Position numbers and translations under genes: made by a program. The notes under the pieces are model-generated. The model did not search any database. It saw nothing but the letters and a program-made list of their open reading frames with translations, and was not told the DNA's origin. Below are positions 1-64,000 of a stretch of 64,000 nt of DNA, piece by piece. Each line of letters begins with the position of its first letter. The first letter of the stretch is position 1. The DNA is from Pelagibacterales bacterium SAG-MED47 (lineage in GTDB: Bacteria; Pseudomonadota; Alphaproteobacteria; Pelagibacterales; Pelagibacteraceae): positions 1 through 64,000 of the forward strand of contig JACWEO010000002.1 of assembly GCA_014653355.1 (NCBI GenBank), written 5' to 3'.

Positions 1-411
1 ATTGGTAAAATTCAATCACAATCTACTTCAAACCCATCATCTATAAGCCAAGCTGCTGCAGTAGAAGCATTGAATGGAAAACAGGGCTTTATCAAAAAGA
101 GAGCTAATGCGTTTAAAAAAAGAAGAGACTTTGTTGTAAAAAGTTTAAATAGCATCAAAGGAATTAGTTGTCTAAATCCTAATGGTGCATTTTATGTATT
201 TCCTAGTTGCAAAGGTCTTTTAAATAAAAAAACAAAATTAAAAACTGATACAGATTTTGTTAAAATGTTGCTTGAAAAATCAAATGTTGCGGTTGTACAG
301 GGATCTGCATTTGGATTAGAGGGGCACTTTAGAATTTCTTATGCAACATCAATGAAAAATTTAAAAAAAGCAATGTTAAGAATAAAATTTTTTTGTGAAA
401 GCTTAGTATAA
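1..411 (+). CDS. aspC: Aspartate/aromatic-type PLP aminotransferase, C-terminal part (gene starts before window)
   Basis: The frame is open from base 1 to the TAA at 409-411, so this is the last 136 codons of a longer gene. Its first residues contain the SQSTSNPSSISQAA stretch, typical of class I (fold type I) aspartate aminotransferases just after the PLP lysine. The lysine itself lies outside the window. Near the end, FRISYATS carries the conserved Arg that binds the substrate alpha-carboxylate in this family. The enzyme would transfer amino groups between aspartate (or a related amino acid) and 2-oxoglutarate in the cytoplasm. An internal ATG at 70 is not the start, because clear family sequence precedes it. 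Substrate specificity cannot be decided from this fragment. Confidence 0.85.
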   Translation: MGKIQSQSTSNPSSISQAAAVEALNGKQGFIKKRANAFKKRRDFVVKSLNSIKGISCLNPNGAFYVFPSCKGLLNKKTKLKTDTDFVKMLLEKSNVAVVQGSAFGLEGHFRISYATSMKNLKKAMLRIKFFCESLV

Positions 412-417
412 ATTATA

Positions 418-1365
418 TTAGTGTTGGTTTAATATTTTTTTTGCAGGATCAGTTTTTTTTATCCAAGATTCTGGGATGGTATTTACACCTTTTAATGCTG
501 CAAAATAAGCCCCAATAAAATTGGCTCTTGAACAGTTACAACCACCAGCCTTAATAGTTTTCAAAATAGCTGTTTTATAATTTTTTGAACTTATAATTGA
601 GTGAATTGAACTGTTAAAAGTTCCTGGATAACTACACGCCATACCTAATTTCTTAACCATATCAGAGTGAGGTTTTGTTTTTAATTTTTTTACTTTTTTA
701 ATATCCTCAACAATAAATTTAAAATACGAATTTTTTTTAAAAACTTTTACAAATTCATTTATAGGGTCTTTGTTACCTTTTAGAGCTAAATCTATTAGAT
801 AAAATTTTGCTAAAGCATATTTGAGGCTTATTTTTGAAATAGTTATTGTGGAGATAATCTTTTTTATACTTTTTGGATTATAGCCATATAAAAAATAAGG
901 AAGAGCTGCACAATAGCCATCGGACTCGTTTACTTTAACACCTCCAGTTAACTTTTTTTTTGTCTTAATATTTTTGATAGCTTCAATGATATTCTGATGG
1001 ATCCAAGGCCCTTTAATTATTCCTCGCCAATCTTTTACTTTCCTATATTTTGCTCTTAGTTTCAAATTTTTCCAATAAATACTTCCTGGACCAAAACTTT
1101 TTAAAATATTTTTTTTAAATCTTTCTTCCACATTTTTGGGATCTTTAAGCAAAGTTTCTAACATTACTTGACCTATTTGATTATAACCTGAGACCTTACC
1201 AGTTTTAATACTGTAAAATGGGCTTTTATTTTTTTTTAAGAAAGAAAAATCTTTTTTTCCTTTTATAAAGATTTGAAGTTTTTTTTGATTATATACCCAA
1301 TGTAAAGGTCTAGCCGCAGCATCCGCCACAGTTGCACCTAAAAACACATGCAAATTATTTTTCAC
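418..1365 (-). CDS. ADP-ribosylglycohydrolase / J1-crystallin-like protein with altered metal-site motifs
   Basis: This 315-residue protein resembles the ADP-ribosylglycohydrolase (DraG) fold. The N-terminus GATVADAAARPLHWVY matches the usual G-x3-GDA-x-G-x-P start. The C-terminal GGCNCSRANFIGAYFAAL matches the position of the GGDNDT-x-GA metal-binding segment. Classical members bind two Mg2+ through acidic residues in TDDT-like and GGDND motifs and remove ADP-ribose from proteins. Here the first site reads YNQIGQVML and the second has Cys in place of Asp. It is therefore closer to the J1-crystallin/selenoprotein-J-like branch, and hydrolase activity is doubtful. It lies one base after the trxB stop, on the same strand, so the two are very likely cotranscribed. 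Fold assignment is good; function is unknown. Confidence 0.72.
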   Translation of the reverse strand: MKNNLHVFLGATVADAAARPLHWVYNQKKLQIFIKGKKDFSFLKKNKSPFYSIKTGKVSGYNQIGQVMLETLLKDPKNVEERFKKNILKSFGPGSIYWKNLKLRAKYRKVKDWRGIIKGPWIHQNIIEAIKNIKTKKKLTGGVKVNESDGYCAALPYFLYGYNPKSIKKIISTITISKISLKYALAKFYLIDLALKGNKDPINEFVKVFKKNSYFKFIVEDIKKVKKLKTKPHSDMVKKLGMACSYPGTFNSSIHSIISSKNYKTAILKTIKAGGCNCSRANFIGAYFAALKGVNTIPESWIKKTDPAKKILNQH

Positions 1366-1366
1366 T

Positions 1367-2314
1367 TTATTTGTGTGAAAGATGTTTTTCAGCCTCTAAA
1401 GCTGCCATACAGCCCATACCAGCAGCTGTTACTGCTTGTCTGAATATTTTGTCCTTTACATCTCCTGCTGCGTAAACTCCAGGAACATTTGTTTCTGTAG
1501 AATCAGGTTTGGTGATTAAATATCCTTCTTTATCCATTTCTAATTGATCTTTAAATAATGAAGTTGCAGGATCATGCCCAATTGCAATAAATAAACCATC
1601 TACTTTGACCTCTTTAATTTTATTTGTTTTAACATTCTTTATTTTAATACCTTTTACATTTTTAGGTTCATTTTCACCTATTACATCCTCAATTACAGTA
1701 TCCCAAATTATTTCAATTTTTTTATTTTCCATTAATTTTTTTTGAAGCATTTTTTCAGCTCTTAGACTATCACGTCTATGGATGAGCTTTACTTTTGAGG
1801 CAAACTTTGTGAGAAACATTGCTTCTTCCACAGCAGCATTTCCACCACCAACAACCGCAACCTCTTTATCTTTAAAAAAGAAACCATCGCAAGTAGCACA
1901 GGCTGAAACACCAAAACCTCTAAATTTTTGCTCTGATTTTATATTTAACCATCTAGCCTGAGCGCCAGTAGAAATTATTATACTATCTGCAGTATATTTT
2001 TGACCTTGGTCACCAATAGCTTCAAATGGAGTAGATTTTAAATTTATTGAACTTATGTGATCTTCTATCATTTCAGTTCCAACTACTTTAGCTTGTTCTT
2101 TCATTTGATCCATTAACCATGGTCCTTGGATTACTTCAGCAAATCCTGGAAAGTTTTCAACATCGGTAGTGGTTGATAATTGCCCTCCTGGCTCTGAGCC
2201 ATAAACTAGAATTGGATTTAACATTGCTCTAGCAGCATATACAGCTGCAGTATATCCAGCAGGACCAGACCCAATTATTAACACTTTTGTGTGTTTAGTT
2301 GGATTTTGACTCAT
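1367..2314 (-). CDS. trxB: Thioredoxin-disulfide reductase
   Basis: This 315-residue flavoprotein reduces oxidised thioredoxin with NADPH in the cytoplasm. An N-terminal FAD-binding Rossmann motif, GSGPAG, is at about residues 15-20. The redox-active CATC pair (Cys139 and Cys142) sits in ACATCDG. The NADPH-binding GGGNAA is near residue 156. A second FAD segment, GVYAAGDV, is near residue 279. Length and domain order match the low-molecular-weight bacterial enzyme. The ATG at 2312-2314 lies only 21 bases from the divergent ATG at 2336, so the two promoters must overlap or be embedded in the facing gene. The ADP-ribosylglycohydrolase-like gene follows directly. Confidence 0.97.
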   Translation of the reverse strand: MSQNPTKHTKVLIIGSGPAGYTAAVYAARAMLNPILVYGSEPGGQLSTTTDVENFPGFAEVIQGPWLMDQMKEQAKVVGTEMIEDHISSINLKSTPFEAIGDQGQKYTADSIIISTGAQARWLNIKSEQKFRGFGVSACATCDGFFFKDKEVAVVGGGNAAVEEAMFLTKFASKVKLIHRRDSLRAEKMLQKKLMENKKIEIIWDTVIEDVIGENEPKNVKGIKIKNVKTNKIKEVKVDGLFIAIGHDPATSLFKDQLEMDKEGYLITKPDSTETNVPGVYAAGDVKDKIFRQAVTAAGMGCMAALEAEKHLSHK

Positions 2315-2335
2315 ATGAAAGCTATATAGTGATTA

Positions 2336-3286
2336 ATGACTAAATTAAAAGGTATATTATTGACTGAGGGAATGCATGGAATGATAAGCCAAGTAGAAGG
2401 GCTTGCTAAAGCCTTGGAATTAGATTTTATACACGAGAAAATTGAACTAAATAATTTTTGGAAATTAATTCCACCAAAACTTACCCCAATTCGAAGTTTT
2501 GTATTTAAGAATAAAATAACTAAAAATTTTGATTTTGTAATATCTTGTGGAAGAAAAAGTGTGATTCCATCAATATTTTTAAAAAAAAAATTTAGGAATA
2601 AATTAGTAAGTATACATATACAGAATCCAAAAGTTTCAGTAAACAATTTTGATTTTGTCATTGTACCAGAACATGACGGACTTAAAGGGGATAATGTTTT
2701 AGAAACAAAAGGAGCTATTCATTATTTAAGAAATAATGAATTAGATGACAATGAAAATTATTTGAAACCTAAAATAAATAAAAAAAAAATTGTTAGTTTC
2801 ATAATTGGGGGGCCAAACAAATATTATAATTATAATGGTAAAATTATTGATGACATTTTTTTTAAAATTACTAGTAATTTTTTAAATAAAGGCTATCAAT
2901 TAATTTTTGTACCTTCAATGAGAACCCCTCAAAATATAATTGAAAAGGCAAAAAATTATTTTGATAAAAATCAAATTATCATACCTAACGTCAATAAAAA
3001 AGCATACCTTTCGTCTCTAAAATTAGCGGATCACATCGTTGTAACGTGTGATTCAACATCAATGATTTCGGAAGCTGCAATAACAGGAAAACCAATCTAT
3101 ATAGCTCAAATGCTACCAATTAAGAATAATTACAGATTTAAAAAATTTTTTGAATTATTCAAATCGTTAAATATTACAAAAGATCTAGAAAATTCAGTTG
3201 AAGATTGGAAATATGAAAAACTTGATGAAACTAATAAAATATCAAGTTATATAAAAGAAAAAATAAAAAATTATGACTTTTCTTAA
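2336..3286 (+). CDS. ELM1-like (mitochondrial fission ELM1 family) protein
   Basis: This 316-residue protein starts LLTEGMHGMISQVEGLAKAL, the hallmark N-terminus of the alphaproteobacterial family related to plant mitochondrial ELM1 (formerly DUF1022). It has a glycosyltransferase-B-like two-domain look: ISCGRKSVIPS in the first half, then IGGPNKYY and VTCDSTSMISEA in the second, where nucleotide-sugar enzymes bind the donor. No biochemical activity is firmly established for the bacterial members. It overlaps the next gene by 14 bases, implying translational coupling with the oxygenase. Family call is good; any role in envelope or division is speculation. Confidence 0.8.
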   Translation: MTKLKGILLTEGMHGMISQVEGLAKALELDFIHEKIELNNFWKLIPPKLTPIRSFVFKNKITKNFDFVISCGRKSVIPSIFLKKKFRNKLVSIHIQNPKVSVNNFDFVIVPEHDGLKGDNVLETKGAIHYLRNNELDDNENYLKPKINKKKIVSFIIGGPNKYYNYNGKIIDDIFFKITSNFLNKGYQLIFVPSMRTPQNIIEKAKNYFDKNQIIIPNVNKKAYLSSLKLADHIVVTCDSTSMISEAAITGKPIYIAQMLPIKNNYRFKKFFELFKSLNITKDLENSVEDWKYEKLDETNKISSYIKEKIKNYDFS

Positions 3287-3935
3287 CTCTATTTTAAATC
3301 AATCTAAAAAATATGAAACTCCTTTTGTTCATTGGGAGTACAATAATCCACTAGATCAAAATACTATCGAAGAAGTCATCAATGCGGATATCCCAGATTT
3401 AAGTAAACACAATTTGAATTATGATGGAACGAGAGCAATTGATGATGGATCAGCAGAATTTAGAAAAGGAATTGCATCAGGTGGCAAAGCTATAAAATTT
3501 AGATGTTTTATAACAAAAGATAATGCGCAAAAATTTCCGCATTTAGTGAAATTCGTAAATGAACTTCAATCTAAAGAAACTTATAATGTTATCTCAAAAA
3601 TGATTAACAAAGATCTTTCTAAATCATTTGTAAGAGTTGAAGTTATATGTGATAGAGAAGGGTTTTGGTTAAAACCTCATTGTGATATTGAAGAAAAATT
3701 AATGTCAGGGTTAATTTTTGTTAATAATGTTAATGAGTCAGAAGATTTAGGTACTGATTTCTATAATGATAAACTAGAAAAAGTAAAAACAATTCCCTAT
3801 AAACACAACTATGGTTATTTATTTACCAGTGGTCCAGGTACATGGCATGGGATGGAAAAAAAAAAAATTGTTAAAGAAAGGCGCTGTATTCAAGTTAATT
3901 ACGTTACTTTTCCAACAGATTGGAAGGTTGACTAA
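3273..3935 (+). CDS. 2-oxoglutarate/Fe(II)-dependent oxygenase-like protein
   Basis: This 220-residue cytoplasmic protein has the facial triad expected of the 2-oxoglutarate/Fe(II) dioxygenase fold. H136 and D138 form PHCD, H192 lies in GPGTWHGME, and R203/R204 follow at the position of the 2-oxoglutarate-binding Arg. Such enzymes hydroxylate or demethylate diverse substrates; the substrate here is unknown. The ATG lies inside the 3' end of the ELM1-like gene (14-base overlap), so it probably acts in the same process. An overlapping frame at 3811-4020 is a shadow. The fold call rests on these motifs and spacing, not on close similarity to a named enzyme. Confidence 0.72.
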   Translation: MTFLNSILNQSKKYETPFVHWEYNNPLDQNTIEEVINADIPDLSKHNLNYDGTRAIDDGSAEFRKGIASGGKAIKFRCFITKDNAQKFPHLVKFVNELQSKETYNVISKMINKDLSKSFVRVEVICDREGFWLKPHCDIEEKLMSGLIFVNNVNESEDLGTDFYNDKLEKVKTIPYKHNYGYLFTSGPGTWHGMEKKKIVKERRCIQVNYVTFPTDWKVD

Positions 3936-3941
3936 AATTTT

Positions 3942-4187
3942 TTATATAAGGCTTGAGTATATACCCATTATAATTAATGTGCAGAAAATGAAACAAATCC
4001 CATATATTGCTTTCAATTGATCTTTGTTGGATGAGTCTGTTATCTTCCAATGACTAATAGAATTCACTTTAGGTTTTTTAGAAATAAAAAAATTTTTGTT
4101 ATCGGGGAAGCTTATAACCTCTGCATTATAAAAATTTTGTTTTTTTCTTATTTCATTTCGTCTGATTTTGTGAATTTCCGAACTCAT
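3942..4187 (-). CDS. Small hypothetical protein with C-terminal membrane segment
   Basis: This is an 81-residue protein I do not recognise. The first 55 residues are polar and basic (RRNEIRKKQ, then ISKKPKVNS). A hydrophobic stretch, IYGICFIFCTLIIMGIYSSL, ends the protein, so it is a candidate tail-anchored membrane protein with its N-terminus in the cytoplasm. The reading frame is open, has an ATG and fills a gap that would otherwise be empty in a gene-dense genome. It is convergent with the oxygenase gene, with six bases between stops. The flanking 4188-4315 stretch is AT-rich and shows no further gene. Confidence 0.6.
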   Translation of the reverse strand: MSSEIHKIRRNEIRKKQNFYNAEVISFPDNKNFFISKKPKVNSISHWKITDSSNKDQLKAIYGICFIFCTLIIMGIYSSLI

Positions 4188-4315
4188 TTAATTTAAAAAA
4201 TTTTAATAATTTTAGTTAATCTACTTATCAATTAAGTTTAAAGAAAATTATTTTTTATATTTATAATTTCCTTCAACTCAAAAGTGTATAAATACTATCA
4301 ACTTGAGATTGAACT

Positions 4316-7300
4316 TCAGCGACTTATGTCTTGCAAAGAGTTTACTGTAAGTTTTTTACTTTTTAGAGATTTAATTCCCTCTATACATGCAAGCGCTGTA
4401 GACATATTTGTACAGTAAGGAATTTTATTTTTAAGCGTTCCCCTTCTAAGAGCAACAGCGTCTTTAAGTCTATGTTCTGAATTTCCACCCCCAGTGTTTA
4501 TGACTAGTGCAATTTTTTTTGAATTCAATATATCAACAATGTGAGGTGACCCTGAACTGACTTTATTAATAATTCTACATTTCATTCCGTGTTTTCTTAT
4601 ATATTCAGCAGTCCCTCTGGTTGCGCTCAAAATAAATTTTAATTTTAAAAGTTCTTTGGCTAAACTGATTCCTTCGTCTTTATGAGAGTCTTTTAATGAA
4701 ATAAATGCCAACCCTTGAGTTGGTAATGAATTTGCTGATGCAATTTGACTTTTTGCAAAAGCCATACCAAAATTTTTATCAAACCCCATAACTTCACCAG
4801 TTGACTTCATTTCAGGACCTAAAATAAGATCGCTTTTAGGGAATTTATTAAAAGGGAATACAGCTTCTTTAACTGCATACATCCCTTTGGATCTATCCTT
4901 TAAATTGAACTTAGAAAGTTTTTGGCCTACCATCACACGTGAAGCAATCTTAGCTAAGGGGATACCTTTCGCCTTTGAAACAAATGGGACTGTTCTACTT
5001 GCCCTTGGGTTGACCTCTATTACATAGATTTCATCTTTTTTTATTGCAAATTGAATATTCATAAAACCTTTTACTTTTAAAGCTAAAGCCAATTTTATAG
5101 TTTGATTTTCAATTTCTTTAATCAAAAATGGTTTAATTGATACTGGTGGTAAACTACATGCAGAGTCCCCAGAATGAATTCCAGCTTCTTCTATATGCTG
5201 CATAATACCTGCGACATACACTTGTTTGCCGTCTGATATAGCATCTACATCTACTTCCATTGCATGATCAATAAATTTATCAATTAAAATTGGATTTTCC
5301 TCAGCAGCCTTAAATGCTTCTTCAATGAAATTTTTAAGTTGATTTTTTTCATGAACAATTTCCATTGCTCTTCCGCCTAATACATAAGAAGGTCTTACCA
5401 TTAAAGGCAATCCAATTTTTTCTGATATATGAATAGCTTCTTTAAATGTTTTAGCTATTGCACTTTCAGCTTGTTTCAATTTTAATTTACTAATTAATCT
5501 TCTAAATCGATCTCTATCCTCAGCTAAATCAATAGAGGTATATTGCGTTCCTAAAATTGGGAGTTTATTATCATGTAAAAATTTGGCAAGTTTAATTGGA
5601 GTTTGTCCTCCAAACTGAGCAATGATTCCTACAAGTTTTCCATTTTCTTTTTCTTTTTTAATTATATTAAATACATATTCTTCATTTAAAGGTTCAAAAT
5701 ATAATCGATTACTCGTATCATAATCTGTTGAAACTGTTTCAGGGTTACAATTAATCATAATTGTTTCAAAACCAGCATCTTTCAAAGAGAAGCTTGCCTG
5801 ACAACAGCAATAATCAAACTCTATACCTTGTCCAATTCTATTAGGGCCTCCCCCTAAAATGATAATTTTTTTTTTTGGAGTAGGTTCTGCTTCACATTCA
5901 GAACTAACTGAGAAATTTCTTTGATAAGTTGAATACATATATGGTGTGAATGATTTAAATTCAGCAGCGCAAGTGTCAACTTTTTTAAAAACAGGTAAAA
6001 TTTTAAGAGCGATTCTCCTTCTTCTGACAAAACCTTCAGAAGACTTAATCAATTCAGACAGTTTTTTGTCAGAAAAACCAATTGATTTTATTTTGTTAAA
6101 CTCAGCAAAATTATTAGGTAATCCGTTATTTTTGATCTCAGATTCACTATCAACTATTTCTTTTATTTGTTCTAGGAACCACGGATCAATCTTTGTTAAT
6201 TTAAAAATTTTTTTTAAATTAATTTTCTTCCTTATTCCCTCAGCAACAAGAAGAAGTTTATTAGGTAAATTTTCTTTAAGTTTTTTTTCAATTTGTTTTT
6301 TATTTAGAACAAATATTCTATCTAATCCTGAAAAACCAGTCTCAAGAGAAATCAATGCTTTTTGGAATGATTCTTTAAAATTTCTACCAATTGCCATTGC
6401 TTCACCAACTGACTTCATTGATGTACCTAACGTAGCTGGAGATGTTGAAAATTTTTCAAAGGTAAATCTTGGAATTTTTGTAACTACATAATCGATACTT
6501 GGTTCGAATGATGCTGGGGTAATCTTAGTAATTTCATTTTTTAATTCATCCAGCGTGTAACCAACAGCCAGTTTTGCAGCAACTTTTGCAATTGGAAACC
6601 CAGTTGCTTTTGATGCGAGTGCAGAGGACCTTGAAACTCTTGGATTCATTTCAATTACAACCATTCGACCATTTTTTGGATTAATTGCAAATTGGACATT
6701 CGAACCTCCAGTTTCTACCCCAATTTTTCTCAAACATGCGATGGAAGCATTTCTCATGATTTGATACTCTTTATCAGTAAGAGTCAGTGCTGGTGCGACT
6801 GTCACAGAGTCTCCCGTGTGAATACCCATTGGATCAATATTCTCGATAGAGCAGATAATGATACAGTTATCTTTTTTATCTCTCACAACTTCCATCTCAA
6901 ATTCTTTCCACCCTTCCAAACATTCTTCCACCAATACTTGATTAACTGGAGACTCATGCAAGCCACTTTTAATTATTTTAAGATAATCTTTTTTATTTTT
7001 AGCAATTCCACCCCCAAGACCCCCAAGTGTAAAGGCAGGTCTAATGATTACTGGAAAACCAATCTTTTTTAAAACTTTATTCGATTGTTTGATATTATTT
7101 ACAATTTCAGATTTAGGCAAATCTAAACCAATATCTATCATATTTTTTCTAAATTTTTTTCTATCCTCTGCATTTGCTATTGCTTTTGAATTTGCTCCTA
7201 TGAGTTCAATATTATATTTTCTTAAAATTCCTTTTTTTTCAGCCTCCATAGCAAGATTAAGTGCCGTCTGACCACCCATTGTTGGAAGTAATGCATCTGG

Positions 7301-7546
7301 TTTTTCTTTTTTTATAATTTTTTCTAAAATTTCTAATGTAATGGGTTCTATGTAAGTTTTATCAGCAACATCTGGATCAGTCATTATTGTTGCAGGATTT
7401 GAGTTGATCAAAATTATTTTATAACCTTCATCTTTTAGAGCTTTACAAGCTTGTGTGCCTGAATAATCAAACTCACAAGCCTGACCTATAATAATTGGTC
7501 CAGCTCCTACAACTAGTATCTTTTTAATATCTTTTCTTTTTGGCAT
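4316..7546 (-). CDS. carB: Carbamoyl-phosphate synthase large subunit
   Basis: This 1076-residue subunit makes carbamoyl phosphate from bicarbonate, ammonia delivered by CarA, and two ATP, feeding pyrimidine and arginine synthesis. It shows the internal duplication of the family. The first ATP-grasp half opens with [23 protein letters not shown]; the second opens with [23 protein letters not shown] near residue 559. Ligand-binding segments such as [17 protein letters not shown] and [17 protein letters not shown] appear in each half. The C-terminal methylglyoxal-synthase-like allosteric domain ends the protein ([15 protein letters not shown]). Length is normal. The start overlaps the carA end by 23 bases, so the two are translationally coupled. 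pyrC lies elsewhere in the window. Confidence 0.98.
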
Positions 7547-8723
7547 TTTTTTTCATGTTATTAATGAATTCTTGAAATAAATAAACACTATCATGTGGAC
7601 CTGGATTTGACTCTGGATGATACTGGACTGAAAATATAGGTTTGTTTTTAAGTCTGATACCTTCAATAGAATTATCGAAAAGAGATTTATGAGTAATTTC
7701 AATCTTTTTTGGTAAAGTCTCTTCAACCACAACAAAGCCATGATTTTGACTTGTAATTTCAACTTTATCATTAACTAAATTTTTAACAGGATGGTTTGCA
7801 CCTCTATGCCCCATCTTCATTTTTGTAGTCTTCCCGCCTAAAGCTAATGCTAAAATCTGATGCCCTAAACAAATCCCAAATATTGGTAAATTTTTTTTCA
7901 TTAATTCATTAATTATTTTTATAGCATATTTTCCGGTTGCTGCTGGATCACCAGGACCATTGGATAAGAAAATTCCATGAGGTTTTAGATTTAATATTTT
8001 TTCCGCAGAAGTTCTACAAGAAACCACTGTTACTTTACATTTAAAATCAGAAAAATACCTTAAAATATTTTTTTTGATTCCATAATCAATCGCAACTACA
8101 TGAAAAAAATTCTTTTTATTTTTCTTAAATCCCATTTCTTTTTTCCAGGTTTTAATACCTTTCCAGGTATAGTTTTTTGACGTTGTTACATTTTTTGCAA
8201 GATCAAGATTTTTTAAGCCGCTCCACTTAATTGTAGAGTTGGTTAATTTGCTAATATTAAATTTTCCATTTTTTGAATAAGCAATTGTCCCTTTTGGTGC
8301 TCCTTTATCTCTAATTAAATTAGTTAAACTTCTTGTATCCAGCCCAGTAATTCCAACAATTTTATTTTTTTTTAGCCAAATGTCTAAATGCGAAAATGCT
8401 CTATAGTTTGAAGGAGAGGTTATTTCGGAGTTAAAGATAACACCTCTTGTCCAAATTTTGTCAGACTCAATATCTTCTTTATTAGTTCCAACATTTCCAA
8501 TGTGAGGAAAAGTAAAGTTAATGATCTGCCCTGCATAAGAGGGATCGGAAATAATTTCTTGATAACCTGTTAAAGAAGTGTTGAAGCAAACTTCACCGGT
8601 TGCTTCTCCATTGTAACCAATACCAACCCCCTTGAAAACTTTCTTATTTTCAAGAACTAAAATACCTGTTTGAATTTGATTGTTTTTTTTTGAGTTAGCT
8701 TTTTCTTTTGATTTTTTGTTCAA
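7524..8723 (-). CDS. carA: Carbamoyl-phosphate synthase small (glutaminase) subunit
   Basis: The 399-residue glutaminase subunit hydrolyses glutamine and channels ammonia to CarB. The C-terminal class I amidotransferase domain has the nucleophile Cys in GICLGHQ and the catalytic His-Glu in QYHPESNPG. The N-terminal domain contains [21 protein letters not shown]. The assigned start is TTG (plus-strand CAA at 8721-8723). It adds an unusual Lys-rich leader of about 18 residues before GILVLE, where most CarA proteins begin. An in-frame ATG near GILVLE is absent, so TTG is the best available start, though uncertain. It forms an operon with carB. Confidence 0.96.
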
Positions 8724-8727
8724 TTAC

Positions 8728-8739
8728 AACTCATGAGTT
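8728..8739. repeat. 12-bp perfect palindrome upstream of carA
   Basis: AACTCATGAGTT reads the same on both strands. It lies five bases outside the carA TTG start, in the 125-base divergent gap between carAB and the yqeY-like gene. It could be a dimeric regulator site or part of a short leader hairpin. Nothing else supports a function. The rest of the gap is AT-rich; a weak all-AT inverted repeat at 8786-8810 has no G-C pairs in its core. Confidence 0.35.
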
Positions 8740-8848
8740 AAAGGTTAATACAATAATTGGTTTATTATCGCAACATAGATGTATTAAAAAATTGTAAAAA
8801 AACAATTTTTCTTTTGAAGAATTTTTTCTTTAAAGTAGATTAAAAATT

Positions 8849-9310
8849 ATGTCTTTAAAAGAAACAATAGAATCAGAATATAAAAATGCCTTAAAATCGA
8901 AAGATAAGATAAAAATATCAACTTATAGGTTAATTTTGTCGTCTATAAAGGACTTAGATATATCTAACAGATCAGGGCCAAATAAAAAAGAGACTGATGA
9001 TCAGGATATCAAGAAGTTGTTAAAAAAGATGGTCAAGCAAAGAACCGAATCAATCGATATATATAAACAAAATAACAGATCAGATCTTTTAGAGGTAGAG
9101 CAAAATGAATATGATATTTTAATGAATTTTTTACCCAAACAACTTAGTGAGGAAGAAACTAAAAAAATATGTTTAGAAATTATTTCAAAATTAAGCGCAA
9201 CTTCAATTAAAGATATAGGCAAGGTAATAGGAGAATTGAAAAAGAATAATGCTGAAGAAATTGATTTTGCAAAAGCGGGGTTACTTTTAAAACAATTATT
9301 AAACAAATAA
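8849..9310 (+). CDS. GatB/YqeY-domain protein
   Basis: This 153-residue protein matches the YqeY family, related to the tail domain of the GatB amidotransferase subunit. It begins SLKETIESEYKNALKSKDK and has the family-typical EQNEYDILMNFLPKQLSEEE in the middle. The end is GKVIGELKK...DFAKAGLLLKQLL. YqeY-like proteins are thought to bind RNA or tRNA, but no exact function is settled. Its stop overlaps the dnaG ATG by one base (TAATG), so it is cotranslated with primase, the usual arrangement ahead of dnaG-rpoD in alphaproteobacteria. Confidence 0.9.
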   Translation: MSLKETIESEYKNALKSKDKIKISTYRLILSSIKDLDISNRSGPNKKETDDQDIKKLLKKMVKQRTESIDIYKQNNRSDLLEVEQNEYDILMNFLPKQLSEEETKKICLEIISKLSATSIKDIGKVIGELKKNNAEEIDFAKAGLLLKQLLNK

Positions 9311-11085
9311 TGAAATATCCAAAAGAATATCTAGATGAAATTAAAACAAGATTAAAAGTTTCAACAGTAGTATCAAAATTTGTAAGTTTAAAAAAAAGAG
9401 GCAAAGAATATGTGGGTCTTTCTCCTTTTAAAAATGAAAAAACTCCATCATTTACAGTTAATGATGAAAAAGAATTTTATCATTGCTTTGCAACCTCTGA
9501 ACACGGAAACATATTTGATTTTGTTATGAAAACTCAAAACCTGAGGTTTGGTGAAGCTGTTAAACATCTAGCTAATTTAGCTGGTATGCAACCATATTTG
9601 TTTTCAAAGTTAGACGAAGAGAGAGAAAAAAGGTGGAAAGAATATTCCTTAATATTTACAAAATATACCGATTTTTATCACGAACAACTTATTAAAAATC
9701 AATCTCTTTTAAATGTGAGAGAATATCTAAAAAAAAGATCTTTGAACAAAGATCAAGTTAAGAAATTTAAAATAGGATACATAGAAAAAAATCCAAGTTT
9801 TTTTGAAATTCTTAAAAAAGAATTTAGTGAAGAGTCTTTACAAGAGACTGGATTATTTTATTTTGATGATAAAAAAAAAATTTTTATCGAAAGATTTAAA
9901 GGTCGTTTAATTTTTCCAATTAATAATATTGCAGGGCAACCTATTGCTTTGGGGGGAAGAATTATCGAAAAAAGCGATTATTTTGCAAAATATATTAATT
10001 CTCCAGAAACTTATTTTTTTAAAAAAGGATCAAACTTATACAATTTGGATTTAGCTAGAAAGTTATCCAATAAATTAGAAAGCATTTTTTTAGTTGAAGG
10101 CTATATGGATGTAATTGGTTTAAGTAAAAATGGAATTGATAATGTGGTAGCAAATTTGGGTACTTCATTGACAGATAAACAAATACTTACATTAAATCAG
10201 TTTTTTGAGGATATAATCATATGTTTTGATGGAGATGAAAGTGGTTATAAAGCTGCCTTAAGAGCTGCTGAAAATTCAATTAAAGATTTGAAACCAGAAA
10301 AACAAATCTCATTTTTATTTTTACCCAATGATGAAGATCCAGATAGTTTTGTAAATAAAAATGGTAAAAATTATTTTATAGATTTTTCAAAACACAGAAA
10401 AATTCCAATACATCAGTTTATTTTCACTCATTATAAAAAACAAACTGAGAACAATCCATCTTCAATGGCTATTTTTGAGAAAAAATTAAGATCTATTGCT
10501 AATGCTATTAAAGATAATTTTATAAAAAAATATGTTTTAGAATACTTCTTAGAAAAAATTTCTGAACTAACTCCTCACACAAGTAAAATTAGAGACAATT
10601 TGTATGTAAAAAAAACTAAAACTTTACAGACAACAAAAAAATATTTCAATGAAAGTAAGTCATTAACAGGTGTGGAGCTTAAAGAATTTTCACTTTTATA
10701 TTTAATAATTAATAATCTCAAATTAATGCAGGAAAATATTCACTTAATCGAGAACATTAAATTGTTCACTGAGGTCAATAAACAGATTTTTGAGAAGATA
10801 ATTTTTAAAATTAAATTAGAAAAAAAGACGAAAATTGATGACTTAGAAATAGATAATCAACTAATTGAAAAGATTATAAAATTTGCTCCTATAAAACATA
10901 TTTTAAAAAATAAGTTGGATAGTAAGAATGATGTAATTGAGTTATTAGAGGATATTAATAGGGATCTTATCAATTATGATTTAGAATTCAGAATTAAGGA
11001 ATTAGAATCAAAATTTTCGAAAGACATGAGCGAAGCAACATTTAATGAGCTTAAAGACTTGAAAAAAAAGCAAAATATCAATTAA
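9310..11085 (+). CDS. dnaG: DNA primase
   Basis: This 591-residue primase makes RNA primers for replication. The N-terminal zinc-ribbon region is recognisable (YVGLSPFKNEKTPSFTV, FYHCFATSEHGNIFDFVM). However, the usual CPFH and CFGC ligands read SPFK and CFAT, so at most one Cys of the Zn site remains. The catalytic Toprim domain follows: FLVEGYMDVIGL (catalytic Glu) and ICFDGDESGYKAA (DxD metal ligands), around residues 262-315. The poorly conserved C-terminal helicase-binding region completes it. It sits between the yqeY-like gene and rpoD, the classical macromolecular-synthesis order. Confidence 0.96.
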   Translation: MKYPKEYLDEIKTRLKVSTVVSKFVSLKKRGKEYVGLSPFKNEKTPSFTVNDEKEFYHCFATSEHGNIFDFVMKTQNLRFGEAVKHLANLAGMQPYLFSKLDEEREKRWKEYSLIFTKYTDFYHEQLIKNQSLLNVREYLKKRSLNKDQVKKFKIGYIEKNPSFFEILKKEFSEESLQETGLFYFDDKKKIFIERFKGRLIFPINNIAGQPIALGGRIIEKSDYFAKYINSPETYFFKKGSNLYNLDLARKLSNKLESIFLVEGYMDVIGLSKNGIDNVVANLGTSLTDKQILTLNQFFEDIIICFDGDESGYKAALRAAENSIKDLKPEKQISFLFLPNDEDPDSFVNKNGKNYFIDFSKHRKIPIHQFIFTHYKKQTENNPSSMAIFEKKLRSIANAIKDNFIKKYVLEYFLEKISELTPHTSKIRDNLYVKKTKTLQTTKKYFNESKSLTGVELKEFSLLYLIINNLKLMQENIHLIENIKLFTEVNKQIFEKIIFKIKLEKKTKIDDLEIDNQLIEKIIKFAPIKHILKNKLDSKNDVIELLEDINRDLINYDLEFRIKELESKFSKDMSEATFNELKDLKKKQNIN

Positions 11086-11152
11086 AACTATCAAATTAAT
11101 AATGGATTTTTACAAATTAAATATTATATAAGACTCTTCAAATTTAATTGCT

Positions 11153-12985
11153 GTGGAAAGAATTATAACAAAATCGTTTGCAAGGTTAATGGGTAGAGGT
11201 ACCCATAGAGGTTTTATTACCTATGAAGAGTTGAATAAGTCTTTAGGTAAAAGAAATCTTTCAGACGAAAATTTAGCTCAAGCTTTTATTCATATACTAG
11301 ATGAAAAGGTTACACTCGTTGAAAAAAAATCTGATTTCAAAGTTTTAAGAAAAAAAGACAATTCATCTAAAGAAGATGGGAAAACTATTGAAAAAAGTGA
11401 TGATCCCATAAGAATGTACTTAAGAGAAATGGGAGGTGTAGAACTTCTTTCAAGAGAAGGTGAAATTGCAATCGCTAAACGAATTGAGGCAGGTAAAGAT
11501 GTAATGTTAATTGCATTGTCACAAAGTCCAATTACAGCTCAACAATTTTTTGATTGGAATTTACAATTACAAAAAGATGAGATTTTAGTTAGGGAAATTA
11601 TTGATATTGATACAAATTATATGGAAGATGAGTCAACAGGTTTAAGTGCTAAACAAAAAAATTCAAGTGAAAATGACAAAGAAAAAGATGAAAATTTAAA
11701 TGATGACAGTGATGAGGAATTCAATCCTACGCTTGCAGCAATGGAGACGGAAATTAAACCTAAAGTTTTAAAAACAATTAGTAATTTAACTAAAGGGTAT
11801 ACTAAATTAATTAAATACCAAAAAGAAAAGCTAGAATGTGTCTTAAATTCTCAAATTTTTTCTGCTTCAAAAGAAAAAAGCTACGAAAAACTTGTAAACG
11901 AAATTTTAGAAAATATTAAATCTCTACAGTTATCACCATCAGTATTAGAGGAATTAGTTCAAAAACACTATATTGAGAATAAAAAAATTATTTCATTAGA
12001 AGGCAATCTTTTAAGACTAGCTATGGATCATAAAATACCAAGAGCAGAATTTATAAAATTTTATATTGGAAATGAAATCAATCCTAATCTTAAAAAATTT
12101 TTAGATACAAGTATAGTATGGAAACAATTTTTTTCAAAAAATAAGGAACAATTTAAAAATATTAGAGAAAGATTAGTTGAAATAAGTCACAAAATTGGAA
12201 TGTCAGTGACTGACTTTAAAAAACTAGTGAGCAGAATTCAAAAAGGAGAAAAAGAGTCCAGAATTGCAAAAAAAGAAATGGTTGAAGCTAATTTGAGATT
12301 AGTTATTTCTATTGCGAAAAAATATACTAATAGAGGACTTCAATTTTTAGATTTAATTCAAGAAGGTAATATAGGATTAATGAAAGCTGTAGATAAATTT
12401 GAATATAGAAGAGGATATAAATTTTCAACATATGCAACTTGGTGGATAAGGCAAGCAATTACTAGATCTATAGCTGATCAAGCAAGAACAATAAGAATTC
12501 CTGTTCATATGATTGAAACAATAAATAAAATTGTTAGAACTCAAAGATTAATTTTGAGCGAGTTTGGAAGAGAGGCTACACCTGAAGAATTATCGCAAAA
12601 ACTTCGAATGCCTTTAGATAAAGTAAGAAAAGTATTAAAAATATCAAAGGAACCAGTCTCGTTAGAGAAACCAGTTGGCGATGAAGAAGATAGTAGTTTA
12701 GGAGACTTTATTGAAGACACAAAAGCATTGGCTCCACTTGAACAAGCAATCAAATCTAACCTTGGAGAGGCTACTACTAAAATATTATCAACTTTAACAC
12801 CTAGAGAAGAGAGAGTTTTAAGAATGAGATTTGGTGTTGGAATGAATACTGATCATACATTAGAAGAAGTAGGTTTACAATTTTCTGTGACAAGGGAAAG
12901 AATAAGACAAATAGAAGCTAAAGCTTTAAGAAAATTAAAACATCCGAGCAGATCAAAACAACTTAAAAGTTTTTTAGAGAGTTAA
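11153..12985 (+). CDS. rpoD: RNA polymerase primary sigma factor (sigma-70)
   Basis: This 610-residue housekeeping sigma factor directs RNA polymerase to promoters. It starts with GTG (11153). A region 1.1-like N-terminus ([11 protein letters not shown]) is followed by region 1.2 ([21 protein letters not shown]) and an acidic non-conserved insert near residues 170-200. Region 2 ([54 protein letters not shown]) binds the -10 element. Region 4 ([27 protein letters not shown]) binds the -35. Length is normal for the alphaproteobacterial protein. It is 67 bases downstream of dnaG and is followed by two tRNA genes. Confidence 0.98.
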
Positions 12986-13009
12986 AGATTAATTATAATT
13001 TGAAAACTT

Positions 13010-13084
13010 GGGCCGTTAGCTCAATAGTAGAGTACTGCATTGACATTGCAGGGGTAGTTGGAGCGTAACCAACACGGCCCACCA
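13010..13084 (+). tRNA. tRNA-Val (anticodon GAC), non-canonical D and T loops
   Basis: A full cloverleaf can be drawn. Acceptor GGGCCGT pairs with ACGGCCC (13074-13080), with A as discriminator and an encoded CCA at 13082-13084. D stem GCTC/GAGT, anticodon stem CTGCA/TGCAG with loop TTGACAT (anticodon GAC at 13042-13044), variable GGGTA, T stem GTTGG/CCAAC. The T loop is AGCGTAA, not TTCRANN, and the D loop AATAGTA lacks the GG pair. All stems are intact, including T33 and A37. It should read GTC and GTT if functional, and it could be a decaying or structurally divergent tRNA. Confidence 0.85.
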
Positions 13085-13142
13085 CATTTTTATCTTTGAT
13101 TGATAAGAAGATTAAAATAATATAGTAGTAATTATATTTTAA

Positions 13143-13219
13143 GGGCCTGTAGCTCAGTTGGTTAGAGCAGTACACTCATAATGTATTGGTCCCAGGTTCG
13201 AGTCCTGGCGGGCCCACCA
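13143..13219 (+). tRNA. tRNA with CAT anticodon (probably Ile2, otherwise elongator Met)
   Basis: The cloverleaf is canonical. Acceptor GGGCCTG pairs with CGGGCCC (one T-G wobble), with A discriminator and encoded CCA at 13217-13219. D arm GCTC...GAGC has GTTGGTTA in the loop. Anticodon stem GTACA/TGTAT (one A-T-rich stem with a mismatch-tolerant base) holds loop CTCATAA. Variable TGGTC, T stem CCAGG/CCTGG, T loop TTCGAGT. A CAT anticodon with CTCATAA and this acceptor resembles the lysidine-modified isoleucine tRNA reading ATA, but elongator Met is not excluded. Acceptor and pairing rule out a typical initiator tRNA, which lacks the first pair. Confidence 0.93.
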
Positions 13220-13232
13220 TGTCAAAATCTGA

Positions 13233-13823
13233 TTAACTTTTAATGAATTTTTCGAGAGTTAAAAAAAGGAAGTCTATATTCCCATTATTAGAATTTAATA
13301 TTGAGGAAAATTCCTCTTTTTGTGTCCTTGCTAAGCTTAAACCTTCTATAATCAAATCTCTAATAAGTGGTTCATCTTTTTTTTTGGTGTAAATTCTCCA
13401 ATCGATTTTAACTTCAGGCCTTTCATTGGTTCCTTTTAGCAAAGAATTAACAATGGTATAATTCTCATTCAAAACTTTTTTCCCATATACATCAATTTCT
13501 GGATTAGTATATTCAGCTAGTCTACTTGAGAAACTTTTTAAAAAGTACTCTTTAAATAACTTAGAATATTTTTGTTTTTGTTCTTTATCTAAATTTTTTC
13601 TTGTTGGTCCAAGTGTATACAAACCAATTCCATTTATATCGACTGTTTCTAATGCAATTTTTTTTAATTTTGTTATTTTATTTTCTTTAGAGATTTCTTC
13701 AGATAAAATTTTCGAAGCTCTATTTACAGTAGATTGTACAAATATTTCAGGTTCAATTGAATAAAGACTATTTATACTTACAAAGTAAATTAGAAAAATA
13801 AATAAATACTTCTTTATTCTCAT
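13233..13823 (-). CDS. mlaC: MlaC/Ttg2D-family periplasmic phospholipid-binding protein
   Basis: This 196-residue protein has a signal peptide (MRIKKYLFIFLIYFVSINSLYS) and the MlaC fold signature: IALETVDINGIGLYTLG, then LDKEQKQKYSKLFKEYFLKSFSSRLAEY, then VKIDWRIYTKKKDEPLIRDLIIEGLSLA. MlaC ferries phospholipids across the periplasm between the outer-membrane MlaA complex and the inner-membrane MlaFEDB transporter, maintaining outer-membrane lipid asymmetry. It lies 16 bases downstream of mlaA on the same strand, so the pair forms an operon. The MlaFED transporter genes are not in this window. Confidence 0.88.
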   Translation of the reverse strand: MRIKKYLFIFLIYFVSINSLYSIEPEIFVQSTVNRASKILSEEISKENKITKLKKIALETVDINGIGLYTLGPTRKNLDKEQKQKYSKLFKEYFLKSFSSRLAEYTNPEIDVYGKKVLNENYTIVNSLLKGTNERPEVKIDWRIYTKKKDEPLIRDLIIEGLSLARTQKEEFSSILNSNNGNIDFLFLTLEKFIKS

Positions 13824-13839
13824 AAGTTTTGATTAGAAA

Positions 13840-14628
13840 TTAATTACTTTCTACTTCTTCCCAATCACTATCGTTTTGAGTATCTGTAATTTTCTTTGTA
13901 TTTGCAATTTTTTGTTGTCTATCTTGTAAGTAAAGGCTTTTTACTGAAGCATAAAAGTCTAATGAATTTTCTTGAAGATTTTCAATTGAGTCATAATTTT
14001 TTGCTCTAAAGTCTACCCCTCCAGTTACTTTTGAACTGTAATAATCTATATCAGTAAAGTAATGAGTATCGTTTTTCACAGTAACATTATACCAAGCATC
14101 ACCTCCTATAAAATTTGTAACTGACGCAACTGTATCTCTAGCTGTGCTTGGACCTAAAATTGGTAAGACCACGTAACATCCTGGTCCTACACCAGCTTTA
14201 GCTAATGACTGACCGTAATCCTCTTTTTCATAATCTGGCATTCCAATATGCTGGGCAACATCGACTATACCTAGAATACCAACAGTTGTGTTAACCGCAA
14301 ATCTACCAATGTTTATTCCTGCTGATTTAAAATCACCTTGAAGCAAATTATTAGGTATGGTTACTAAATTTGATAAATTATCTAATGAGTTACTTACACC
14401 ACTTTTGACTGGTGAAGGAAATTTTTTGTAAACACTTGCTACAGGTTTAAAAATAATTCCATCTAAAGCTTGATTAAAAGCAAATGTAGCTCTATTTAAT
14501 TTTTCAAAACAATCTTTAACTTCTGCTGGATTATTCTTTTTCAATAAAAGATCACCATCAGAAGATGCATTTACATTTAGAGTTAGCGCAAGGGTTGTAA
14601 TTATAATTATTACAATTTTTTTAATCAT
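13840..14628 (-). CDS. mlaA: MlaA/VacJ-family outer-membrane lipid-asymmetry protein
   Basis: This 262-residue protein shows MlaA features. EKLNRATFAFNQALDGIIFKPVASVYKK is followed by SNSLDNLSNLVTIPNNLLQGDFKSAG and the signature DYGQSLAKAGVGPGCYVVLPILGPSTARDT. MlaA forms a ring in the outer membrane that removes mislocalised phospholipids. The N-terminal hydrophobic segment, about residues 3-21, ends in NASSDG. It has no lipobox cysteine, so unlike E. coli VacJ it is probably a plain secreted protein. mlaC follows at once. The upstream 52-base gap faces the amidase gene and must hold divergent promoters. Confidence 0.92.
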   Translation of the reverse strand: MIKKIVIIIITTLALTLNVNASSDGDLLLKKNNPAEVKDCFEKLNRATFAFNQALDGIIFKPVASVYKKFPSPVKSGVSNSLDNLSNLVTIPNNLLQGDFKSAGINIGRFAVNTTVGILGIVDVAQHIGMPDYEKEDYGQSLAKAGVGPGCYVVLPILGPSTARDTVASVTNFIGGDAWYNVTVKNDTHYFTDIDYYSSKVTGGVDFRAKNYDSIENLQENSLDFYASVKSLYLQDRQQKIANTKKITDTQNDSDWEEVESN

Positions 14629-14680
14629 AGTAGCTCTTATATTATATAAAAATTTAAAGTAAATTAACTATTTATTTAAA

Positions 14681-15421
14681 ATGAGCTTAAAAAAGGGCCT
14701 AAATTTGACCAATTATTACTCGATTAATTTCGACATACCAAAACGAAATAAAAAATTAATCAAATTCATTATCATTCATTATACTGGTATGAAAGATGAG
14801 GTTAAAGCAATCAAAAGGTTACGTGATTATAAATCAAAAGTGAGTGCTCATTATTTTATTAAAAATAGTGGTGAGATAATAAATTTAGTACCTGATTTAT
14901 ATCAAGCTTGGCATGCAGGAAAATCAAATTGGAAAAAAGTCACATCTATAAATAAATATTCAATTGGGATTGAAATAAATAATCCAGGCCATTCTTATGG
15001 GTATAAAAAATTTTCTTATAAGCAGATTAGCTCACTAATGAAACTTTTAAGATATTTAATAAAAAAATATAATATAAAAAAACAAAATATTTTAGGTCAT
15101 TCAGATATATCTCCAGATCGTAAAAAGGATCCTGGGGAAAAATTTCCATGGAAAATACTGGGAAAGAAAAAGCTGTGTATTTGGCATAATTTAAACCAAA
15201 AAAAAATAAAAAAATATAGAAATTTTAAATTAGAAAATTATGAAAAAAAAATATTCTTTAATAATTTATATAAAATTGGATATTGTAAAATATCTACAAT
15301 TAATCATTTAAATAGTGAAACAATTTTAGTAAAGGCTTTTCAAAGAAAATTTAGACAAGATCTGATAAATGGTAAAATTGATCAAGAATGCCTTTTAATA
15401 AGTAAAAATCTTATAAAATAG
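14681..15421 (+). CDS. N-acetylmuramoyl-L-alanine amidase (amidase_2 family)
   Basis: This 246-residue protein belongs to the zinc amidase_2 (PGRP-like) family that cuts between MurNAc and L-Ala. Zinc ligands are visible: H33 in FIIIHYTGM and a His near residue 147 in LGHSDISPDRKKDPGEKFPW, with the conserved Lys/Asp following. HYFIKNSGEIINLVPD and AWHAGKSNWKK complete the site. The C-terminal 60 residues look like a degenerate peptidoglycan-binding helix bundle. No signal peptide is evident, which fits the cytoplasmic AmpD/AmiD recycling type better than a secreted hydrolase. AmiD-like is the best comparison, but the exact symbol is uncertain. Confidence 0.88.
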   Translation: MSLKKGLNLTNYYSINFDIPKRNKKLIKFIIIHYTGMKDEVKAIKRLRDYKSKVSAHYFIKNSGEIINLVPDLYQAWHAGKSNWKKVTSINKYSIGIEINNPGHSYGYKKFSYKQISSLMKLLRYLIKKYNIKKQNILGHSDISPDRKKDPGEKFPWKILGKKKLCIWHNLNQKKIKKYRNFKLENYEKKIFFNNLYKIGYCKISTINHLNSETILVKAFQRKFRQDLINGKIDQECLLISKNLIK

Positions 15422-15433
15422 GTATAATAAGCC

Positions 15434-15461
15434 TTGAAATTTATTTTTTAAATTATAAATT
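15434..15461 (+). promoter_or_regulatory. Putative promoter of rnpB
   Basis: TTGAAA (15434-15439) is followed after 16 bases by TAAATT (15456-15461), placing a start near 15468 where the RNA's 5' stem begins. The boxes are AT-rich in an AT-rich background, so this rests mostly on position. Confidence 0.45.
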
Positions 15462-15467
15462 GTTACT

Positions 15468-15821
15468 GCCAGATGAACGACTTATCGCTTTAATATTTTT
15501 AAAGAGGAAAGTCCGGACTCTACAAGGATACAGTGCCAGTTAACACCTGGCAGGGGCAACCCTAGGGATAGTGCCACAGAAAATAAACCGCCATAACATG
15601 GCAAGGGTGAAAAGGTGTGGTAAGAGCACACCGGTTCTATTGGTAACAATGAACGCTGGAAAACCCCACTGGGAGCAAGACTAAGTAGAGATGACATTGT
15701 GTTAAAACTAAAAGCCATCCTTGGCTAGTCATCAGGGTTAGTTGCTTGAGCTTAAAAGTGATTTTAAGCCTAGACAAATGATAAGTTTAAATGACAGAAC
15801 CCGGCTTATAGTTCATCTGGC
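15468..15821 (+). ncRNA. rnpB: RNase P RNA (bacterial type A)
   Basis: This is the catalytic RNA that trims tRNA 5' leaders. The 5' end GCCAGATGAAC (15468-15478) pairs with the 3' end GTTCATCTGGC (15811-15821) to form P1. The universally conserved core GAGGAAAGTCCGGACTC lies at about 15502-15518. The 3' core ACAGAACCCGGCTTATAG lies just before the closing strand. GGGCAACCC and GGTAAGAGCACACCG are further recognisable conserved segments. Length, about 354 nt, is normal. A protein-like frame on the opposite strand here is a shadow. A bulged AAATCTCCT/AGGATTT hairpin at about 15822-15848 may help termination, but it lacks a T tract. Confidence 0.96.
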
Positions 15822-15849
15822 AAATCTCCTTGATTTGTAGGATTTAGAT

Positions 15850-15867
15850 GTTCATGTTTTGATTCAC
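15850..15867 (+). repeat. Copy 1 of a shared 18-base motif GTTCAnnTTTTGATTCAC
   Basis: GTTCATGTTTTGATTCAC lies between rnpB and the mraZ promoter. A copy differing at two positions lies on the minus strand at 57282-57299, in the umuD upstream region. The start resembles the LexA-type box at 57201-57215 with one extra base. Function unknown. Confidence 0.4.
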
Positions 15868-15909
15868 TTTAGGCTGAATATATTCCAATAAAACCTTAAA
15901 TTGAAAGTA

Positions 15910-15938
15910 TTGACACTATCATAAAAAACCCATAATAT
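15910..15938 (+). promoter_or_regulatory. Promoter of the mraZ-dcw operon
   Basis: TTGACA (15910-15915), a perfect -35 box, is followed after 17 bases by TAATAT (15933-15938). The first two MraZ boxes cover the -10, as expected for a repressed promoter. The spacing and the perfect -35 make this the best promoter in the window. Confidence 0.8.
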
Positions 15939-15960
15939 CCCATATATTCCCAAATATGGG
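15929..15960 (-). promoter_or_regulatory. MraZ operator (three TGGG direct repeats, 10-bp period)
   Basis: On the minus strand three TGGG units appear as CCCA on the plus strand at 15929-15932, 15939-15942 and 15949-15952, exactly ten bases apart. MraZ is known to bind TGGGN repeats separated by five bases upstream of its own gene. A fourth TGGG on the plus strand at 15957-15960 makes the last unit palindromic (CCCAAATATGGG). The array overlaps the mraZ -10, implying autorepression of the whole cell-division operon. Confidence 0.88.
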
Positions 15961-15979
15961 TTAATAAAAATTATGAATT

Positions 15980-16435
15980 ATGTTTTTATCGACTTTCGAA
16001 AACAAATTGGACAAGAAAGGAAGGGTATCAGTGCCTGCAAGTTTTAGGTCTTATTTATCTAATCTTGGTTACAATGGAGTTGTATGTTATCCATCTTTTA
16101 ATAATCAATCAATAGAGGCATGGCCACAAGATAGATTAGAAAAAATTTCAAATGCAATAGATTCCTTGAGTCCCTTCGAAGAGAAAAGAGATTTTTTTGC
16201 AACATCAATATTATCTGAAAGTGAAAATTTTCAATTTGATAGTGAAGGAAGAATCTCACTTACTCAAAAATTACTAAAACATACAAAAATTAAAAATAAA
16301 ATTTTATTTGTTGGCCAGGGCAAAACTTTCCAAATATGGGAACCAACAATTTTTGAAAAATTTAGGGTTAACGCGAGGAAAAAAGCAAATATGAATCGTG
16401 CAAGTCTTAAGTGGGAGCTTCAATTAAATAAATAA
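15980..16435 (+). CDS. mraZ: Transcriptional regulator MraZ
   Basis: This 151-residue protein is built of two SpoVT/AbrB-like halves. The first is FLSTFENKLDKKGRVSVPASFRSYL; the second is FQFDSEGRISLTQKLLKHTKI. MraZ forms a ring-shaped oligomer and binds repeated TGGG units upstream of the division operon. The matching array lies 20-51 bases before this start. Length is standard. Its gene heads the co-directional run that continues to ligA, and ftsZ follows 15 bases later. Confidence 0.96.
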   Translation: MFLSTFENKLDKKGRVSVPASFRSYLSNLGYNGVVCYPSFNNQSIEAWPQDRLEKISNAIDSLSPFEEKRDFFATSILSESENFQFDSEGRISLTQKLLKHTKIKNKILFVGQGKTFQIWEPTIFEKFRVNARKKANMNRASLKWELQLNK

Positions 16436-16450
16436 AAAGGGGATGATAAG

Positions 16451-17911
16451 ATGACAATTAACTTTAAAACACCAGAAATAAAAGAGTTACAACCAAGACT
16501 TTTAGTAATGGGTATTGGGGGAGCAGGTGGAAATGCTATTAATGAAATGATCGATAATGGAATGCAAGGTGTTGAGTTTATAGCTGTTAATACTGATGCG
16601 CAGGATTTGAAACATAGTAAAGCAAAATCAAAAATTCAAATTGGTTTGAATTTGACCAAAGGTTTAGGAGCAGGAGCTAAGCTTGATATTGGTCAGGCTG
16701 CAGCGGATGAGTCTTTAAATGATATTGTAAATATATTGCAGGGTGCAAACATGGTTTTTATTGCAGCAGGAATGGGTGGTGGAACTGGAACTGGAGCAGC
16801 TCATGTAATTGCTAGAGCCGCAAAAGAATTGAATATTTTAACTGTTGGAGTTGTTACACTTCCTTTTCTATACGAAGGGCCATCTAGAATGAGAAGAGCT
16901 CAAATTGGTCTTGAAGAATTAAGAAAACATGTTGATACAATCATAGTAATTCCAAATCAAAATTTGTTTAAAATTGCAAACGAACAAACTACATTTGAAG
17001 AGTCTTTTAATCTTTCAAATAATGTTTTAATGCATGGAGTTCAAAGTGTAACAGATCTAATGGTTAGACCGGGAATAATCAACTTGGATTTTGCTGATGT
17101 AGAAACTGTTATGGCTTCAATGGGTAAAGCTATGATGGGTACTGGAGAAGCAGAAGGTGATGGCAGAGCGATGCAAGCAACTGAAATGGCAATTAGCAAC
17201 CCACTAATAGATGACTACACATTAAAGGGAGCAAAGGGATTATTAGTAAATATTACAGGTGGTAAAGACTTAAAATTATTTGAGGTTGATGAAGTGGTAA
17301 ATAAAATAAGATCAGAAGTGGAAGCTGATGCAGAAGTTATTATAGGTGCTATTACAGACTCATCACTTGAGGGAAAAATAAGAGTATCAATTGTTGCTAC
17401 CTCTTTAGACAATCAACAACCAGAATCTAAATCAGTTGTTAACATGGTACATAGAATACAAAATCGAAATACTGGGTATTCTGATTTTTCATCAAATACA
17501 ACATCTGCTTCTTTTGCATTTTCAAACAATATTTCCAACCCTGTGTCTCATGGGGCAAATGCTTTAAAACTTGAAAATGAGATCGTTTCTGAAAATTTTA
17601 ATGAAAGTGTTGATGAAGCAAATAACCAGTATCATGAAGAATTATTAAAAAACCAAGAAGCAAAAAATGTTGTCGAAAATACATCTCATGAAAATGAAAT
17701 GTCTTTTTCAGAAGAAGCAATCACTTCATCTGAGCAAGATCAAGAAATTTCAAATGATTTAAAAGAATTTGGTGTTGATACTAACGAACCAGATTTATTT
17801 AGTTCTGAAACCCAAGAACCTAGTTCAGAAGATTTATTAGGGTCATCAAATCATGAAAGTGAAGATGATGATCTTGAAATACCAGCATTTTTAAGAAGAC
17901 AAAAAAATTAA
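16451..17911 (+). CDS. ftsZ: Cell-division GTPase FtsZ
   Basis: This 486-residue tubulin homologue polymerises into the division ring. The GTP-binding tubulin signature GGGTGTG is at about residues 109-115. GIGGAGGNAINEMI lies near the start, and catalytic-loop residues (NLDFADVETVM) are present. A variable acidic linker follows residue 320. The C-terminal peptide DLEIPAFLRRQ is the classical docking site for FtsA and other ring anchors. A clear Shine-Dalgarno (AAGGGG) precedes the ATG. Its position is unusual: it lies between mraZ and rsmH, not after ftsQ/ftsA at the far end of the cluster. Confidence 0.98.
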   Translation: MTINFKTPEIKELQPRLLVMGIGGAGGNAINEMIDNGMQGVEFIAVNTDAQDLKHSKAKSKIQIGLNLTKGLGAGAKLDIGQAAADESLNDIVNILQGANMVFIAAGMGGGTGTGAAHVIARAAKELNILTVGVVTLPFLYEGPSRMRRAQIGLEELRKHVDTIIVIPNQNLFKIANEQTTFEESFNLSNNVLMHGVQSVTDLMVRPGIINLDFADVETVMASMGKAMMGTGEAEGDGRAMQATEMAISNPLIDDYTLKGAKGLLVNITGGKDLKLFEVDEVVNKIRSEVEADAEVIIGAITDSSLEGKIRVSIVATSLDNQQPESKSVVNMVHRIQNRNTGYSDFSSNTTSASFAFSNNISNPVSHGANALKLENEIVSENFNESVDEANNQYHEELLKNQEAKNVVENTSHENEMSFSEEAITSSEQDQEISNDLKEFGVDTNEPDLFSSETQEPSSEDLLGSSNHESEDDDLEIPAFLRRQKN

Positions 17912-18019
17912 TGGTCTTCAAAAAAATAAATGGAAGCCACCATGGTACTGGATATTACAAAACACTATCCAGTACTGCTAAATGAAATAATTAGCATTAT
18001 TACCCCTCAGCATGGTGGC
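17895..18019 (+). promoter_or_regulatory. Nested inverted repeats across the ftsZ/rsmH junction
   Basis: Three perfect inverted pairs are visible. GAAGAC (17895-17900) pairs with GTCTTC (17914-17919) around the ftsZ stop. GCCACCATG (17936-17944) pairs with CATGGTGGC (18011-18019). Inside the latter, GTACTGGATA (17945-17954) pairs with TATCCAGTAC (17966-17975) with an 11-base loop. The last two would bury the second possible rsmH ATG (17942) and the region just after the first (17930). No T tract follows, so a plain terminator is unlikely. A translational control or RNA-processing role is inference. Confidence 0.55.
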
Positions 18020-18940
18020 ACATTTATTGATTGTACTTTTGGACAAGGTGGTTACACAAAAAAAATACTAAGTTATAAAAATACCAAAGTAATAGCTTTA
18101 GATAGAGACCTTGAAAGTAAAAAAAAAGCTGATGAAATTTCAAAAAAATTTGAGGATAGATTTATATTTAAAAATAAAAAATTTAGTCTATTAGACAGCC
18201 TTAAAGTTAAGAATGAAAATATAAGAGCTGTAGTTTTTGATTTAGGATATTCTTATACTCAAATAAAGGACTATAAAAAAGGTTTATCGTTTAATTCAGC
18301 GGGTGATCTTAATATGCAAATGGGGATAAATGATTTTTCGGCAAATGATGTAATAAATAAATTAGATGCTTTTGAACTTGAAAAAATTTTTAAATTCTTT
18401 GGTGATGAACGAGAGGCAAAAAAAATTGCAATCAAAATAGTCAAAGAAAGAAAAATTAAAAAAATTAATACCGAGGTTTTAGTTAAAATAATAGAAAATA
18501 CTAAAAGAAAAAAAAGTTTTAAAACTCATAGTGCCACAAAAGTTTTTCAAGCACTAAGAATTTTTGTTAACAAAGAGATTAGTGAACTAATTCAAGGCCT
18601 CATAGCAGCTACAAAAGTATTAAAAAAAGATGGTACTTTAGCTGTTGTCACTTTTCATTCTTTAGAAGACAAAATAGTTAAATATTTTTTTAAGAGCTTA
18701 TCAGAATATAAAAGTATATCTCGATATTCTCCTAAATTAGATCAACCAGAAACTATATTCAATGTGATTAAAAAAAAACCTATAATTCCATCATCTAAGG
18801 AACTAAAAGAAAATATATCATCAAGATCTGCAAAACTTAGATATGGAATTAAGAAAGAAAATTTTTTTAATTTTGAGACAGATATTTATAAAAAATTTGA
18901 AAATTTAATTACGATTGAGAATTTTGGAAATAAATTATGA
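17930..18940 (+). CDS. rsmH: 16S rRNA (cytosine-1402-N4) methyltransferase
   Basis: This 336-residue S-adenosylmethionine-dependent enzyme methylates N4 of C1402 of 16S rRNA. The family start [10 protein letters not shown] leads into the SAM-binding [16 protein letters not shown]. The substrate region has [21 protein letters not shown], and the C-terminus has [22 protein letters not shown]. The first ATG (17930) and another at 17942 are both possible; the second falls inside a stable inverted repeat. It is the third gene of the dcw operon, with ftsL overlapping its stop by four bases. Confidence 0.96.
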
Positions 18941-19242
18941 AAAAATTTTTTGTTATTTTTTTAATTTTATTTCTGATTTTATTTACAGCTTTGGTTAAAA
19001 ATTCAACTAAACGAATTGATGATATGATTTTCGTTTTAGGAGAAAATGTAAGGGATTTAAAAAAAGATTTTGAAATTATAAAATTAGAGCATGACTATCT
19101 TAGTTCAACAGAAAAGTTACTTGAGTTCCGAAATTTATATTTTGATGATGAACTTGTCAAAAAGGATATCAAGGAAATTAAAATAATAAATAAAAGTTCT
19201 AATGGATTATCAATAGAAAAATTAAAGTTTATTAATGAGTAA
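18937..19242 (+). CDS. ftsL: Cell-division protein FtsL-like
   Basis: This 101-residue protein has one N-terminal membrane helix ([17 protein letters not shown]) followed by a coiled-coil-like periplasmic part ([26 protein letters not shown]). That is the FtsL architecture; sequence identity in this family is too low for motifs. FtsL pairs with FtsB and FtsQ to activate septal peptidoglycan synthesis by FtsWI. Placement between rsmH and ftsI, with short overlaps at both ends (4 and 8 bases), is the main support. Confidence 0.85.
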
Positions 19243-20929
19243 TGATAATAAAGAATCTAGAATCTTTTTAGAGGATCAGCTAAATGATTTTTTTTACAAA
19301 AAAAGTCGATCAAATCTAAATATAACATTCAACAGAATTGCATCTATTTTTTTTATTTTTTTTGTTATATTTTTGATTTATTCAATTCACTTAATTCATC
19401 TAGGATCCAAAAATTCAAATAAAAAAATTTCAAATACTACTGATCTTTCAATAGATAATCTTTATAGGGCTGACATTGTAGATAGAAATAATAAATATTT
19501 AGTAAAAACAGTAAGTTCTATAGATATTGGAATTAGTACAAAAAAAGTAATTGATAAAAAAAAATTAATATTAAACCTAAAATTTATTTTTCCAAATAAA
19601 GATTACAAAGAAATCGAAAGTAAATTAAATAATAAAAATTTTTTTTATTTTGAAAAAAAAATTTCTGATGAAAAATATGACAAAATAATGCAATTAGGAG
19701 ATAAATCTATTCAGCCAGAGGAAAAGTTAATTAGAATATATCCAGAAAAAAATCTATTTAGCCATATCATCGGTCAGATTGATAATGATAATAATGGAAT
19801 ATCTGGCTTGGAGAAATCTTTAGATAAAGAATTAAAAAAAATACAAGAACCAGTTGTACTAACTGTTGATAAAGATATTCAATATTTAATAAGAGATGAA
19901 TTACTGAAATTTAATAAAATTTTTAGAACTAGAGGGAGTGCAGCAATTTTAATAGATGTGAATAATGGAGAAATTTTATCATTAGTTTCATTACCTGACT
20001 TTGATCCCAACAGAAGAAAAAAAATTACTGATCTTAATTTTATTAATAGAGCAACAAAAGGAGTTTATGAATTTGGTTCAGTTTTTAAAACTTTTACTTT
20101 AGCGGCTGCTTTTGATGAGAAGATTATTGAACCACAAACAGAATTTATTGATTTACCAAAATCTTTAAATTGTGCAGGATTTTTAATAAAAGAATATGAC
20201 GACAAATTACCTACAAATTTAACAGCTGAACAAATTTTAATTCGTTCTGGAAACATAGGTTCTGTTAGAATAGGTCAAAAAGTAGGAGAGGAAAAATTAA
20301 GATTATTTTTATCTAAAATAGGAGTTTTAAATGAAATTAACTTTGATATTGAGGAAGTGGGCAAACCGATTAAATTTAATTGGGGTAAATGTCCACTAGC
20401 AACGGCATCATTTGGCCATGGTATAACTACAACTTTACTTCAACTATCCAAAGCATATTCCATTATAGTTAACGGAGGGTATGAGATAGAACCTCGATTA
20501 ATAAAAAATAATAAAGAAAAAAGAAAACAAAAAATATTAAATAAAGATGTTTCAAAGAAGATTTTACCTATTCTTAGAAAAATTGTTACAACTAAAGAAG
20601 GAACGGCTTCACTAGCAAACGTAAGTGGTTATGAGATTGGTGGAAAGACTGGAACTGCTCAAAAAAGTGTAGCTGGTGTTTATTCAAAAAAAAAAATAAA
20701 TTCTTTTGTATCTGTATTTCCAATATCTCAACCAAAATATGTTTTAGCAATAATGCTGGATGAGCCAAAAATTAGTAAGGATTATGTGTATCATTACAGA
20801 GATGGTTCAAATATCAAGTATAAGGGAACTCCATATAATACTGCCGGGTGGACTACAGTAGAGGTTTCAGGTCAAATTATAGAAAAAATTGGGCCTATTT
20901 TAGCCACAAAATACAGTGAAGTTAATTAA
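19235..20929 (+). CDS. ftsI: Septal peptidoglycan transpeptidase (PBP3)
   Basis: This 564-residue class B penicillin-binding protein cross-links septal peptidoglycan. A short cytoplasmic N-terminus and one membrane helix (about residues 27-47) precede the pedestal domain. The transpeptidase domain carries all three motifs: SVFK (active-site Ser, around residue 282), SGN (around residue 338) and KTGT (around residue 472). Length is typical. It lies between ftsL and the fused murEF gene, three bases before the latter. Confidence 0.96.
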   Translation: MSNDNKESRIFLEDQLNDFFYKKSRSNLNITFNRIASIFFIFFVIFLIYSIHLIHLGSKNSNKKISNTTDLSIDNLYRADIVDRNNKYLVKTVSSIDIGISTKKVIDKKKLILNLKFIFPNKDYKEIESKLNNKNFFYFEKKISDEKYDKIMQLGDKSIQPEEKLIRIYPEKNLFSHIIGQIDNDNNGISGLEKSLDKELKKIQEPVVLTVDKDIQYLIRDELLKFNKIFRTRGSAAILIDVNNGEILSLVSLPDFDPNRRKKITDLNFINRATKGVYEFGSVFKTFTLAAAFDEKIIEPQTEFIDLPKSLNCAGFLIKEYDDKLPTNLTAEQILIRSGNIGSVRIGQKVGEEKLRLFLSKIGVLNEINFDIEEVGKPIKFNWGKCPLATASFGHGITTTLLQLSKAYSIIVNGGYEIEPRLIKNNKEKRKQKILNKDVSKKILPILRKIVTTKEGTASLANVSGYEIGGKTGTAQKSVAGVYSKKKINSFVSVFPISQPKYVLAIMLDEPKISKDYVYHYRDGSNIKYKGTPYNTAGWTTVEVSGQIIEKIGPILATKYSEVN

Positions 20930-20932
20930 GAA

Positions 20933-23785
20933 ATGCTTCTCAAAGATTATATTCCTAAAATAAATAAAAAATATAGTAGAATTTTTTTTTCAGGCATTGC
21001 TTCCGATAGTTCAAAATTAAAAAAAAATAATATTTTTTTTGCGATAAAAGGAGATAAGTTTGATGGAAATGATTATATAAACTCAGCAATCAAAAAAGGT
21101 TCTAAAATAATCATTTCTGAAAAAAAAATTAAAAAAAAAACGGAAAATATAATTTTTATATACTCTTCTAATGTAAGAAAATTATTAGCAGAAACTTCAT
21201 ATAAAATTTTAGAAAAAAGACCAAAAAAAATTGTTGCTGTTACCGGAACTAATGGAAAGTCATCAATAGCAGATTTCTATTACCAAATATTAAGTTTGAA
21301 TTTAAAAAAAGTTGCATCAATTGGAACTATAGGTATTAGATATAAAGGTAGAAAACGACCTTTAAATAATACTACTTTAGACCCAATTAAATTATCTTAT
21401 ATACTAAATGTTCTAAGAAAAAAAAAAATTGAATATGTTATCTTGGAAGCGTCGAGTCATGGTTTGAGACAAAATAGGCTTGATGGGTTGTTGTTTAACA
21501 TAGGGATATTTACAAATTTATCTCATGATCACTTAGATTATCATAAAAATATGAAAAATTATCTTAATTCAAAATTATATTTATTTAATAACTTAATCCA
21601 AAAAAAAGGAAGTATAATCAGTGATGCTCAAATTCCTCAAATTAAAAAAATAAGAGATATTTCAAAAAAAAAAAAAATTAATCTAAGTCTAATATTTGAT
21701 AAAAGTAACGGTATTGAACTGATTGCACATAAATTCTTAGGTGAGAAACAAATTTTAGAAATTAGATTTAATAAAAAAAAATATATCATTGAATTAAATC
21801 TGATAGGAAAAATACAAGTAAATAATATTTTAATGGCAATATTAGCTGCTAATAAAAGTGGGATTAAATTTAAAAAGATAATTGAAGTTATCAATAAATT
21901 AAAACCTGTCGAGGGAAGGCTCGAAAAAATAGGAAAAATAAGAAATAATAGTAGAGTTATTTTAGACTACGCTCATACGCCTGAAGCGTTAAAATTAGCT
22001 TTATTAAATTTAAAAGAACAATTTCCATCAAACAGCTTAAGTGTATTGTTTGGATGTGGTGGAGATAGAGATTTTAAAAAAAGACCTATTATGGGAAGAG
22101 TAGCAGAAAAATATGCAGATAGAATTTATTTAACAGACGACAATCCTAGAAATGAAATATCATCCAAAATTAGATCAGAAATTAAAAAAGGGATTAAAAA
22201 TTTTAAATTTAAGGAATTTTCTGATAGAAAAAAAGCAATTAACGAGGCTGTTAGAGATCTCAATACTGGAGATATATTGCTAGTGGCAGGCAAAGGTCAT
22301 GAAAAAATTCAAGATTATGGAAAGAGAAAATTATTTTTTTCTGATAAAGATGTTATATTAAGGTCAATAAAATTAAAAAACAGTTCTTTATCAAAAGATA
22401 TCAAACTAAACATAATTAAGGAGGAGTCTAAGTCATCTATATCTAAGAACCTCAGTATTAAGAATATTTCTATTAATTCAAAAAGTATAAATAAAAATGA
22501 TATTTTTTTTGCTATCAAGGGAAAAAGGGTTGACGGAAACAAATTTGTTTCAGAAGCTTTTAAAAATAAATCGAGCTTAGCAATCGTTAACCAAATTAAT
22601 AAAAACTATCCATTAACTAAACAAATTAAAGTTCAAAATACTCTTCATTTTTTATCAAAGTGCTCATCAATATTCAGAGAAAACACTCAAGCAAAAATAA
22701 TTTCAATTACAGGAAGTTGTGGCAAAACAACTCTGAAAGATATGATTAGTTTTACATTAAATAAAATATCAAAAATAAGTTATTCACCCAAATCTTTTAA
22801 TAATCAGTATGGTGTACCATTAAGCTTGATAAACTTAAAACAAAACGATGAGTTTGGAGTTTTTGAAGTAGGTATGGATAAAAAGGGTGAGATAGATAAA
22901 TTAACAAAAATAATCAAACCTGATTTGGGGATTATAACAAATATTAGTTATGCTCATTCAAAAAATTTCAGAAATATAGATCAGATAGCTGAAGCTAAAG
23001 CTGAAATTATAAAAAATATTAAAAAAAATGGAATTATTGTTCTTAACATGGATGACAAGTTTTATAATTTTCATAAAAATTTTGCACTTAAAAGAAAATT
23101 AAAAGTAATTTCTTTTGGAATTAAGAATAAATCTTCAACTGTATATTTAGAGAAAATTAAAAAAATTAATAATTATTACAAACTATTTATAAATATAGAT
23201 GGTTTACTAATTTCTTTTTATTATTTCAATAATAACTTAAGCCATATGTATAATATATTAGCCACTCTAGCTTCAATATTTGTATTCAAAGATATAAAAA
23301 AATTAAAGAAAAATAATTTTCTTAACTTTAAAATTCCTAATGGCAGAGGTAATATTTTAAAAGTAAAGATAAAAGATAAAAAATTTTTTTTAGTAGATGA
23401 AACTTATAATTCAAATCCTCTTTCACTTAAAACAGCTATTGAAAATTTTGATAAGATACAATTAAAAAATTCTAAAAAGTATTTGATTTTAGGTGATATG
23501 CTCGAACTAGGTAAAAATTCTCTCAAACAACATAAATTAATTAGTAAGATTATTAATAGAACTAAAATTAATCACGTGTATGTAATTGGAAAATATATTA
23601 AAGAGACTTTTAAAGGGTTAAAAATAAATAAAAAGGCAAAAATTTTGAATAATAAGTCTAGTATACTTGATTTGATTTATACAAATTTAAATAATAACGA
23701 TTATTTGATGATTAAAGGATCTAATTCTACTGGTCTTCATAAAATAATAACTAATTTAAAAAAAAGAAATACTTATGTTATTTGA
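20933..23785 (+). CDS. Fused MurE-MurF ligase (UDP-MurNAc-tripeptide plus pentapeptide synthetase)
   Basis: One 950-residue frame holds two complete Mur ligases. The MurE half has its P-loop TGTNGKSS near residue 105 and DDNPR near 402; DNPR marks meso-diaminopimelate as the added amino acid. A linker of about 45 residues, rich in Ser and Lys (KNSSLSKDIKLNIIKEESKS), joins it to the MurF half. That half has P-loop TGSCGKTT near residue 595 and the late segment VDETYNSNPLSLKTAI, and it adds D-Ala-D-Ala. No stop or frameshift lies between, so this is a real fusion. It replaces the separate murE and murF found in most dcw clusters. It overlaps mraY by 11 bases. Confidence 0.95.
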   Translation: MLLKDYIPKINKKYSRIFFSGIASDSSKLKKNNIFFAIKGDKFDGNDYINSAIKKGSKIIISEKKIKKKTENIIFIYSSNVRKLLAETSYKILEKRPKKIVAVTGTNGKSSIADFYYQILSLNLKKVASIGTIGIRYKGRKRPLNNTTLDPIKLSYILNVLRKKKIEYVILEASSHGLRQNRLDGLLFNIGIFTNLSHDHLDYHKNMKNYLNSKLYLFNNLIQKKGSIISDAQIPQIKKIRDISKKKKINLSLIFDKSNGIELIAHKFLGEKQILEIRFNKKKYIIELNLIGKIQVNNILMAILAANKSGIKFKKIIEVINKLKPVEGRLEKIGKIRNNSRVILDYAHTPEALKLALLNLKEQFPSNSLSVLFGCGGDRDFKKRPIMGRVAEKYADRIYLTDDNPRNEISSKIRSEIKKGIKNFKFKEFSDRKKAINEAVRDLNTGDILLVAGKGHEKIQDYGKRKLFFSDKDVILRSIKLKNSSLSKDIKLNIIKEESKSSISKNLSIKNISINSKSINKNDIFFAIKGKRVDGNKFVSEAFKNKSSLAIVNQINKNYPLTKQIKVQNTLHFLSKCSSIFRENTQAKIISITGSCGKTTLKDMISFTLNKISKISYSPKSFNNQYGVPLSLINLKQNDEFGVFEVGMDKKGEIDKLTKIIKPDLGIITNISYAHSKNFRNIDQIAEAKAEIIKNIKKNGIIVLNMDDKFYNFHKNFALKRKLKVISFGIKNKSSTVYLEKIKKINNYYKLFINIDGLLISFYYFNNNLSHMYNILATLASIFVFKDIKKLKKNNFLNFKIPNGRGNILKVKIKDKKFFLVDETYNSNPLSLKTAIENFDKIQLKNSKKYLILGDMLELGKNSLKQHKLISKIINRTKINHVYVIGKYIKETFKGLKINKKAKILNNKSSILDLIYTNLNNNDYLMIKGSNSTGLHKIITNLKKRNTYVI

Positions 23786-24860
23786 ATTATTACTTAATTA
23801 TGTTGAGACTTTTACATTTTTAAATGTTTTTAAATATATTACTTTTAGGACTGGTTTATCTTTTTTTACCTCATTGTTTATTACGCTCATAATTGGAGGA
23901 CCTTTTATAAGATTATTTTCTAATAGAAAAATCTTTAATCCAATTAGAGAAGATGGACCAACCGGTCATATTGTTAAAAAAATTGGTACACCGACTATGG
24001 GTGGAGTAATTATTTTGATAGGTCTAATACTTTCGGTATTACTTTGGGCTGATTTGACAAATATTTATATTTTATTTTGTTTATATATAGTTTTTTCATT
24101 TGGAATTTTGGGAGCTTACGACGACTACAAAAAAATAAGAAATAGAAATTCTATAGGTATCTCCTCTAGGTTTAAAATAATTATGCAAATATTAGTTGCT
24201 CTTTTTGGATTAATAGCTTTGACATATTTTGTTGAGTACGAAGAATTCAAAAATTTATATTTTCCCTTTTTAAAAAATTTAATAATTAATTTAGGTTGGT
24301 TTTTTATTCCTTTTTCAATTTTTGTGATTGTTGGCTCATCGAATGCAGTCAATTTAACCGACGGACTAGATGGTTTAGCTACAGTTCCTGTAATTTTGGT
24401 AGCAGCTTGTTTTGCCTTTATTAGTTATGTAACAGGAAATATTGTTTTTTCTGAGTATCTTCAAATTTTATATATTGAAGGAACTGGAGAAATATCAATC
24501 TTTTGTGGAGCGATTATAGGGTCATGTTTGGGATTTTTATGGTTTAACGCACCCCCAGCAAAAATATTTATGGGGGACACTGGGTCTTTATCATTAGGGG
24601 GTTCTTTGGGAGCTGTAGCAATTATTACTAAGCATGAAATAGTCTTAGCTATAGCTGGAGGTCTTTTCGTTCTTGAAGCTTTATCTGTAATGGTTCAGGT
24701 AATTTCATTTAAATTAACAGGCAAAAGAGTATTTAGAATGGCTCCAATACACCACCATTTTGAGAAGAAAGGTTGGCCAGAGTCCACTGTGGTTATTAGA
24801 TTTTGGATAATTTCCATAATTTTAACCATGATTGCATTAGCTACATTAAAATTAAGATAG
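23775..24860 (+). CDS. mraY: Phospho-N-acetylmuramoyl-pentapeptide transferase
   Basis: This 361-residue polytopic membrane enzyme attaches phospho-MurNAc-pentapeptide to undecaprenyl phosphate, making lipid I. Family motifs are clear: GTPTMGGVIIL, GAYDDYKKI (catalytic Asp pair), VNLTDGLDGLA and MGDTGSLSLGG, then the His motif APIHHHFEKKGW. About ten hydrophobic helices alternate with these loops. It overlaps murEF by 11 bases and is followed by murD nine bases later. Confidence 0.97.
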   Translation: MLFELLLNYVETFTFLNVFKYITFRTGLSFFTSLFITLIIGGPFIRLFSNRKIFNPIREDGPTGHIVKKIGTPTMGGVIILIGLILSVLLWADLTNIYILFCLYIVFSFGILGAYDDYKKIRNRNSIGISSRFKIIMQILVALFGLIALTYFVEYEEFKNLYFPFLKNLIINLGWFFIPFSIFVIVGSSNAVNLTDGLDGLATVPVILVAACFAFISYVTGNIVFSEYLQILYIEGTGEISIFCGAIIGSCLGFLWFNAPPAKIFMGDTGSLSLGGSLGAVAIITKHEIVLAIAGGLFVLEALSVMVQVISFKLTGKRVFRMAPIHHHFEKKGWPESTVVIRFWIISIILTMIALATLKLR

Positions 24861-24869
24861 GGCATAAGC

Positions 24870-26159
24870 TTGAATATTTTTATAAATAAAAAAATATTAA
24901 TTTATGGGTTAGGAAAAAGTGGCCTTTCAACATTTAAATTTTTAAAGAATAAAAATCATATTTTCTTATACGATGATTTTAATTCAAGATCTCAAAATTA
25001 TAAAATTAAAAAAAATATAATTAATCTTAAAGATATTTTTAGATTAAAATTTGATCAAATAATTTTAAGCCCTGGGATAGATATTAATAAATGTAAATTA
25101 TCTAAATTTTTAAAAAAAAACAAAAATAAGATTTATTCTGATTTAGATGTATTTCATGCATTTTATAAAAATGATTGTATTACAGTTACAGGCACAAATG
25201 GTAAATCAACAACTTGTGATCTCTTATATAAGGTTTTATTAAATCAAAAATTTAATGTTAAATTAGTTGGAAACATCGGCTTTCCTGTTTTATCAATCAA
25301 AAATGTGAAAAAAAAAACAATTTTCATTATTGAAGCTTCTTCTTATCAATTAGAATATAGCAAGATATTTAAATCAAAATATTCAGCTATATTGAATTTA
25401 TCACCAGATCACATTGAAAGACATCAAAGCTTGAATAAATATGTGAATGCTAAATTCAAGTTGTTAAAAAATCAATCAAAAGGCAATCTAGCATTTGTAA
25501 AAAAACACGACAACCTGATCAATAGAAAACTAAGATCAAATAAATTTGAATGCAAAATAATTGAAGTAAATACAAAAAAAAATATTAATTGGTTAAAAAA
25601 TATAAAAAATGATTATTTTTTAACTGAAACAAATAAAGAAAATTTACAGTTTGTTTTTGAAATTTCAAAAAGGTTTGAAATAAAAAAAAGTTCATTTATT
25701 CAAACTATTAAAAGTTACAAAGGATTAAAATATCGTCAACAAATTGTCTTAAAAAAAAAAGATTTAACAATTATTAACGATTCAAAATCTACCAGCTTCT
25801 CTTCATCTATTGGTCTATTAAAAGCAAATCCAAATATTTATTGGTTATTAGGAGGCATTTATAAAAAGGGAGATAATTTAAATTTATCAAAGAAATATTT
25901 TAGTAAAATAAGAGCGTTTGTATATGGAAAAGATAAAAGATTTTTTAATAAAAAACTTAAAGGAAAAATAGAATATAAAAATTTTGATTATTTAAAAGAT
26001 GCTTTAAAAGAAATTTTTACAAATATTAAAAAAGAAAAATTTCCCAATAATACTATATTATTTAGTCCAAGTGCAGCGTCATTTGATAGTTTTAAAAATT
26101 TTGAAGAAAGAGGACTATATTTTAACAAGCTTATAAAAAAATATTTAAATGGAAGATAA
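24870..26159 (+). CDS. murD: UDP-N-acetylmuramoyl-alanine--D-glutamate ligase
   Basis: This 429-residue cytoplasmic ligase adds D-Glu to UDP-MurNAc-L-Ala. It starts with TTG (24870). The N-terminal nucleotide-sugar domain opens with ILIYGLGKSGLSTFKFL, the ATP P-loop is TVTGTNGKSTT near residue 109, and SSYQLEY and LNLSPDHIERH follow. The C-terminal domain has INDSKSTSFSSSI, where most MurD proteins read NDSKATN. It overlaps ftsW by 11 bases. Confidence 0.95.
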   Translation: MNIFINKKILIYGLGKSGLSTFKFLKNKNHIFLYDDFNSRSQNYKIKKNIINLKDIFRLKFDQIILSPGIDINKCKLSKFLKKNKNKIYSDLDVFHAFYKNDCITVTGTNGKSTTCDLLYKVLLNQKFNVKLVGNIGFPVLSIKNVKKKTIFIIEASSYQLEYSKIFKSKYSAILNLSPDHIERHQSLNKYVNAKFKLLKNQSKGNLAFVKKHDNLINRKLRSNKFECKIIEVNTKKNINWLKNIKNDYFLTETNKENLQFVFEISKRFEIKKSSFIQTIKSYKGLKYRQQIVLKKKDLTIINDSKSTSFSSSIGLLKANPNIYWLLGGIYKKGDNLNLSKKYFSKIRAFVYGKDKRFFNKKLKGKIEYKNFDYLKDALKEIFTNIKKEKFPNNTILFSPSAASFDSFKNFEERGLYFNKLIKKYLNGR

Positions 26160-27273
26160 TAAATCTCTATATAACTTATATTATGAATGGTGGAAAAACA
26201 TTGATAAATTTATTTTTTCATTGATCATTTTGTTGTTTGTAATTGGATTATTTTTTTCATTAGTATCTACATCACTATTAGTTTCGGATAAGTTAGATAC
26301 AAATGATTATGCTTTTTTTTTCAAACATTTATCATTCGTCTTACTTGGTATAATGATAATTTTTGTTTTGTCATCAATTGATCAAGAAAAATTATTCAAA
26401 ATTTCCCCAATAATTTTTTTGTTTTCATTAACTTTTTTGTTTTTAGTCCCCATCATAGGTGTTGAAATAAATAGCGCTCAAAGATGGATTGACCTGTATT
26501 TAATCCCTAGATTTCAACCAATAGAATTGGTTAAACCATTTTTAATAGTTCTTATAAGCATTATTTTAAGCAGTGAAAAGTATACTAACATTTATTTAAA
26601 GTACTTATTTTCTTTTTTAATAACTTTAATTATAGCCTTATTGTTAGCGGCTCAACCAGATATAGGACAAACACTATTAGTTTTTTTTAGTTGGTCTGTT
26701 TTGATTTTTATATCAGGAATAAATATTATTTTTCTAATAACTTCTTTTTTAATTTTTTTAATTACACTTTATTTTTCAATAAATTTTATTACGAAGTTTG
26801 CGTATATAAAAAATAGATTATTATCATTTTTCAATACAGAAACTGGAACTCATAATGCTCAATCGGAAAAGGCAATCGACTCAATTACAAGTGGTGGATA
26901 TTTTGGTAAAGGGTTGGGAGAAGGGACTCTAAAAAATAGAGTGCCTGAAGCGCACACAGACTATATTATATCCGTTATTTCAGAGGAGTTTGGAGTTATT
27001 GCCATAATTTTAATCTTATTATTATTTTTAACATTTATTTATTCAGTTTTTAAAAAAGTTTATTTAGAAAATGTTGAAAGGAACAAACTAGTTTTAGTAG
27101 GATGTATAAGTCTTATTTTAGTACAAGCAATGATACACATAGGTGTTAATATAAGATTATTTCCAACTACTGGGATGACACTTCCCTTTATCAGTTATGG
27201 AGGGTCCTCAATAATAAGTATTTCAATTTTATCAGGCATAATTTTAAACTTAACTAAAAGAAAAATTGTTTAA
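26149..27273 (+). CDS. ftsW: Septal peptidoglycan glycosyltransferase of the SEDS family
   Basis: This 374-residue polytopic SEDS protein polymerises lipid II with FtsI at the septum. Around ten membrane helices are visible. SEDS signatures include AQPDIGQTLLVFFSW (with the catalytic-region Asp), GSGGYFGKGLGEG-like ITSGGYFGKGLGEGTLK, PEAHTDYIISVISEEFG, and the late TTGMTLPFISYGGSS. Gene order between murD and murG identifies it as FtsW rather than RodA. It overlaps murD by 11 bases. Confidence 0.96.
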   Translation: MEDNKSLYNLYYEWWKNIDKFIFSLIILLFVIGLFFSLVSTSLLVSDKLDTNDYAFFFKHLSFVLLGIMIIFVLSSIDQEKLFKISPIIFLFSLTFLFLVPIIGVEINSAQRWIDLYLIPRFQPIELVKPFLIVLISIILSSEKYTNIYLKYLFSFLITLIIALLLAAQPDIGQTLLVFFSWSVLIFISGINIIFLITSFLIFLITLYFSINFITKFAYIKNRLLSFFNTETGTHNAQSEKAIDSITSGGYFGKGLGEGTLKNRVPEAHTDYIISVISEEFGVIAIILILLLFLTFIYSVFKKVYLENVERNKLVLVGCISLILVQAMIHIGVNIRLFPTTGMTLPFISYGGSSIISISILSGIILNLTKRKIV

Positions 27274-27274
27274 A

Positions 27275-28339
27275 ATGAAAAAAAATTATTTGATTACAAC
27301 AGGTGGTTCTGGTGGTCATGTAATACCAGCAACAATTCTTTTTGAGCATTTATCAAAAAAAAATAATTTAATTCTTTCAACAGATAAAAGAGGTTTGAAA
27401 TATCTTGATAAAGATATCTACGAAGTTGAAATTGTAGATACCCCTAAATTAGGGAATATTATACTATTACCTTATAATTTGATTAAAATTCTATTTTTAA
27501 TATTTAAATCTTTTTTTTTATTAAAAAAAAAAAAAATTGAGAAAATTTTTTCTACAGGGGGGTATATGTCTATACCAATAATTTTGGCAGCCAAGATTTT
27601 AAATTTAGAGATTTACCTGGTAGAGCCCAATCAAGTTTTAGGGCGTGCTAATAAATTTTTTCTAAACTATTGCACAAAAATTCTTTGTTATTCTGAACAA
27701 ATAAAAAATTTTCCTGAAATATTTAAAGATAAGATAATGGTTATTAATCCTCTAGTTAGGGAAAAAATATATAAATTAAATTTTACACAAAATTTAAAAA
27801 GTAAATTTAATTTAATGATTATAGGAGGAAGTCAAGGAGCAAATATTTTTGATGGAAATCTTAAAAATATAATTGTTAGGGTTTCAAAAAAGTTTCCAGT
27901 CAACATTTTTCATCAAACTAATGAAAGAAATATTTCAAATTTAAATGATTTTTATAACAAGAATAATGTTGATAATAGAATTTTTACTTTTGATAAGAAT
28001 TTTACAAATATGATGAAAGATACTGATCTTTGTATAACTAGAGCTGGGGCTTCTACTTTAGCAGAGTTGTCACTTCTAAATATTCCTTTCATTGCAGTTC
28101 CATTGCCAACCTCAAAAGATAATCATCAATTTGAAAATGCAAATTTTTATAAGAATAATGATTGTTGTTGGTTATTAGAGCAAAAAAATTTTGAGATGAA
28201 AATTGAGGATATTTTAAAAGATATTCTTAATGATAAAAGCCAATTTTTAAAAAAAAAGAACAATTTAAAAAAATTAAATTACCAAAATACATGGATTAAT
28301 GTTAATCAAAAAATACTTAAGATTGTAAATGAAAATTGA
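27275..28339 (+). CDS. murG: UDP-GlcNAc--lipid I N-acetylglucosaminyltransferase
   Basis: This peripheral inner-membrane GT-B enzyme converts lipid I to lipid II. TTGGSGGHVIPA near the N-terminus is the lipid-binding G loop. FSTGGYMSIPIILAAK and IIGGSQGANIFD follow, and the donor site has ITRAGASTLAEL and PLPTSKDNHQFENA. The ATG at 27275, just past the ftsW stop, is preferred to an upstream TTG at 27266 because it gives the usual short N-terminus. The product is 354 residues. Confidence 0.95.
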   Translation: MKKNYLITTGGSGGHVIPATILFEHLSKKNNLILSTDKRGLKYLDKDIYEVEIVDTPKLGNIILLPYNLIKILFLIFKSFFLLKKKKIEKIFSTGGYMSIPIILAAKILNLEIYLVEPNQVLGRANKFFLNYCTKILCYSEQIKNFPEIFKDKIMVINPLVREKIYKLNFTQNLKSKFNLMIIGGSQGANIFDGNLKNIIVRVSKKFPVNIFHQTNERNISNLNDFYNKNNVDNRIFTFDKNFTNMMKDTDLCITRAGASTLAELSLLNIPFIAVPLPTSKDNHQFENANFYKNNDCCWLLEQKNFEMKIEDILKDILNDKSQFLKKKNNLKKLNYQNTWINVNQKILKIVNEN

Positions 28340-29723
28340 ATTAGCAAAAACTGAAGTTGTTCACTTTGTAGGTATTGGAGGAATAGGAATGAGTGGACTT
28401 TCTTTAATAATGAAAGGTAAAGGCTTTAAAGTTCAAGGAAGTGATTTAAACTTTAATAAGAATATTGAAAGACTTAAAAAAGAGAGAATAAAAATTTTTA
28501 TAGGACAAAAAAAACAGAATTTAAAAAAAGCTACAATTATTGTAATCTCCTCAGCTATAAAGAAAAATAATCCAGAAATAGTTGAGGCAAAAAGAAAAAA
28601 TTTACCAATTATTACAAGAGGCAGGATGTTAGCTCACATTGTATCTTTAATGAAGAATATAGTTGTAGTTGGTTCTCACGGCAAAACTACTACCACTTCA
28701 CTAATTGCTTCAATTTTTCAGAAAACAAAATTAGATCCAACAATCATTAATGGTGGTGTAATTAATTCATTTAGAAATACTGCTAAACTTGGTAAAAGTG
28801 ACTGGTCAATATTAGAAGCTGATGAGTCTGATGGTAGTTTTGTTCATATACCTACAACTTATTCAATCATAACTAATATAGATAAAGAACACATGGATTT
28901 TTATAAATCTTTAGATGGTTTAAAAAATTATTTTATAGAATTTATCAAAAAAGTTCCATCATTTGGAAAATCATTTATTTGTATAGATGATAAAATAAAT
29001 AATGAAATTGTTAAGAACTTTAAAACAAAAAATTTTTACACTTATGGAGTAAATAGAAAATCTAATTTTTTAATTAAAAATTTAAATCAAAATATTAGAT
29101 TTTCCGAATTTGATTTATATGTAAATGTCCCAAATAAAAAAAAGCTTATCATAAAAAAAATTAAAATTCCGTTACTTGGTATTCACAATGTGAGAAATTC
29201 TGTAGCAGCAGCAGCAGTTGCTTTAACAGTAGGAATATCAATTTCTGATATTAAAAAAGGTCTATTAAATTTTAAAGGAGTTCAAAGAAGATTTAACAAA
29301 ATTTTTACATATAATAATATAGATTTTTATGATGACTATGCTCATCATCCCACAGAAATAAAAGTTGTATTAGATGGTGTGAATAAAGTTTATAAAGATT
29401 ATGATAAAGTATGCATATTTCAACCCCATAGAATATCTAGATTAAAAAATCTAAGAAAAGAATTTTCTTTTGCTTTTAAAGATGCAAACTTAGTTATTTT
29501 ATGCCCAATATATTCCGCAGGTGAAAAAATAAGTTTAGGATTTAATTATCTAAATTTTGCAAAAGAAATTATCAAAAACTCAAAAGTGAGATTATTTTTG
29601 GTTAAAGATAATAATCAATTAGCAAAATTTCTTAAAAAAAATATGTATGGAAAAAAAATTGTAATAGGTATGGGTGCTGGATCTATTTCTAATTGGATGA
29701 AAATACTTCCTAAACTAATGTGA
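28329..29723 (+). CDS. murC: UDP-N-acetylmuramate--L-alanine ligase
   Basis: This 464-residue ligase adds L-Ala to UDP-MurNAc, the first step of stem-peptide assembly. The N-terminal HFVGIGGIGMSGLS binds UDP-MurNAc. The ATP P-loop is VVGSHGKTTTTSL near residue 115. ADESDGSF and NIDKEHMDFY are family-specific, and DDYAHHPTEIK with FQPHRISR marks the C-terminal domain. It overlaps murG by 11 bases and touches murB. Confidence 0.97.
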   Translation: MKIELAKTEVVHFVGIGGIGMSGLSLIMKGKGFKVQGSDLNFNKNIERLKKERIKIFIGQKKQNLKKATIIVISSAIKKNNPEIVEAKRKNLPIITRGRMLAHIVSLMKNIVVVGSHGKTTTTSLIASIFQKTKLDPTIINGGVINSFRNTAKLGKSDWSILEADESDGSFVHIPTTYSIITNIDKEHMDFYKSLDGLKNYFIEFIKKVPSFGKSFICIDDKINNEIVKNFKTKNFYTYGVNRKSNFLIKNLNQNIRFSEFDLYVNVPNKKKLIIKKIKIPLLGIHNVRNSVAAAAVALTVGISISDIKKGLLNFKGVQRRFNKIFTYNNIDFYDDYAHHPTEIKVVLDGVNKVYKDYDKVCIFQPHRISRLKNLRKEFSFAFKDANLVILCPIYSAGEKISLGFNYLNFAKEIIKNSKVRLFLVKDNNQLAKFLKKNMYGKKIVIGMGAGSISNWMKILPKLM

Positions 29724-30631
29724 TGCAAATTGATCAATTAAAAAAATTATTAAGTGAATTTGGTTCAAATGTAAGATTTGAGCAAGATCTCAAAAAGAAA
29801 AATTGGTTTAATATTGGAGGAAGTTCTAAAGTCTTTTACATAGCAAACGATTTAAAAAAATTAATTCTTTTTTTAAAAAAGTTAGATAACAAAGAAAAAC
29901 TATTTATTCTTGGTGCTGGTTCTAATACTTTGATTAGTGATAATCTCTTTGATGGAGTGGTAATAAAATTTAGTAAAAACTTTAATAATATCTCACTGCT
30001 TCGAGAGAATGTCATTATTGCTGGTAGTGCAGTTTTAGATAAAGATTTATCAGAATTTGCTTTTAAAAATAATTTAAGTGGATTTGAATTTTTGTCTGGT
30101 ATTCCAGGTACAATAGGTGGTGGTATAAAAATGAATGCAGGTTGTTTTGGGAAAGAATTCAAGGATATATTGATATCAGTACAAGCAATAGATAACCATG
30201 GAAAAGTAATTACAATTCCTGCAAAGGACATAAAATTTGAGTATAGAAAAAATAGCTTACCAAATGATTTAATTTTTTTAAGTGCATCTTTTAAAGGCAC
30301 AAAAGGGATCTCAAAGAATATCGAAAATGAAATGAATAGGCTTAAATTGGAAAAAACAAAAACCCAGCCAACAAGAGTTAAAACAATTGGAAGTACTTTT
30401 AAAAATCCAAAATCTCAAACAAGAAAAAAAGTATGGGAATTAATAAAACAGTCAGTTCCACTAGATATAAAGTTTGGAGATGCGTCTATTTCAAATAAAC
30501 ATTGTAATTTTTTTATAAATGAGGGAAATGCATCTTTTGAGGATATGTCGAAGTTAATTGACTTTGTTGCTAAAAATGTTTTGGAAAAGACTGGAATTAG
30601 TTTAGAAAAAGAAATTAAAATTTTAAAATAA
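29723..30631 (+). CDS. murB: UDP-N-acetylenolpyruvoylglucosamine reductase
   Basis: This FAD/NADPH enzyme reduces UDP-GlcNAc-enolpyruvate to UDP-MurNAc. FAD-binding segments WFNIGGSSK and LGAGSNTLISD are present, then LSGIPGTIGGGIKMNAGCFGKEF. EYRKNSLP and TIGSTFKNP lie near the active-site Ser, with a Glu in the final LEKEIKIL. The ATG at 29723 overlaps the murC stop by one base and is preferred to an upstream GTG at 29720. Product 302 residues, a compact type. Confidence 0.95.
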   Translation: MQIDQLKKLLSEFGSNVRFEQDLKKKNWFNIGGSSKVFYIANDLKKLILFLKKLDNKEKLFILGAGSNTLISDNLFDGVVIKFSKNFNNISLLRENVIIAGSAVLDKDLSEFAFKNNLSGFEFLSGIPGTIGGGIKMNAGCFGKEFKDILISVQAIDNHGKVITIPAKDIKFEYRKNSLPNDLIFLSASFKGTKGISKNIENEMNRLKLEKTKTQPTRVKTIGSTFKNPKSQTRKKVWELIKQSVPLDIKFGDASISNKHCNFFINEGNASFEDMSKLIDFVAKNVLEKTGISLEKEIKILK

Positions 30632-30632
30632 T

Positions 30633-31547
30633 TTGAATAAAAAAATATTAATTATTTCGGGTGGAATATCGAAAGAAAGGTTAATTAGCCTTGAAACAGG
30701 AAGACAAGTAGCAAAAGAACTTAATAGAAATGGATATGATATTAAAATATCTGAACCAGATTTCAGATTGCTTGATGTTATTAAAACTTTTAAGCCCAAA
30801 ATTATCTTTAATGCTTTACATGGTCAGTTTGGTGAAGATGGGTACATTCAGACTATTTTAGAGACTACAGGAGTACCATATACACATTCAGGTGTAATTT
30901 CCTCTGCTATTGCTATGAATAAAGAAATTTCAAAAAAAATTTTTATAAAAAACAGAATTTTAACTCCTAAATATATTACTTACTCTTTTGATAAATCTAA
31001 GCAAATTTTAATAAATTTAATTGAAAAAAAATTGAAATTTCCAGTTGTTATTAAGCCTATAAATGAGGGGTCAAGTGTTAATGTATTCATTTGTACTAAA
31101 TTTAATCTCATGAGAAAATTGGAATTATTAAAGAATTATAATAAAATAATTATTGAAGAGTTTATTTCTGGCCGAGAAATTCAAGCTGCAATTATAGGAT
31201 CAAAAAAACTTGGTGCCATTGAATTAAAACCAAAAAGAAAATTTTATGATTATCAGGCAAAATATAATTCTAGTGCAAAGACACAGCATATTATTCCGGT
31301 GGATTTATCAAAAAAAAATTACAAAAAATTAATGGATTTAAGTTTGAAAGCTCATAAATTAATTGGATGCAAAGGTGTTACACGATCTGATTTCAAATAC
31401 CATAAAGGAAAATTTTATCTTCTAGAAATTAATACCCAACCTGGGATGACAAGTCTCTCTCTAGTGCCTGAAATAGCTGCTTTTAAAGGTATTAATTTCA
31501 TTAAACTGATTGAATTAATTTTGAAAGATGCCTTTAGCAAAAAATAA
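30633..31547 (+). CDS. ddl: D-alanine--D-alanine ligase
   Basis: This 304-residue ATP-grasp enzyme makes D-Ala-D-Ala for MurF. It starts with TTG (30633), two bases after the murB stop. Motifs are ISGGISKERLISLETG, ALHGQFGEDGYIQ, then PVVIKPINEGSSVNVF and IIEEFISGREIQAAI in the ATP-grasp core. The C-terminal LLEINTQPGMTSLSLVPE carries the metal ligands. Length is normal. It overlaps ftsQ by 20 bases. Confidence 0.96.
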   Translation: MNKKILIISGGISKERLISLETGRQVAKELNRNGYDIKISEPDFRLLDVIKTFKPKIIFNALHGQFGEDGYIQTILETTGVPYTHSGVISSAIAMNKEISKKIFIKNRILTPKYITYSFDKSKQILINLIEKKLKFPVVIKPINEGSSVNVFICTKFNLMRKLELLKNYNKIIIEEFISGREIQAAIIGSKKLGAIELKPKRKFYDYQAKYNSSAKTQHIIPVDLSKKNYKKLMDLSLKAHKLIGCKGVTRSDFKYHKGKFYLLEINTQPGMTSLSLVPEIAAFKGINFIKLIELILKDAFSKK

Positions 31548-32199
31548 AAAAATTTTAGCATATTTTTTTTTACTCTTATTGTTTGGAACGATAAATAATA
31601 AAAATATTCAAATATTTGAAATCTTCAAAATCAAGAAAATAGAAGTAGTAGGCCTAACTGAAAAAGAGAATGCGGAAATATCAAAAAGTTTTGAGGTATT
31701 AAAAGTTTATAACTTATTTTTTTTAAACAGAATTCACCTTGATGAATTAATGGAAAAGTATAATCATATTGAACAATATTATATTTTTAAAGAATATCCT
31801 TCATCTTTGAATGTAAAACTTAAAAGGACTAAATTTTTAGCTTATATGAGCAAAGATAACAAAAATTTTTATGTTGGAAATAATAGAAAACTTATAATTG
31901 CAAAAGCTGAGGTAAAAAATTTACCTGTCATCTATGGGGATTTAAAAATAAATGAATTTTTCAGATTAAAAAAAATTATCGATAAATCTAACTTTAAATT
32001 TTACGAAATAAAAAATTTATTTTTGTTTCCTTCTGGTCGATGGGATATAGAGACAAATTCAGGGATATTGATTAAATTACCAAAATTAGAAATCGTAAAA
32101 TCATTAAACTTATACAAAGATTTATTAAAAAAGAAAAAATTAGAAAATATGAGGATAATAGATTTTAGACAATTTAATCAGGTAATTATAAATGGATAA
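31528..32199 (+). CDS. ftsQ: Cell-division protein FtsQ
   Basis: This 223-residue bitopic membrane protein has a short cytoplasmic N-terminus and one helix (ILAYFFLLLLFGTI). The periplasmic POTRA-like part contains FKIKKIEVVGLTEKENAEI, and the beta domain has LPVIYGD and FPSGRWDIETNSGILIKLP. FtsQ links early and late division proteins. It is shorter than E. coli FtsQ (276) and its cytoplasmic tail is nearly absent. It overlaps ddl by 20 bases and the next gene by eight. Confidence 0.88.
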   Translation: MPLAKNKKILAYFFLLLLFGTINNKNIQIFEIFKIKKIEVVGLTEKENAEISKSFEVLKVYNLFFLNRIHLDELMEKYNHIEQYYIFKEYPSSLNVKLKRTKFLAYMSKDNKNFYVGNNRKLIIAKAEVKNLPVIYGDLKINEFFRLKKIIDKSNFKFYEIKNLFLFPSGRWDIETNSGILIKLPKLEIVKSLNLYKDLLKKKKLENMRIIDFRQFNQVIING

Positions 32200-32893
32200 T
32201 ATATCTATTTTTAAAACCTATCTTTATATTAGTAAGAGAAAATTTATTTTATGTGTTGTTCAAATTAATGACCTTAAAGTAATTTATAAAAAAGAATTTT
32301 CTTTTCAAAGTGAATCAAATGAATTGGAATTCAATAAATTACAGGAATTTCTTGATGATAATGTTCTTAAATTAGAAAAAACTTTAAAACATTTTATTGA
32401 GAATATTATTATTGTTCTTGATACCAGTGATTTTTTTTCTATTTATCTATCAGTTAAAAATAATAATAGAGGAAATGTTCTTAAATTAGAAAATTTATCT
32501 TATTCATTAAAAGATGCAAGATATCAATGTGAGAAAACCATAGAGAATAATAAATTGATTCATATGATTATTGAAAACTATCAAATAGATGATGAAAATT
32601 ACAATTTTTTACCTGAGAAATTAAATTGTAATAATTTTTCTTTAGATATTAAATTTACATGTCTTCCACTTGCTCTGATTAAAAGTTTTGAGAGTTCTTT
32701 AGAAAAATATCAAATTTCTATAAATCAAATTATTTGTGCTGATTACGTTAAAAAATTTTTCAAGGATAACACTGATTTATTTGAAAAAGTAAGACAAATA
32801 ACTGAGGGTTGTAATCCAAATGAGGTGAAATTTTATAATAAAAACTTAAAGAATCATGGTTTTTTTGAAAAATTTTTCAATTTTTTTAGATAA
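32192..32893 (+). CDS. Candidate shortened FtsA-like cell-division protein
   Basis: This 233-residue protein has no obvious named match, but it sits exactly where ftsA normally lies, between ftsQ and lpxC. By eye its residues 68-190 follow the plan of FtsA subdomain 1C and its flanks. IENIIIVLDTSDFFSIYLSV matches the SSVYLALSG strand region, LIHMIIENYQIDDE matches HVIPQEYAIDY, and IKFTCLPLALIKSFESSLEKYQISINQIICADY matches the VHLITCHNDM...GLKVDQLIFAG segment. The rest of an actin-like FtsA (phosphate-binding DIGGGT, subdomains 2A and 2B) is missing. The last 14 residues (NHGFFEKFFNFFR) look like an amphipathic membrane-targeting helix. If correct, it lacks ATP binding and the FtsZ-docking subdomain. 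Homology is weak and needs profile or structure comparison. Confidence 0.6.
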   Translation: MDNISIFKTYLYISKRKFILCVVQINDLKVIYKKEFSFQSESNELEFNKLQEFLDDNVLKLEKTLKHFIENIIIVLDTSDFFSIYLSVKNNNRGNVLKLENLSYSLKDARYQCEKTIENNKLIHMIIENYQIDDENYNFLPEKLNCNNFSLDIKFTCLPLALIKSFESSLEKYQISINQIICADYVKKFFKDNTDLFEKVRQITEGCNPNEVKFYNKNLKNHGFFEKFFNFFR

Positions 32894-32957
32894 ATCTGTA
32901 TTTTCTAGTAACAATTGTTGTTTTTGATTTTATTAATAAGAACATTAGAAGTTTATA

Positions 32958-33878
32958 GTGTCTGCGCTAAATCAAAAAACTGTAAGAAATACCATAAATT
33001 TTAATGGAGTTGGTCTTCATAGTGGTGAGTCTGTGAATTTAAATATCAAACCAGCTGAACCAAATTCTGGAATAGTTTTTAGAAGAATAGATTTAAGAAA
33101 TAACAATTTAGTATATCCTAGTTTTGAAAATGTCAGCAATACCTCTTTGAATACGACAATCACAAATGAGTATGGCGCAAAGGTTTCTACAATAGAACAT
33201 TTAATGGGTGCATTATTTGGCTTAGGAGTAGATAATGCTGTTATTGAAATAGATAACATCGAAGTTCCTATTTTAGATGGATCTGCAAAAGTATTCATAG
33301 AAAAAATCCTTTCAACTGGATTTGATATTAGTTCTTCGCCAATTAAGATAATTAAAATAAATAAAAAAATTGAATTTAAAGATGGTGAAAGAATGATTTC
33401 TATTGAACCATCAAAATTAAGTTTAGATATTGATTTTGAATTAAAATATGAAAATCCAGTTATAGGTAACCAAAGAAATAAGATAAATTTATATGAAGAT
33501 AATCTTGATGATATATTCAATTCAAGAACTTTTTGTCTATTTGAAGATATTGAAATAATAAAAAAAAAAGGTTTAGCTAAAGGTGGAAGCTTAGATAATG
33601 CTATAGTAGTTAAAGATAATAAAATTTTAAACGAAAACGGCCTTAGAAATAATAAAGAGTTTGTAAACCATAAAATCTTAGACTGCATTGGGGATCTTTA
33701 TACATCAGGATATAGAATGCTTGCTAAAGTTAAGTGTTCTCAAGGAGGACACTATCTTTCCAACGAATTATTAAGAAAACTGTTTAATAATAATGAAAAT
33801 TTTTCAATTTTAGAGATAAAAGAAAAGAATTTGCCACACACATACATCAAAAAAAATCTATTTAAATCAATAGCATAA
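32958..33878 (+). CDS. lpxC: UDP-3-O-acyl-N-acetylglucosamine deacetylase
   Basis: This 306-residue zinc amidase commits UDP-acyl-GlcNAc to lipid A. It starts with GTG (32958). The N-terminal NTINFNGVGLHSGESVNLNIKP is diagnostic. STIEHLMGALFGLGVDNAVIEID carries the first Zn His, and FVNHKILDCIGDLY holds the second His and the Asp. The terminal GGHYLSNELLRKLF contains the catalytic-region His. It is 64 bases downstream of the FtsA-like gene, with a possible promoter in the gap. Its presence supports a lipopolysaccharide-bearing outer membrane. Confidence 0.97.
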   Translation: MSALNQKTVRNTINFNGVGLHSGESVNLNIKPAEPNSGIVFRRIDLRNNNLVYPSFENVSNTSLNTTITNEYGAKVSTIEHLMGALFGLGVDNAVIEIDNIEVPILDGSAKVFIEKILSTGFDISSSPIKIIKINKKIEFKDGERMISIEPSKLSLDIDFELKYENPVIGNQRNKINLYEDNLDDIFNSRTFCLFEDIEIIKKKGLAKGGSLDNAIVVKDNKILNENGLRNNKEFVNHKILDCIGDLYTSGYRMLAKVKCSQGGHYLSNELLRKLFNNNENFSILEIKEKNLPHTYIKKNLFKSIA

Positions 33879-33906
33879 AATTTTTTTTAAACTAATAATA
33901 GAGATT

Positions 33907-34740
33907 ATGAAACATTTTTTCACTATTATATTTTTAATATTCATTTTAAGTAGTTGTGGAGATAAACAAGAAAAAAAAATCGTTCTTGACAGTACTGATT
34001 TAGAAGAGCAAATGATCGAAGCTTATAATGAAGGATTAAAAGCTCTAGAAGAAGGAGATGTTTTATTCGCAGCAAAAAATTTTAATATAGTTGAAAATAT
34101 ATATCCCCAATCTATTTGGGCACCAAGATCTGTTTTAATGGCGGCTTACTCATATTATTCTCAAGATTATTATGGTGATGCAATTTTTGAATTAAATAGA
34201 TTTTTAAGAAATTATCCTTCAAATGAGAATTATCCTTATGCTTACTTTTTACTTGCAACCTGTTATTATGAAACAATCAAAGATGAAAAAAAAGATCTAT
34301 CTTCTTTATTAAGTTCTAAGGAATATTTTCAAATAGTTTTAAATGAGTACCCAAATACAGACTTTTCTTTAGATGCAAAATTTAAACTTGCTTTAATTAA
34401 TAGTGTTCTTGCTTCTAAAGAACTTTATGTTGGAAAATATTACTTATCTAGAAAAAAATGGATCCCAGCAATGAATAGATTCAAAAGCATAATTAATGAT
34501 TATGAAGATACCGAATATGTTGAAGAAGCATTACATAGATTAGTAGAAATTAATTATTATTTAGGTCTAGAAAATGAGGCAAAAAAATACGCTATTTTAT
34601 TGGGCTACAATTATCAAAGTAGTCAATGGTATAAAGAATCATATAAAGTTTTTAATAAAAAATATGAGGATCCAATAATCAAAATTAAAAAAGATAAACA
34701 AAACTTTATTTTGAAAAAATTTAAAAATCTTTTTAAGTAG
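33907..34740 (+). CDS. bamD: Outer-membrane assembly lipoprotein BamD
   Basis: This 277-residue lipoprotein has signal peptide MKHFFTIIFLIFILSSCGD with lipobox LSSC (acylated Cys18). Tetratricopeptide-like helical repeats follow: EQMIEAYNEGLKALEEGDVLFAAKNFNIVENIYP, ILNEYPNTDFSLDAKFKLALI, and MNRFKSIINDYEDTEYVEEALHRL. BamD is the essential partner of BamA in folding outer-membrane proteins. In most alphaproteobacteria recN lies between bamD and ligA; here ligA starts on the next base. Confidence 0.93.
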   Translation: MKHFFTIIFLIFILSSCGDKQEKKIVLDSTDLEEQMIEAYNEGLKALEEGDVLFAAKNFNIVENIYPQSIWAPRSVLMAAYSYYSQDYYGDAIFELNRFLRNYPSNENYPYAYFLLATCYYETIKDEKKDLSSLLSSKEYFQIVLNEYPNTDFSLDAKFKLALINSVLASKELYVGKYYLSRKKWIPAMNRFKSIINDYEDTEYVEEALHRLVEINYYLGLENEAKKYAILLGYNYQSSQWYKESYKVFNKKYEDPIIKIKKDKQNFILKKFKNLFK

Positions 34741-36771
34741 ATGGAGCTAGAAAAAATAAAAAAAAAGTATAAGAAAAAGATTAAAGAAATTTTAACTTAT
34801 AATGAGAATTATTATGATAAAAATGATCCACTAATCTCAGATAAAAAATATGATATTTTAAAAAAAGAGATTTTCGAGCTTGAAAAGAAATATGACTTTC
34901 TCACAGATGAAAATTCACCTTCAAAAATAGTTGGTTTTAGACCTTCCAAAAATTTTAGAAAAATCAAACATAAAGTTCCCATGCTTTCATTATCAAACGC
35001 TTTTGATGAAAATGACTTAATAAATTTTGAAAAAAGGATAAGTAATTTCTTAGATAAAAGTAACAATTTTAAGATTGAGTATAGTGCGGAACCTAAAATA
35101 GATGGAATCTCAGCATCTCTAATTTATAGGGGTGGAAAATTCGAAACTGGTTTATCCAGAGGGGATGGGAAAGAAGGTGAAGATATTACTGAGAATTTAA
35201 AAACAATAAAAGATATACCAGAAAAAATTTTAGGAACAAATTTCCCACAAGAAATTGATATTAGAGGAGAAGTATTTATTCAAAATTCTGATTTCAAAAA
35301 AATTTCTGATAAGTTTGCTAATCCCAGAAATGCAGCTTCTGGTTCATTACGTCAAAAAAATCCTAATGAAACAAAAAAAATTCCGCTTAAATTTATAGCC
35401 TATACGTTTGGACATGAGAAAAATATGAAGATTAAAACACAAGGTGAATATCTTAAAAATTTAAGTAAATGGGGTTTTAAAATAAACCCTTTAAATAAGA
35501 TTATTGTAGGTGTTAAAAATTTGTTAGAAAATTATAAAAATATAGAGCAGAAAAGAGACAGCTTAGACTTTGATATAGATGGCATTGTTTACAAAGTTAA
35601 TAATTTCGATCTACAAAAAAGATTAGGCAATGTTGCTAATGCACCTCGATGGGCTATAGCACATAAATTCTCAGCGAACAGCGGTATATCACAAATCTTA
35701 AATATAGAAATTCAAATAGGGAGAACCGGCGCCCTGACACCTGTAGCTAAAATAAAACCTATTAATATTGGTGGTGTTTTAGTTTCAAACGCCACTTTGC
35801 ACAATGAAGAAGAAATAATTCGTAAAGATATAAGAATTGGAGATTCTGTTGTAGTTGAAAGAGCAGGAGATGTTATTCCTCATGTAGTTTCTGTTAATAT
35901 AGATAAAAGAAAGTCTGATTTAAAAAAATTTACCTTTCCTACAAAATGTCCTTCATGTGGATCTGATACAATAAAAGAATTCAATTTAATAACAAAAAAA
36001 GAAGATGCGGTAAGAAGATGTTCCAGTGAAGGTTACGAGTGTGAAAAAATCTCAATTGAAAAAATTAAACACTTTGTTTCAAAAGATGCTTTCAATATAG
36101 AAGGATTTGGAAAAAAAATAGTAGAAAATTTTAGGAACTTAAATTTAATTAAATTACCTCAAGACATTTTCACACTAGATTATGATAAAATTGAAAAAAT
36201 GGATGGATGGGGGTCTCAGTCTGTTTCAAATTTAAAATATTCTATTGAATTGCGTAAAAATATATCATTAGAAAGGTTTATTTATGCTCTTGGGATAAGA
36301 CACATAGGTCTTGAAAATGCAAAACTTATATCCAAACACCTTAAAAATAAAAAAAAATTCTTAGAATTATCAAAAGTTGATAATTTAGATGAATTATTAA
36401 ATATTGATGGGATTGGGGAAACTCAAATTAAATCGATTAAGAATTTTTTTAACAATAGTACTAATCTCAAAGTCTTAAATAACCTTCAAAAAATTTTGTC
36501 AATAAAGGATGCTGTTGAATTCAAAAAAAATGGACTGCTTAAAGATAAAACATTTATGCTTACTGGAAAGCTCGAAGGAATAAGTAGAGCTGAAGCAAAG
36601 TCTTTAATCGAACAAAATTCTGGATCGATCATTAGCAATATTTCCAAAAAACTAGATTATTTAATTGTTGGAAAAAAACCTACTAAAAGGAAAGTTAACA
36701 CTGCTAAAGAACTTCAAATTAAAATATTAAGTCAAGTTGATTGGTTTAAAATGTTAAATAAAAGAAGCTAG
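34741..36771 (+). CDS. ligA: NAD+-dependent DNA ligase
   Basis: This 676-residue ligase seals nicks using NAD+. An N-terminal NAD-binding domain (YYDKNDPLISDKKYD) precedes the adenylation domain with the nucleophilic Lys in EPKIDGISASLIYRGG. The OB domain contains RTGALTPVAKIKPI, and the zinc finger has CPSCGSD...RRCSSEGYEC. Helix-hairpin-helix repeats (YALGIRHIGLENAKLISKHL) and a C-terminal BRCT domain (LKDKTFMLTGKLEGISRAEA) complete it. Length is standard. It is the last gene of the dcw run, and its 3' end overlaps pepP on the other strand by 18 bases. Confidence 0.97.
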   Translation: MELEKIKKKYKKKIKEILTYNENYYDKNDPLISDKKYDILKKEIFELEKKYDFLTDENSPSKIVGFRPSKNFRKIKHKVPMLSLSNAFDENDLINFEKRISNFLDKSNNFKIEYSAEPKIDGISASLIYRGGKFETGLSRGDGKEGEDITENLKTIKDIPEKILGTNFPQEIDIRGEVFIQNSDFKKISDKFANPRNAASGSLRQKNPNETKKIPLKFIAYTFGHEKNMKIKTQGEYLKNLSKWGFKINPLNKIIVGVKNLLENYKNIEQKRDSLDFDIDGIVYKVNNFDLQKRLGNVANAPRWAIAHKFSANSGISQILNIEIQIGRTGALTPVAKIKPINIGGVLVSNATLHNEEEIIRKDIRIGDSVVVERAGDVIPHVVSVNIDKRKSDLKKFTFPTKCPSCGSDTIKEFNLITKKEDAVRRCSSEGYECEKISIEKIKHFVSKDAFNIEGFGKKIVENFRNLNLIKLPQDIFTLDYDKIEKMDGWGSQSVSNLKYSIELRKNISLERFIYALGIRHIGLENAKLISKHLKNKKKFLELSKVDNLDELLNIDGIGETQIKSIKNFFNNSTNLKVLNNLQKILSIKDAVEFKKNGLLKDKTFMLTGKLEGISRAEAKSLIEQNSGSIISNISKKLDYLIVGKKPTKRKVNTAKELQIKILSQVDWFKMLNKRS

Positions 36772-38451
36772 CCATTTTCTCTCATTTTTACTTAAAAAAC
36801 TTGATAGTTTTGAGTAAACTTCAAGGTGATATTTAAATAAATAATCTTTCTCTTTTTTTTGTAATTTTTTAAAATTTATCAATTCCTTATCTATTGGAGC
36901 AAATGTAAGGTTTTCAAAAAATAATCTATTATTAGATTTTTTAATATAAATAAGATTTTCAATCCTTATTCCAAATAACCCTTTTTTATAAAATCCAGGC
37001 TCATTACTAAGCACCATCCCTTCTCTAAATCTTATTTGATTATATTTTGATATTGATTGAGGACCTTCATGCACGTTTAAAAAGAAACCTACCCCATGAC
37101 CAGTTCCATGCTGATAATCTAGTCCGCTCCTAAGAAGATGTTTTCTTGCCAATTTATCCAACAATTTCCCATTGGAATATTTTTTAAGATTAGCTGTAAC
37201 AACTGCAATATGACCTTTCAAAACTTTTGTAAAAATATCTTTTACGTAATTTTTTGGTTTAGTAAAACAAATTGTTCTAGTAACGTCAGTGGTTCCGTAT
37301 TTATATTGACCCCCTGAATCACATAAAAAAATATCATCTTTTTTTATTTCCTTAGATTTCAATTTATTAGCTTTATAGTGGACTATGGCTCCATTTTTAC
37401 CAGACCCCGCAATCGTATTAAAACTTGGAAATAAATAACTCTTATTTTTTTTTCTAAAATTTTCTAATTTTGTCTGAGCTTGAAATTCATTAATTCTTTT
37501 CTTATTTATTTTTTTCATCCAATACAAAAATTTTGTCAAAGCTATTCCATCTAATATATGGCTATTTATCATATTCTTAATTTCAAATTTATTCTTCAAT
37601 GACTTCATTGAATAAATTGGATCTTGTTTATGAGAAATTGAGAATCTTTTTTTAAGGATATTTTCATAAAATAGTGAACAACTTTTACTATCAACTATAA
37701 TTCTACCTTTATTTAATTTATTTAAAAATAAACTGAAATTCTTAGGATTAATAAGGTTTGTTTTTTTTATTTTCTTTTCTTTTATTAAATTTTTTGCTTT
37801 ATTTCTTTCAGTAATTAAAAATATTTCATTTTTACTACTTATCAATAATCTACAATTTGGTATTGGGCTATTAGGATTATCATATCCTCTGATGTTTAAA
37901 AGCCAAGCAACATTTTCAGGAGCAGAGACAAACAAGTAATTTGATTTAAGTTTTTTAATTAAATTTATAATCTTTTTAATTTTAATCAAATATCCCTCAC
38001 CAACAATATCTTTATCTAAAGAAAAAAAAGGCCTAGATTGTAATTGATAGTTGTTATGAATTGAATCAATGAGATTTAATTTAATATCTTTAATTTTATT
38101 AAATTTTGAAAAAAACCTTTTAATTTGCTCAGATGTAAAAAGATTTGGATCTAAACCAATCACTAGGTTTTTGAATAAACTACAGTTAATTATTTTATCT
38201 AAGCTAATTATTTTAAATTGTTTACCAGACTCCAATTGCGCCTGAATTGTATATCTTCCATCTACAAACAAATAATTTTTTTTTTTAAGAATTATAGCAA
38301 TACCTGCAGAACCAGAAAAATTTGAAATAGTTTTAAGTCTATCTTTTTGAGAGTACTCTGAAAAGAACTCATCATTTTTTGGAATAACATAACCATCTAT
38401 CCCAAATTTAATAAAAATACTTCTTAATCGCCTTATTTTTTCACTTATCAT
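36754..38451 (-). CDS. Xaa-Pro aminopeptidase (M24 metallopeptidase)
   Basis: This 565-residue peptidase removes N-terminal residues next to proline. Its catalytic pita-bread domain shows all five metal ligands: Asp pair in CDSGGQYKYGTTDVTR, His in HGTGHGVGFFLNVHEGP, Glu in VLSNEPGFYKKG, and Glu in FGIRIENLIYI. The N-terminal half holds two creatinase-like domains, as in long eukaryote-like aminopeptidase P. Its ATG overlaps the uvrD stop by four bases (same strand). The 3' end overlaps ligA convergently. Confidence 0.94.
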   Translation of the reverse strand: MISEKIRRLRSIFIKFGIDGYVIPKNDEFFSEYSQKDRLKTISNFSGSAGIAIILKKKNYLFVDGRYTIQAQLESGKQFKIISLDKIINCSLFKNLVIGLDPNLFTSEQIKRFFSKFNKIKDIKLNLIDSIHNNYQLQSRPFFSLDKDIVGEGYLIKIKKIINLIKKLKSNYLFVSAPENVAWLLNIRGYDNPNSPIPNCRLLISSKNEIFLITERNKAKNLIKEKKIKKTNLINPKNFSLFLNKLNKGRIIVDSKSCSLFYENILKKRFSISHKQDPIYSMKSLKNKFEIKNMINSHILDGIALTKFLYWMKKINKKRINEFQAQTKLENFRKKNKSYLFPSFNTIAGSGKNGAIVHYKANKLKSKEIKKDDIFLCDSGGQYKYGTTDVTRTICFTKPKNYVKDIFTKVLKGHIAVVTANLKKYSNGKLLDKLARKHLLRSGLDYQHGTGHGVGFFLNVHEGPQSISKYNQIRFREGMVLSNEPGFYKKGLFGIRIENLIYIKKSNNRLFFENLTFAPIDKELINFKKLQKKEKDYLFKYHLEVYSKLSSFLSKNERKWLASFI

Positions 38452-40481
38452 TTAATTCTTTTTTGATATCTTATCCATCCGGGGCTTTTAAAATTATCAT
38501 TATCATCTAAGTCTTGATTAAAATCAAAATCTTCCTCATTATTATTTGTCTCATCAAAAAAAGAATTCTTTTCTAAGCAATCTTCAGGTAGTTCGTCGAT
38601 AAATCTTGATGCCATACTATCAATCCAATCACCTTGATAAAATCTATTCATAGAAAAAGAAATAATAGCTTTTTCCTTAGCTCTAGTAATTCCAACATAG
38701 GCTAATCTTCTTTCCTCCTCCAAACCATTTTGGCCCTTTTCTTCAATAGATTTTTGGTGTGGAAAAAGTCCTTCTTCCCAACCAGGCAGAAATACAGCTT
38801 CAAACTCTAATCCTTTTGATGCATGCATTGTCATCATATTCACTTTTTGACCATCCCAATCCTGATCAATTGAGGTTGCTAATGCAACATGTTCTAAAAA
38901 ACTTTCTAAATTATCAAATTCTTTCATAGCACTTAATAACTCTTTTATATTTTCTAATCTGTTTTCATTTTCAAGATCTTTTTTATTTTTAAGCATTGCT
39001 GAATAACCAGACTCATCTAAAATTGTCTGGAGTAACTTTACATGATTAATTTTTTTATTATTCAATTCATTTCGCCATTTTTTAAGAAGGTCTAAAAAAA
39101 TTGTTAGACCTATTTTAGCTTTTGGTCTAATTAAATTTACTTCTATCATTTTTCTTGATGCATTCTCTAAACTCAAAAAGTTTTTTTTTGAATATTCGTG
39201 CACTGATTTTAGAGTACTATTACCGATCGAACGTTTGGGGTTATTAACAATTCTTTCAAAAGCTAAATCATCTTTCTCTTGATAAATTAATCTTAAGTAA
39301 CTAACACAATCTTTAATTTCTGATCTTTCATAGAATTTAGTACCTCCTAGTATTCTATAGGGAATTCCAATTTTTAAAAATCTTTCTTCAAATTCTCTTG
39401 TTTGAAATATAGCCCTAACGAGAATAGCAATATTATTTAAAGAGTATTTTTTTTTAATTTTTTCTATTTCATCTGAAATTCCAATAGCTTCATCTTTGCC
39501 ATTTTTAAAACAATTTAATTTTATTAAATCGCCATCTTCCATTGATGTTTTTAGAGTTTTTCCTACCCTATTTTGATTATGAGAAATTAATTTTGATGCC
39601 ACAGAAAGAATATTCTGCGTAGATCTGTAGTTTTCTTCTAATCTTATTATTTTAGTATTTTCAAATTCTTTATCAAAATCTAAAAAATTTTTAATTTCTG
39701 CACCTCTCCAGCTATAAATAGATTGGTCGTCATCCCCTACACAGCAAATATTTTTATTTTTTTCAGTTAATAAATTAAGCCATTTATTTTGTATGTAATT
39801 AGTGTCTTGGTATTCATCAACTAGAACATATTTGAAATTTTTAGAATAAATTTCCCTTATATCCGGATTGCTTTCCAAAACTTTTACCGCATGTAAAATC
39901 AAGTCTCCAAAATCACACGTATTAAGGTCTATTAACTTTTGCTGATATATTTTATAAACTGGTAAAATATTTTTCTCATAAATATCTTTTTGATTGATAT
40001 TTACTTCATCAGGATAAAAACCTTTATTTTTCCATCGATCAATAACTGCAAGAATATATCTCGGAACTAATTGTTTAACATCAATATTTTCTGCTTTACA
40101 AATATTTTTAATCAATCTTATTTGATCATCAGTATCTATAATTGTAAAGTTTGAATTTAGTCTTACTGCTGTTGCATGTTTTCTTAAAAGTTTTGCACAA
40201 ATTGAATGAAAGGTTCCTAGCCAAGACAAACCAACTGCTCCAGAGCCAATAATTTTACTCACTCTGTTTTGCATTTCCTTAGCAGCCTTATTTGTAAATG
40301 TAACAGCTAAAATTTGATTAGGAAAAGCTTTCTTTTCTTTAATAATATTAGCAATCCTAGTTGTAAGGACCTTTGTTTTTCCAGATCCCGCTCCAGCGAC
40401 TATTAATAAAGGCCCATCAAGATGCAATACAGCTTCTTTTTGAGCATTATTTAAATTTTTTAAAAATTCAGAGTTTACCAT
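38448..40481 (-). CDS. uvrD: UvrD/PcrA-type superfamily 1 DNA helicase
   Basis: This 677-residue ATP-dependent 3'-5' helicase serves excision and mismatch repair. The Walker A motif is VAGAGSGKTKVLTTRI near residue 31. AVTFTNKAAKEMQNR is motif Ia and LVDEYQDTNYIQ is Walker B. VGDDDQSIYSWRGA, RLEENYRSTQNI and VNMMTMHASKGLEFEAVFLPGWEEGLFPH are the later motifs, with EERRLAYVGITRAKE near the end. PcrA is the nearest alternative name. The region after residue 640 is an acidic low-complexity tail. Confidence 0.95.
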   Translation of the reverse strand: MVNSEFLKNLNNAQKEAVLHLDGPLLIVAGAGSGKTKVLTTRIANIIKEKKAFPNQILAVTFTNKAAKEMQNRVSKIIGSGAVGLSWLGTFHSICAKLLRKHATAVRLNSNFTIIDTDDQIRLIKNICKAENIDVKQLVPRYILAVIDRWKNKGFYPDEVNINQKDIYEKNILPVYKIYQQKLIDLNTCDFGDLILHAVKVLESNPDIREIYSKNFKYVLVDEYQDTNYIQNKWLNLLTEKNKNICCVGDDDQSIYSWRGAEIKNFLDFDKEFENTKIIRLEENYRSTQNILSVASKLISHNQNRVGKTLKTSMEDGDLIKLNCFKNGKDEAIGISDEIEKIKKKYSLNNIAILVRAIFQTREFEERFLKIGIPYRILGGTKFYERSEIKDCVSYLRLIYQEKDDLAFERIVNNPKRSIGNSTLKSVHEYSKKNFLSLENASRKMIEVNLIRPKAKIGLTIFLDLLKKWRNELNNKKINHVKLLQTILDESGYSAMLKNKKDLENENRLENIKELLSAMKEFDNLESFLEHVALATSIDQDWDGQKVNMMTMHASKGLEFEAVFLPGWEEGLFPHQKSIEEKGQNGLEEERRLAYVGITRAKEKAIISFSMNRFYQGDWIDSMASRFIDELPEDCLEKNSFFDETNNNEEDFDFNQDLDDNDNFKSPGWIRYQKRIK

Positions 40482-40514
40482 TTTAAATATTTAATTATAA
40501 GTTGTTGAGGTTTT

Positions 40515-42005
40515 ATGCCAAAACAAAATTTATTTACAAAAAAACTTAAAAAACAATTTTTATCAATAAATGATTCAATAGAAAGCTATTTTAATAAAAT
40601 AAGGTATTTAAAATCTAATTATAAAAAGTTTGAATTAATTAAGAATTATAAAGCCTTTTTAATAATTGGTATTATTTTTATTCTAATTATATCTTACTTT
40701 TTATTACCGATTTTTTATAACAAAAATTTAATTAAGGCCCAAATAGAGAATCAAATTTCTAAAAAGTATAATATAGATATTAAAATTAACAATAAGTTAA
40801 GTTATGGCTTGTTCCCTAAACCTCATTTTATTACAAATAACTCCACTATCTTTAGAAAAAATAATGATATAGCACAAATTAAAAAATTTAAAATATTTAT
40901 ATCTATCAATAATTTTTTTAAAATAAACAATTTAGAAGTAAAAGATTTATTATTAAAAAAAACAGAATTTTCAATTAATAAAGATGATTTAATATTTTTT
41001 GTGAATCTTTTAAATACAGAACCAAATGAGAATAAAATAGTTATTAAAGATAGTAGATTATTTTTTAAAGGTAATAATCAAGAACTTCTATTTATTAATA
41101 AAATTAAAAAACATCAATTTTATTATAACTCTAAAAATTTATTTAATGGACTTTTATCCTATAACGAAATTTTTAATACACCCTTTAAGTTAGTTATTGA
41201 AAATGATAAATTCAATAAAAAAATATATTCCAAATTTAGGTCAAAAAAAATTAGATTATCAATTGAGAATATAATAAAATATGATGATAAAATTAAAGAT
41301 GGATCAATTAATATAACATTGATTAATAAGGTAATTTCGTTTGATTATCAGATAAGCAATAATTCATTAATTTTTAAATCAGATGATATCAAAAATAATT
41401 TCCAAGGTCAGATGGATTTTAAACCATTTTATTTATACGCGAATTTTAATTATGATGGATTAAGCCCCAAAAAGGTATTTAGTTACGACTCTATAATTTT
41501 TGATTTAATAAAATCAGAAATTTTTAGTAATTCCAATTTAAATATTAATCTTAACTTAAATGTTAAAGATATTGTAAATATAGATGAATTAAAAAATTTG
41601 AAATTAAAGATTGCTATCGAAGAGGGAAATATTGATCTTTCAGACTCAAGTATCAATTGGAAAAATGATTTGAAAATTTATCTAAAGGATGGCCTAATAA
41701 GTTATAATAATGAAAGTATTAATTTAGTAGGAAAAGTTAATCTACAAATTAAAGATTTAGATAATTTTTATAGATCTTTTCAGATTAAAAAAGATTTGAG
41801 AAAAAAAATAACTGAAATTCAATTTGATATTAATTATAATTTTACAAGTAAGGATGTTAGTTTTTATAATGTCAGAATTGATAATAAATTAGATACTAAT
41901 TTAGAAAATTTTATAAATAAATTTAATTCTCAAAAAGATAGAGGGTTTAATAAGATCACTTTCAAAAATTTTATTAGAAAATTTTTTAAAGCTTATTCAG
42001 GATAA
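40515..42005 (+). CDS. AsmA-like envelope protein
   Basis: This 496-residue protein has a basic cytoplasmic N-terminus, one membrane helix (FLIIGIIFILIISYFLLPI, about residues 48-66), then a long Asn/Ile/Lys-rich beta-like region. AsmA/TamB-like features are the segment after the helix (YNIDIKINNKLSYGLFPKPHF) and repeated beta strands with LVGKVNLQIKDLDNFYR. AsmA-type proteins are thought to span the periplasm and transport or balance phospholipids. Sequence is too diverged to name a subfamily. It is divergent from uvrD; its end overlaps fumC by 13 bases on the opposite strand. Confidence 0.72.
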   Translation: MPKQNLFTKKLKKQFLSINDSIESYFNKIRYLKSNYKKFELIKNYKAFLIIGIIFILIISYFLLPIFYNKNLIKAQIENQISKKYNIDIKINNKLSYGLFPKPHFITNNSTIFRKNNDIAQIKKFKIFISINNFFKINNLEVKDLLLKKTEFSINKDDLIFFVNLLNTEPNENKIVIKDSRLFFKGNNQELLFINKIKKHQFYYNSKNLFNGLLSYNEIFNTPFKLVIENDKFNKKIYSKFRSKKIRLSIENIIKYDDKIKDGSINITLINKVISFDYQISNNSLIFKSDDIKNNFQGQMDFKPFYLYANFNYDGLSPKKVFSYDSIIFDLIKSEIFSNSNLNINLNLNVKDIVNIDELKNLKLKIAIEEGNIDLSDSSINWKNDLKIYLKDGLISYNNESINLVGKVNLQIKDLDNFYRSFQIKKDLRKKITEIQFDINYNFTSKDVSFYNVRIDNKLDTNLENFINKFNSQKDRGFNKITFKNFIRKFFKAYSG

Positions 42006-43381
42006 GTCATTTTTTTTGGATTAATAATTTTGTTGTACTCTTTTTCACTTATTAATTTTGTTTTCAAAGTTTCTTCTTTTAATGTTGTTCCATTTTTTAA
42101 AGCTTTTTTTGCTATTTTAGCAGAATTATCATAACCAATGTGAGGAGCTAATGCAGTAACTAGCATTAAAGAGTTATCAAGATATTCCTTAATTCTAAGT
42201 TTATCAGCTTTAATTCCTCTTATACAATAAAGTGCAAAGTTTTTTGTACTGTCAGCAAGAAGATCTATTGATTGTAAAATGTTATGCGCGATAAGAGGTT
42301 TAAATACATTTAATTCAAAATGACCATGAGAACCAGCCATTGTAATTCCATTGTGATTTCCAATAACTTTAACACAAACCATAGTTACTGCTTCTGACTG
42401 CGTTGGATTTATTTTTCCAGGCATAATTGAGGAACCTGGTTCGTTTGCCGGTAAAACAAGTTCACCATAACCTGCCCTAGGACCAGAACCTAAAAATCTT
42501 ATATCATTTGCAATTTTCATTAAACAAACTGCAGTAGTATTTAAGGTGCCTGAAAAACTTACAATTTGGTCATGGGCCGCTAAAGCTGCAAATTTATTTT
42601 TTGTTGGTTTGAAATGGATTTTTGTAATTTTTTTTATTTCGTTGATTATTTTTTTATCAAAACCTTTTTTAGTATTAATTCCTGTACCTACAGCTGTGCC
42701 TCCTTGAGCAAGAAAATAAACTTCATTTAAAGAATTTTTAATTCTACTAATGCAATCATCTAATTGAGATTGATATCCAGAGAATTCTTGGCCTAAAGAC
42801 AATGGGGTTGCATCTTGAAGGTGAGTTCTACCAACTTTAATAATATTTTTAAATTTTGTAACTTTTTTTTTCAGTTCTTGGTTTAATAACTCTAAAGAGG
42901 GAATCAATTTATTTTTTGTTTCTATTGCTATAGCTATATGCATTGCTGTGGGAAATACATCGTTAGTTGACTGTGATTTGTTCACATGGTCGTTAGGATG
43001 CACTGGTTTTTTTGTACCTTTTTTTCCACCTAAAATTTCGATTGCTCTGTTGGAAATAACTTCATTAACATTCATATTTGTTTGTGTACCCGAACCAGTT
43101 TGCCAAACTTTAAGAGGAAAATGCTTATTCAATTTTCCGGAAATAACTTCGTTAGATGCTTTTATAATTGCTCTAGAAATTTTTGAAGAAATTTGTCCTT
43201 CTTTACTATGCACTATTGCAGCCGCCTTTTTTATAATTGCTATTGATTTAATCAGAATTGGCCTTACTAAAAATTCACCGATATCAAAATATTTTTTAGA
43301 ACGCTGTGTGGATGCACCCCAATATTTGTCACTTGGGACATTTATAGAGCCAATAGTGTCAAATTCTTTTCTTAATTTCAT
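41993..43381 (-). CDS. fumC: Class II fumarate hydratase
   Basis: This 462-residue iron-independent enzyme interconverts fumarate and malate in the citric acid cycle. Motifs include TGSGTQTNMNVNEVIS, HPNDHVNKSQSTNDVFPTAMH, GRTHLQDATPLSLGQE and the superfamily signature GSSIMPGKINPTQSEA. SHGHFELNVFKPLIAHN follows. Length is typical. It is flanked by an AsmA-like gene (convergent) and the MazG-like gene (divergent, 67-base gap). Confidence 0.98.
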   Translation of the reverse strand: MKLRKEFDTIGSINVPSDKYWGASTQRSKKYFDIGEFLVRPILIKSIAIIKKAAAIVHSKEGQISSKISRAIIKASNEVISGKLNKHFPLKVWQTGSGTQTNMNVNEVISNRAIEILGGKKGTKKPVHPNDHVNKSQSTNDVFPTAMHIAIAIETKNKLIPSLELLNQELKKKVTKFKNIIKVGRTHLQDATPLSLGQEFSGYQSQLDDCISRIKNSLNEVYFLAQGGTAVGTGINTKKGFDKKIINEIKKITKIHFKPTKNKFAALAAHDQIVSFSGTLNTTAVCLMKIANDIRFLGSGPRAGYGELVLPANEPGSSIMPGKINPTQSEAVTMVCVKVIGNHNGITMAGSHGHFELNVFKPLIAHNILQSIDLLADSTKNFALYCIRGIKADKLRIKEYLDNSLMLVTALAPHIGYDNSAKIAKKALKNGTTLKEETLKTKLISEKEYNKIINPKKMTYPE

Positions 43382-43448
43382 TGATTAATTAGTAATTAAT
43401 AAATTATTATAAATATACATTAAATTTATAAAAACTTACAGGAGCAAT

Positions 43449-43820
43449 ATGTCAAATTTTAGTAAGGTTGGAATTTTTATGAAAACTTTTGGTCAAGAGG
43501 TCAAGAATAAACCCTCATTTAGCTCTGATAAAATCAACAAACTAAGAATAGATTTAATTCAAGAGGAGGTAAATGAATTAATAGAAGCAATGAAAAATAA
43601 AGATCTTTTAGAAGTTGCAGATGCGCTAACTGATATTCTTTATGTTACATATGGATCGGGGCATGCATTAGGAATTGATTTAGATAAGTGTTTTAATGAA
43701 GTTCAAAATTCAAACATGAGTAAGTTAGATAAAGATGGAAAACCAATATACAATGACTCTGGAAAGGTTATGAAGGGGCCTAATTATTTCAAACCAAATC
43801 TTTCTAAATTCATAAATTAA
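43449..43820 (+). CDS. MazG-like nucleotide pyrophosphohydrolase
   Basis: This 123-residue protein matches the all-alpha NTP pyrophosphohydrolase (MazG / PRA-PH-like) superfamily. The metal-binding pattern is LIQEEVNELIEAM followed by EVADALTDILYVTYG, the E-x2-E...E-x2-D helix pair that binds Mg2+. The C-terminal DKDGKPIYNDSGKVMKGPNYFKPNL is typical of the DR2231-like branch. Probable role: cleaning up non-canonical or excess nucleotides. An AGGAG ribosome-binding site precedes the ATG. The exact substrate cannot be read from the sequence. Confidence 0.85.
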   Translation: MSNFSKVGIFMKTFGQEVKNKPSFSSDKINKLRIDLIQEEVNELIEAMKNKDLLEVADALTDILYVTYGSGHALGIDLDKCFNEVQNSNMSKLDKDGKPIYNDSGKVMKGPNYFKPNLSKFIN

Positions 43821-43823
43821 ATT

Positions 43824-44711
43824 TTAGATTTTAAGCCAAGGTGGTATTAAAACTTTAAGGGTTCCATTTTCACTTTTGAAAGTTTGTTCTATATTAAAAT
43901 TGTCATTTAAATATTTTATCAATGCGAATGGGTACTTTCCATTAATTAAAACTTTTCCTATTTCTATACCATTGAAGTAAATCTTTTCATTATCTAAGAT
44001 CTTTCCATCAATAATTTTTATTGGGAATAATCTTTTTGAAAGTTTATTTTTTAGTTTTATTCTGGCTGTATTTTCTTGACCAACATAACAGCCTTTTTTA
44101 AAATCTATACCATTTAGTTCTTCATAATTGCATTCAATACCAAATAATTTATTCTGAAGTTTATTCAGATCTTTTGGAACAATTCCAAGCTTATGACTTT
44201 TAATGTAATAACTTTCAATTTTGTCGTCTTTTAGATTTAATTTTTTTAGAGACAAATAAAGTTTTTCTAAATTAATTATTAATCTCGCACCTAGTTCCTT
44301 ATTTCTTGGATCTAAAAAAACTGGATCTTCTCTATATTTGAAAGTAAAACCTAAGATGTCTTTTGATCCTTTAATCGATAAATATTTTTTATAGTCGAAG
44401 CTAGCCACAACAAACTCATTACTCAAATTTAAAATTTCTACCCTTGATCTCATTTTATAAAGATTTAATTGTCTAAATATTTCATCCGATTGTGTTTTTT
44501 CACAGTCAATAAAGAAACCTGATTTGTGTTTTATTATTAAAAACTCATAAAGAAATTTACCTTGAGGAGTTAAAAGAGAGGCAAAACAACTTGAATTATC
44601 TGTAACTTTATTAATATCGTTACTAATAAGATTCTGTAAAAAATTTTTTGAATCAATTCCACTTATGTAAATTATGGATCTATCTTTTAGTATAAAAACA
44701 CTATTATTCAT
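43824..44711 (-). CDS. ygfZ: Folate-binding YgfZ-family iron-sulfur maintenance protein
   Basis: This 295-residue protein has the YgfZ signature KGCYVGQENTARIKLKNKLSKRL, with the conserved Cys, near residue 205. The N-terminus RSIIYISGIDSKNFLQNLISNDI is the GcvT-like folate domain. YgfZ helps repair or assemble iron-sulfur enzymes in a folate-dependent way. Length is near the family's. It is convergent with the MazG-like gene (three bases apart) and divergent from pyrC. Confidence 0.9.
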   Translation of the reverse strand: MNNSVFILKDRSIIYISGIDSKNFLQNLISNDINKVTDNSSCFASLLTPQGKFLYEFLIIKHKSGFFIDCEKTQSDEIFRQLNLYKMRSRVEILNLSNEFVVASFDYKKYLSIKGSKDILGFTFKYREDPVFLDPRNKELGARLIINLEKLYLSLKKLNLKDDKIESYYIKSHKLGIVPKDLNKLQNKLFGIECNYEELNGIDFKKGCYVGQENTARIKLKNKLSKRLFPIKIIDGKILDNEKIYFNGIEIGKVLINGKYPFALIKYLNDNFNIEQTFKSENGTLKVLIPPWLKI

Positions 44712-44754
44712 ATTTGCATCAAGCCAAATTTTAATATAATTACTTTTTTAATAA

Positions 44755-46062
44755 ATGTTAGACCTTATAATTAAAAACGGTAAGTGTTATATTGACAATG
44801 AACTTAAAGATGTTGATGTTTCTGTCAAAGATGGAAAAATTCAAAAGATAGGTCAAATTACTGACAAGGCTCAAAATATTGTAGATGCAAAAGGTTTAAC
44901 AGTTTTACCTGGTTGCATTGATACTCAGACACATTTTAGAGAACCAGGGTCTATTGATACAGAAGATCTTCATTCAGGTAGTAGAGCAGCGATCGTTGGA
45001 GGCATAACCGCAGTATTTGAGATGCCTAACACCAATCCCCCAACATCAAATAAAAAAGAATTTCAAAGAAAATTAGGTCTCGCCAGAAATAGAATGTATT
45101 GTAATTATGCTTTTTATTTTGGTGCTACTGCAGATAACGCTAGTGAGTTAGCAGATTTAAAAAATTTAGAGGGTTGTTGTGGAATTAAACTTTTTGCTGG
45201 TTCTTCAACAGGAAACCTTTTAGTTGCAGAAGAAAAAGATATTGAAACAGTATTTCAAAATAGCTCTAAGGTTGTAGCTGTTCATTCTGAAGATGAAGCA
45301 ATTTTAAACATTAACAAAAAATTAATTAAAAAAGGTGATGTCCACTCTCACCCAATTTGGAGAAGTGAAGAATGTGCTATTTCTTCAACGAGAAGGATAG
45401 TCCGTATTGCTGAGCGTTATAATAAAAAAGCTCATGTCCTTCACATAACAACAAAGCAAGAGATTGATTTCTTATCCCAACATAAGGGAAATATTACTTT
45501 TGAGATTACACCACAACATTTAACAATTTATGCGCCTGATTGTTATGATAAACTTGGTACATACGCTCAAATGAATCCTCCTATCAGAGACAAATCTCAT
45601 TACGATAGATTATGGTATGCAGTTAAAAATAATTTTAATGATACTATAGGATCAGATCATGCACCTCACTTAAAAATAAATAAAAATAAAGAATATCCAA
45701 ATTCACCATCAGGTATGCCCGGTGTCCAAACTTTAATGCCAGTTATGTTAAATCATATTAACGATGGAAAATTATCTCTTAGTCAACTAATAAATTTTGT
45801 ATGTGTAAATCCTGTTAAAATTTTTGGAATAAAGAATAAGGGATTTATTAAAGAAGGATTTGATGCAGATTTTACAATAGTAGATATGAATAAAAAGATT
45901 GTTATTAAAAATGAAAATATAGAGAGTAAGTGTGGATGGTCTCCTTTTAACGGAGTTGAACTTAAAGGTACACCTGTCTTGACTATTATTGCAGGAAAAA
46001 TAAAAATGAAGGATGGTAAAATTTTAGGAGAACCAGATGGAACTCCCTTAAAATTTAATTAA
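44755..46062 (+). CDS. pyrC: Dihydroorotase
   Basis: This 435-residue amidohydrolase closes carbamoyl-aspartate to dihydroorotate in pyrimidine synthesis. The motif DTQTHFREPG is at the usual HxH position but has Gln for the first His. I recall the Gln form from other bacterial enzymes, but activity is assumed, not shown. The carboxylated Lys lies in GIKLFAGSSTGNLL. Zn/active-site segments are VLHITTKQEI and IGSDHAPHLKINKN, followed by SGMPGVQTLMPVM. carAB, which makes its upstream substrate, lies at 4.3-8.7 kb. Its 3' end overlaps the SMR gene convergently by eight bases. Confidence 0.92.
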   Translation: MLDLIIKNGKCYIDNELKDVDVSVKDGKIQKIGQITDKAQNIVDAKGLTVLPGCIDTQTHFREPGSIDTEDLHSGSRAAIVGGITAVFEMPNTNPPTSNKKEFQRKLGLARNRMYCNYAFYFGATADNASELADLKNLEGCCGIKLFAGSSTGNLLVAEEKDIETVFQNSSKVVAVHSEDEAILNINKKLIKKGDVHSHPIWRSEECAISSTRRIVRIAERYNKKAHVLHITTKQEIDFLSQHKGNITFEITPQHLTIYAPDCYDKLGTYAQMNPPIRDKSHYDRLWYAVKNNFNDTIGSDHAPHLKINKNKEYPNSPSGMPGVQTLMPVMLNHINDGKLSLSQLINFVCVNPVKIFGIKNKGFIKEGFDADFTIVDMNKKIVIKNENIESKCGWSPFNGVELKGTPVLTIIAGKIKMKDGKILGEPDGTPLKFN

Positions 46063-46387
46063 GTTTTACTGTAAAGCTATTAACAAGTATGACACCAATT
46101 ACTATTAGAAATAAACCTAAAATTGCTTGCCAAGCTAAAGTTTGTTTAAAAAATATATAGCCTAATATAGCTATGGTAAATATTCCAAGTCCACTCCAAG
46201 TAGCATAAACAATTGCAATAGGAAGTTTGTTAACTACGAAGGTTAGTAAATAAAAAGCACTCAAATAAAAAATTGCTAATAAAGTTGTTGGAATTAATTT
46301 TGTAAAGTTTTGTGATACAGGAAGAAGCATTGTGCCTGCTACCTCACAAAAAATTGCGCCTATCAAAAATAAATAAGTTTTAACCAC
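46055..46387 (-). CDS. Small multidrug resistance (SMR) transporter
   Basis: This 110-residue four-helix inner-membrane protein has the invariant Glu near residue 15 in the first helix (LIGAIFCEVAGTMLLP) and AIVYATWSGLGIFTIAILG in the third. That fits EmrE-type proton-coupled exporters of quaternary ammonium compounds. SugE/Gdx-type guanidinium transport is a possible alternative. It overlaps the 3' end of prpE by eight bases on the same strand, so it may be cotranscribed. Confidence 0.88.
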   Translation of the reverse strand: MVKTYLFLIGAIFCEVAGTMLLPVSQNFTKLIPTTLLAIFYLSAFYLLTFVVNKLPIAIVYATWSGLGIFTIAILGYIFFKQTLAWQAILGLFLIVIGVILVNSFTVKLN

Positions 46388-48281
46388 CTTTTAAAATATT
46401 GTTTTTGATAAGATCCTCTTTAATTTCAATTAAAATAGCTGGATCATCTATTGTTGGAGGCATTTTATATTCATCATTATCGGCAATTTTTCTTATGGTA
46501 CCTCTCAATATTTTACCTGATCTTGTTTTTGGAAGTCTTTTAATAACTATAGCAACTTTAAATGCAGCGACTGGACCAATTTTATCTCTTACCATTTTAA
46601 TACATTCTTTAGAAATAGTTTCGTTATCTTTATCTACACCTACCTTTAAAACTATAAGGCCAATAGGCAATTGTCCTTTCAACTTATCAGCTATCCCAAG
46701 AACAGCACATTCCGCAACTGATTGATGTTCGGATAAGACTTCTTCTATTGCTCCTGTAGACAACCTATGACCAGCTACATTTATAATATCATCAGTTCGT
46801 GACATAATCCAAATATACCCATCTTCATCAATATGGCCTGCATCATAAGTTTGATAATAACCCTCATAGTTTGACATATAGTTTTCTTTATATCTTTTAT
46901 CTGCATTCCAAAGAGTTGGAAAAGTTCCTGGTGGTAATGGAAGTTTAACTACTATATCTCCCATTTCGTTTGGTTTAGCGAGAGTTTGATCAGATTTGAT
47001 TACTTTAACATCATAACCAGGAACTGCTTTACAAGCTGAACCATATTTGGTTTTCATCATTTCAATACCTGTGCAATTAGAACTGATTGCCCAGCTAGTT
47101 TCAGTTTGCCACCAGTGATCAATTACTGGAACATTTAATAAATTTTCAGCCCACTTAATTGTATCCGGATCAGCTCTTTCACCAGCGAGAAAAAGACTTT
47201 CAAATTTAGATAGATCATATTTAGAAAAAAATTTTCCTTCAGGATCTTCTTTTTTAATTGCTCTAAATGCAGTGGGTGCAGTAAACAATGATTTAACTTT
47301 ATAGTCAGAAATGATTTTCCAGAAAGCACCAGCATCTGGAGTACCAACTGGTTTACCTTCAAATAGAACTGTAGTGCATCCTTTAAATAAAGGAGCATAA
47401 ACGATATATGAATGTCCAACTATCCAACCAATATCACTAGCAGACCACCAAATATCTCCTGCATCTATGTTATATATATTTTTCATAGTCCATTTTAATG
47501 CAACTACATGACCACCGATATCTCTTACTATCCCTTTAGGTGTACCTGTTGTTCCAGAAGTATATAGAATATAGGCAAATTCATTTGAATTCATTTCAAC
47601 ACAATCAACTTCATTTGCTTTTGAAACTACTTCTTCCCAACTTACCTCTTTAGGAGTATTTAATTTTACTTCATGACCTGATCTTTGAAATAAAATCATT
47701 TTATCAATTTTGTGATTAGCAAGTTTAATTGCTTCATCTACTAGTGGTTTATATTCTACGGTTTTTCCAGGCTCAAAACCACATGATGCTGTGACCAATA
47801 CTTTTGCTTTACTATCATCAATTCTACTTGCTAGTTCATTAGAAGCAAATCCTCCAAATACTACTGAGTGAATTGCACCTATTCTTGCACATGCGAGCAT
47901 TGCAACAACTGCTTCTGGTATCATAGGCATATAAATAATTACTCTATCTCCCTTGTTAACACCTTGATCTTGAAGGGCTCCAGCAAATCTTGAAACTTTT
48001 GAACGCAACTCCTCATAAGTGAATTTATTTTTGGTACCAGTTATTGGACTATCGTATATTAGCGCAGTTCTTTTTCCATTACCCTGGTCGATGTGAATAT
48101 CTAGTGCGTTATAACAAGTGTTTGTTACACCATCTTCGTACCACTTATAAAAAGGATGATTTGATTTATTGAGAATTTTAGTTGGTTTCTTGAACCAAAA
48201 AATATCATTTGATGCATCACTCCAAAATTTTTCAGGATTATTAATTGATTGTTCGTAGATTTTGTTAAATTTAGCTGACAT
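46380..48281 (-). CDS. prpE: Acyl-CoA synthetase of the propionyl-CoA synthetase type
   Basis: This 633-residue AMP-forming enzyme activates propionate (and probably acetate) to the CoA ester. Adenylate-binding YILYTSGTTGTPKGIVRD is near residues 236-253. Family signs for PrpE are LVTASCGFEPGKTVEYKPLVDEAI and DHWWQTETSWAIS. TDDIINVAGHRLSTGAIEEVL leads to PKTRSGKILRG, whose Lys is the usual acetylation control site. Length matches. AcsA is the main alternative. Its start is divergent from the proteorhodopsin gene across 215 bases. Confidence 0.9.
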   Translation of the reverse strand: MSAKFNKIYEQSINNPEKFWSDASNDIFWFKKPTKILNKSNHPFYKWYEDGVTNTCYNALDIHIDQGNGKRTALIYDSPITGTKNKFTYEELRSKVSRFAGALQDQGVNKGDRVIIYMPMIPEAVVAMLACARIGAIHSVVFGGFASNELASRIDDSKAKVLVTASCGFEPGKTVEYKPLVDEAIKLANHKIDKMILFQRSGHEVKLNTPKEVSWEEVVSKANEVDCVEMNSNEFAYILYTSGTTGTPKGIVRDIGGHVVALKWTMKNIYNIDAGDIWWSASDIGWIVGHSYIVYAPLFKGCTTVLFEGKPVGTPDAGAFWKIISDYKVKSLFTAPTAFRAIKKEDPEGKFFSKYDLSKFESLFLAGERADPDTIKWAENLLNVPVIDHWWQTETSWAISSNCTGIEMMKTKYGSACKAVPGYDVKVIKSDQTLAKPNEMGDIVVKLPLPPGTFPTLWNADKRYKENYMSNYEGYYQTYDAGHIDEDGYIWIMSRTDDIINVAGHRLSTGAIEEVLSEHQSVAECAVLGIADKLKGQLPIGLIVLKVGVDKDNETISKECIKMVRDKIGPVAAFKVAIVIKRLPKTRSGKILRGTIRKIADNDEYKMPPTIDDPAILIEIKEDLIKNNILKGG

Positions 48282-48427
48282 TTAAAATTTGATTCGTTAT
48301 TGCCCTTTTTTAGATTTTTAACTTCAAAATTGTATTTAATTTTAAAAAGTAAGTAAAATCAATGCTTATTAATGATAATTTTGTCTTCTATAAACTCCTC
48401 TAATTTGGTATTTATCGCTCAACTTTG

Positions 48428-48463
48428 GCTTAGGGAAACCTAAGCTTAGTTTATATAAACTAA
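48428..48463 (+). promoter_or_regulatory. Two back-to-back hairpins in the proteorhodopsin leader
   Basis: GCTTAGG (48428-48434) and CCTAAGC (48439-48445) form a perfect 7-bp stem around a GAAA (GNRA) tetraloop. The next base begins TTAGTTTATATAAACTAA (48446-48463), an 18-bp perfect palindrome. In RNA this would be a second hairpin, in DNA a dimeric protein site. They end 33 bases before the ATG and 19 bases before the AGAGGGAG ribosome-binding site. They have no T tract, so are not a terminator. The rest of the 215-base gap (48282-48427) shows AT-rich sequence with no confident promoter. Confidence 0.6.
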
Positions 48464-48496
48464 ACAAGTAAAAACTAACTAAAGAGGGAGTTTTTT

Positions 48497-49270
48497 ATGA
48501 AAAAACTTAAATTGTTTGCTCTTACAGTTGTAGCCCTATTAGGTGTTACGACAGTAGCAAACGCTGCGACCACTATGTTAGCTCAAGATGATTTCGTTGG
48601 AATTTCTTTTTGGATAATTTCAATGGGTATGTTGGCTGCAACTGCTTTTTTCTTTATGGAAAGAAGTTCTGTAAATCCAGCATGGAAAACATCTGTGACT
48701 GTAGCTGGTCTAGTAACTGGTATTGCTTTTATCCATTACATGTACATGAGAGATGTATGGGTATCAACTGGCGATTCACCAACAGTATATAGATATATTG
48801 ATTGGTTAATTACTGTGCCATTACAGATGATAGAATTCTACTTAATTCTAGTAGCTGTAAGAAAAGCAAACTCTGGAATTTTCTGGAGATTGTTAATTGG
48901 TTCATTAGTAATGTTAATCGGTGGATATTTAGGAGAAGCTGGATACATCAACGCTACACTTGGTTTTGTAATCGGTATGGCAGGTTGGGTATACATTCTT
49001 TATGAAATATTCTCAGGTGAAGCTGGAAAAGCTGCTTCAAAAAGTGGAAACAAAGCTCTTGTTACTGCTTTTGGTGCGATGAGAATGATCGTTACAGTAG
49101 GTTGGGCAATTTACCCACTAGGTTATGTATTTGGTTACCTAACAGGTGGTGTAGACGCTAACTCACTAAACGTCGTTTACAATTTAGCTGACTTCATTAA
49201 CAAAATTGCATTCGGTCTAGTAATTTGGGCTGCTGCAGTAAGTTCTGGAGCTGGTGCAAGAAGCAGATAA
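48497..49270 (+). CDS. Proteorhodopsin (predicted blue-absorbing proton pump)
   Basis: This 257-residue, seven-helix retinal protein has a signal-like N-terminus (MKKLKLFALTVVALLGVTTVANA). Mapped on green proteorhodopsin, key residues are H80 (H75), D102 (proton acceptor D97), E113 (donor E108) and K236 (retinal Schiff base K231) in NLADFINKIAFGL. The tuning residue is Q110 in RYIDWLITVPLQM, the position where Leu gives green and Gln gives blue absorption. A strong ribosome-binding site (AGAGGGAG) stands seven bases before the ATG. It is followed by a strong terminator, then ferredoxin and its reductase. No retinal-synthesis genes lie in the window. Confidence 0.97.
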   Translation: MKKLKLFALTVVALLGVTTVANAATTMLAQDDFVGISFWIISMGMLAATAFFFMERSSVNPAWKTSVTVAGLVTGIAFIHYMYMRDVWVSTGDSPTVYRYIDWLITVPLQMIEFYLILVAVRKANSGIFWRLLIGSLVMLIGGYLGEAGYINATLGFVIGMAGWVYILYEIFSGEAGKAASKSGNKALVTAFGAMRMIVTVGWAIYPLGYVFGYLTGGVDANSLNVVYNLADFINKIAFGLVIWAAAVSSGAGARSR

Positions 49271-49290
49271 TTACTGTTTAAATTAAATTT

Positions 49291-49332
49291 ATAGGGCGAG
49301 TATGTTTTTGCATACTTGCCCTATTTTTTTTT
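49291..49332 (+). terminator. Rho-independent terminator after proteorhodopsin
   Basis: ATAGGGCGAGTATG pairs with CATACTTGCCCTAT (one G-T wobble) around TTTTTG, followed by a run of T. The stem is about 14 bp, the strongest terminator in the window, and would separate proteorhodopsin mRNA from the ferredoxin pair. Confidence 0.9.
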
Positions 49333-49349
49333 AGGGCTATATACATCTC

Positions 49350-49670
49350 ATGCCAAAAATAACTTACATCACCCACGATAAGCAAAGTCAAACCGTTGAA
49401 GTACAAAATGGCTTAACTGTAATGGAAGGAGCTATCCAAAATGATATTCCAGGAATTGATGCTGATTGTGGAGGAGGAATGGCTTGCGCGACTTGCCATG
49501 TTTATGTCACAGAAGATTGGTTTGATAAGCTACCTAAAAAAGAAGACGGTGAAGAAGATATGTTAGATATGGCATTTGAACCAAAAAAAAATAGCAGACT
49601 TAGTTGTCAACTTATAGTCTCAGATGAAATGGATGGTTTGGTGGTAAATATACCATCAAAGCAAACTTAA
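49350..49670 (+). CDS. [2Fe-2S] ferredoxin (adrenodoxin type)
   Basis: This 106-residue electron carrier has Cys ligands C40, C46, C49 and C86 in [13 protein letters not shown] and RLSCQL, the C-x5-C-x2-C...C pattern of vertebrate-type ferredoxins. In bacteria these serve iron-sulfur assembly or cytochrome P450 systems. Here it ends one base before the flavoprotein reductase, so they form a likely redox pair. It begins 17 bases after the proteorhodopsin terminator. Confidence 0.94.
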
Positions 49671-50687
49671 ATGATTAAAACAGACGCGTTAATTATTGGA
49701 GCAGGACCAACTGGTTTGTTTACAGCACATCAATTAAAATTAATTGGTTTAGATTGTGAAGTAGTAGATAATCTAGATAAAATTGGTGGGCAGTGTATAG
49801 AGCTGTATCCTGATAAGCCAATTTACGATATCCCTGCTGTACCAGAGTGTACTGGTGAAGAATTAACAAATAATTTAATCAATCAATTAAAACCTTTTGA
49901 TATTAAATTTCATTTGGGTGAAAGAGTTGATGAAGTTAAAAAAGATAATGATAATTGGATTGTTAAAACAAATAACGGTAAGTCTTTTTCTACGCCAAAT
50001 GTTATAATCGCTGGTGGAGTAGGCTCTTTTGAACCGAGAAAATTTTCGCCCAAAGAATGTGAAAAATTTGAAAATAAATCTTTGTTTTATTCAGTTCAAA
50101 ATAAAAAAGTATTCGAAGGAAAAACAGTTACAATCTTTGGTGGGGGAGATAGTGCTTTAGATTGGGCAGTAGAATTAACAAAAATTTCAAAAGTTAATCT
50201 TGTTCATAGAAGAGATGAATTTAGAGGTGCACAAGCAACATTAAATAAAGTTAAAGAATTAACTAGTGCTGGAAAAATTAATTTATCAACAAAATATCAG
50301 CTAGCAAGTGTAAATGGATCAAACAAAATAGAGAGTATTGATATCAAAAGTGATGATGGAGAGACTAAAAACTTAAAAACTGATTATGTCTTAGGTTTTT
50401 TTGGTTTAGTTATGCAGCTAGGACCAATTGCTAATTGGGGTTTAAATATTAATAAAAAAACTATAGCGGTCGATACCGAAAAATTTGAAACAAATCAAAA
50501 AGGTATTTATGCAGTAGGAGATATTTGTACTTATCCAGGAAAATTAAGACTTATCTTATCAGGTTTTCATGAAGGAGCTTTAGCTGCTAGAGCATGCTTT
50601 AAGTTAGCAAGACCAAATGAAAAATACAGATTTGAATTTACCACCACTTCTTCAAATTTATTAAAAAGACTTGGTAAAAAAGATTGA
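49671..50687 (+). CDS. Ferredoxin--NADP+ reductase (thioredoxin-reductase-like, type 2)
   Basis: This 338-residue flavoprotein has FAD motif IIGAGPTGLFTAHQL at the start and GGQCIELYPDKPIYDIPA. The NADPH site is TIFGGGDSALDWAVEL near residue 160, and a final FAD segment is GIYAVGDICTYPGKLRLILSGFHEGALAA. Unlike thioredoxin reductase it lacks the CxxC pair, which fits the thioredoxin-reductase-like FNR of Bacillus and other bacteria. Adjacent ferredoxin is its obvious partner. The stop overlaps the GST TTG start. Confidence 0.93.
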   Translation: MIKTDALIIGAGPTGLFTAHQLKLIGLDCEVVDNLDKIGGQCIELYPDKPIYDIPAVPECTGEELTNNLINQLKPFDIKFHLGERVDEVKKDNDNWIVKTNNGKSFSTPNVIIAGGVGSFEPRKFSPKECEKFENKSLFYSVQNKKVFEGKTVTIFGGGDSALDWAVELTKISKVNLVHRRDEFRGAQATLNKVKELTSAGKINLSTKYQLASVNGSNKIESIDIKSDDGETKNLKTDYVLGFFGLVMQLGPIANWGLNINKKTIAVDTEKFETNQKGIYAVGDICTYPGKLRLILSGFHEGALAARACFKLARPNEKYRFEFTTTSSNLLKRLGKKD

Positions 50688-51310
50688 TAGAACTTTTTTC
50701 AGCAAATACTCCTAATGGAAAAAAGATAAGTATTATGCTCGAAGAAATTGGCTATGAATATAAAACTACTAAGATAGATCTTGATGAGGGTGAACAATTT
50801 AAACCTGAATTTAAAAAGATTAGCCCATTAAGTAAAATCCCAGTAATAATTGATCATAGTAAAAATAAAACAATTTTTGAGTCTGGTGCAATATTAATGT
50901 ACTTGGCGGAGGAAAGTGGAAAATTTTATGACCAAAAAAATAGATTAGAGATAAATCAGTGGTTGATGGCTCAGATGGGTTATGTTGGACCAATGTTAGG
51001 TCAACATCACCAATTTCATCATTACAACCCTGGAAAAAGTAAATTTGGAGAAGAGAGATATTTCAAAATTGCAGAAAGAATTTATACTGAACTTGACCAG
51101 AGGCTTTCAAACTCAAAATTTTTATCAGGTGATAATTATACAATAGCAGACATTGGAACCTTCCCATGGATTGCTAGGCATGAATGGCATGATATAGGGC
51201 TTTCTAATTATAAAAATTTGACAAGATGGTACAATGATATTGCAAAAAGAGAAGCTGTCATAAAAGGTTTTTCTTTTATGAATAAAGATGAAGTTATACC
51301 AAAACCTTAA
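50684..51310 (+). CDS. Glutathione S-transferase-family protein
   Basis: This 208-residue protein has the thioredoxin-like GST N-domain (IELFSANTPNGKKISIMLEEIGYEY, LSKIPVIIDH, IFESGAILMYLAEESG) and the all-helical C-domain with NYTIADIGTFPW, the family N-cap motif. The N-terminal pattern TPNG-KISIMLEE resembles disulfide-bond oxidoreductase (YfcG-like) GSTs. It starts with TTG overlapping the reductase stop by four bases, so it belongs to the ferredoxin-reductase operon. Substrate unknown. Confidence 0.87.
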   Translation: MIELFSANTPNGKKISIMLEEIGYEYKTTKIDLDEGEQFKPEFKKISPLSKIPVIIDHSKNKTIFESGAILMYLAEESGKFYDQKNRLEINQWLMAQMGYVGPMLGQHHQFHHYNPGKSKFGEERYFKIAERIYTELDQRLSNSKFLSGDNYTIADIGTFPWIARHEWHDIGLSNYKNLTRWYNDIAKREAVIKGFSFMNKDEVIPKP

Positions 51311-51411
51311 TTTACTGAGTTTAACAATCTAAATAAAGAAGCAAATATCCCATGTCCAGACAATTCAATTAATAAAACTACAATAACTATAAATACTAAT
51401 TTTTTATTCAT
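51307..51411 (-). CDS. Tiny hypothetical membrane protein (34 aa)
   Basis: The product starts MNKKLVFIVIVVLLIELSGH and has one membrane helix. Its ATG overlaps the stop of the upstream 42-residue ORF as ATGA, and that ORF's ATG in turn overlaps the dksA stop. This arrangement suggests translational coupling. Too short for the ORF threshold; support is position and overlap only. Confidence 0.45.
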   Translation of the reverse strand: MNKKLVFIVIVVLLIELSGHGIFASLFRLLNSVN

Positions 51412-51536
51412 CTAGTAAATACAAATAATAATAAAAGGATCCAAAAAAAACCATAATAAAAGTAAATATATTTTTTTGTAAAATTGTAAGTGATTGGATT
51501 ATGAACTTGCTTATTTTTTTTCTTTTTTTTAGTCAT
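51408..51536 (-). CDS. Tiny hypothetical membrane protein (42 aa)
   Basis: Starts MTKKKKKNKQ, then YIYFYYGFFWILLLLFVFTR: a very basic N-terminus and one C-terminal membrane helix. The ATG (plus strand CAT at 51534-51536) overlaps the dksA stop. The longer start, 60 bases upstream, would lie inside dksA and is less likely. Confidence 0.5.
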   Translation of the reverse strand: MTKKKKKNKQVHNPITYNFTKKYIYFYYGFFWILLLLFVFTR

Positions 51537-52059
51537 CGGCGTGAACCTTTTCATTTTTTTCGTGTTTTTCTTGTGCAGCAATTGTATATTTTGCAATAGG
51601 TCTTGCCATTAGCCTTTTTAACCCAATTGGCTCAGCAGTATCTAAACAATAACCATAGGTATCGTCCTTGAGTCTTATTAAAGCTTTATCAATTTCAGAA
51701 ATTAACTTGATCTGTCTGTTGATTGCTTTCATTTCTACATTTTTGTCAGTATATGAACTGGCTTGGTCAACAATATCTGCAGAAATACTATTATCATCCA
51801 TACTTCCATTATAGAGAGCTTCATTATTTGCTCTGACTAATTCTTTTTTCCAATCTTGTAACTTTATTCTGAAAAATACTTTATGTTTTTCACACATATA
51901 TTTTTCAGTATCTTTAGGTATATAGGTTTTAGAAATTTTAATAGGACCTTTAGCTACTATTTTTGGCTTTAAAGCCACTTTTGCTTTTGCTTTTGTTTTA
52001 ATTATAGGTTTGCTTTTAACTTTAGAAACTTTTTTTTTAGCTTTGCTGGTTTTAGGCAT
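51529..52059 (-). CDS. dksA: DksA-like RNA polymerase-binding transcription factor
   Basis: The 176-residue protein (starting MPKTSKAKKKVSK) has a Lys/Ala-rich N-terminal tail, then the coiled coil. The conserved tail is YGYCLDTAEPIGLKRLMARPIAKYTIAAQEKHEK, the DksA signature. The acidic coiled-coil tip is DQASSYTDKN. DksA enters the RNA polymerase secondary channel and, with ppGpp, resets rRNA and amino-acid promoters. Only one of the usual four zinc-finger Cys remains, as in other alphaproteobacterial forms. The ATG at 52059 is preferred to one 54 bases upstream, since the extension runs towards the facing gene and looks non-conserved. Confidence 0.88.
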   Translation of the reverse strand: MPKTSKAKKKVSKVKSKPIIKTKAKAKVALKPKIVAKGPIKISKTYIPKDTEKYMCEKHKVFFRIKLQDWKKELVRANNEALYNGSMDDNSISADIVDQASSYTDKNVEMKAINRQIKLISEIDKALIRLKDDTYGYCLDTAEPIGLKRLMARPIAKYTIAAQEKHEKNEKVHADD

Positions 52060-52138
52060 ATTTTCAAATTGAATTCGAGGGAGTATATTCAGCAAAATAG
52101 GGGTGTCAAGCAACCTTAATTATTGTAAATATTTGTTA

Positions 52139-53458
52139 ATGAATGTTTACAGAAATATTAATAATATTTTTTTTATTTTTGCATTATCTCATTTGATAGT
52201 TTGGACATTAGTTCCATCTATAACAAATAATAATTTACCTCTAGATACTATAGAAGCTTTAGCCTGGGGAAGTAATTTAGATTGGGGATTTAGCAAACAT
52301 CCACCGATGAGTGCTTTTTTCCCTGAAGTTTTTTATAAAATATTTGGTGCTCAAGATTGGGCATATTATCTTTTAAGCCAATTATTTGTTTTAATCGCTT
52401 TTTATTATGTATTCAAATTTGCAAATGAAATTTTAGGCAATATTAGTTTAGCCTTAATTTCAATATTATTACTTACATCAATATATTTTTACAATTTTAC
52501 CACTCCTGAATTTAATGTGAATGTCTGCCAATTACCTTTTTGGTCTATGGTAGTTTATTATTCTTGGAGAATATATGACTCTAAAGAAATAAAATTATCA
52601 GATTGCTTGTTGGTTGGAATATTTGCAGCAATTGGTTTTTTATCAAAATACTTATTTATTTATCTTTTAATATCGGTGGATTTATTGTTTATATATTTAA
52701 TTTTTTTCAAAAAGACCAAAAAGTTTGACTTTAAGTATTTAATTACCCTTGAAGTTTTTTTAGTTTTACTGGTACCTCATTTTATTTGGCTTTATGATAA
52801 TGAATTCATAACTATTTTTTATGGACTTAAAAGAACAGGTTTAGAAGAGTCTGTAATTTTTGATCATATTAAATACCCATTAATTTTCTTAGCTAAACAA
52901 ATTGGAATATTAATTCCTTTTTTCTTTTTAGTTTTTCTTTTAACAAAAAAATTTAAGTTTAAGTTTAATTTTAAAGACAAAAAACTTCTATTTTTATTTT
53001 TTATAAATCTAGCACCTATAGCTTTAATGTTTGCAACCTCGATGGTTATGGGATCAAAAATAAGAACAATGTGGATGACTCCATTTTATTTATTTTTTGG
53101 AGTATTTTTTGTCTACCTACTAAGATCTCAAATAAATTTAAAAAAAATTAATTCTTTCTTGGTGGGATTTTTATTTTTATTTTTTCTATCACCAATTATT
53201 TATTCATATATATCAATTTCTCAACCCGATAAACGAACAGACTATCCTGGAAAAGAAATAGCAATAAAGACTCAAATTACTTGGGATCAAAATTTTAATC
53301 AAGAAATTCAATTTGTAACAGGAGATGAATGGAAAGCTGGAAATCTTTCGTACCACCTTAAATCAAGACCAAAGTGGGAAGGGTATACAAATGATGATAT
53401 ACTAAATAATTCATCTAAATTTATTTGTATAGATGATGTATGTTTGGGAAGATATTAA
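52139..53458 (+). CDS. GT39-family membrane glycosyltransferase
   Basis: This 439-residue polytopic protein (about 11 hydrophobic segments) has the GT39/ArnT-like N-terminal loop DTIEALAWGSNLDWGFSKHPPMSAFF, with the acidic and His-Pro-Pro residues used to bind the polyprenyl-phosphate sugar donor. Members move mannose or aminoarabinose from undecaprenyl phosphate to lipids or proteins in the periplasm. The ATG at 52139 gives a signal-anchor start and is preferred to a GTG at 52103. The GT2 gene begins 17 bases after its stop; together they suggest a polyprenyl-phosphate-sugar pathway. Confidence 0.83.
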   Translation: MNVYRNINNIFFIFALSHLIVWTLVPSITNNNLPLDTIEALAWGSNLDWGFSKHPPMSAFFPEVFYKIFGAQDWAYYLLSQLFVLIAFYYVFKFANEILGNISLALISILLLTSIYFYNFTTPEFNVNVCQLPFWSMVVYYSWRIYDSKEIKLSDCLLVGIFAAIGFLSKYLFIYLLISVDLLFIYLIFFKKTKKFDFKYLITLEVFLVLLVPHFIWLYDNEFITIFYGLKRTGLEESVIFDHIKYPLIFLAKQIGILIPFFFLVFLLTKKFKFKFNFKDKKLLFLFFINLAPIALMFATSMVMGSKIRTMWMTPFYLFFGVFFVYLLRSQINLKKINSFLVGFLFLFFLSPIIYSYISISQPDKRTDYPGKEIAIKTQITWDQNFNQEIQFVTGDEWKAGNLSYHLKSRPKWEGYTNDDILNNSSKFICIDDVCLGRY

Positions 53459-53475
53459 TACTTAAGAATTAATTT

Positions 53476-54345
53476 ATGAAATTTAAAATTTTAATTCCTG
53501 TTTATAATGATTGGCAATCAGTTCTTAAACTTCTTGATAGTATTAACTTAAGTATAGAAAGTTTAGACCATGAAATATCAGTCGTTATCGTTAATGATGC
53601 ATCCAACCATGATCGCCCTTTAGAAGAAAAAGATTTAGAAAATATTTATTCAGTTAAAATTTTAAATATGAAAATAAACCAAGGTCATGCAAGATGTATT
53701 GCTACAGGACTAAAATATATTTATGAAAAAGAAGATTTTGATTATGTAATCCCTATGGATGGTGATGGAGAAGATAGACCTGAAGAAATCAAAAACTTCA
53801 TTAAACTTTCTGAACAAAAAAGTGAAAAATCAATCGTAGGAGAGAGAGTGAAGCGTTCAGAAGGGATATTTTTTCAATTATGTTACAAATTTCATAAGTT
53901 TTTAACTTTAGCATTTACAGGGCAATCCATTAAATTTGGAAACTATAGTTGTCTATCAAAATCAACAATTGAGAAAATGTTAAAGGAAAAGGCTACTTGG
54001 AGTAGTTTTTCAGGTTCATTAAGAAAAGTGGAAAAAGATTTAGTATCTTCACCTTCTGTTAGAGGTACTAGGTATTTTGGACCCTCACAAATGAGTTTTT
54101 TTAATTTATTAAAACACTCACTTTCAATTATCAGTGTTTATAGAAAAACAGTCTTAATTCGATCTGCTTTATTTATTGTTTTTTACATTTTGCTAATCAA
54201 AAGTAATGCCTCAGTTATTACCTCTTTGCCTTTAGTTTTATTGCTTATTATGATTTATTCAATTTCTAGTTTAGCCTTAAGAGAAAATATTGAAGAATTT
54301 AACAATTGTTTAACAAACATTCACGATATTGATAATATAAAATAA
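53476..54345 (+). CDS. GT2-family glycosyltransferase (polyprenyl-phosphate sugar synthase-like)
   Basis: This 289-residue protein has GT-A features: ILIPVYNDWQSVLKLLDSI, VVIVNDASNH, then MDGDGEDRPEEI carrying the DxD metal site. Two C-terminal membrane helices (near residues 225-270) anchor it. This is like DPM1-type enzymes that make polyprenyl-phosphate sugars, the donor the preceding GT39 protein would need. Substrate is unknown. Confidence 0.85.
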   Translation: MKFKILIPVYNDWQSVLKLLDSINLSIESLDHEISVVIVNDASNHDRPLEEKDLENIYSVKILNMKINQGHARCIATGLKYIYEKEDFDYVIPMDGDGEDRPEEIKNFIKLSEQKSEKSIVGERVKRSEGIFFQLCYKFHKFLTLAFTGQSIKFGNYSCLSKSTIEKMLKEKATWSSFSGSLRKVEKDLVSSPSVRGTRYFGPSQMSFFNLLKHSLSIISVYRKTVLIRSALFIVFYILLIKSNASVITSLPLVLLLIMIYSISSLALRENIEEFNNCLTNIHDIDNIK

Positions 54346-54363
54346 TTTTATGTATCTTATTAA

Positions 54364-55554
54364 ATGAAAAAAATTTTATTTTTCATTTTTTTATCAATTT
54401 TTATTTCAAATACTTCATATAGTGATTTTAAAGAAATAAAAAAAAAGGCAACAATCACTAAGCCAGAAATTATTTTTCCAATTCCACAAAATCTAGATAG
54501 ATGCATTACTAGTATGTATGTAAATCAAACAACCAATCCTGTTTTGCCATTAGCAAAAGTTGAGGCTCCATCAGGATATGGCCTGGATAATAGATTCATA
54601 TCTGCTCTAGATAGTTTTGAAAATTTTAAACGTCCTTGTGGTGGAGGAAATATTGAAGCTTGTGAGAATGTAAAAAGAGTAATTTTAGATTGGGCAAAAA
54701 CTGATGCTGCAAAAAGAATAGGACCTTCTAACCATGAAGGCAGACATTGGAATGATACTTTAACAGTTAATCTTTGGGTAGCATCACCAATGATCGCAGG
54801 ATATTCATTTGTTAAGCAAGTGATCAATGTCCCTGAAGATGAGGATAAGATAATTAAAGATTGGTTCCAAAAGATAGTAAAGAAAAATAAACATCTTATG
54901 TATGACATGAAATACAAAGAAGGAACTCAAGCAAATGGTGTTCCAAAGAGAGCACATAATCATGCATTATCATCTGCAATAAGCCATATGCAGCTAGGTG
55001 TTTTGTTAAATGATGACAAGCTTTTTAGAAAAGCCTTTTTAAACTATGAGGCAGCAATTAGATATCAAAGAAAAGATGGTAGTTTACCTATTGAAACAAG
55101 AAGAGGAGGAAGGGCAATGTTTTACCAAGGTAGAGCTATGAACGCATTGTCAGTAATAGCAATTATTGCTGAAAACCAAGGCTATAACATTTGGGAATAT
55201 GATTATAAGGGAAAAAATTTTCATAACATCGTTAAGTTTTTTATAGATTTCACAGAGACTAATAAAATTGTATTTAAATATGCAAAAGAGATGAAATCAC
55301 CAGGACCAGCAAAGAACTATAAAGTTCAAGATTTAGATATTAGATCAAGTAGTAATTGGGGATGGCTCTATGCTTATGTAACTCGATTTCCAGATCATGA
55401 GAATGTTCAAAGATTAAAACAATGGTCTGCTAATCAAAGCACCCTTAATAATTATCAAAGAAAAATACTTTTTAACTTTGAAAATATTTTAAAAAGAAAT
55501 TTCGGCACTTCATCATGGACAGTTGTAGAACCAAACTGTCATTTTACTAAGTAG
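54364..55554 (+). CDS. Periplasmic alginate-lyase-family (PL5-like) protein
   Basis: This 396-residue protein has signal peptide MKKILFFIFLSIFISNTSYS. It matches the (alpha/alpha) toroid alginate lyase family. NLDRCITSMYVNQT is near the start, NHEGRHWNDTLTVNLWVASP and RAHNHALSSAISHMQLGVLL follow (His/Asn catalytic-type positions), and ETRRGGRAMFYQGRAMNALSVIA has the Arg/Tyr region. The family cleaves polymannuronate by beta-elimination. Whether this cell uses alginate or trims its own glycan is unknown. Located after two glycosyltransferases; 3' end overlaps umuC convergently by eight bases. Confidence 0.82.
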   Translation: MKKILFFIFLSIFISNTSYSDFKEIKKKATITKPEIIFPIPQNLDRCITSMYVNQTTNPVLPLAKVEAPSGYGLDNRFISALDSFENFKRPCGGGNIEACENVKRVILDWAKTDAAKRIGPSNHEGRHWNDTLTVNLWVASPMIAGYSFVKQVINVPEDEDKIIKDWFQKIVKKNKHLMYDMKYKEGTQANGVPKRAHNHALSSAISHMQLGVLLNDDKLFRKAFLNYEAAIRYQRKDGSLPIETRRGGRAMFYQGRAMNALSVIAIIAENQGYNIWEYDYKGKNFHNIVKFFIDFTETNKIVFKYAKEMKSPGPAKNYKVQDLDIRSSSNWGWLYAYVTRFPDHENVQRLKQWSANQSTLNNYQRKILFNFENILKRNFGTSSWTVVEPNCHFTK

Positions 55555-56827
55555 CTCTTATCGTTGGTAGACAATAAAAATCAGCCGTATCTATTTTAGA
55601 GGAATATTGCCTTCTCATATTCCATTTTTTTTGAACCCCTGCACTAGCAAGACTTAAAGTTGATCTTCCATATCTATAATTGGTATTATCAATTGATCTC
55701 ATTAAACTATCTATCTTTTCATCTTTTTCAGATGAAAACAAATTTTTTCTACCATCATCATTACGTAATCCTGTAAGCATGACACCTGCTTTTTGATATT
55801 GATAACCATTTTTAAAAATCTTTTCTAAAATGTTTACTGCAGTCTTAACAGTCTCAATACTATTATTTGTTGCTATTGGAAAATCAATTGTTTTTGCATT
55901 TGAATAATAACCAAAGTTTCTTTGAAAAGGACTCGTTCTAACAAATACAGTTATAGCTTTTGCAACTAAAGATTCTGATCTAATTTTCTCAGATGCATTT
56001 AAACAATAATTTGCAACTGCTTCTTTTAATTCTTGAAATTTTTCAATTCTTTTTCCAAAAGATCTTGAGACAACACAACTTTTTCTTTTTGTTTGGGTTG
56101 TCTCTAAATTGATACATGGGACACCTCTTAATTCCATTGCAGTTCTTGAACCCAAAACATTAGAGGATTTTTTGATCCATGTATTGGATTTATTTTTAAG
56201 TTGCTTAGCATTATAGATTCCATTTTTTTGATAAAATTTTGTAAGCTGTCTACCAACACCCCACACATCATTAATTTCAATTTTTTCAAGAATAGGATCT
56301 AAATTTTCTATACCAATCAAACTAGTAACACCTGATTGTTTTTTCTTTGCAATATGATTTGCAATTTTACTCAAAGTTTTTGTTTTAGCAATACCGATAC
56401 TAGTAGGGATACCAGTCCATTGTAAAATAGTTTCTCTGATTTCTTTTCCAACCTTCTCCACTTCACTGTCAGGAAAGCTCGATAAGTCTAAAAACGCTTC
56501 ATCAATTGAATAAATTTCTATTTCTGAATTAAATCTTTTAAGTGTTCTCATTACTCTTCTAGATAAATCTCCATATAAAGAATAATTTGATGAAAAGACC
56601 TCAACTTTATTTTTAATAATAATGTCTTTAGCTTTAAAATAAGGTTCACCCATTTTAATTCCTAAAGCTTTTGCTTCATTTGATCTTGATATAATACAAC
56701 CATCATTATTTGACAAAACAACAACAGGCTTTCTTCTTATCTTAGGATTAAATAATCTTTCACAAGAAACATAAAAAGAATTACAATCAACTAAAGCTAA
56801 TTTTCTAGTATGTTGAATGGATGACAT
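55547..56827 (-). CDS. umuC: UmuC-like Y-family translesion DNA polymerase
   Basis: This 426-residue polymerase bypasses damaged bases. LALVDCNSFYVSCERLFNP holds the first metal Asp, VVLSNNDGCIISRSNEAKALGI is the family signature, and EIYSIDEAFLDLS carries the catalytic Asp-Glu. TGIPTSIGIAKTKTLSKIANHIAKK and DVWGVGRQL are the later palm and helix-hairpin-helix motifs. The little-finger domain continues to the end. Its start overlaps umuD by 23 bases. Confidence 0.96.
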   Translation of the reverse strand: MSSIQHTRKLALVDCNSFYVSCERLFNPKIRRKPVVVLSNNDGCIISRSNEAKALGIKMGEPYFKAKDIIIKNKVEVFSSNYSLYGDLSRRVMRTLKRFNSEIEIYSIDEAFLDLSSFPDSEVEKVGKEIRETILQWTGIPTSIGIAKTKTLSKIANHIAKKKQSGVTSLIGIENLDPILEKIEINDVWGVGRQLTKFYQKNGIYNAKQLKNKSNTWIKKSSNVLGSRTAMELRGVPCINLETTQTKRKSCVVSRSFGKRIEKFQELKEAVANYCLNASEKIRSESLVAKAITVFVRTSPFQRNFGYYSNAKTIDFPIATNNSIETVKTAVNILEKIFKNGYQYQKAGVMLTGLRNDDGRKNLFSSEKDEKIDSLMRSIDNTNYRYGRSTLSLASAGVQKKWNMRRQYSSKIDTADFYCLPTIRAT

Positions 56828-57206
56828 AAGTCACAACTCCCCAAATAAATATATCTTGTTCCTCATTAATTAAAATTCTATTAGAAAACTCTTTAGAACC
56901 TGATGTTAAAAATTTTTTATCTCTTTCTTGAACTAAAGTTTTAACTACAAGTTCATCATGAACATTTGCAATAACTGTTGAAAAATTTTTTGGTTTTAAG
57001 CTTTTATCAACAACTAATAAGTCTCCATCATTAATCCCAACATCGACCATAGATTTCCCCTGCACTCTTATAATAAAAGTGGCTGGAACATTTTTGATCA
57101 AATGCATGTTTAGATCGATATCTTCTTCGATATAATCAGTGGCAGGTGATGGGAAACCAGCACCAGCTTTATGCAAATAGTAAGGGATAGTTAGTTTCAT
57201 GTTCAT
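56805..57206 (-). CDS. umuD: UmuD-like self-cleaving protein
   Basis: The 133-residue (131 from the second Met) UmuD protein is activated by RecA-assisted self-cleavage at AGFPSP (A16-G17). It then joins UmuC as polymerase V. The catalytic dyad is S52 in GKSM and K89 in VVKTL, 37 residues apart as in E. coli. It lacks a DNA-binding domain, so it is not LexA. The first ATG lies inside the LexA-type box (57201-57215). The second ATG, at 57200, is the more plausible start. Confidence 0.93.
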   Translation of the reverse strand: MNMKLTIPYYLHKAGAGFPSPATDYIEEDIDLNMHLIKNVPATFIIRVQGKSMVDVGINDGDLLVVDKSLKPKNFSTVIANVHDELVVKTLVQERDKKFLTSGSKEFSNRILINEEQDIFIWGVVTYVIHSTY

Positions 57207-57215
57207 GTTTTGTTC
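57201..57215 (-). promoter_or_regulatory. LexA-type SOS box of umuDC
   Basis: The plus strand reads GTTC-N7-GTTC exactly (57201-57204 and 57212-57215), the alphaproteobacterial LexA consensus. It lies immediately upstream of the second umuD ATG and four bases past the promoter -10. LexA bound here would block transcription. The lexA gene itself is not in the window. Confidence 0.82.
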
Positions 57216-57218
57216 TAA

Positions 57219-57247
57219 TTTATAGCCTATTTATGTAATGCACGCAA
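57219..57247 (-). promoter_or_regulatory. Promoter of umuDC
   Basis: On the minus strand TTGCGT (57242-57247) is followed after 17 bases by TATAAA (57219-57224). The LexA-type box begins four bases further on, so it covers the start point. The spacing and box position support each other. Confidence 0.7.
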
Positions 57248-57271
57248 GAGGTTGTATTTTGAGTCTATAAA

Positions 57272-57299
57272 TGAATCAAAAGTGAATCAAAAGGTGAAC
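57272..57299. repeat. Tandem GAATC-containing repeats with copy 2 of the 18-base motif
   Basis: TGAATCAAAAG occurs twice in perfect tandem (57272-57282, 57283-57293). On the minus strand the stretch 57282-57299 reads GTTCACCTTTTGATTCAC, close to the copy at 15850-15867. Each unit contains GANTC, the recognition site of alphaproteobacterial CcrM methylase. Whether this organism uses it is unknown. It lies in the 157-base gap between umuD and the SOUL gene. Confidence 0.5.
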
Positions 57300-57363
57300 A
57301 TCAAAACTACATTTTGTATGCTTGTGGATAACTTCAACTAGAGATAGTTTAATTAAATACTAA

Positions 57364-57912
57364 ATGAAAAAAATTTTAGTAATTTTAATTTCAATATTAA
57401 CTTTAAGTTCTCAAGCTATGGCATACGAGGAAGCTAATTATAAATTAGTAAAAGAAAATAAAGAATATGAAATCAGAAAATACTCTGATCGATTAGTTAT
57501 TGAAACAAATTCTATAGAGGGTAATGGTTTTAGAAAACTATTTAATTATATTTCTGGGAACAATGAGGAAAATAAAGAAATTAAGATGACGGTCCCTGTT
57601 ACTCAAGAGATTAAAAATGAAAATATGACAATGCAATTTTATCTCCCTTTAAAATTTAATGAAGATAATGCACCAAAACCTTCTAATTCAGATATAAAAA
57701 TTTTAACTATAGAGGGTGGATATTATGCTGTAATTAAATATTCAGGTAGATCTTCAGATAAAAACTTTTTAAAAAATAAAAACATATTAAAAAAACAGCT
57801 TGAACAAGATAATATTACAATTAAAAGTCCTCCAATAAGAGCATCTTATAATTCACCATTTACTTTACCAATGTTAAAAAGAAATGAAGTAATGTATAGG
57901 ATAAATTTATAA
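57364..57912 (+). CDS. SOUL-family heme-binding-like protein
   Basis: This 182-residue protein has signal peptide MKKILVILISILTLSSQAMA. The family pattern is visible: YEIRKYSDRLVIET, then GFRKLFNYISGNNEENKEIKMTVPVTQEI and PPIRASYNSPFTLPMLKRNEVMYRI at the end. SOUL/HBP proteins bind heme or porphyrins in eukaryotes. The bacterial role is not established. It is two bases ahead of the GFA-family gene, suggesting one transcript. Confidence 0.87.
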   Translation: MKKILVILISILTLSSQAMAYEEANYKLVKENKEYEIRKYSDRLVIETNSIEGNGFRKLFNYISGNNEENKEIKMTVPVTQEIKNENMTMQFYLPLKFNEDNAPKPSNSDIKILTIEGGYYAVIKYSGRSSDKNFLKNKNILKKQLEQDNITIKSPPIRASYNSPFTLPMLKRNEVMYRINL

Positions 57913-57913
57913 A

Positions 57914-58276
57914 ATGAAAAAACTTGTATGTCATTGTGGAGCCGTAGAAGCAGAAATTAATTTAGACGTAGATTTAGCTAAAGTTATAAAATGCAATTGT
58001 TCTATTTGTAAAAGGAAAGGAGCAATTATGTCGATGGTAAAAAATGAAGATTTTAAAATTGTAAAAGGAGAAGAAAAATTAAAACTTTATCAATTTCATT
58101 CTAAAGTTGCAAAACATTATTTTTGTTCAGACTGTGGAATTTATACTCATCATAATCCAAGAATTAATCCAGCAATGACAGGATTTAATGTGGGATGTGT
58201 TGATGAAATAAATACTTTCGATTTAAAAGAAGTTCCAGTTAATGACGGTCAAAATCATCCACTAGATAAAAAATAA
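57914..58276 (+). CDS. GFA/CENP-V-family zinc protein
   Basis: This 120-residue protein has the GFA family cysteine pattern: C6-H-C8 in KKLVCHCGAVE, C27-N-C29-x2-C32 in IKCNCSICKRKGAIM, and a late CSDCGIYTHHNPR. These residues bind two Zn ions. Characterised members bind S-hydroxymethylglutathione or glutathione, but most are unassigned. Start overlaps nothing; it lies between the SOUL and kinase genes in an apparent operon. Confidence 0.86.
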   Translation: MKKLVCHCGAVEAEINLDVDLAKVIKCNCSICKRKGAIMSMVKNEDFKIVKGEEKLKLYQFHSKVAKHYFCSDCGIYTHHNPRINPAMTGFNVGCVDEINTFDLKEVPVNDGQNHPLDKK

Positions 58277-58281
58277 TTTTC

Positions 58282-59211
58282 ATGCAACAATTTAGTTTAT
58301 GTTTTAGTAAGGTAAAAAAAGATTGTTTAAAGTTTATTAAATCTCAAGAAACCAAAGCAGATAAATTTAAGAATAAAGAAAAAATGATTAAATTTTTTTT
58401 AATCCCATTGTGTTTTTGGATTAGCAAAAAGGCATATCAGAAAAGACCATATTTTGTGGGTTTAGCTGGTGGTCAGGGGACTGGTAAAACTACAATTAGT
58501 TCTTTGATTAGAATTATTTTAACTAAATACTTTAAACTTAACGTTTTTAGAATTTCAATTGATGATTTTTATAAAACAAGAAAAGAACGAATAATTTTAT
58601 CAAAAAAAGTACATCCCATGCTTTTAACAAGAGGTGTGCCTGGAACTCATGATATTAATATGATGTTGAATTTTTTTAAAAAATCAAAAAATAAAAAATT
58701 TAAAAGATTTAAACTGCCAACCTTTAATAAAGCTATTGACGACAGATTTAATAAAAAAAAATGGTATGATTTAAATAATAGGCCTGATGTAATAATTTTT
58801 GAAGGTTGGTGTGTTGGTGCAAAATCAGAAAAAAATAATTCTTTAAGGAAAACAATAAATCCAATGGAAAAAATAAAAGATCAAAAGCAAATCTGGAGAA
58901 AATATGTTAACCAACAATTGAAATCAAAATATAAAAACTTATATTCGCAATTAAATTGTTTGATTTATTTAAAAGCAAAAAACTTTAGTCTTTTGCAAAA
59001 ATGGAGGCTTAAACAAGAACGTAAGCTTTGGCTTAAAAGTAAAAAAAACTCAAAATTAAAAATTATGAGTAGAGGAGATGTAATTAAATTTATGCAGACA
59101 TATCAACGAATAACTCAAAATATGTTTAGATATATGCCCAAGTATGCTTCAGTTATTTTTAATTTAAATAATAATCACCAAATTGCCTCTGTTATATACA
59201 AAAGAAAATGA
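58282..59211 (+). CDS. P-loop kinase resembling D-glycerate 3-kinase
   Basis: This 309-residue protein has Walker A GGQGTGKTT at residues 63-71, after a helical N-terminus. ISIDDFYKTRKER follows, then LTRGVPGTHDINMM and PTFNKAIDDR. FEGWCVGAK completes a pattern like plant glycerate kinase (GLYK) and the bacterial YggC family. The GLYK reaction makes 3-phosphoglycerate from glycerate and ATP. Pantothenate-kinase-like relatives are alternatives. Overlaps tolC by four bases. Confidence 0.75.
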   Translation: MQQFSLCFSKVKKDCLKFIKSQETKADKFKNKEKMIKFFLIPLCFWISKKAYQKRPYFVGLAGGQGTGKTTISSLIRIILTKYFKLNVFRISIDDFYKTRKERIILSKKVHPMLLTRGVPGTHDINMMLNFFKKSKNKKFKRFKLPTFNKAIDDRFNKKKWYDLNNRPDVIIFEGWCVGAKSEKNNSLRKTINPMEKIKDQKQIWRKYVNQQLKSKYKNLYSQLNCLIYLKAKNFSLLQKWRLKQERKLWLKSKKNSKLKIMSRGDVIKFMQTYQRITQNMFRYMPKYASVIFNLNNNHQIASVIYKRK

Positions 59212-60503
59212 AAAAAATTATAATTCCAATTTTAGGTGTGTTCTTTTTATTTTCAAATTCTTTTGCTGAAACTTTTTCAATCGCTCTTAAGAAAGCATAC
59301 AATAATAATCCAGAACTTAATGCTGAAAGAGAAAGTTTAAATATTTCTCAGCAAGAATTAAATATTTCAAAAAGTTCTTACCTTCCAACTGTTACGATAA
59401 GTGGTAGTAAAAGTGAGGAAGAAACTGATAAATTGACAAATCGAGATGGATCTAATGCTTCAGTTACAAATGTAGATCCAAAAGTAAAATCAATTACAGT
59501 TGAACAAACATTGATAGATTTCGGAAGAGGTGCAGAATTAGCAAAAAGCAAAATAGGAATAGATTTAGCAAAAGCAAAACTCTTGAAGAAAGAACAAGAA
59601 ATTTTATATAAATCTATTCAAGCTTACACAGGTTTAATTTCAGCAAATGAGAAACTAAGGATTAATAGATCAAATTTTAATTTATTAGATCGTCAAGTTG
59701 AAACAGATAGAATTAGACTTGAAAGAGGAAATATATCTTTTTCAGATTTAGCACAATCAGAATCTTCTTTAGCTGGAGCGCAAGCTAAATTAATACAAGC
59801 TGAAAATGATTTTTTAACAAGTAAGCTTAATTATGAAAATGTTATAGGAGAGTTAAATGATCCTCAGACACTAAATAAGTCTTCTATCATAGAAGTTTCA
59901 TTACCTAATGAATTAATTTCAGCTATGAAAATATCAAAAAAAAATAATCCAGATTTAATAATAGCCCAGTTAGAATATGAACAATCAAAAAAAGATACTA
60001 CCAGCGCCAAATCTGATTTAGCACCATCCGCAACCTTATCTTTTGATAGATCGGAAACTGAAGATCTAAGTTCAACCTATGATGAAAGAGATAAAGATAC
60101 TTTTAAAGCTACAGTAACATGGCCATTTTTTTCAGGTGGAAAAAATATTGCATCTTTAAGAAAAAATCAAAGTCTTGAATTACAAAAAAATTTGTTACTT
60201 GAGAATATGACCACAAAGAACCAAACAGATGTTGCTAGTGCTTGGTCAAACTATCAATCAAACAAGAGTTTATTAAATTCTGTTCGAGCACAAGTTAATG
60301 CTGCAGAAATTGCTAATGAAGGGATAGTAGCTGAATATAACAGTGGTTCAGATAGGACTACTTTAGAAGTTATTCAATCAAATTCTATATTGCTTAATGC
60401 TCAAATTTCATTAGTTGATTCTGAGAGAGGCTACATTTTATCTCAATTCAATCTACTTAAATCTGTTGGATTATTGAATAGTGATTACTTAAAAATCAAG
60501 TAA
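59208..60503 (+). CDS. tolC: TolC-family outer-membrane efflux protein
   Basis: This 431-residue protein has signal peptide MKKIIIPILGVFFLFSNSFA and two repeats of long helical coiled-coil and beta-barrel segments. Examples are ALKKAYNNNPELNAERESLNISQQELNISKSSYLPTV in the first and AMKISKKNNPDLIIAQLEYEQSKKDTTSAKSDLAPSATLSF in the second. VTWPFFSGGKNIA and DLLNLKSVGLL-like ILSQFNLLKSVGLLN are typical. TolC forms the trimeric outer-membrane duct for export pumps and type I secretion. No pump genes adjoin it. Confidence 0.94.
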   Translation: MKKIIIPILGVFFLFSNSFAETFSIALKKAYNNNPELNAERESLNISQQELNISKSSYLPTVTISGSKSEEETDKLTNRDGSNASVTNVDPKVKSITVEQTLIDFGRGAELAKSKIGIDLAKAKLLKKEQEILYKSIQAYTGLISANEKLRINRSNFNLLDRQVETDRIRLERGNISFSDLAQSESSLAGAQAKLIQAENDFLTSKLNYENVIGELNDPQTLNKSSIIEVSLPNELISAMKISKKNNPDLIIAQLEYEQSKKDTTSAKSDLAPSATLSFDRSETEDLSSTYDERDKDTFKATVTWPFFSGGKNIASLRKNQSLELQKNLLLENMTTKNQTDVASAWSNYQSNKSLLNSVRAQVNAAEIANEGIVAEYNSGSDRTTLEVIQSNSILLNAQISLVDSERGYILSQFNLLKSVGLLNSDYLKIK

Positions 60504-60534
60504 TTCAAGCTTTTTGAGCTAAATTAATTAAATC

Positions 60535-60564
60535 TTGCAAATGAGAACAAAAGTAGTACATAAT
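60535..60564 (+). promoter_or_regulatory. recA promoter with LexA-like box
   Basis: TTGCAA (60535-60540) is followed by 18 bases and CATAAT (60559-60564). In the spacer lies GAAC-AAAAGTA-GTAC (60545-60559), one base off GAAC-N7-GAAC (the LexA consensus read on this strand). The umuD box read in the same direction is GAAC-AAAACAT-GAAC, sharing GAACAAAA. The position inside the promoter fits repression and SOS induction of recA. Confidence 0.7.
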
Positions 60565-60610
60565 AGATTTATGATTCGAGTATTAATAATAAATAAAAAA
60601 AAGGCTTTAA

Positions 60611-61759
60611 ATGACAAAAAATAATTTAAAGGTAGTTAAATCTACTAAAGATCAAGAAATGGATATTAAAGAAAAGAACAAAGCATTAGATGCTGCGATC
60701 AGCCAGATAACTGACAATTTTGGAAAAGGTTCAGTTATGAAGCTAGGTGAAAAAAGAGCTATGGATATTGAGTCAATATCTACAGGATCGCTAAGTTTGG
60801 ATTTGGCTTTAGGAATTGGTGGATTACCTAAAGGAAGGATTGTAGAAGTTTATGGACCAGAGTCTTCTGGAAAAACAACATTAGCATTACAAGTAGTTGC
60901 CGAAGCTCAAAAAGCTGGAGGCATTTGTGCGTTTGTTGATGCAGAACATGCTTTAGATCCAGTTTATGCAAAAAAATTAGGTGTGAACACTGAAGAGCTT
61001 TTAATCTCACAACCAGATGCTGGGGAGCAGGCTTTAGAAATAGCTGATACACTAGTAAAATCAGGATCTATTTCAGTAATCGTAATTGACTCTGTTGCAG
61101 CGTTAACTCCAAGAGCTGAAATTGAAGGTGAGATGGGTGATCATCATGTTGGTCTTCAATCAAGATTAATGAGTCAAGCTTTAAGAAAGTTAACTGGTTC
61201 AATTTCTAACACAAACACAATGATGATTTTCATTAACCAAATTAGAATGAAAATTGGAGTTATGTTTGGAAGTCCTGAAACAACATCAGGTGGAAATGCA
61301 CTTAAATTTTATTCATCAGTAAGAATGGACATTAGAAGAATTGGTGCCATCAAAGATAAAGATGAAATTATCGGTAACTCTACAAGAGTGAAAGTAGTTA
61401 AAAATAAAGTTGCTCCACCATTTAAAGTTGTTGAATTTGATTTAATGTATGGAAAAGGAATTAGTAAAATGGGTGAGTTGGTAGACCTTGGTGCTAAAGC
61501 TGACATCATTGAAAAATCAGGAGCATGGTATGCTTACAAAGGAGAGAAAATTGGACAAGGAAGAGAAAATGCCAAAGTCTATTTAGCTCAAAATCCACAA
61601 GTTGCTGCAGAAATTGAAATGGCAATTAGGGAAAAAGCTGGTGTGATTTCTAAAAAGATTGAAGGAAATCCATTAAGTCCTGAAAAAATTGAAAAAGAGA
61701 AGAAAGTAGCTGAAAAAGAAGAAGCTGAAAAAGAAGCTACTCCTCCTAAAAAGAATTAG
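60611..61759 (+). CDS. recA: RecA recombinase
   Basis: This 382-residue protein forms DNA filaments for strand exchange and stimulates UmuD/LexA cleavage. It has an extended Lys-rich N-terminus of about 20 residues before the usual RecA start. Walker [10 protein letters not shown] lies at residues 82-90. [10 protein letters not shown] and [10 protein letters not shown] (Walker B) follow, and [26 protein letters not shown] holds loop L2. The C-terminus is acidic/basic and ends [14 protein letters not shown]-type promoter precedes it. Confidence 0.98.
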
Positions 61760-61782
61760 AATTAAAGGTCATCTTTAAATTA

Positions 61783-61809
61783 TAAAGGCGCTTGTTTTAA
61801 GCGCCTTTA
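61783..61809 (+). terminator. Putative terminator hairpin after recA
   Basis: TAAAGGCGCTT pairs perfectly with AAGCGCCTTTA around GTTTT, an 11-bp G-C-containing stem, unusual in this AT-rich DNA. It is followed by CCCCC instead of a T run, so it may be an RNA-stabilising hairpin or a weak terminator. It lies between recA and alaS. Confidence 0.55.
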
Positions 61810-61859
61810 CCCCCTCATCGTTATCTAGACATAGAATAAAAAAGCTGTATTTTAAAAAT

Positions 61860-63470
61860 ATGGCTCAGAAATCATTAAATCAGATAAGAGAAACTTTCTT
61901 AAAATATTTTGAGAAAAACGATCATAAGATTGTTGAGTCTAGCAATTTAGTTCCAAATAATGATCCAACATTGATGTTTGCTAATTCTGGAATGGTTCAA
62001 TTTAAAAATGTATTTACAGGTTTAGAGAAAAGAGACTATCAAAGAGCAACTACCTCGCAAAAATGTGTAAGAGCGGGTGGTAAACATAATGATTTAGAAA
62101 ATGTTGGGTATACACCGAGACATCATACATTTTTTGAAATGTTAGGAAATTTTTCTTTTGGTGATTATTTTAAAGAAAAAGCAATTCATTATGCGTGGGA
62201 TTTAATTACAAAAGACTTTGGAATAGATAAAAATAAACTTTATGTAACAGTTTTTCATGAAGATGATGAAGCATTCAATTTATGGAAGAAAATAGCGGGT
62301 TTAAGTGATGATAGAATAATAAGAATTTCTACATCAGACAATTTTTGGTCAATGGGAGAAATGGGTCCTTGTGGACCATGTTCAGAAATTTTCTATGATC
62401 ATGGAGATCATTTAAAAGGAGGTTTGCCGGGCACCAAAAATGAGGATGGAGATCGATTTATCGAGATTTGGAATTTAGTTTTTATGCAATATGAGCAAGT
62501 AACAAAAGATAAAAGAATAGATCTTCCAAAACCATCTGTTGATACTGGTATGGGTTTAGAGAGAATTGCAGCACTATTACAGGGAACACATGATAATTAT
62601 CAAACTGATCATTTTAAAAAATTGATTAGTTCTATATCAGATGTAACAAAGGTTGATCAGGTAGACAATAATATTTCAAGTTTTAGAGTTATAGCTGACC
62701 ACTTAAGAGCAAGCTCATTTCTTTTAGCAGAGGGCGTGTTACCATCAAACGAAGGACGTGGGTATGTACTTAGAAGAATAATGAGAAGAGGAATGAGACA
62801 TTCTCATTTATTAGGATCTAAAGAACCAATTTTTTATAAAATATTTGACTCACTTAAAAAAGAAATGTCGGGCAGCTATCCTGAACTAAAAAGATCTGAA
62901 TCTTTAATCAAAGAAACTCTAAAAATGGAAGAAGAAAAATTTTTGGTCTTACTTGATAGAGGAATAAAAATTTTGAATGAAGAAATTTCTAAAATAGATA
63001 AAGTTTTATCAGGTGAAGTAGCATTTAAATTATATGATACTTTTGGTTTTCCTTTAGACCTAACTGAAGATATTTTGAAAAATAAATCTTTAAAAGTTGA
63101 TCACAATAAATTTGATGATCTGATGAAAAAAAGTAAAGAGTTAGCAAAAAAAAACTGGAAAGGTTCTGGTGATAGCTCTGAAGAAGCTATTTGGTTTTCA
63201 ATAAAGGATAAAACAGGACCTACAGAATTTTTAGGCTACAAGTCCAATCAATCTGAGGGAGTAATATTAAATCTTTTAAAAGATAATAAAGAATTAAAAA
63301 AATTATCAACTAATGAAAAAGGTATTATTATAACAAATCAAACACCATTTTACGGAGAGTCAGGTGGTCAGCTCGGAGACCAAGGTACAATAGTTTCTGG
63401 AAACTCTGTATTTGAAGTTGAAGATACTCAAAAAAACTTGGAGATTTATTTGTGCATTATGGATCAGTAA
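61860..63470 (+). CDS. alaS: Alanyl-tRNA synthetase, first reading frame (ends at a frame break)
   Basis: This frame encodes 536 residues of alanyl-tRNA synthetase, which charges tRNA-Ala. The class II catalytic domain starts [19 protein letters not shown] and includes [54 protein letters not shown] and [16 protein letters not shown] follow. It enters the editing-domain region ([12 protein letters not shown]), reads FEVEDTQKN and then stops at 63468-63470. The expected continuation lies one base back in the adjacent frame, from 63437 (next entry). A run of seven A at 63430-63436 marks the shift. This may be a sequencing indel, or a programmed or slippage-corrected frame change. Confidence 0.92.
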
Positions 63471-64000
63471 AAAGCGGTGAAGTAAAAATTAAAGATGTAG
63501 TAGAAATGAAAATTGATGTTGAAAGAAGAGACAATCTTAAAGCTTACCATTCAGCAACACATTTACTTCATGAATCTCTTAGAAGAACTTTAGGAAAACA
63601 TGTTATGCAAAAGGGTTCATTAGTTGCACCTGATAGACTTAGATTTGATTTTAGTCATATGAAACCCATTACTAGTGAAGAGTTACAAAAAATTGACAAA
63701 CTTGTTAATGAATATGTTCAAGCAAATACCGAGGTTACAACCAGAATTATGACCCCAAAAGCTGCAATTGATAAGGGTGCCTTAGCATTCTTTGGGGAAA
63801 AATATGGAGAAGAAGTAAGGGTAGTTTCAATGGGTAAAGAAAAAGAAACTTATTTTTCAACAGAATTGTGTGGTGGAACACACGTTCAAAATACTGGAAA
63901 TATTGGTAAATTTAGAACAATTAGTCAGGCTTCTATTGCTGCAGGTGTCAGAAGAGTTGAAGCATTAAGAGATAAGCAGTTAGAAGATTATATTAAAAAC
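63437..64000 (+). CDS. alaS: Alanyl-tRNA synthetase, continuation in shifted frame (runs off window)
   Basis: From base 63437 a frame stays open to the window end (188 codons) and continues the protein: [18 protein letters not shown], then the editing-domain His pair in [34 protein letters not shown] and [15 protein letters not shown] contain the editing Cys/His site. It has no start of its own. It must be joined to the previous frame by adding one base at 63430-63436, by -1 ribosomal slippage there, or by accepting the gene as broken. The C-terminal oligomerisation domain lies past the window. Confidence 0.9.

Follow-up and report, generated by a model that had tools for sequence, protein, structure and literature searches.

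The DNA analysed here (the window) is a stretch of 64,000 nucleotides from a Pelagibacter-like genome and carries a complete dcw-type cluster in the order mraZ, ftsZ, rsmH, an ftsL-like ORF, ftsI, a murE–murF fusion, mraY, murD, ftsW, murG, murC, murB, ddl, ftsQ, an ORF of 233 codons and lpxC. Genes were named by reading of the ORFs, except for ftsQ (Pfam FtsQ_DivIB_C and POTRA_1) and ftsZ (Pfam Tubulin and FtsZ_C). MurE and MurF are apparently joined in one 950-aa protein (window positions 20933–23785), in which two Mur ligase halves could be read. The 233-residue ORF occupies positions 32192–32893 of the forward strand, on which ddl, ftsQ, lpxC and ftsZ also lie, and starts with ATG. Its start overlaps the end of ftsQ (31528–32199) by 8 nt (junction ATGGATAA), and synteny identifies ddl (30633–31547) and lpxC (32958–33878) as the fixed neighbours upstream of ftsQ and downstream of the ORF, respectively. 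The position and flanks are those given in a sequence-only reading of this DNA, which had placed the ORF in the classical ftsA slot between ftsQ and lpxC. Since only 64 bp separate the ORF from lpxC, there is no space downstream for a missing second half. In loci with complete flanks, the gene order is ddl–ftsQ–X–lpxC, where X is either the short ORF or, in sister species, full-length FtsA. Among close relatives (L045 and L050, for example), synonymous divergence at this boundary increases from 0.03–0.05 in ddl and ftsQ to 0.17 in ftsA and 0.44 in lpxC, and six assemblies break within ftsA; together, these observations make a recombination edge at the ftsQ–ftsA–lpxC boundary likely.

The window protein by itself gave no match in single-sequence scans with Pfam and NCBIfam, so that annotation would miss a short ftsA; having no Pfam match at all, it also lacks PF04472, and SepF was discarded as its identity. 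In a reverse test, an HMM made from full-length FtsAs of other genera and of the sister family matched the window protein (E = 2.1e-18) in two pieces, with HMM positions 10–191 aligned to residues 11–187, positions 376–408 aligned to residues 201–232, and nothing between them, a skip of about 184 HMM positions. The same HMM matched 55 of 56 short forms, while the reciprocal HMM of short forms matched 0 of 1000 shuffled sequences. When a profile of short forms only was compared with the PDB, E. coli FtsA (7q6d) was the first match (E = 1.1e-4) and T. maritima FtsA the third, and PF02491 (SHS2_FTSA, the 1C domain) was matched singly by 13 of 27 short members (best 6e-5). At the other end of the protein, a 44-aa HMM built from the C-termini of seven long sisters matched the C-terminus of every one of the 56 short forms, with E = 1e-5 for the window protein and values down to 2e-13. 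A single-sequence search of 60 related genomes detected orthologues at the same place in two sizes, 231–237 aa and 371–394 aa, and the long orthologues that were scanned match the FtsA family.

Structure prediction pointed to the same family. An AlphaFold (AF2) model of the window protein, computed with 27 short forms, reached a pLDDT of 87.8 and a pTM of 0.81, and in a Foldseek comparison with the PDB its 19 best matches were all FtsA (E from 4.6e-13 to 4e-8); PilM and EpsL/GspL came next. A confident match to a non-FtsA fold would have refuted the initial proposal; the confident match obtained was to FtsA and to no other fold. A GspL/EpsL identity was rejected, because it has only the fold match in its favour, the locus is a division cluster and not one for type II secretion, and no transmembrane-like stretch is apparent from reading of the ORF. 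In the AF2 model of a full-length sister (L011, pLDDT 84), the same elements occur in the same order as in the short protein, from which the sister's stretch from strand E194 to strand E326 is absent.

Combining these data, the protein can be divided as follows, with the first two boundaries being approximate. Residues 1–79 (positions 32192–32428) form the first part of subdomain 1A, with three strands, a helix and a strand, as judged from the AF2 secondary structure compared with L011 and from the HMM alignment over positions 10–191. Within it, the phosphate-1 loop (DFGSSK; residues 12–17, positions 32225–32242) now reads YISKRK. In the alignment columns of D11 and G13 (numbered as in the full-length sister), the long forms have D/E in 46 of 46 and G in 41 of 46 cases, whereas 56 short forms have mixed residues there; the loop is lost. 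Subdomain 1C (the SHS2 domain) spans residues 80–158 (positions 32429–32665), as indicated by the PF02491 matches and by alignment of the short-only profile to residues 72–196 of 7q6d. The chain then returns into subdomain 1A with a helix, a strand and a helix carrying a near-invariant Y185 (residues 159–189, positions 32666–32758) and reaches the deletion junction (residues 190–200, positions 32759–32791), where the roughly 184 HMM positions of domain II are missing and where the phosphate 2 and adenosine motifs would have been located. Models of domain II and of the start of 2A gave no significant match to the short forms. An initial MAFFT alignment had suggested that the short protein ends at the start of 2A, but this was discarded on account of that null result and of the C-terminal HMM, which matches all 56 short forms there. 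By the C-terminal HMM, residues 201–222 (positions 32792–32857) are the counterpart of the final helix of 1A and of the linker G-x-N-x-x-E-V in the C-terminal part of FtsA. They are followed by GFFEKFFNFFR (residues 223–233, positions 32858–32890), an amphipathic, putatively membrane-targeting helix with a hydrophobic moment of 0.76, which is conserved in 56 of 56 short forms (mean moment 0.70).

The absence of a phosphate-binding loop and of any 2A/2B equivalent, and the amphipathic appearance of the C-terminal end, had all been noted in the sequence-only reading and stand after these comparisons, and its main point is supported. Its description of the protein as a subdomain 1C pattern proved too narrow: 1C is kept, but so is the whole of domain I as a scaffold. 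Except for the nucleotide loop, the strands and helices of 1A that surround 1C are present, as is its final helix. Its term 'ATP-independent' follows from the sequence, in which the phosphate-1 loop is lost and the other ATP motifs are deleted, whereas the retention of protein contacts and membrane attachment is an inference. Membership in the FtsA family is supported by the locus, by sequence homology, by a 1C (SHS2) domain inserted in 1A and by the C-terminal amphipathic helix (known from sequence and hydrophobic moment only), whereas domain II (2A and 2B) and the actin-type ATP motifs phosphate 1, phosphate 2 and adenosine are missing. We conclude from homology and modelling that the ORF is an orthologue of FtsA, an ftsA in its ancestral place from which domain II, about 184 residues that carry the site for the FtsZ tail and one half of the ATP cleft, has been cut out. 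The remaining ATP loop in 1A is, by the same evidence, eroded, leaving domain I (the 1A scaffold and 1C), the last 1A helix and the C-terminal amphipathic helix.

To see how widely the short form occurs, 297 genomes of the family were surveyed, 242 of which gave a match. The window's genus contains 57 intact short forms (220–245 aa) and 28 long forms, while in the other genera sampled the matches are all full-length, apart from frames cut at contig ends. In the proposed comparison with other SAR11 genomes, dozens of species proved to carry the short form at this locus. It is not SAR11-wide, since the full-length protein is kept by many members of the genus and by every other genus sampled. Short forms are present in the single-contig genomes G063, G077, G095 and G123 and are thus not artefacts of metagenome assembly; a long form is encoded in another single-contig genome (G086). 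Further shrinkage or loss of the gene was considered and rejected, because frames of 76–170 aa in six genomes are found at contig ends and, of the seven unmatched species of the genus (at least 90% complete), five lack lpxC as well and two (G129 and G168) have lpxC near a contig break. Among the matches listed in a class-wide SHS2_FTSA search, which were part of 360, none was clearly a short frame, apart from those at contig ends. Several nearly complete Alphaproteobacteria genomes of 0.9–1.5 Mb (e.g. G377, G409, G508, G523 and G530) had no SHS2_FTSA match; further FtsA losses or strong divergence are possible there.

A quick tree of the flanking genes ddl, ftsQ and lpxC has the long form as the ancestral state, and a single supported clade holds the short forms along with seven long ones. 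In a tree of the FtsA N-terminal part, one branch separates the short forms from the rest with moderate support (SH-aLRT 89). The flank-gene tree had at first suggested three or more independent losses, but this was dropped, since a single short-form clade is not rejected against the flank-gene tree by the AU test (p = 0.16). As far as such trees can tell, the deletion most likely happened once, within the Pelagibacter-like genus and from a full-length ancestor. A literature search, whose scope left out most subscription papers, turned up no account of a truncated SAR11 FtsA.

Between close pairs, dN/dS was 0.14–0.31 for short ftsA, compared with 0.14–0.30 for full-length FtsA, 0.08–0.30 for FtsQ and 0.04–0.13 for LpxC, which places the short gene under purifying selection. 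At equal LpxC divergence (0.70 bin), identity over the FtsA N-terminal part was 0.34 among short and 0.42 among long forms, so that the short forms evolve somewhat faster. Judging from substitution patterns, short ftsA is a working gene that is somewhat less constrained than the full-length form. Two genomes have a frameshift in short ftsA, in both cases at a run of A: the single-contig genome G012 (locus L075, positions ~1660–1675) and G312 (L074, reverse strand, ~1858–1870). Sequencing error, recent mutation and slippage cannot be distinguished at these positions. The faster evolution and the two frameshifts leave room for the possibility that constraint may have weakened.

The ftsZ gene lies at positions 16451–17911, between mraZ (15980–16435) and rsmH (17930–18940), as had been observed from the sequence, but its position at the operon head is unrelated to the short ftsA: it lies ∼14–16 kb upstream of ftsA in genomes with short and with full-length ftsA alike. 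This similar spacing identifies the cluster-head ftsZ as an older trait of the family and led us to reject a move of ftsZ as compensation for the shortening. The C-terminal tail peptide of FtsZ (DLEIPAFLRRQKN, positions 17870–17908) is intact and, in a comparison of 29 tails, was identical in 29 of 29 apart from a variable last residue, irrespective of the form of ftsA in the genome; the claim that FtsZ keeps its FtsA-docking tail, DLEIPAFLRRQ, accordingly holds. A second conserved linear motif was observed in the FtsZ linker (residues 436–450, positions 17756–17800, DLKEFGVDTNEPDLF), ∼25 residues before the tail. It occurs as [GD]L[EKRS][EN]F... in all 29 FtsZs read, in a linker that is otherwise variable and acidic, and it reads DLKEFGVD in most short-form genomes versus GLENF in long-form genomes. 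This motif is possibly a second docking site.

A full-length ftsA elsewhere in the genome would have refuted the sequence-only reading. No second FtsA was found in the window's own genome (90.75% complete), in which FtsA models match only MreB and DnaK, nor in the single-contig short-form genomes G012, G063, G077, G095 and G123. Likewise, a search of 18 short-form genomes for FtsA or domain II outside this locus again brought up only MreB and DnaK, and supply of domain II in trans was rejected because no separate domain II was found in the genomes searched. In most short-form genomes, no FtsA-like actin other than MreB was detected; in two, G156 and G208, MreB itself was not found, possibly owing to assembly gaps. 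Alternative anchors for FtsZ were sought among SepF, FtsE, ZapA and SPOR-domain proteins, with ZipA outside the scope of the search. In 14 SAR11 genomes, including that of the window, neither SepF (PF04472) nor FtsE gave a match over the cut-off and no FtsN was found by its SPOR domain, whether the genome was short- or long-form; the stronger SPOR match of the window's own genome is an RlpA-type lipoprotein. ZapA is present in all 14, in short- and long-form genomes alike. None of the four was therefore retained as a replacement anchor. Lacking an FtsN-type SPOR protein, SepF and FtsE over the cut-off in these 14 genomes, the SAR11 divisome looks strongly reduced overall.

In E. coli FtsA, 2B binds FtsZ, 1C recruits FtsN, 1A binds the membrane and self-assembly proceeds through 1A–1C and 2A–2B contacts; moreover, FtsA that cannot self-interact binds and recruits FtsN better (PMC8998562; PMC9426451). 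On this assignment, short FtsA retains what serves recruitment and membrane binding, and the parts for anchoring, ATP and assembly are gone; given the site map and the loss of the self-assembly parts, we take it to be a constitutively depolymerised recruiter. Its C-terminal helix would attach it to the inner membrane, and it would be unable to bind nucleotide, to form actin-like filaments without the 2A–2B interfaces or to bind the FtsZ tail in the known way, and, being permanently depolymerised, would present its 1A and 1C faces to divisome partners. Since no SPOR-type FtsN was found, FtsW/FtsI, FtsQLB or FtsK are the candidate partners left. FtsZ itself would have to be tethered by an unidentified other binder of its conserved tail or by a new contact with domain I. 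We put the probability that short FtsA is such a non-polymerising, nucleotide-free, membrane-bound lobe recruiting other divisome proteins at roughly 0.65. The function is inferred, as there are no data on membrane binding, partners or localisation, and the failure to find the classical 1C partner FtsN by its SPOR domain counts against the recruiter model.

Alternatively, domain I could have gained a new site for the FtsZ tail, and the short protein would then still be the membrane anchor of FtsZ, without 2B, ATP or polymerisation. The strictly kept tail DLEIPAFLRRQKN in short-form genomes, the retained membrane helix and the lack of SepF, and of FtsE over the cut-off, in 14 genomes are consistent with this idea. 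The tail is, however, equally kept in genomes with full-length FtsA, and in bacteria generally it serves several partners, so that its conservation does not point to the short protein; we regard a new tail site as unlikely. The loss of every biochemical hallmark of FtsA (the ATP loop and 2A/2B) and a drift faster than that of full-length forms would also fit a gene that has left division for another membrane role, such as regulating FtsQ, LpxC or peptidoglycan synthesis. Yet the gene remains inside the division and cell-wall cluster and overlaps ftsQ, no other FtsA was found in 18 short-form genomes that could take over, and the domain I fold and membrane tail are retained, which leaves a departure from division rather unlikely.

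The somewhat faster evolution and the frameshifts in G012 and G312 raise the question of whether short ftsA is merely a decaying, functionless relic. Both frameshifts occur at A runs with the downstream frame otherwise intact, as for sequencing or assembly error or very recent mutation, and 57 intact copies of nearly constant length with dN/dS of 0.14–0.31 make a relic very improbable. Scarcely credible, finally, is a split actin-like module in which domain I is completed in trans, for example by MreB. Its attraction is that most short-form genomes offer MreB as the only FtsA-like actin found, but no separately encoded domain II was found in the genomes searched, the half that remains has lost its ATP-loop residues too, so that a rebuilt ATP site is not expected, and MreB was not found in short-form G156 and G208, although assembly gaps could account for this. 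We thus retain the depolymerised recruiter as the preferred reading.

FtsA has three supposed jobs, which are hard to separate in E. coli: anchoring of FtsZ (2B), ATP-dependent polymerisation and recruitment of late proteins (1A/1C). Here, evolution would have removed the parts for anchoring and polymerisation from a gene still under selection, and the full-length sister species provide matched pairs. We think it probable, on balance, that a large branch of one of the sea's most abundant bacterial groups divides with an FtsA lacking the ATP site, the filament interfaces and the FtsZ-binding subdomain. If so, a single genus would have replaced the FtsA–FtsZ link, which is regarded as central to most bacterial divisomes, and the recruiter role would have been split from the anchor role in nature. 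The division machinery of the short-form branch must then be wired differently, raising the question of what holds the Z-ring to the membrane in an ecologically dominant group.

Among known systems, full-length FtsA (T. maritima 1e4f/4a2a, E. coli 7q6d and the Pelagibacter-like protein of G086, L083) shares with the short form the locus, the domain I fold with 1C, the last 1A helix, the C-terminal amphipathic helix and orthologous descent, but the short form lacks 2A, 2B and the phosphate loops and hence the known FtsZ-tail site, the ATP site and the actin-type filament. PilM of the type IV pilus has an FtsA-like fold and forms the second-best group of fold matches; unlike short FtsA, it retains domain II and ATP, and it is not known to carry a comparable membrane helix. 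The cytoplasmic domain of EpsL/GspL from type II secretion (1w97, 4pht), the next-best fold after FtsA and PilM, is likewise a short (∼225 aa), membrane-tied actin-like relative, but it is not an orthologue and acts in a different pathway; no counterparts of its transmembrane segment or its secretion partners are known for short FtsA. SepF serves other bacteria and archaea as an alternative membrane anchor of FtsZ; it is not homologous to short FtsA, and the 14 genomes searched did not yield it. Superfission mutants such as FtsA R286W (FtsA*) are laboratory FtsAs that do not self-interact and expose 1C (PMC9426451; PMC8998562), but they arise from point mutations and retain 2B, the ATP site and binding of FtsZ. 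Short FtsA is thus a variant of the known FtsA family and not a new kind of system, and its interest lies in a natural separation of FtsA functions in a very abundant lineage.
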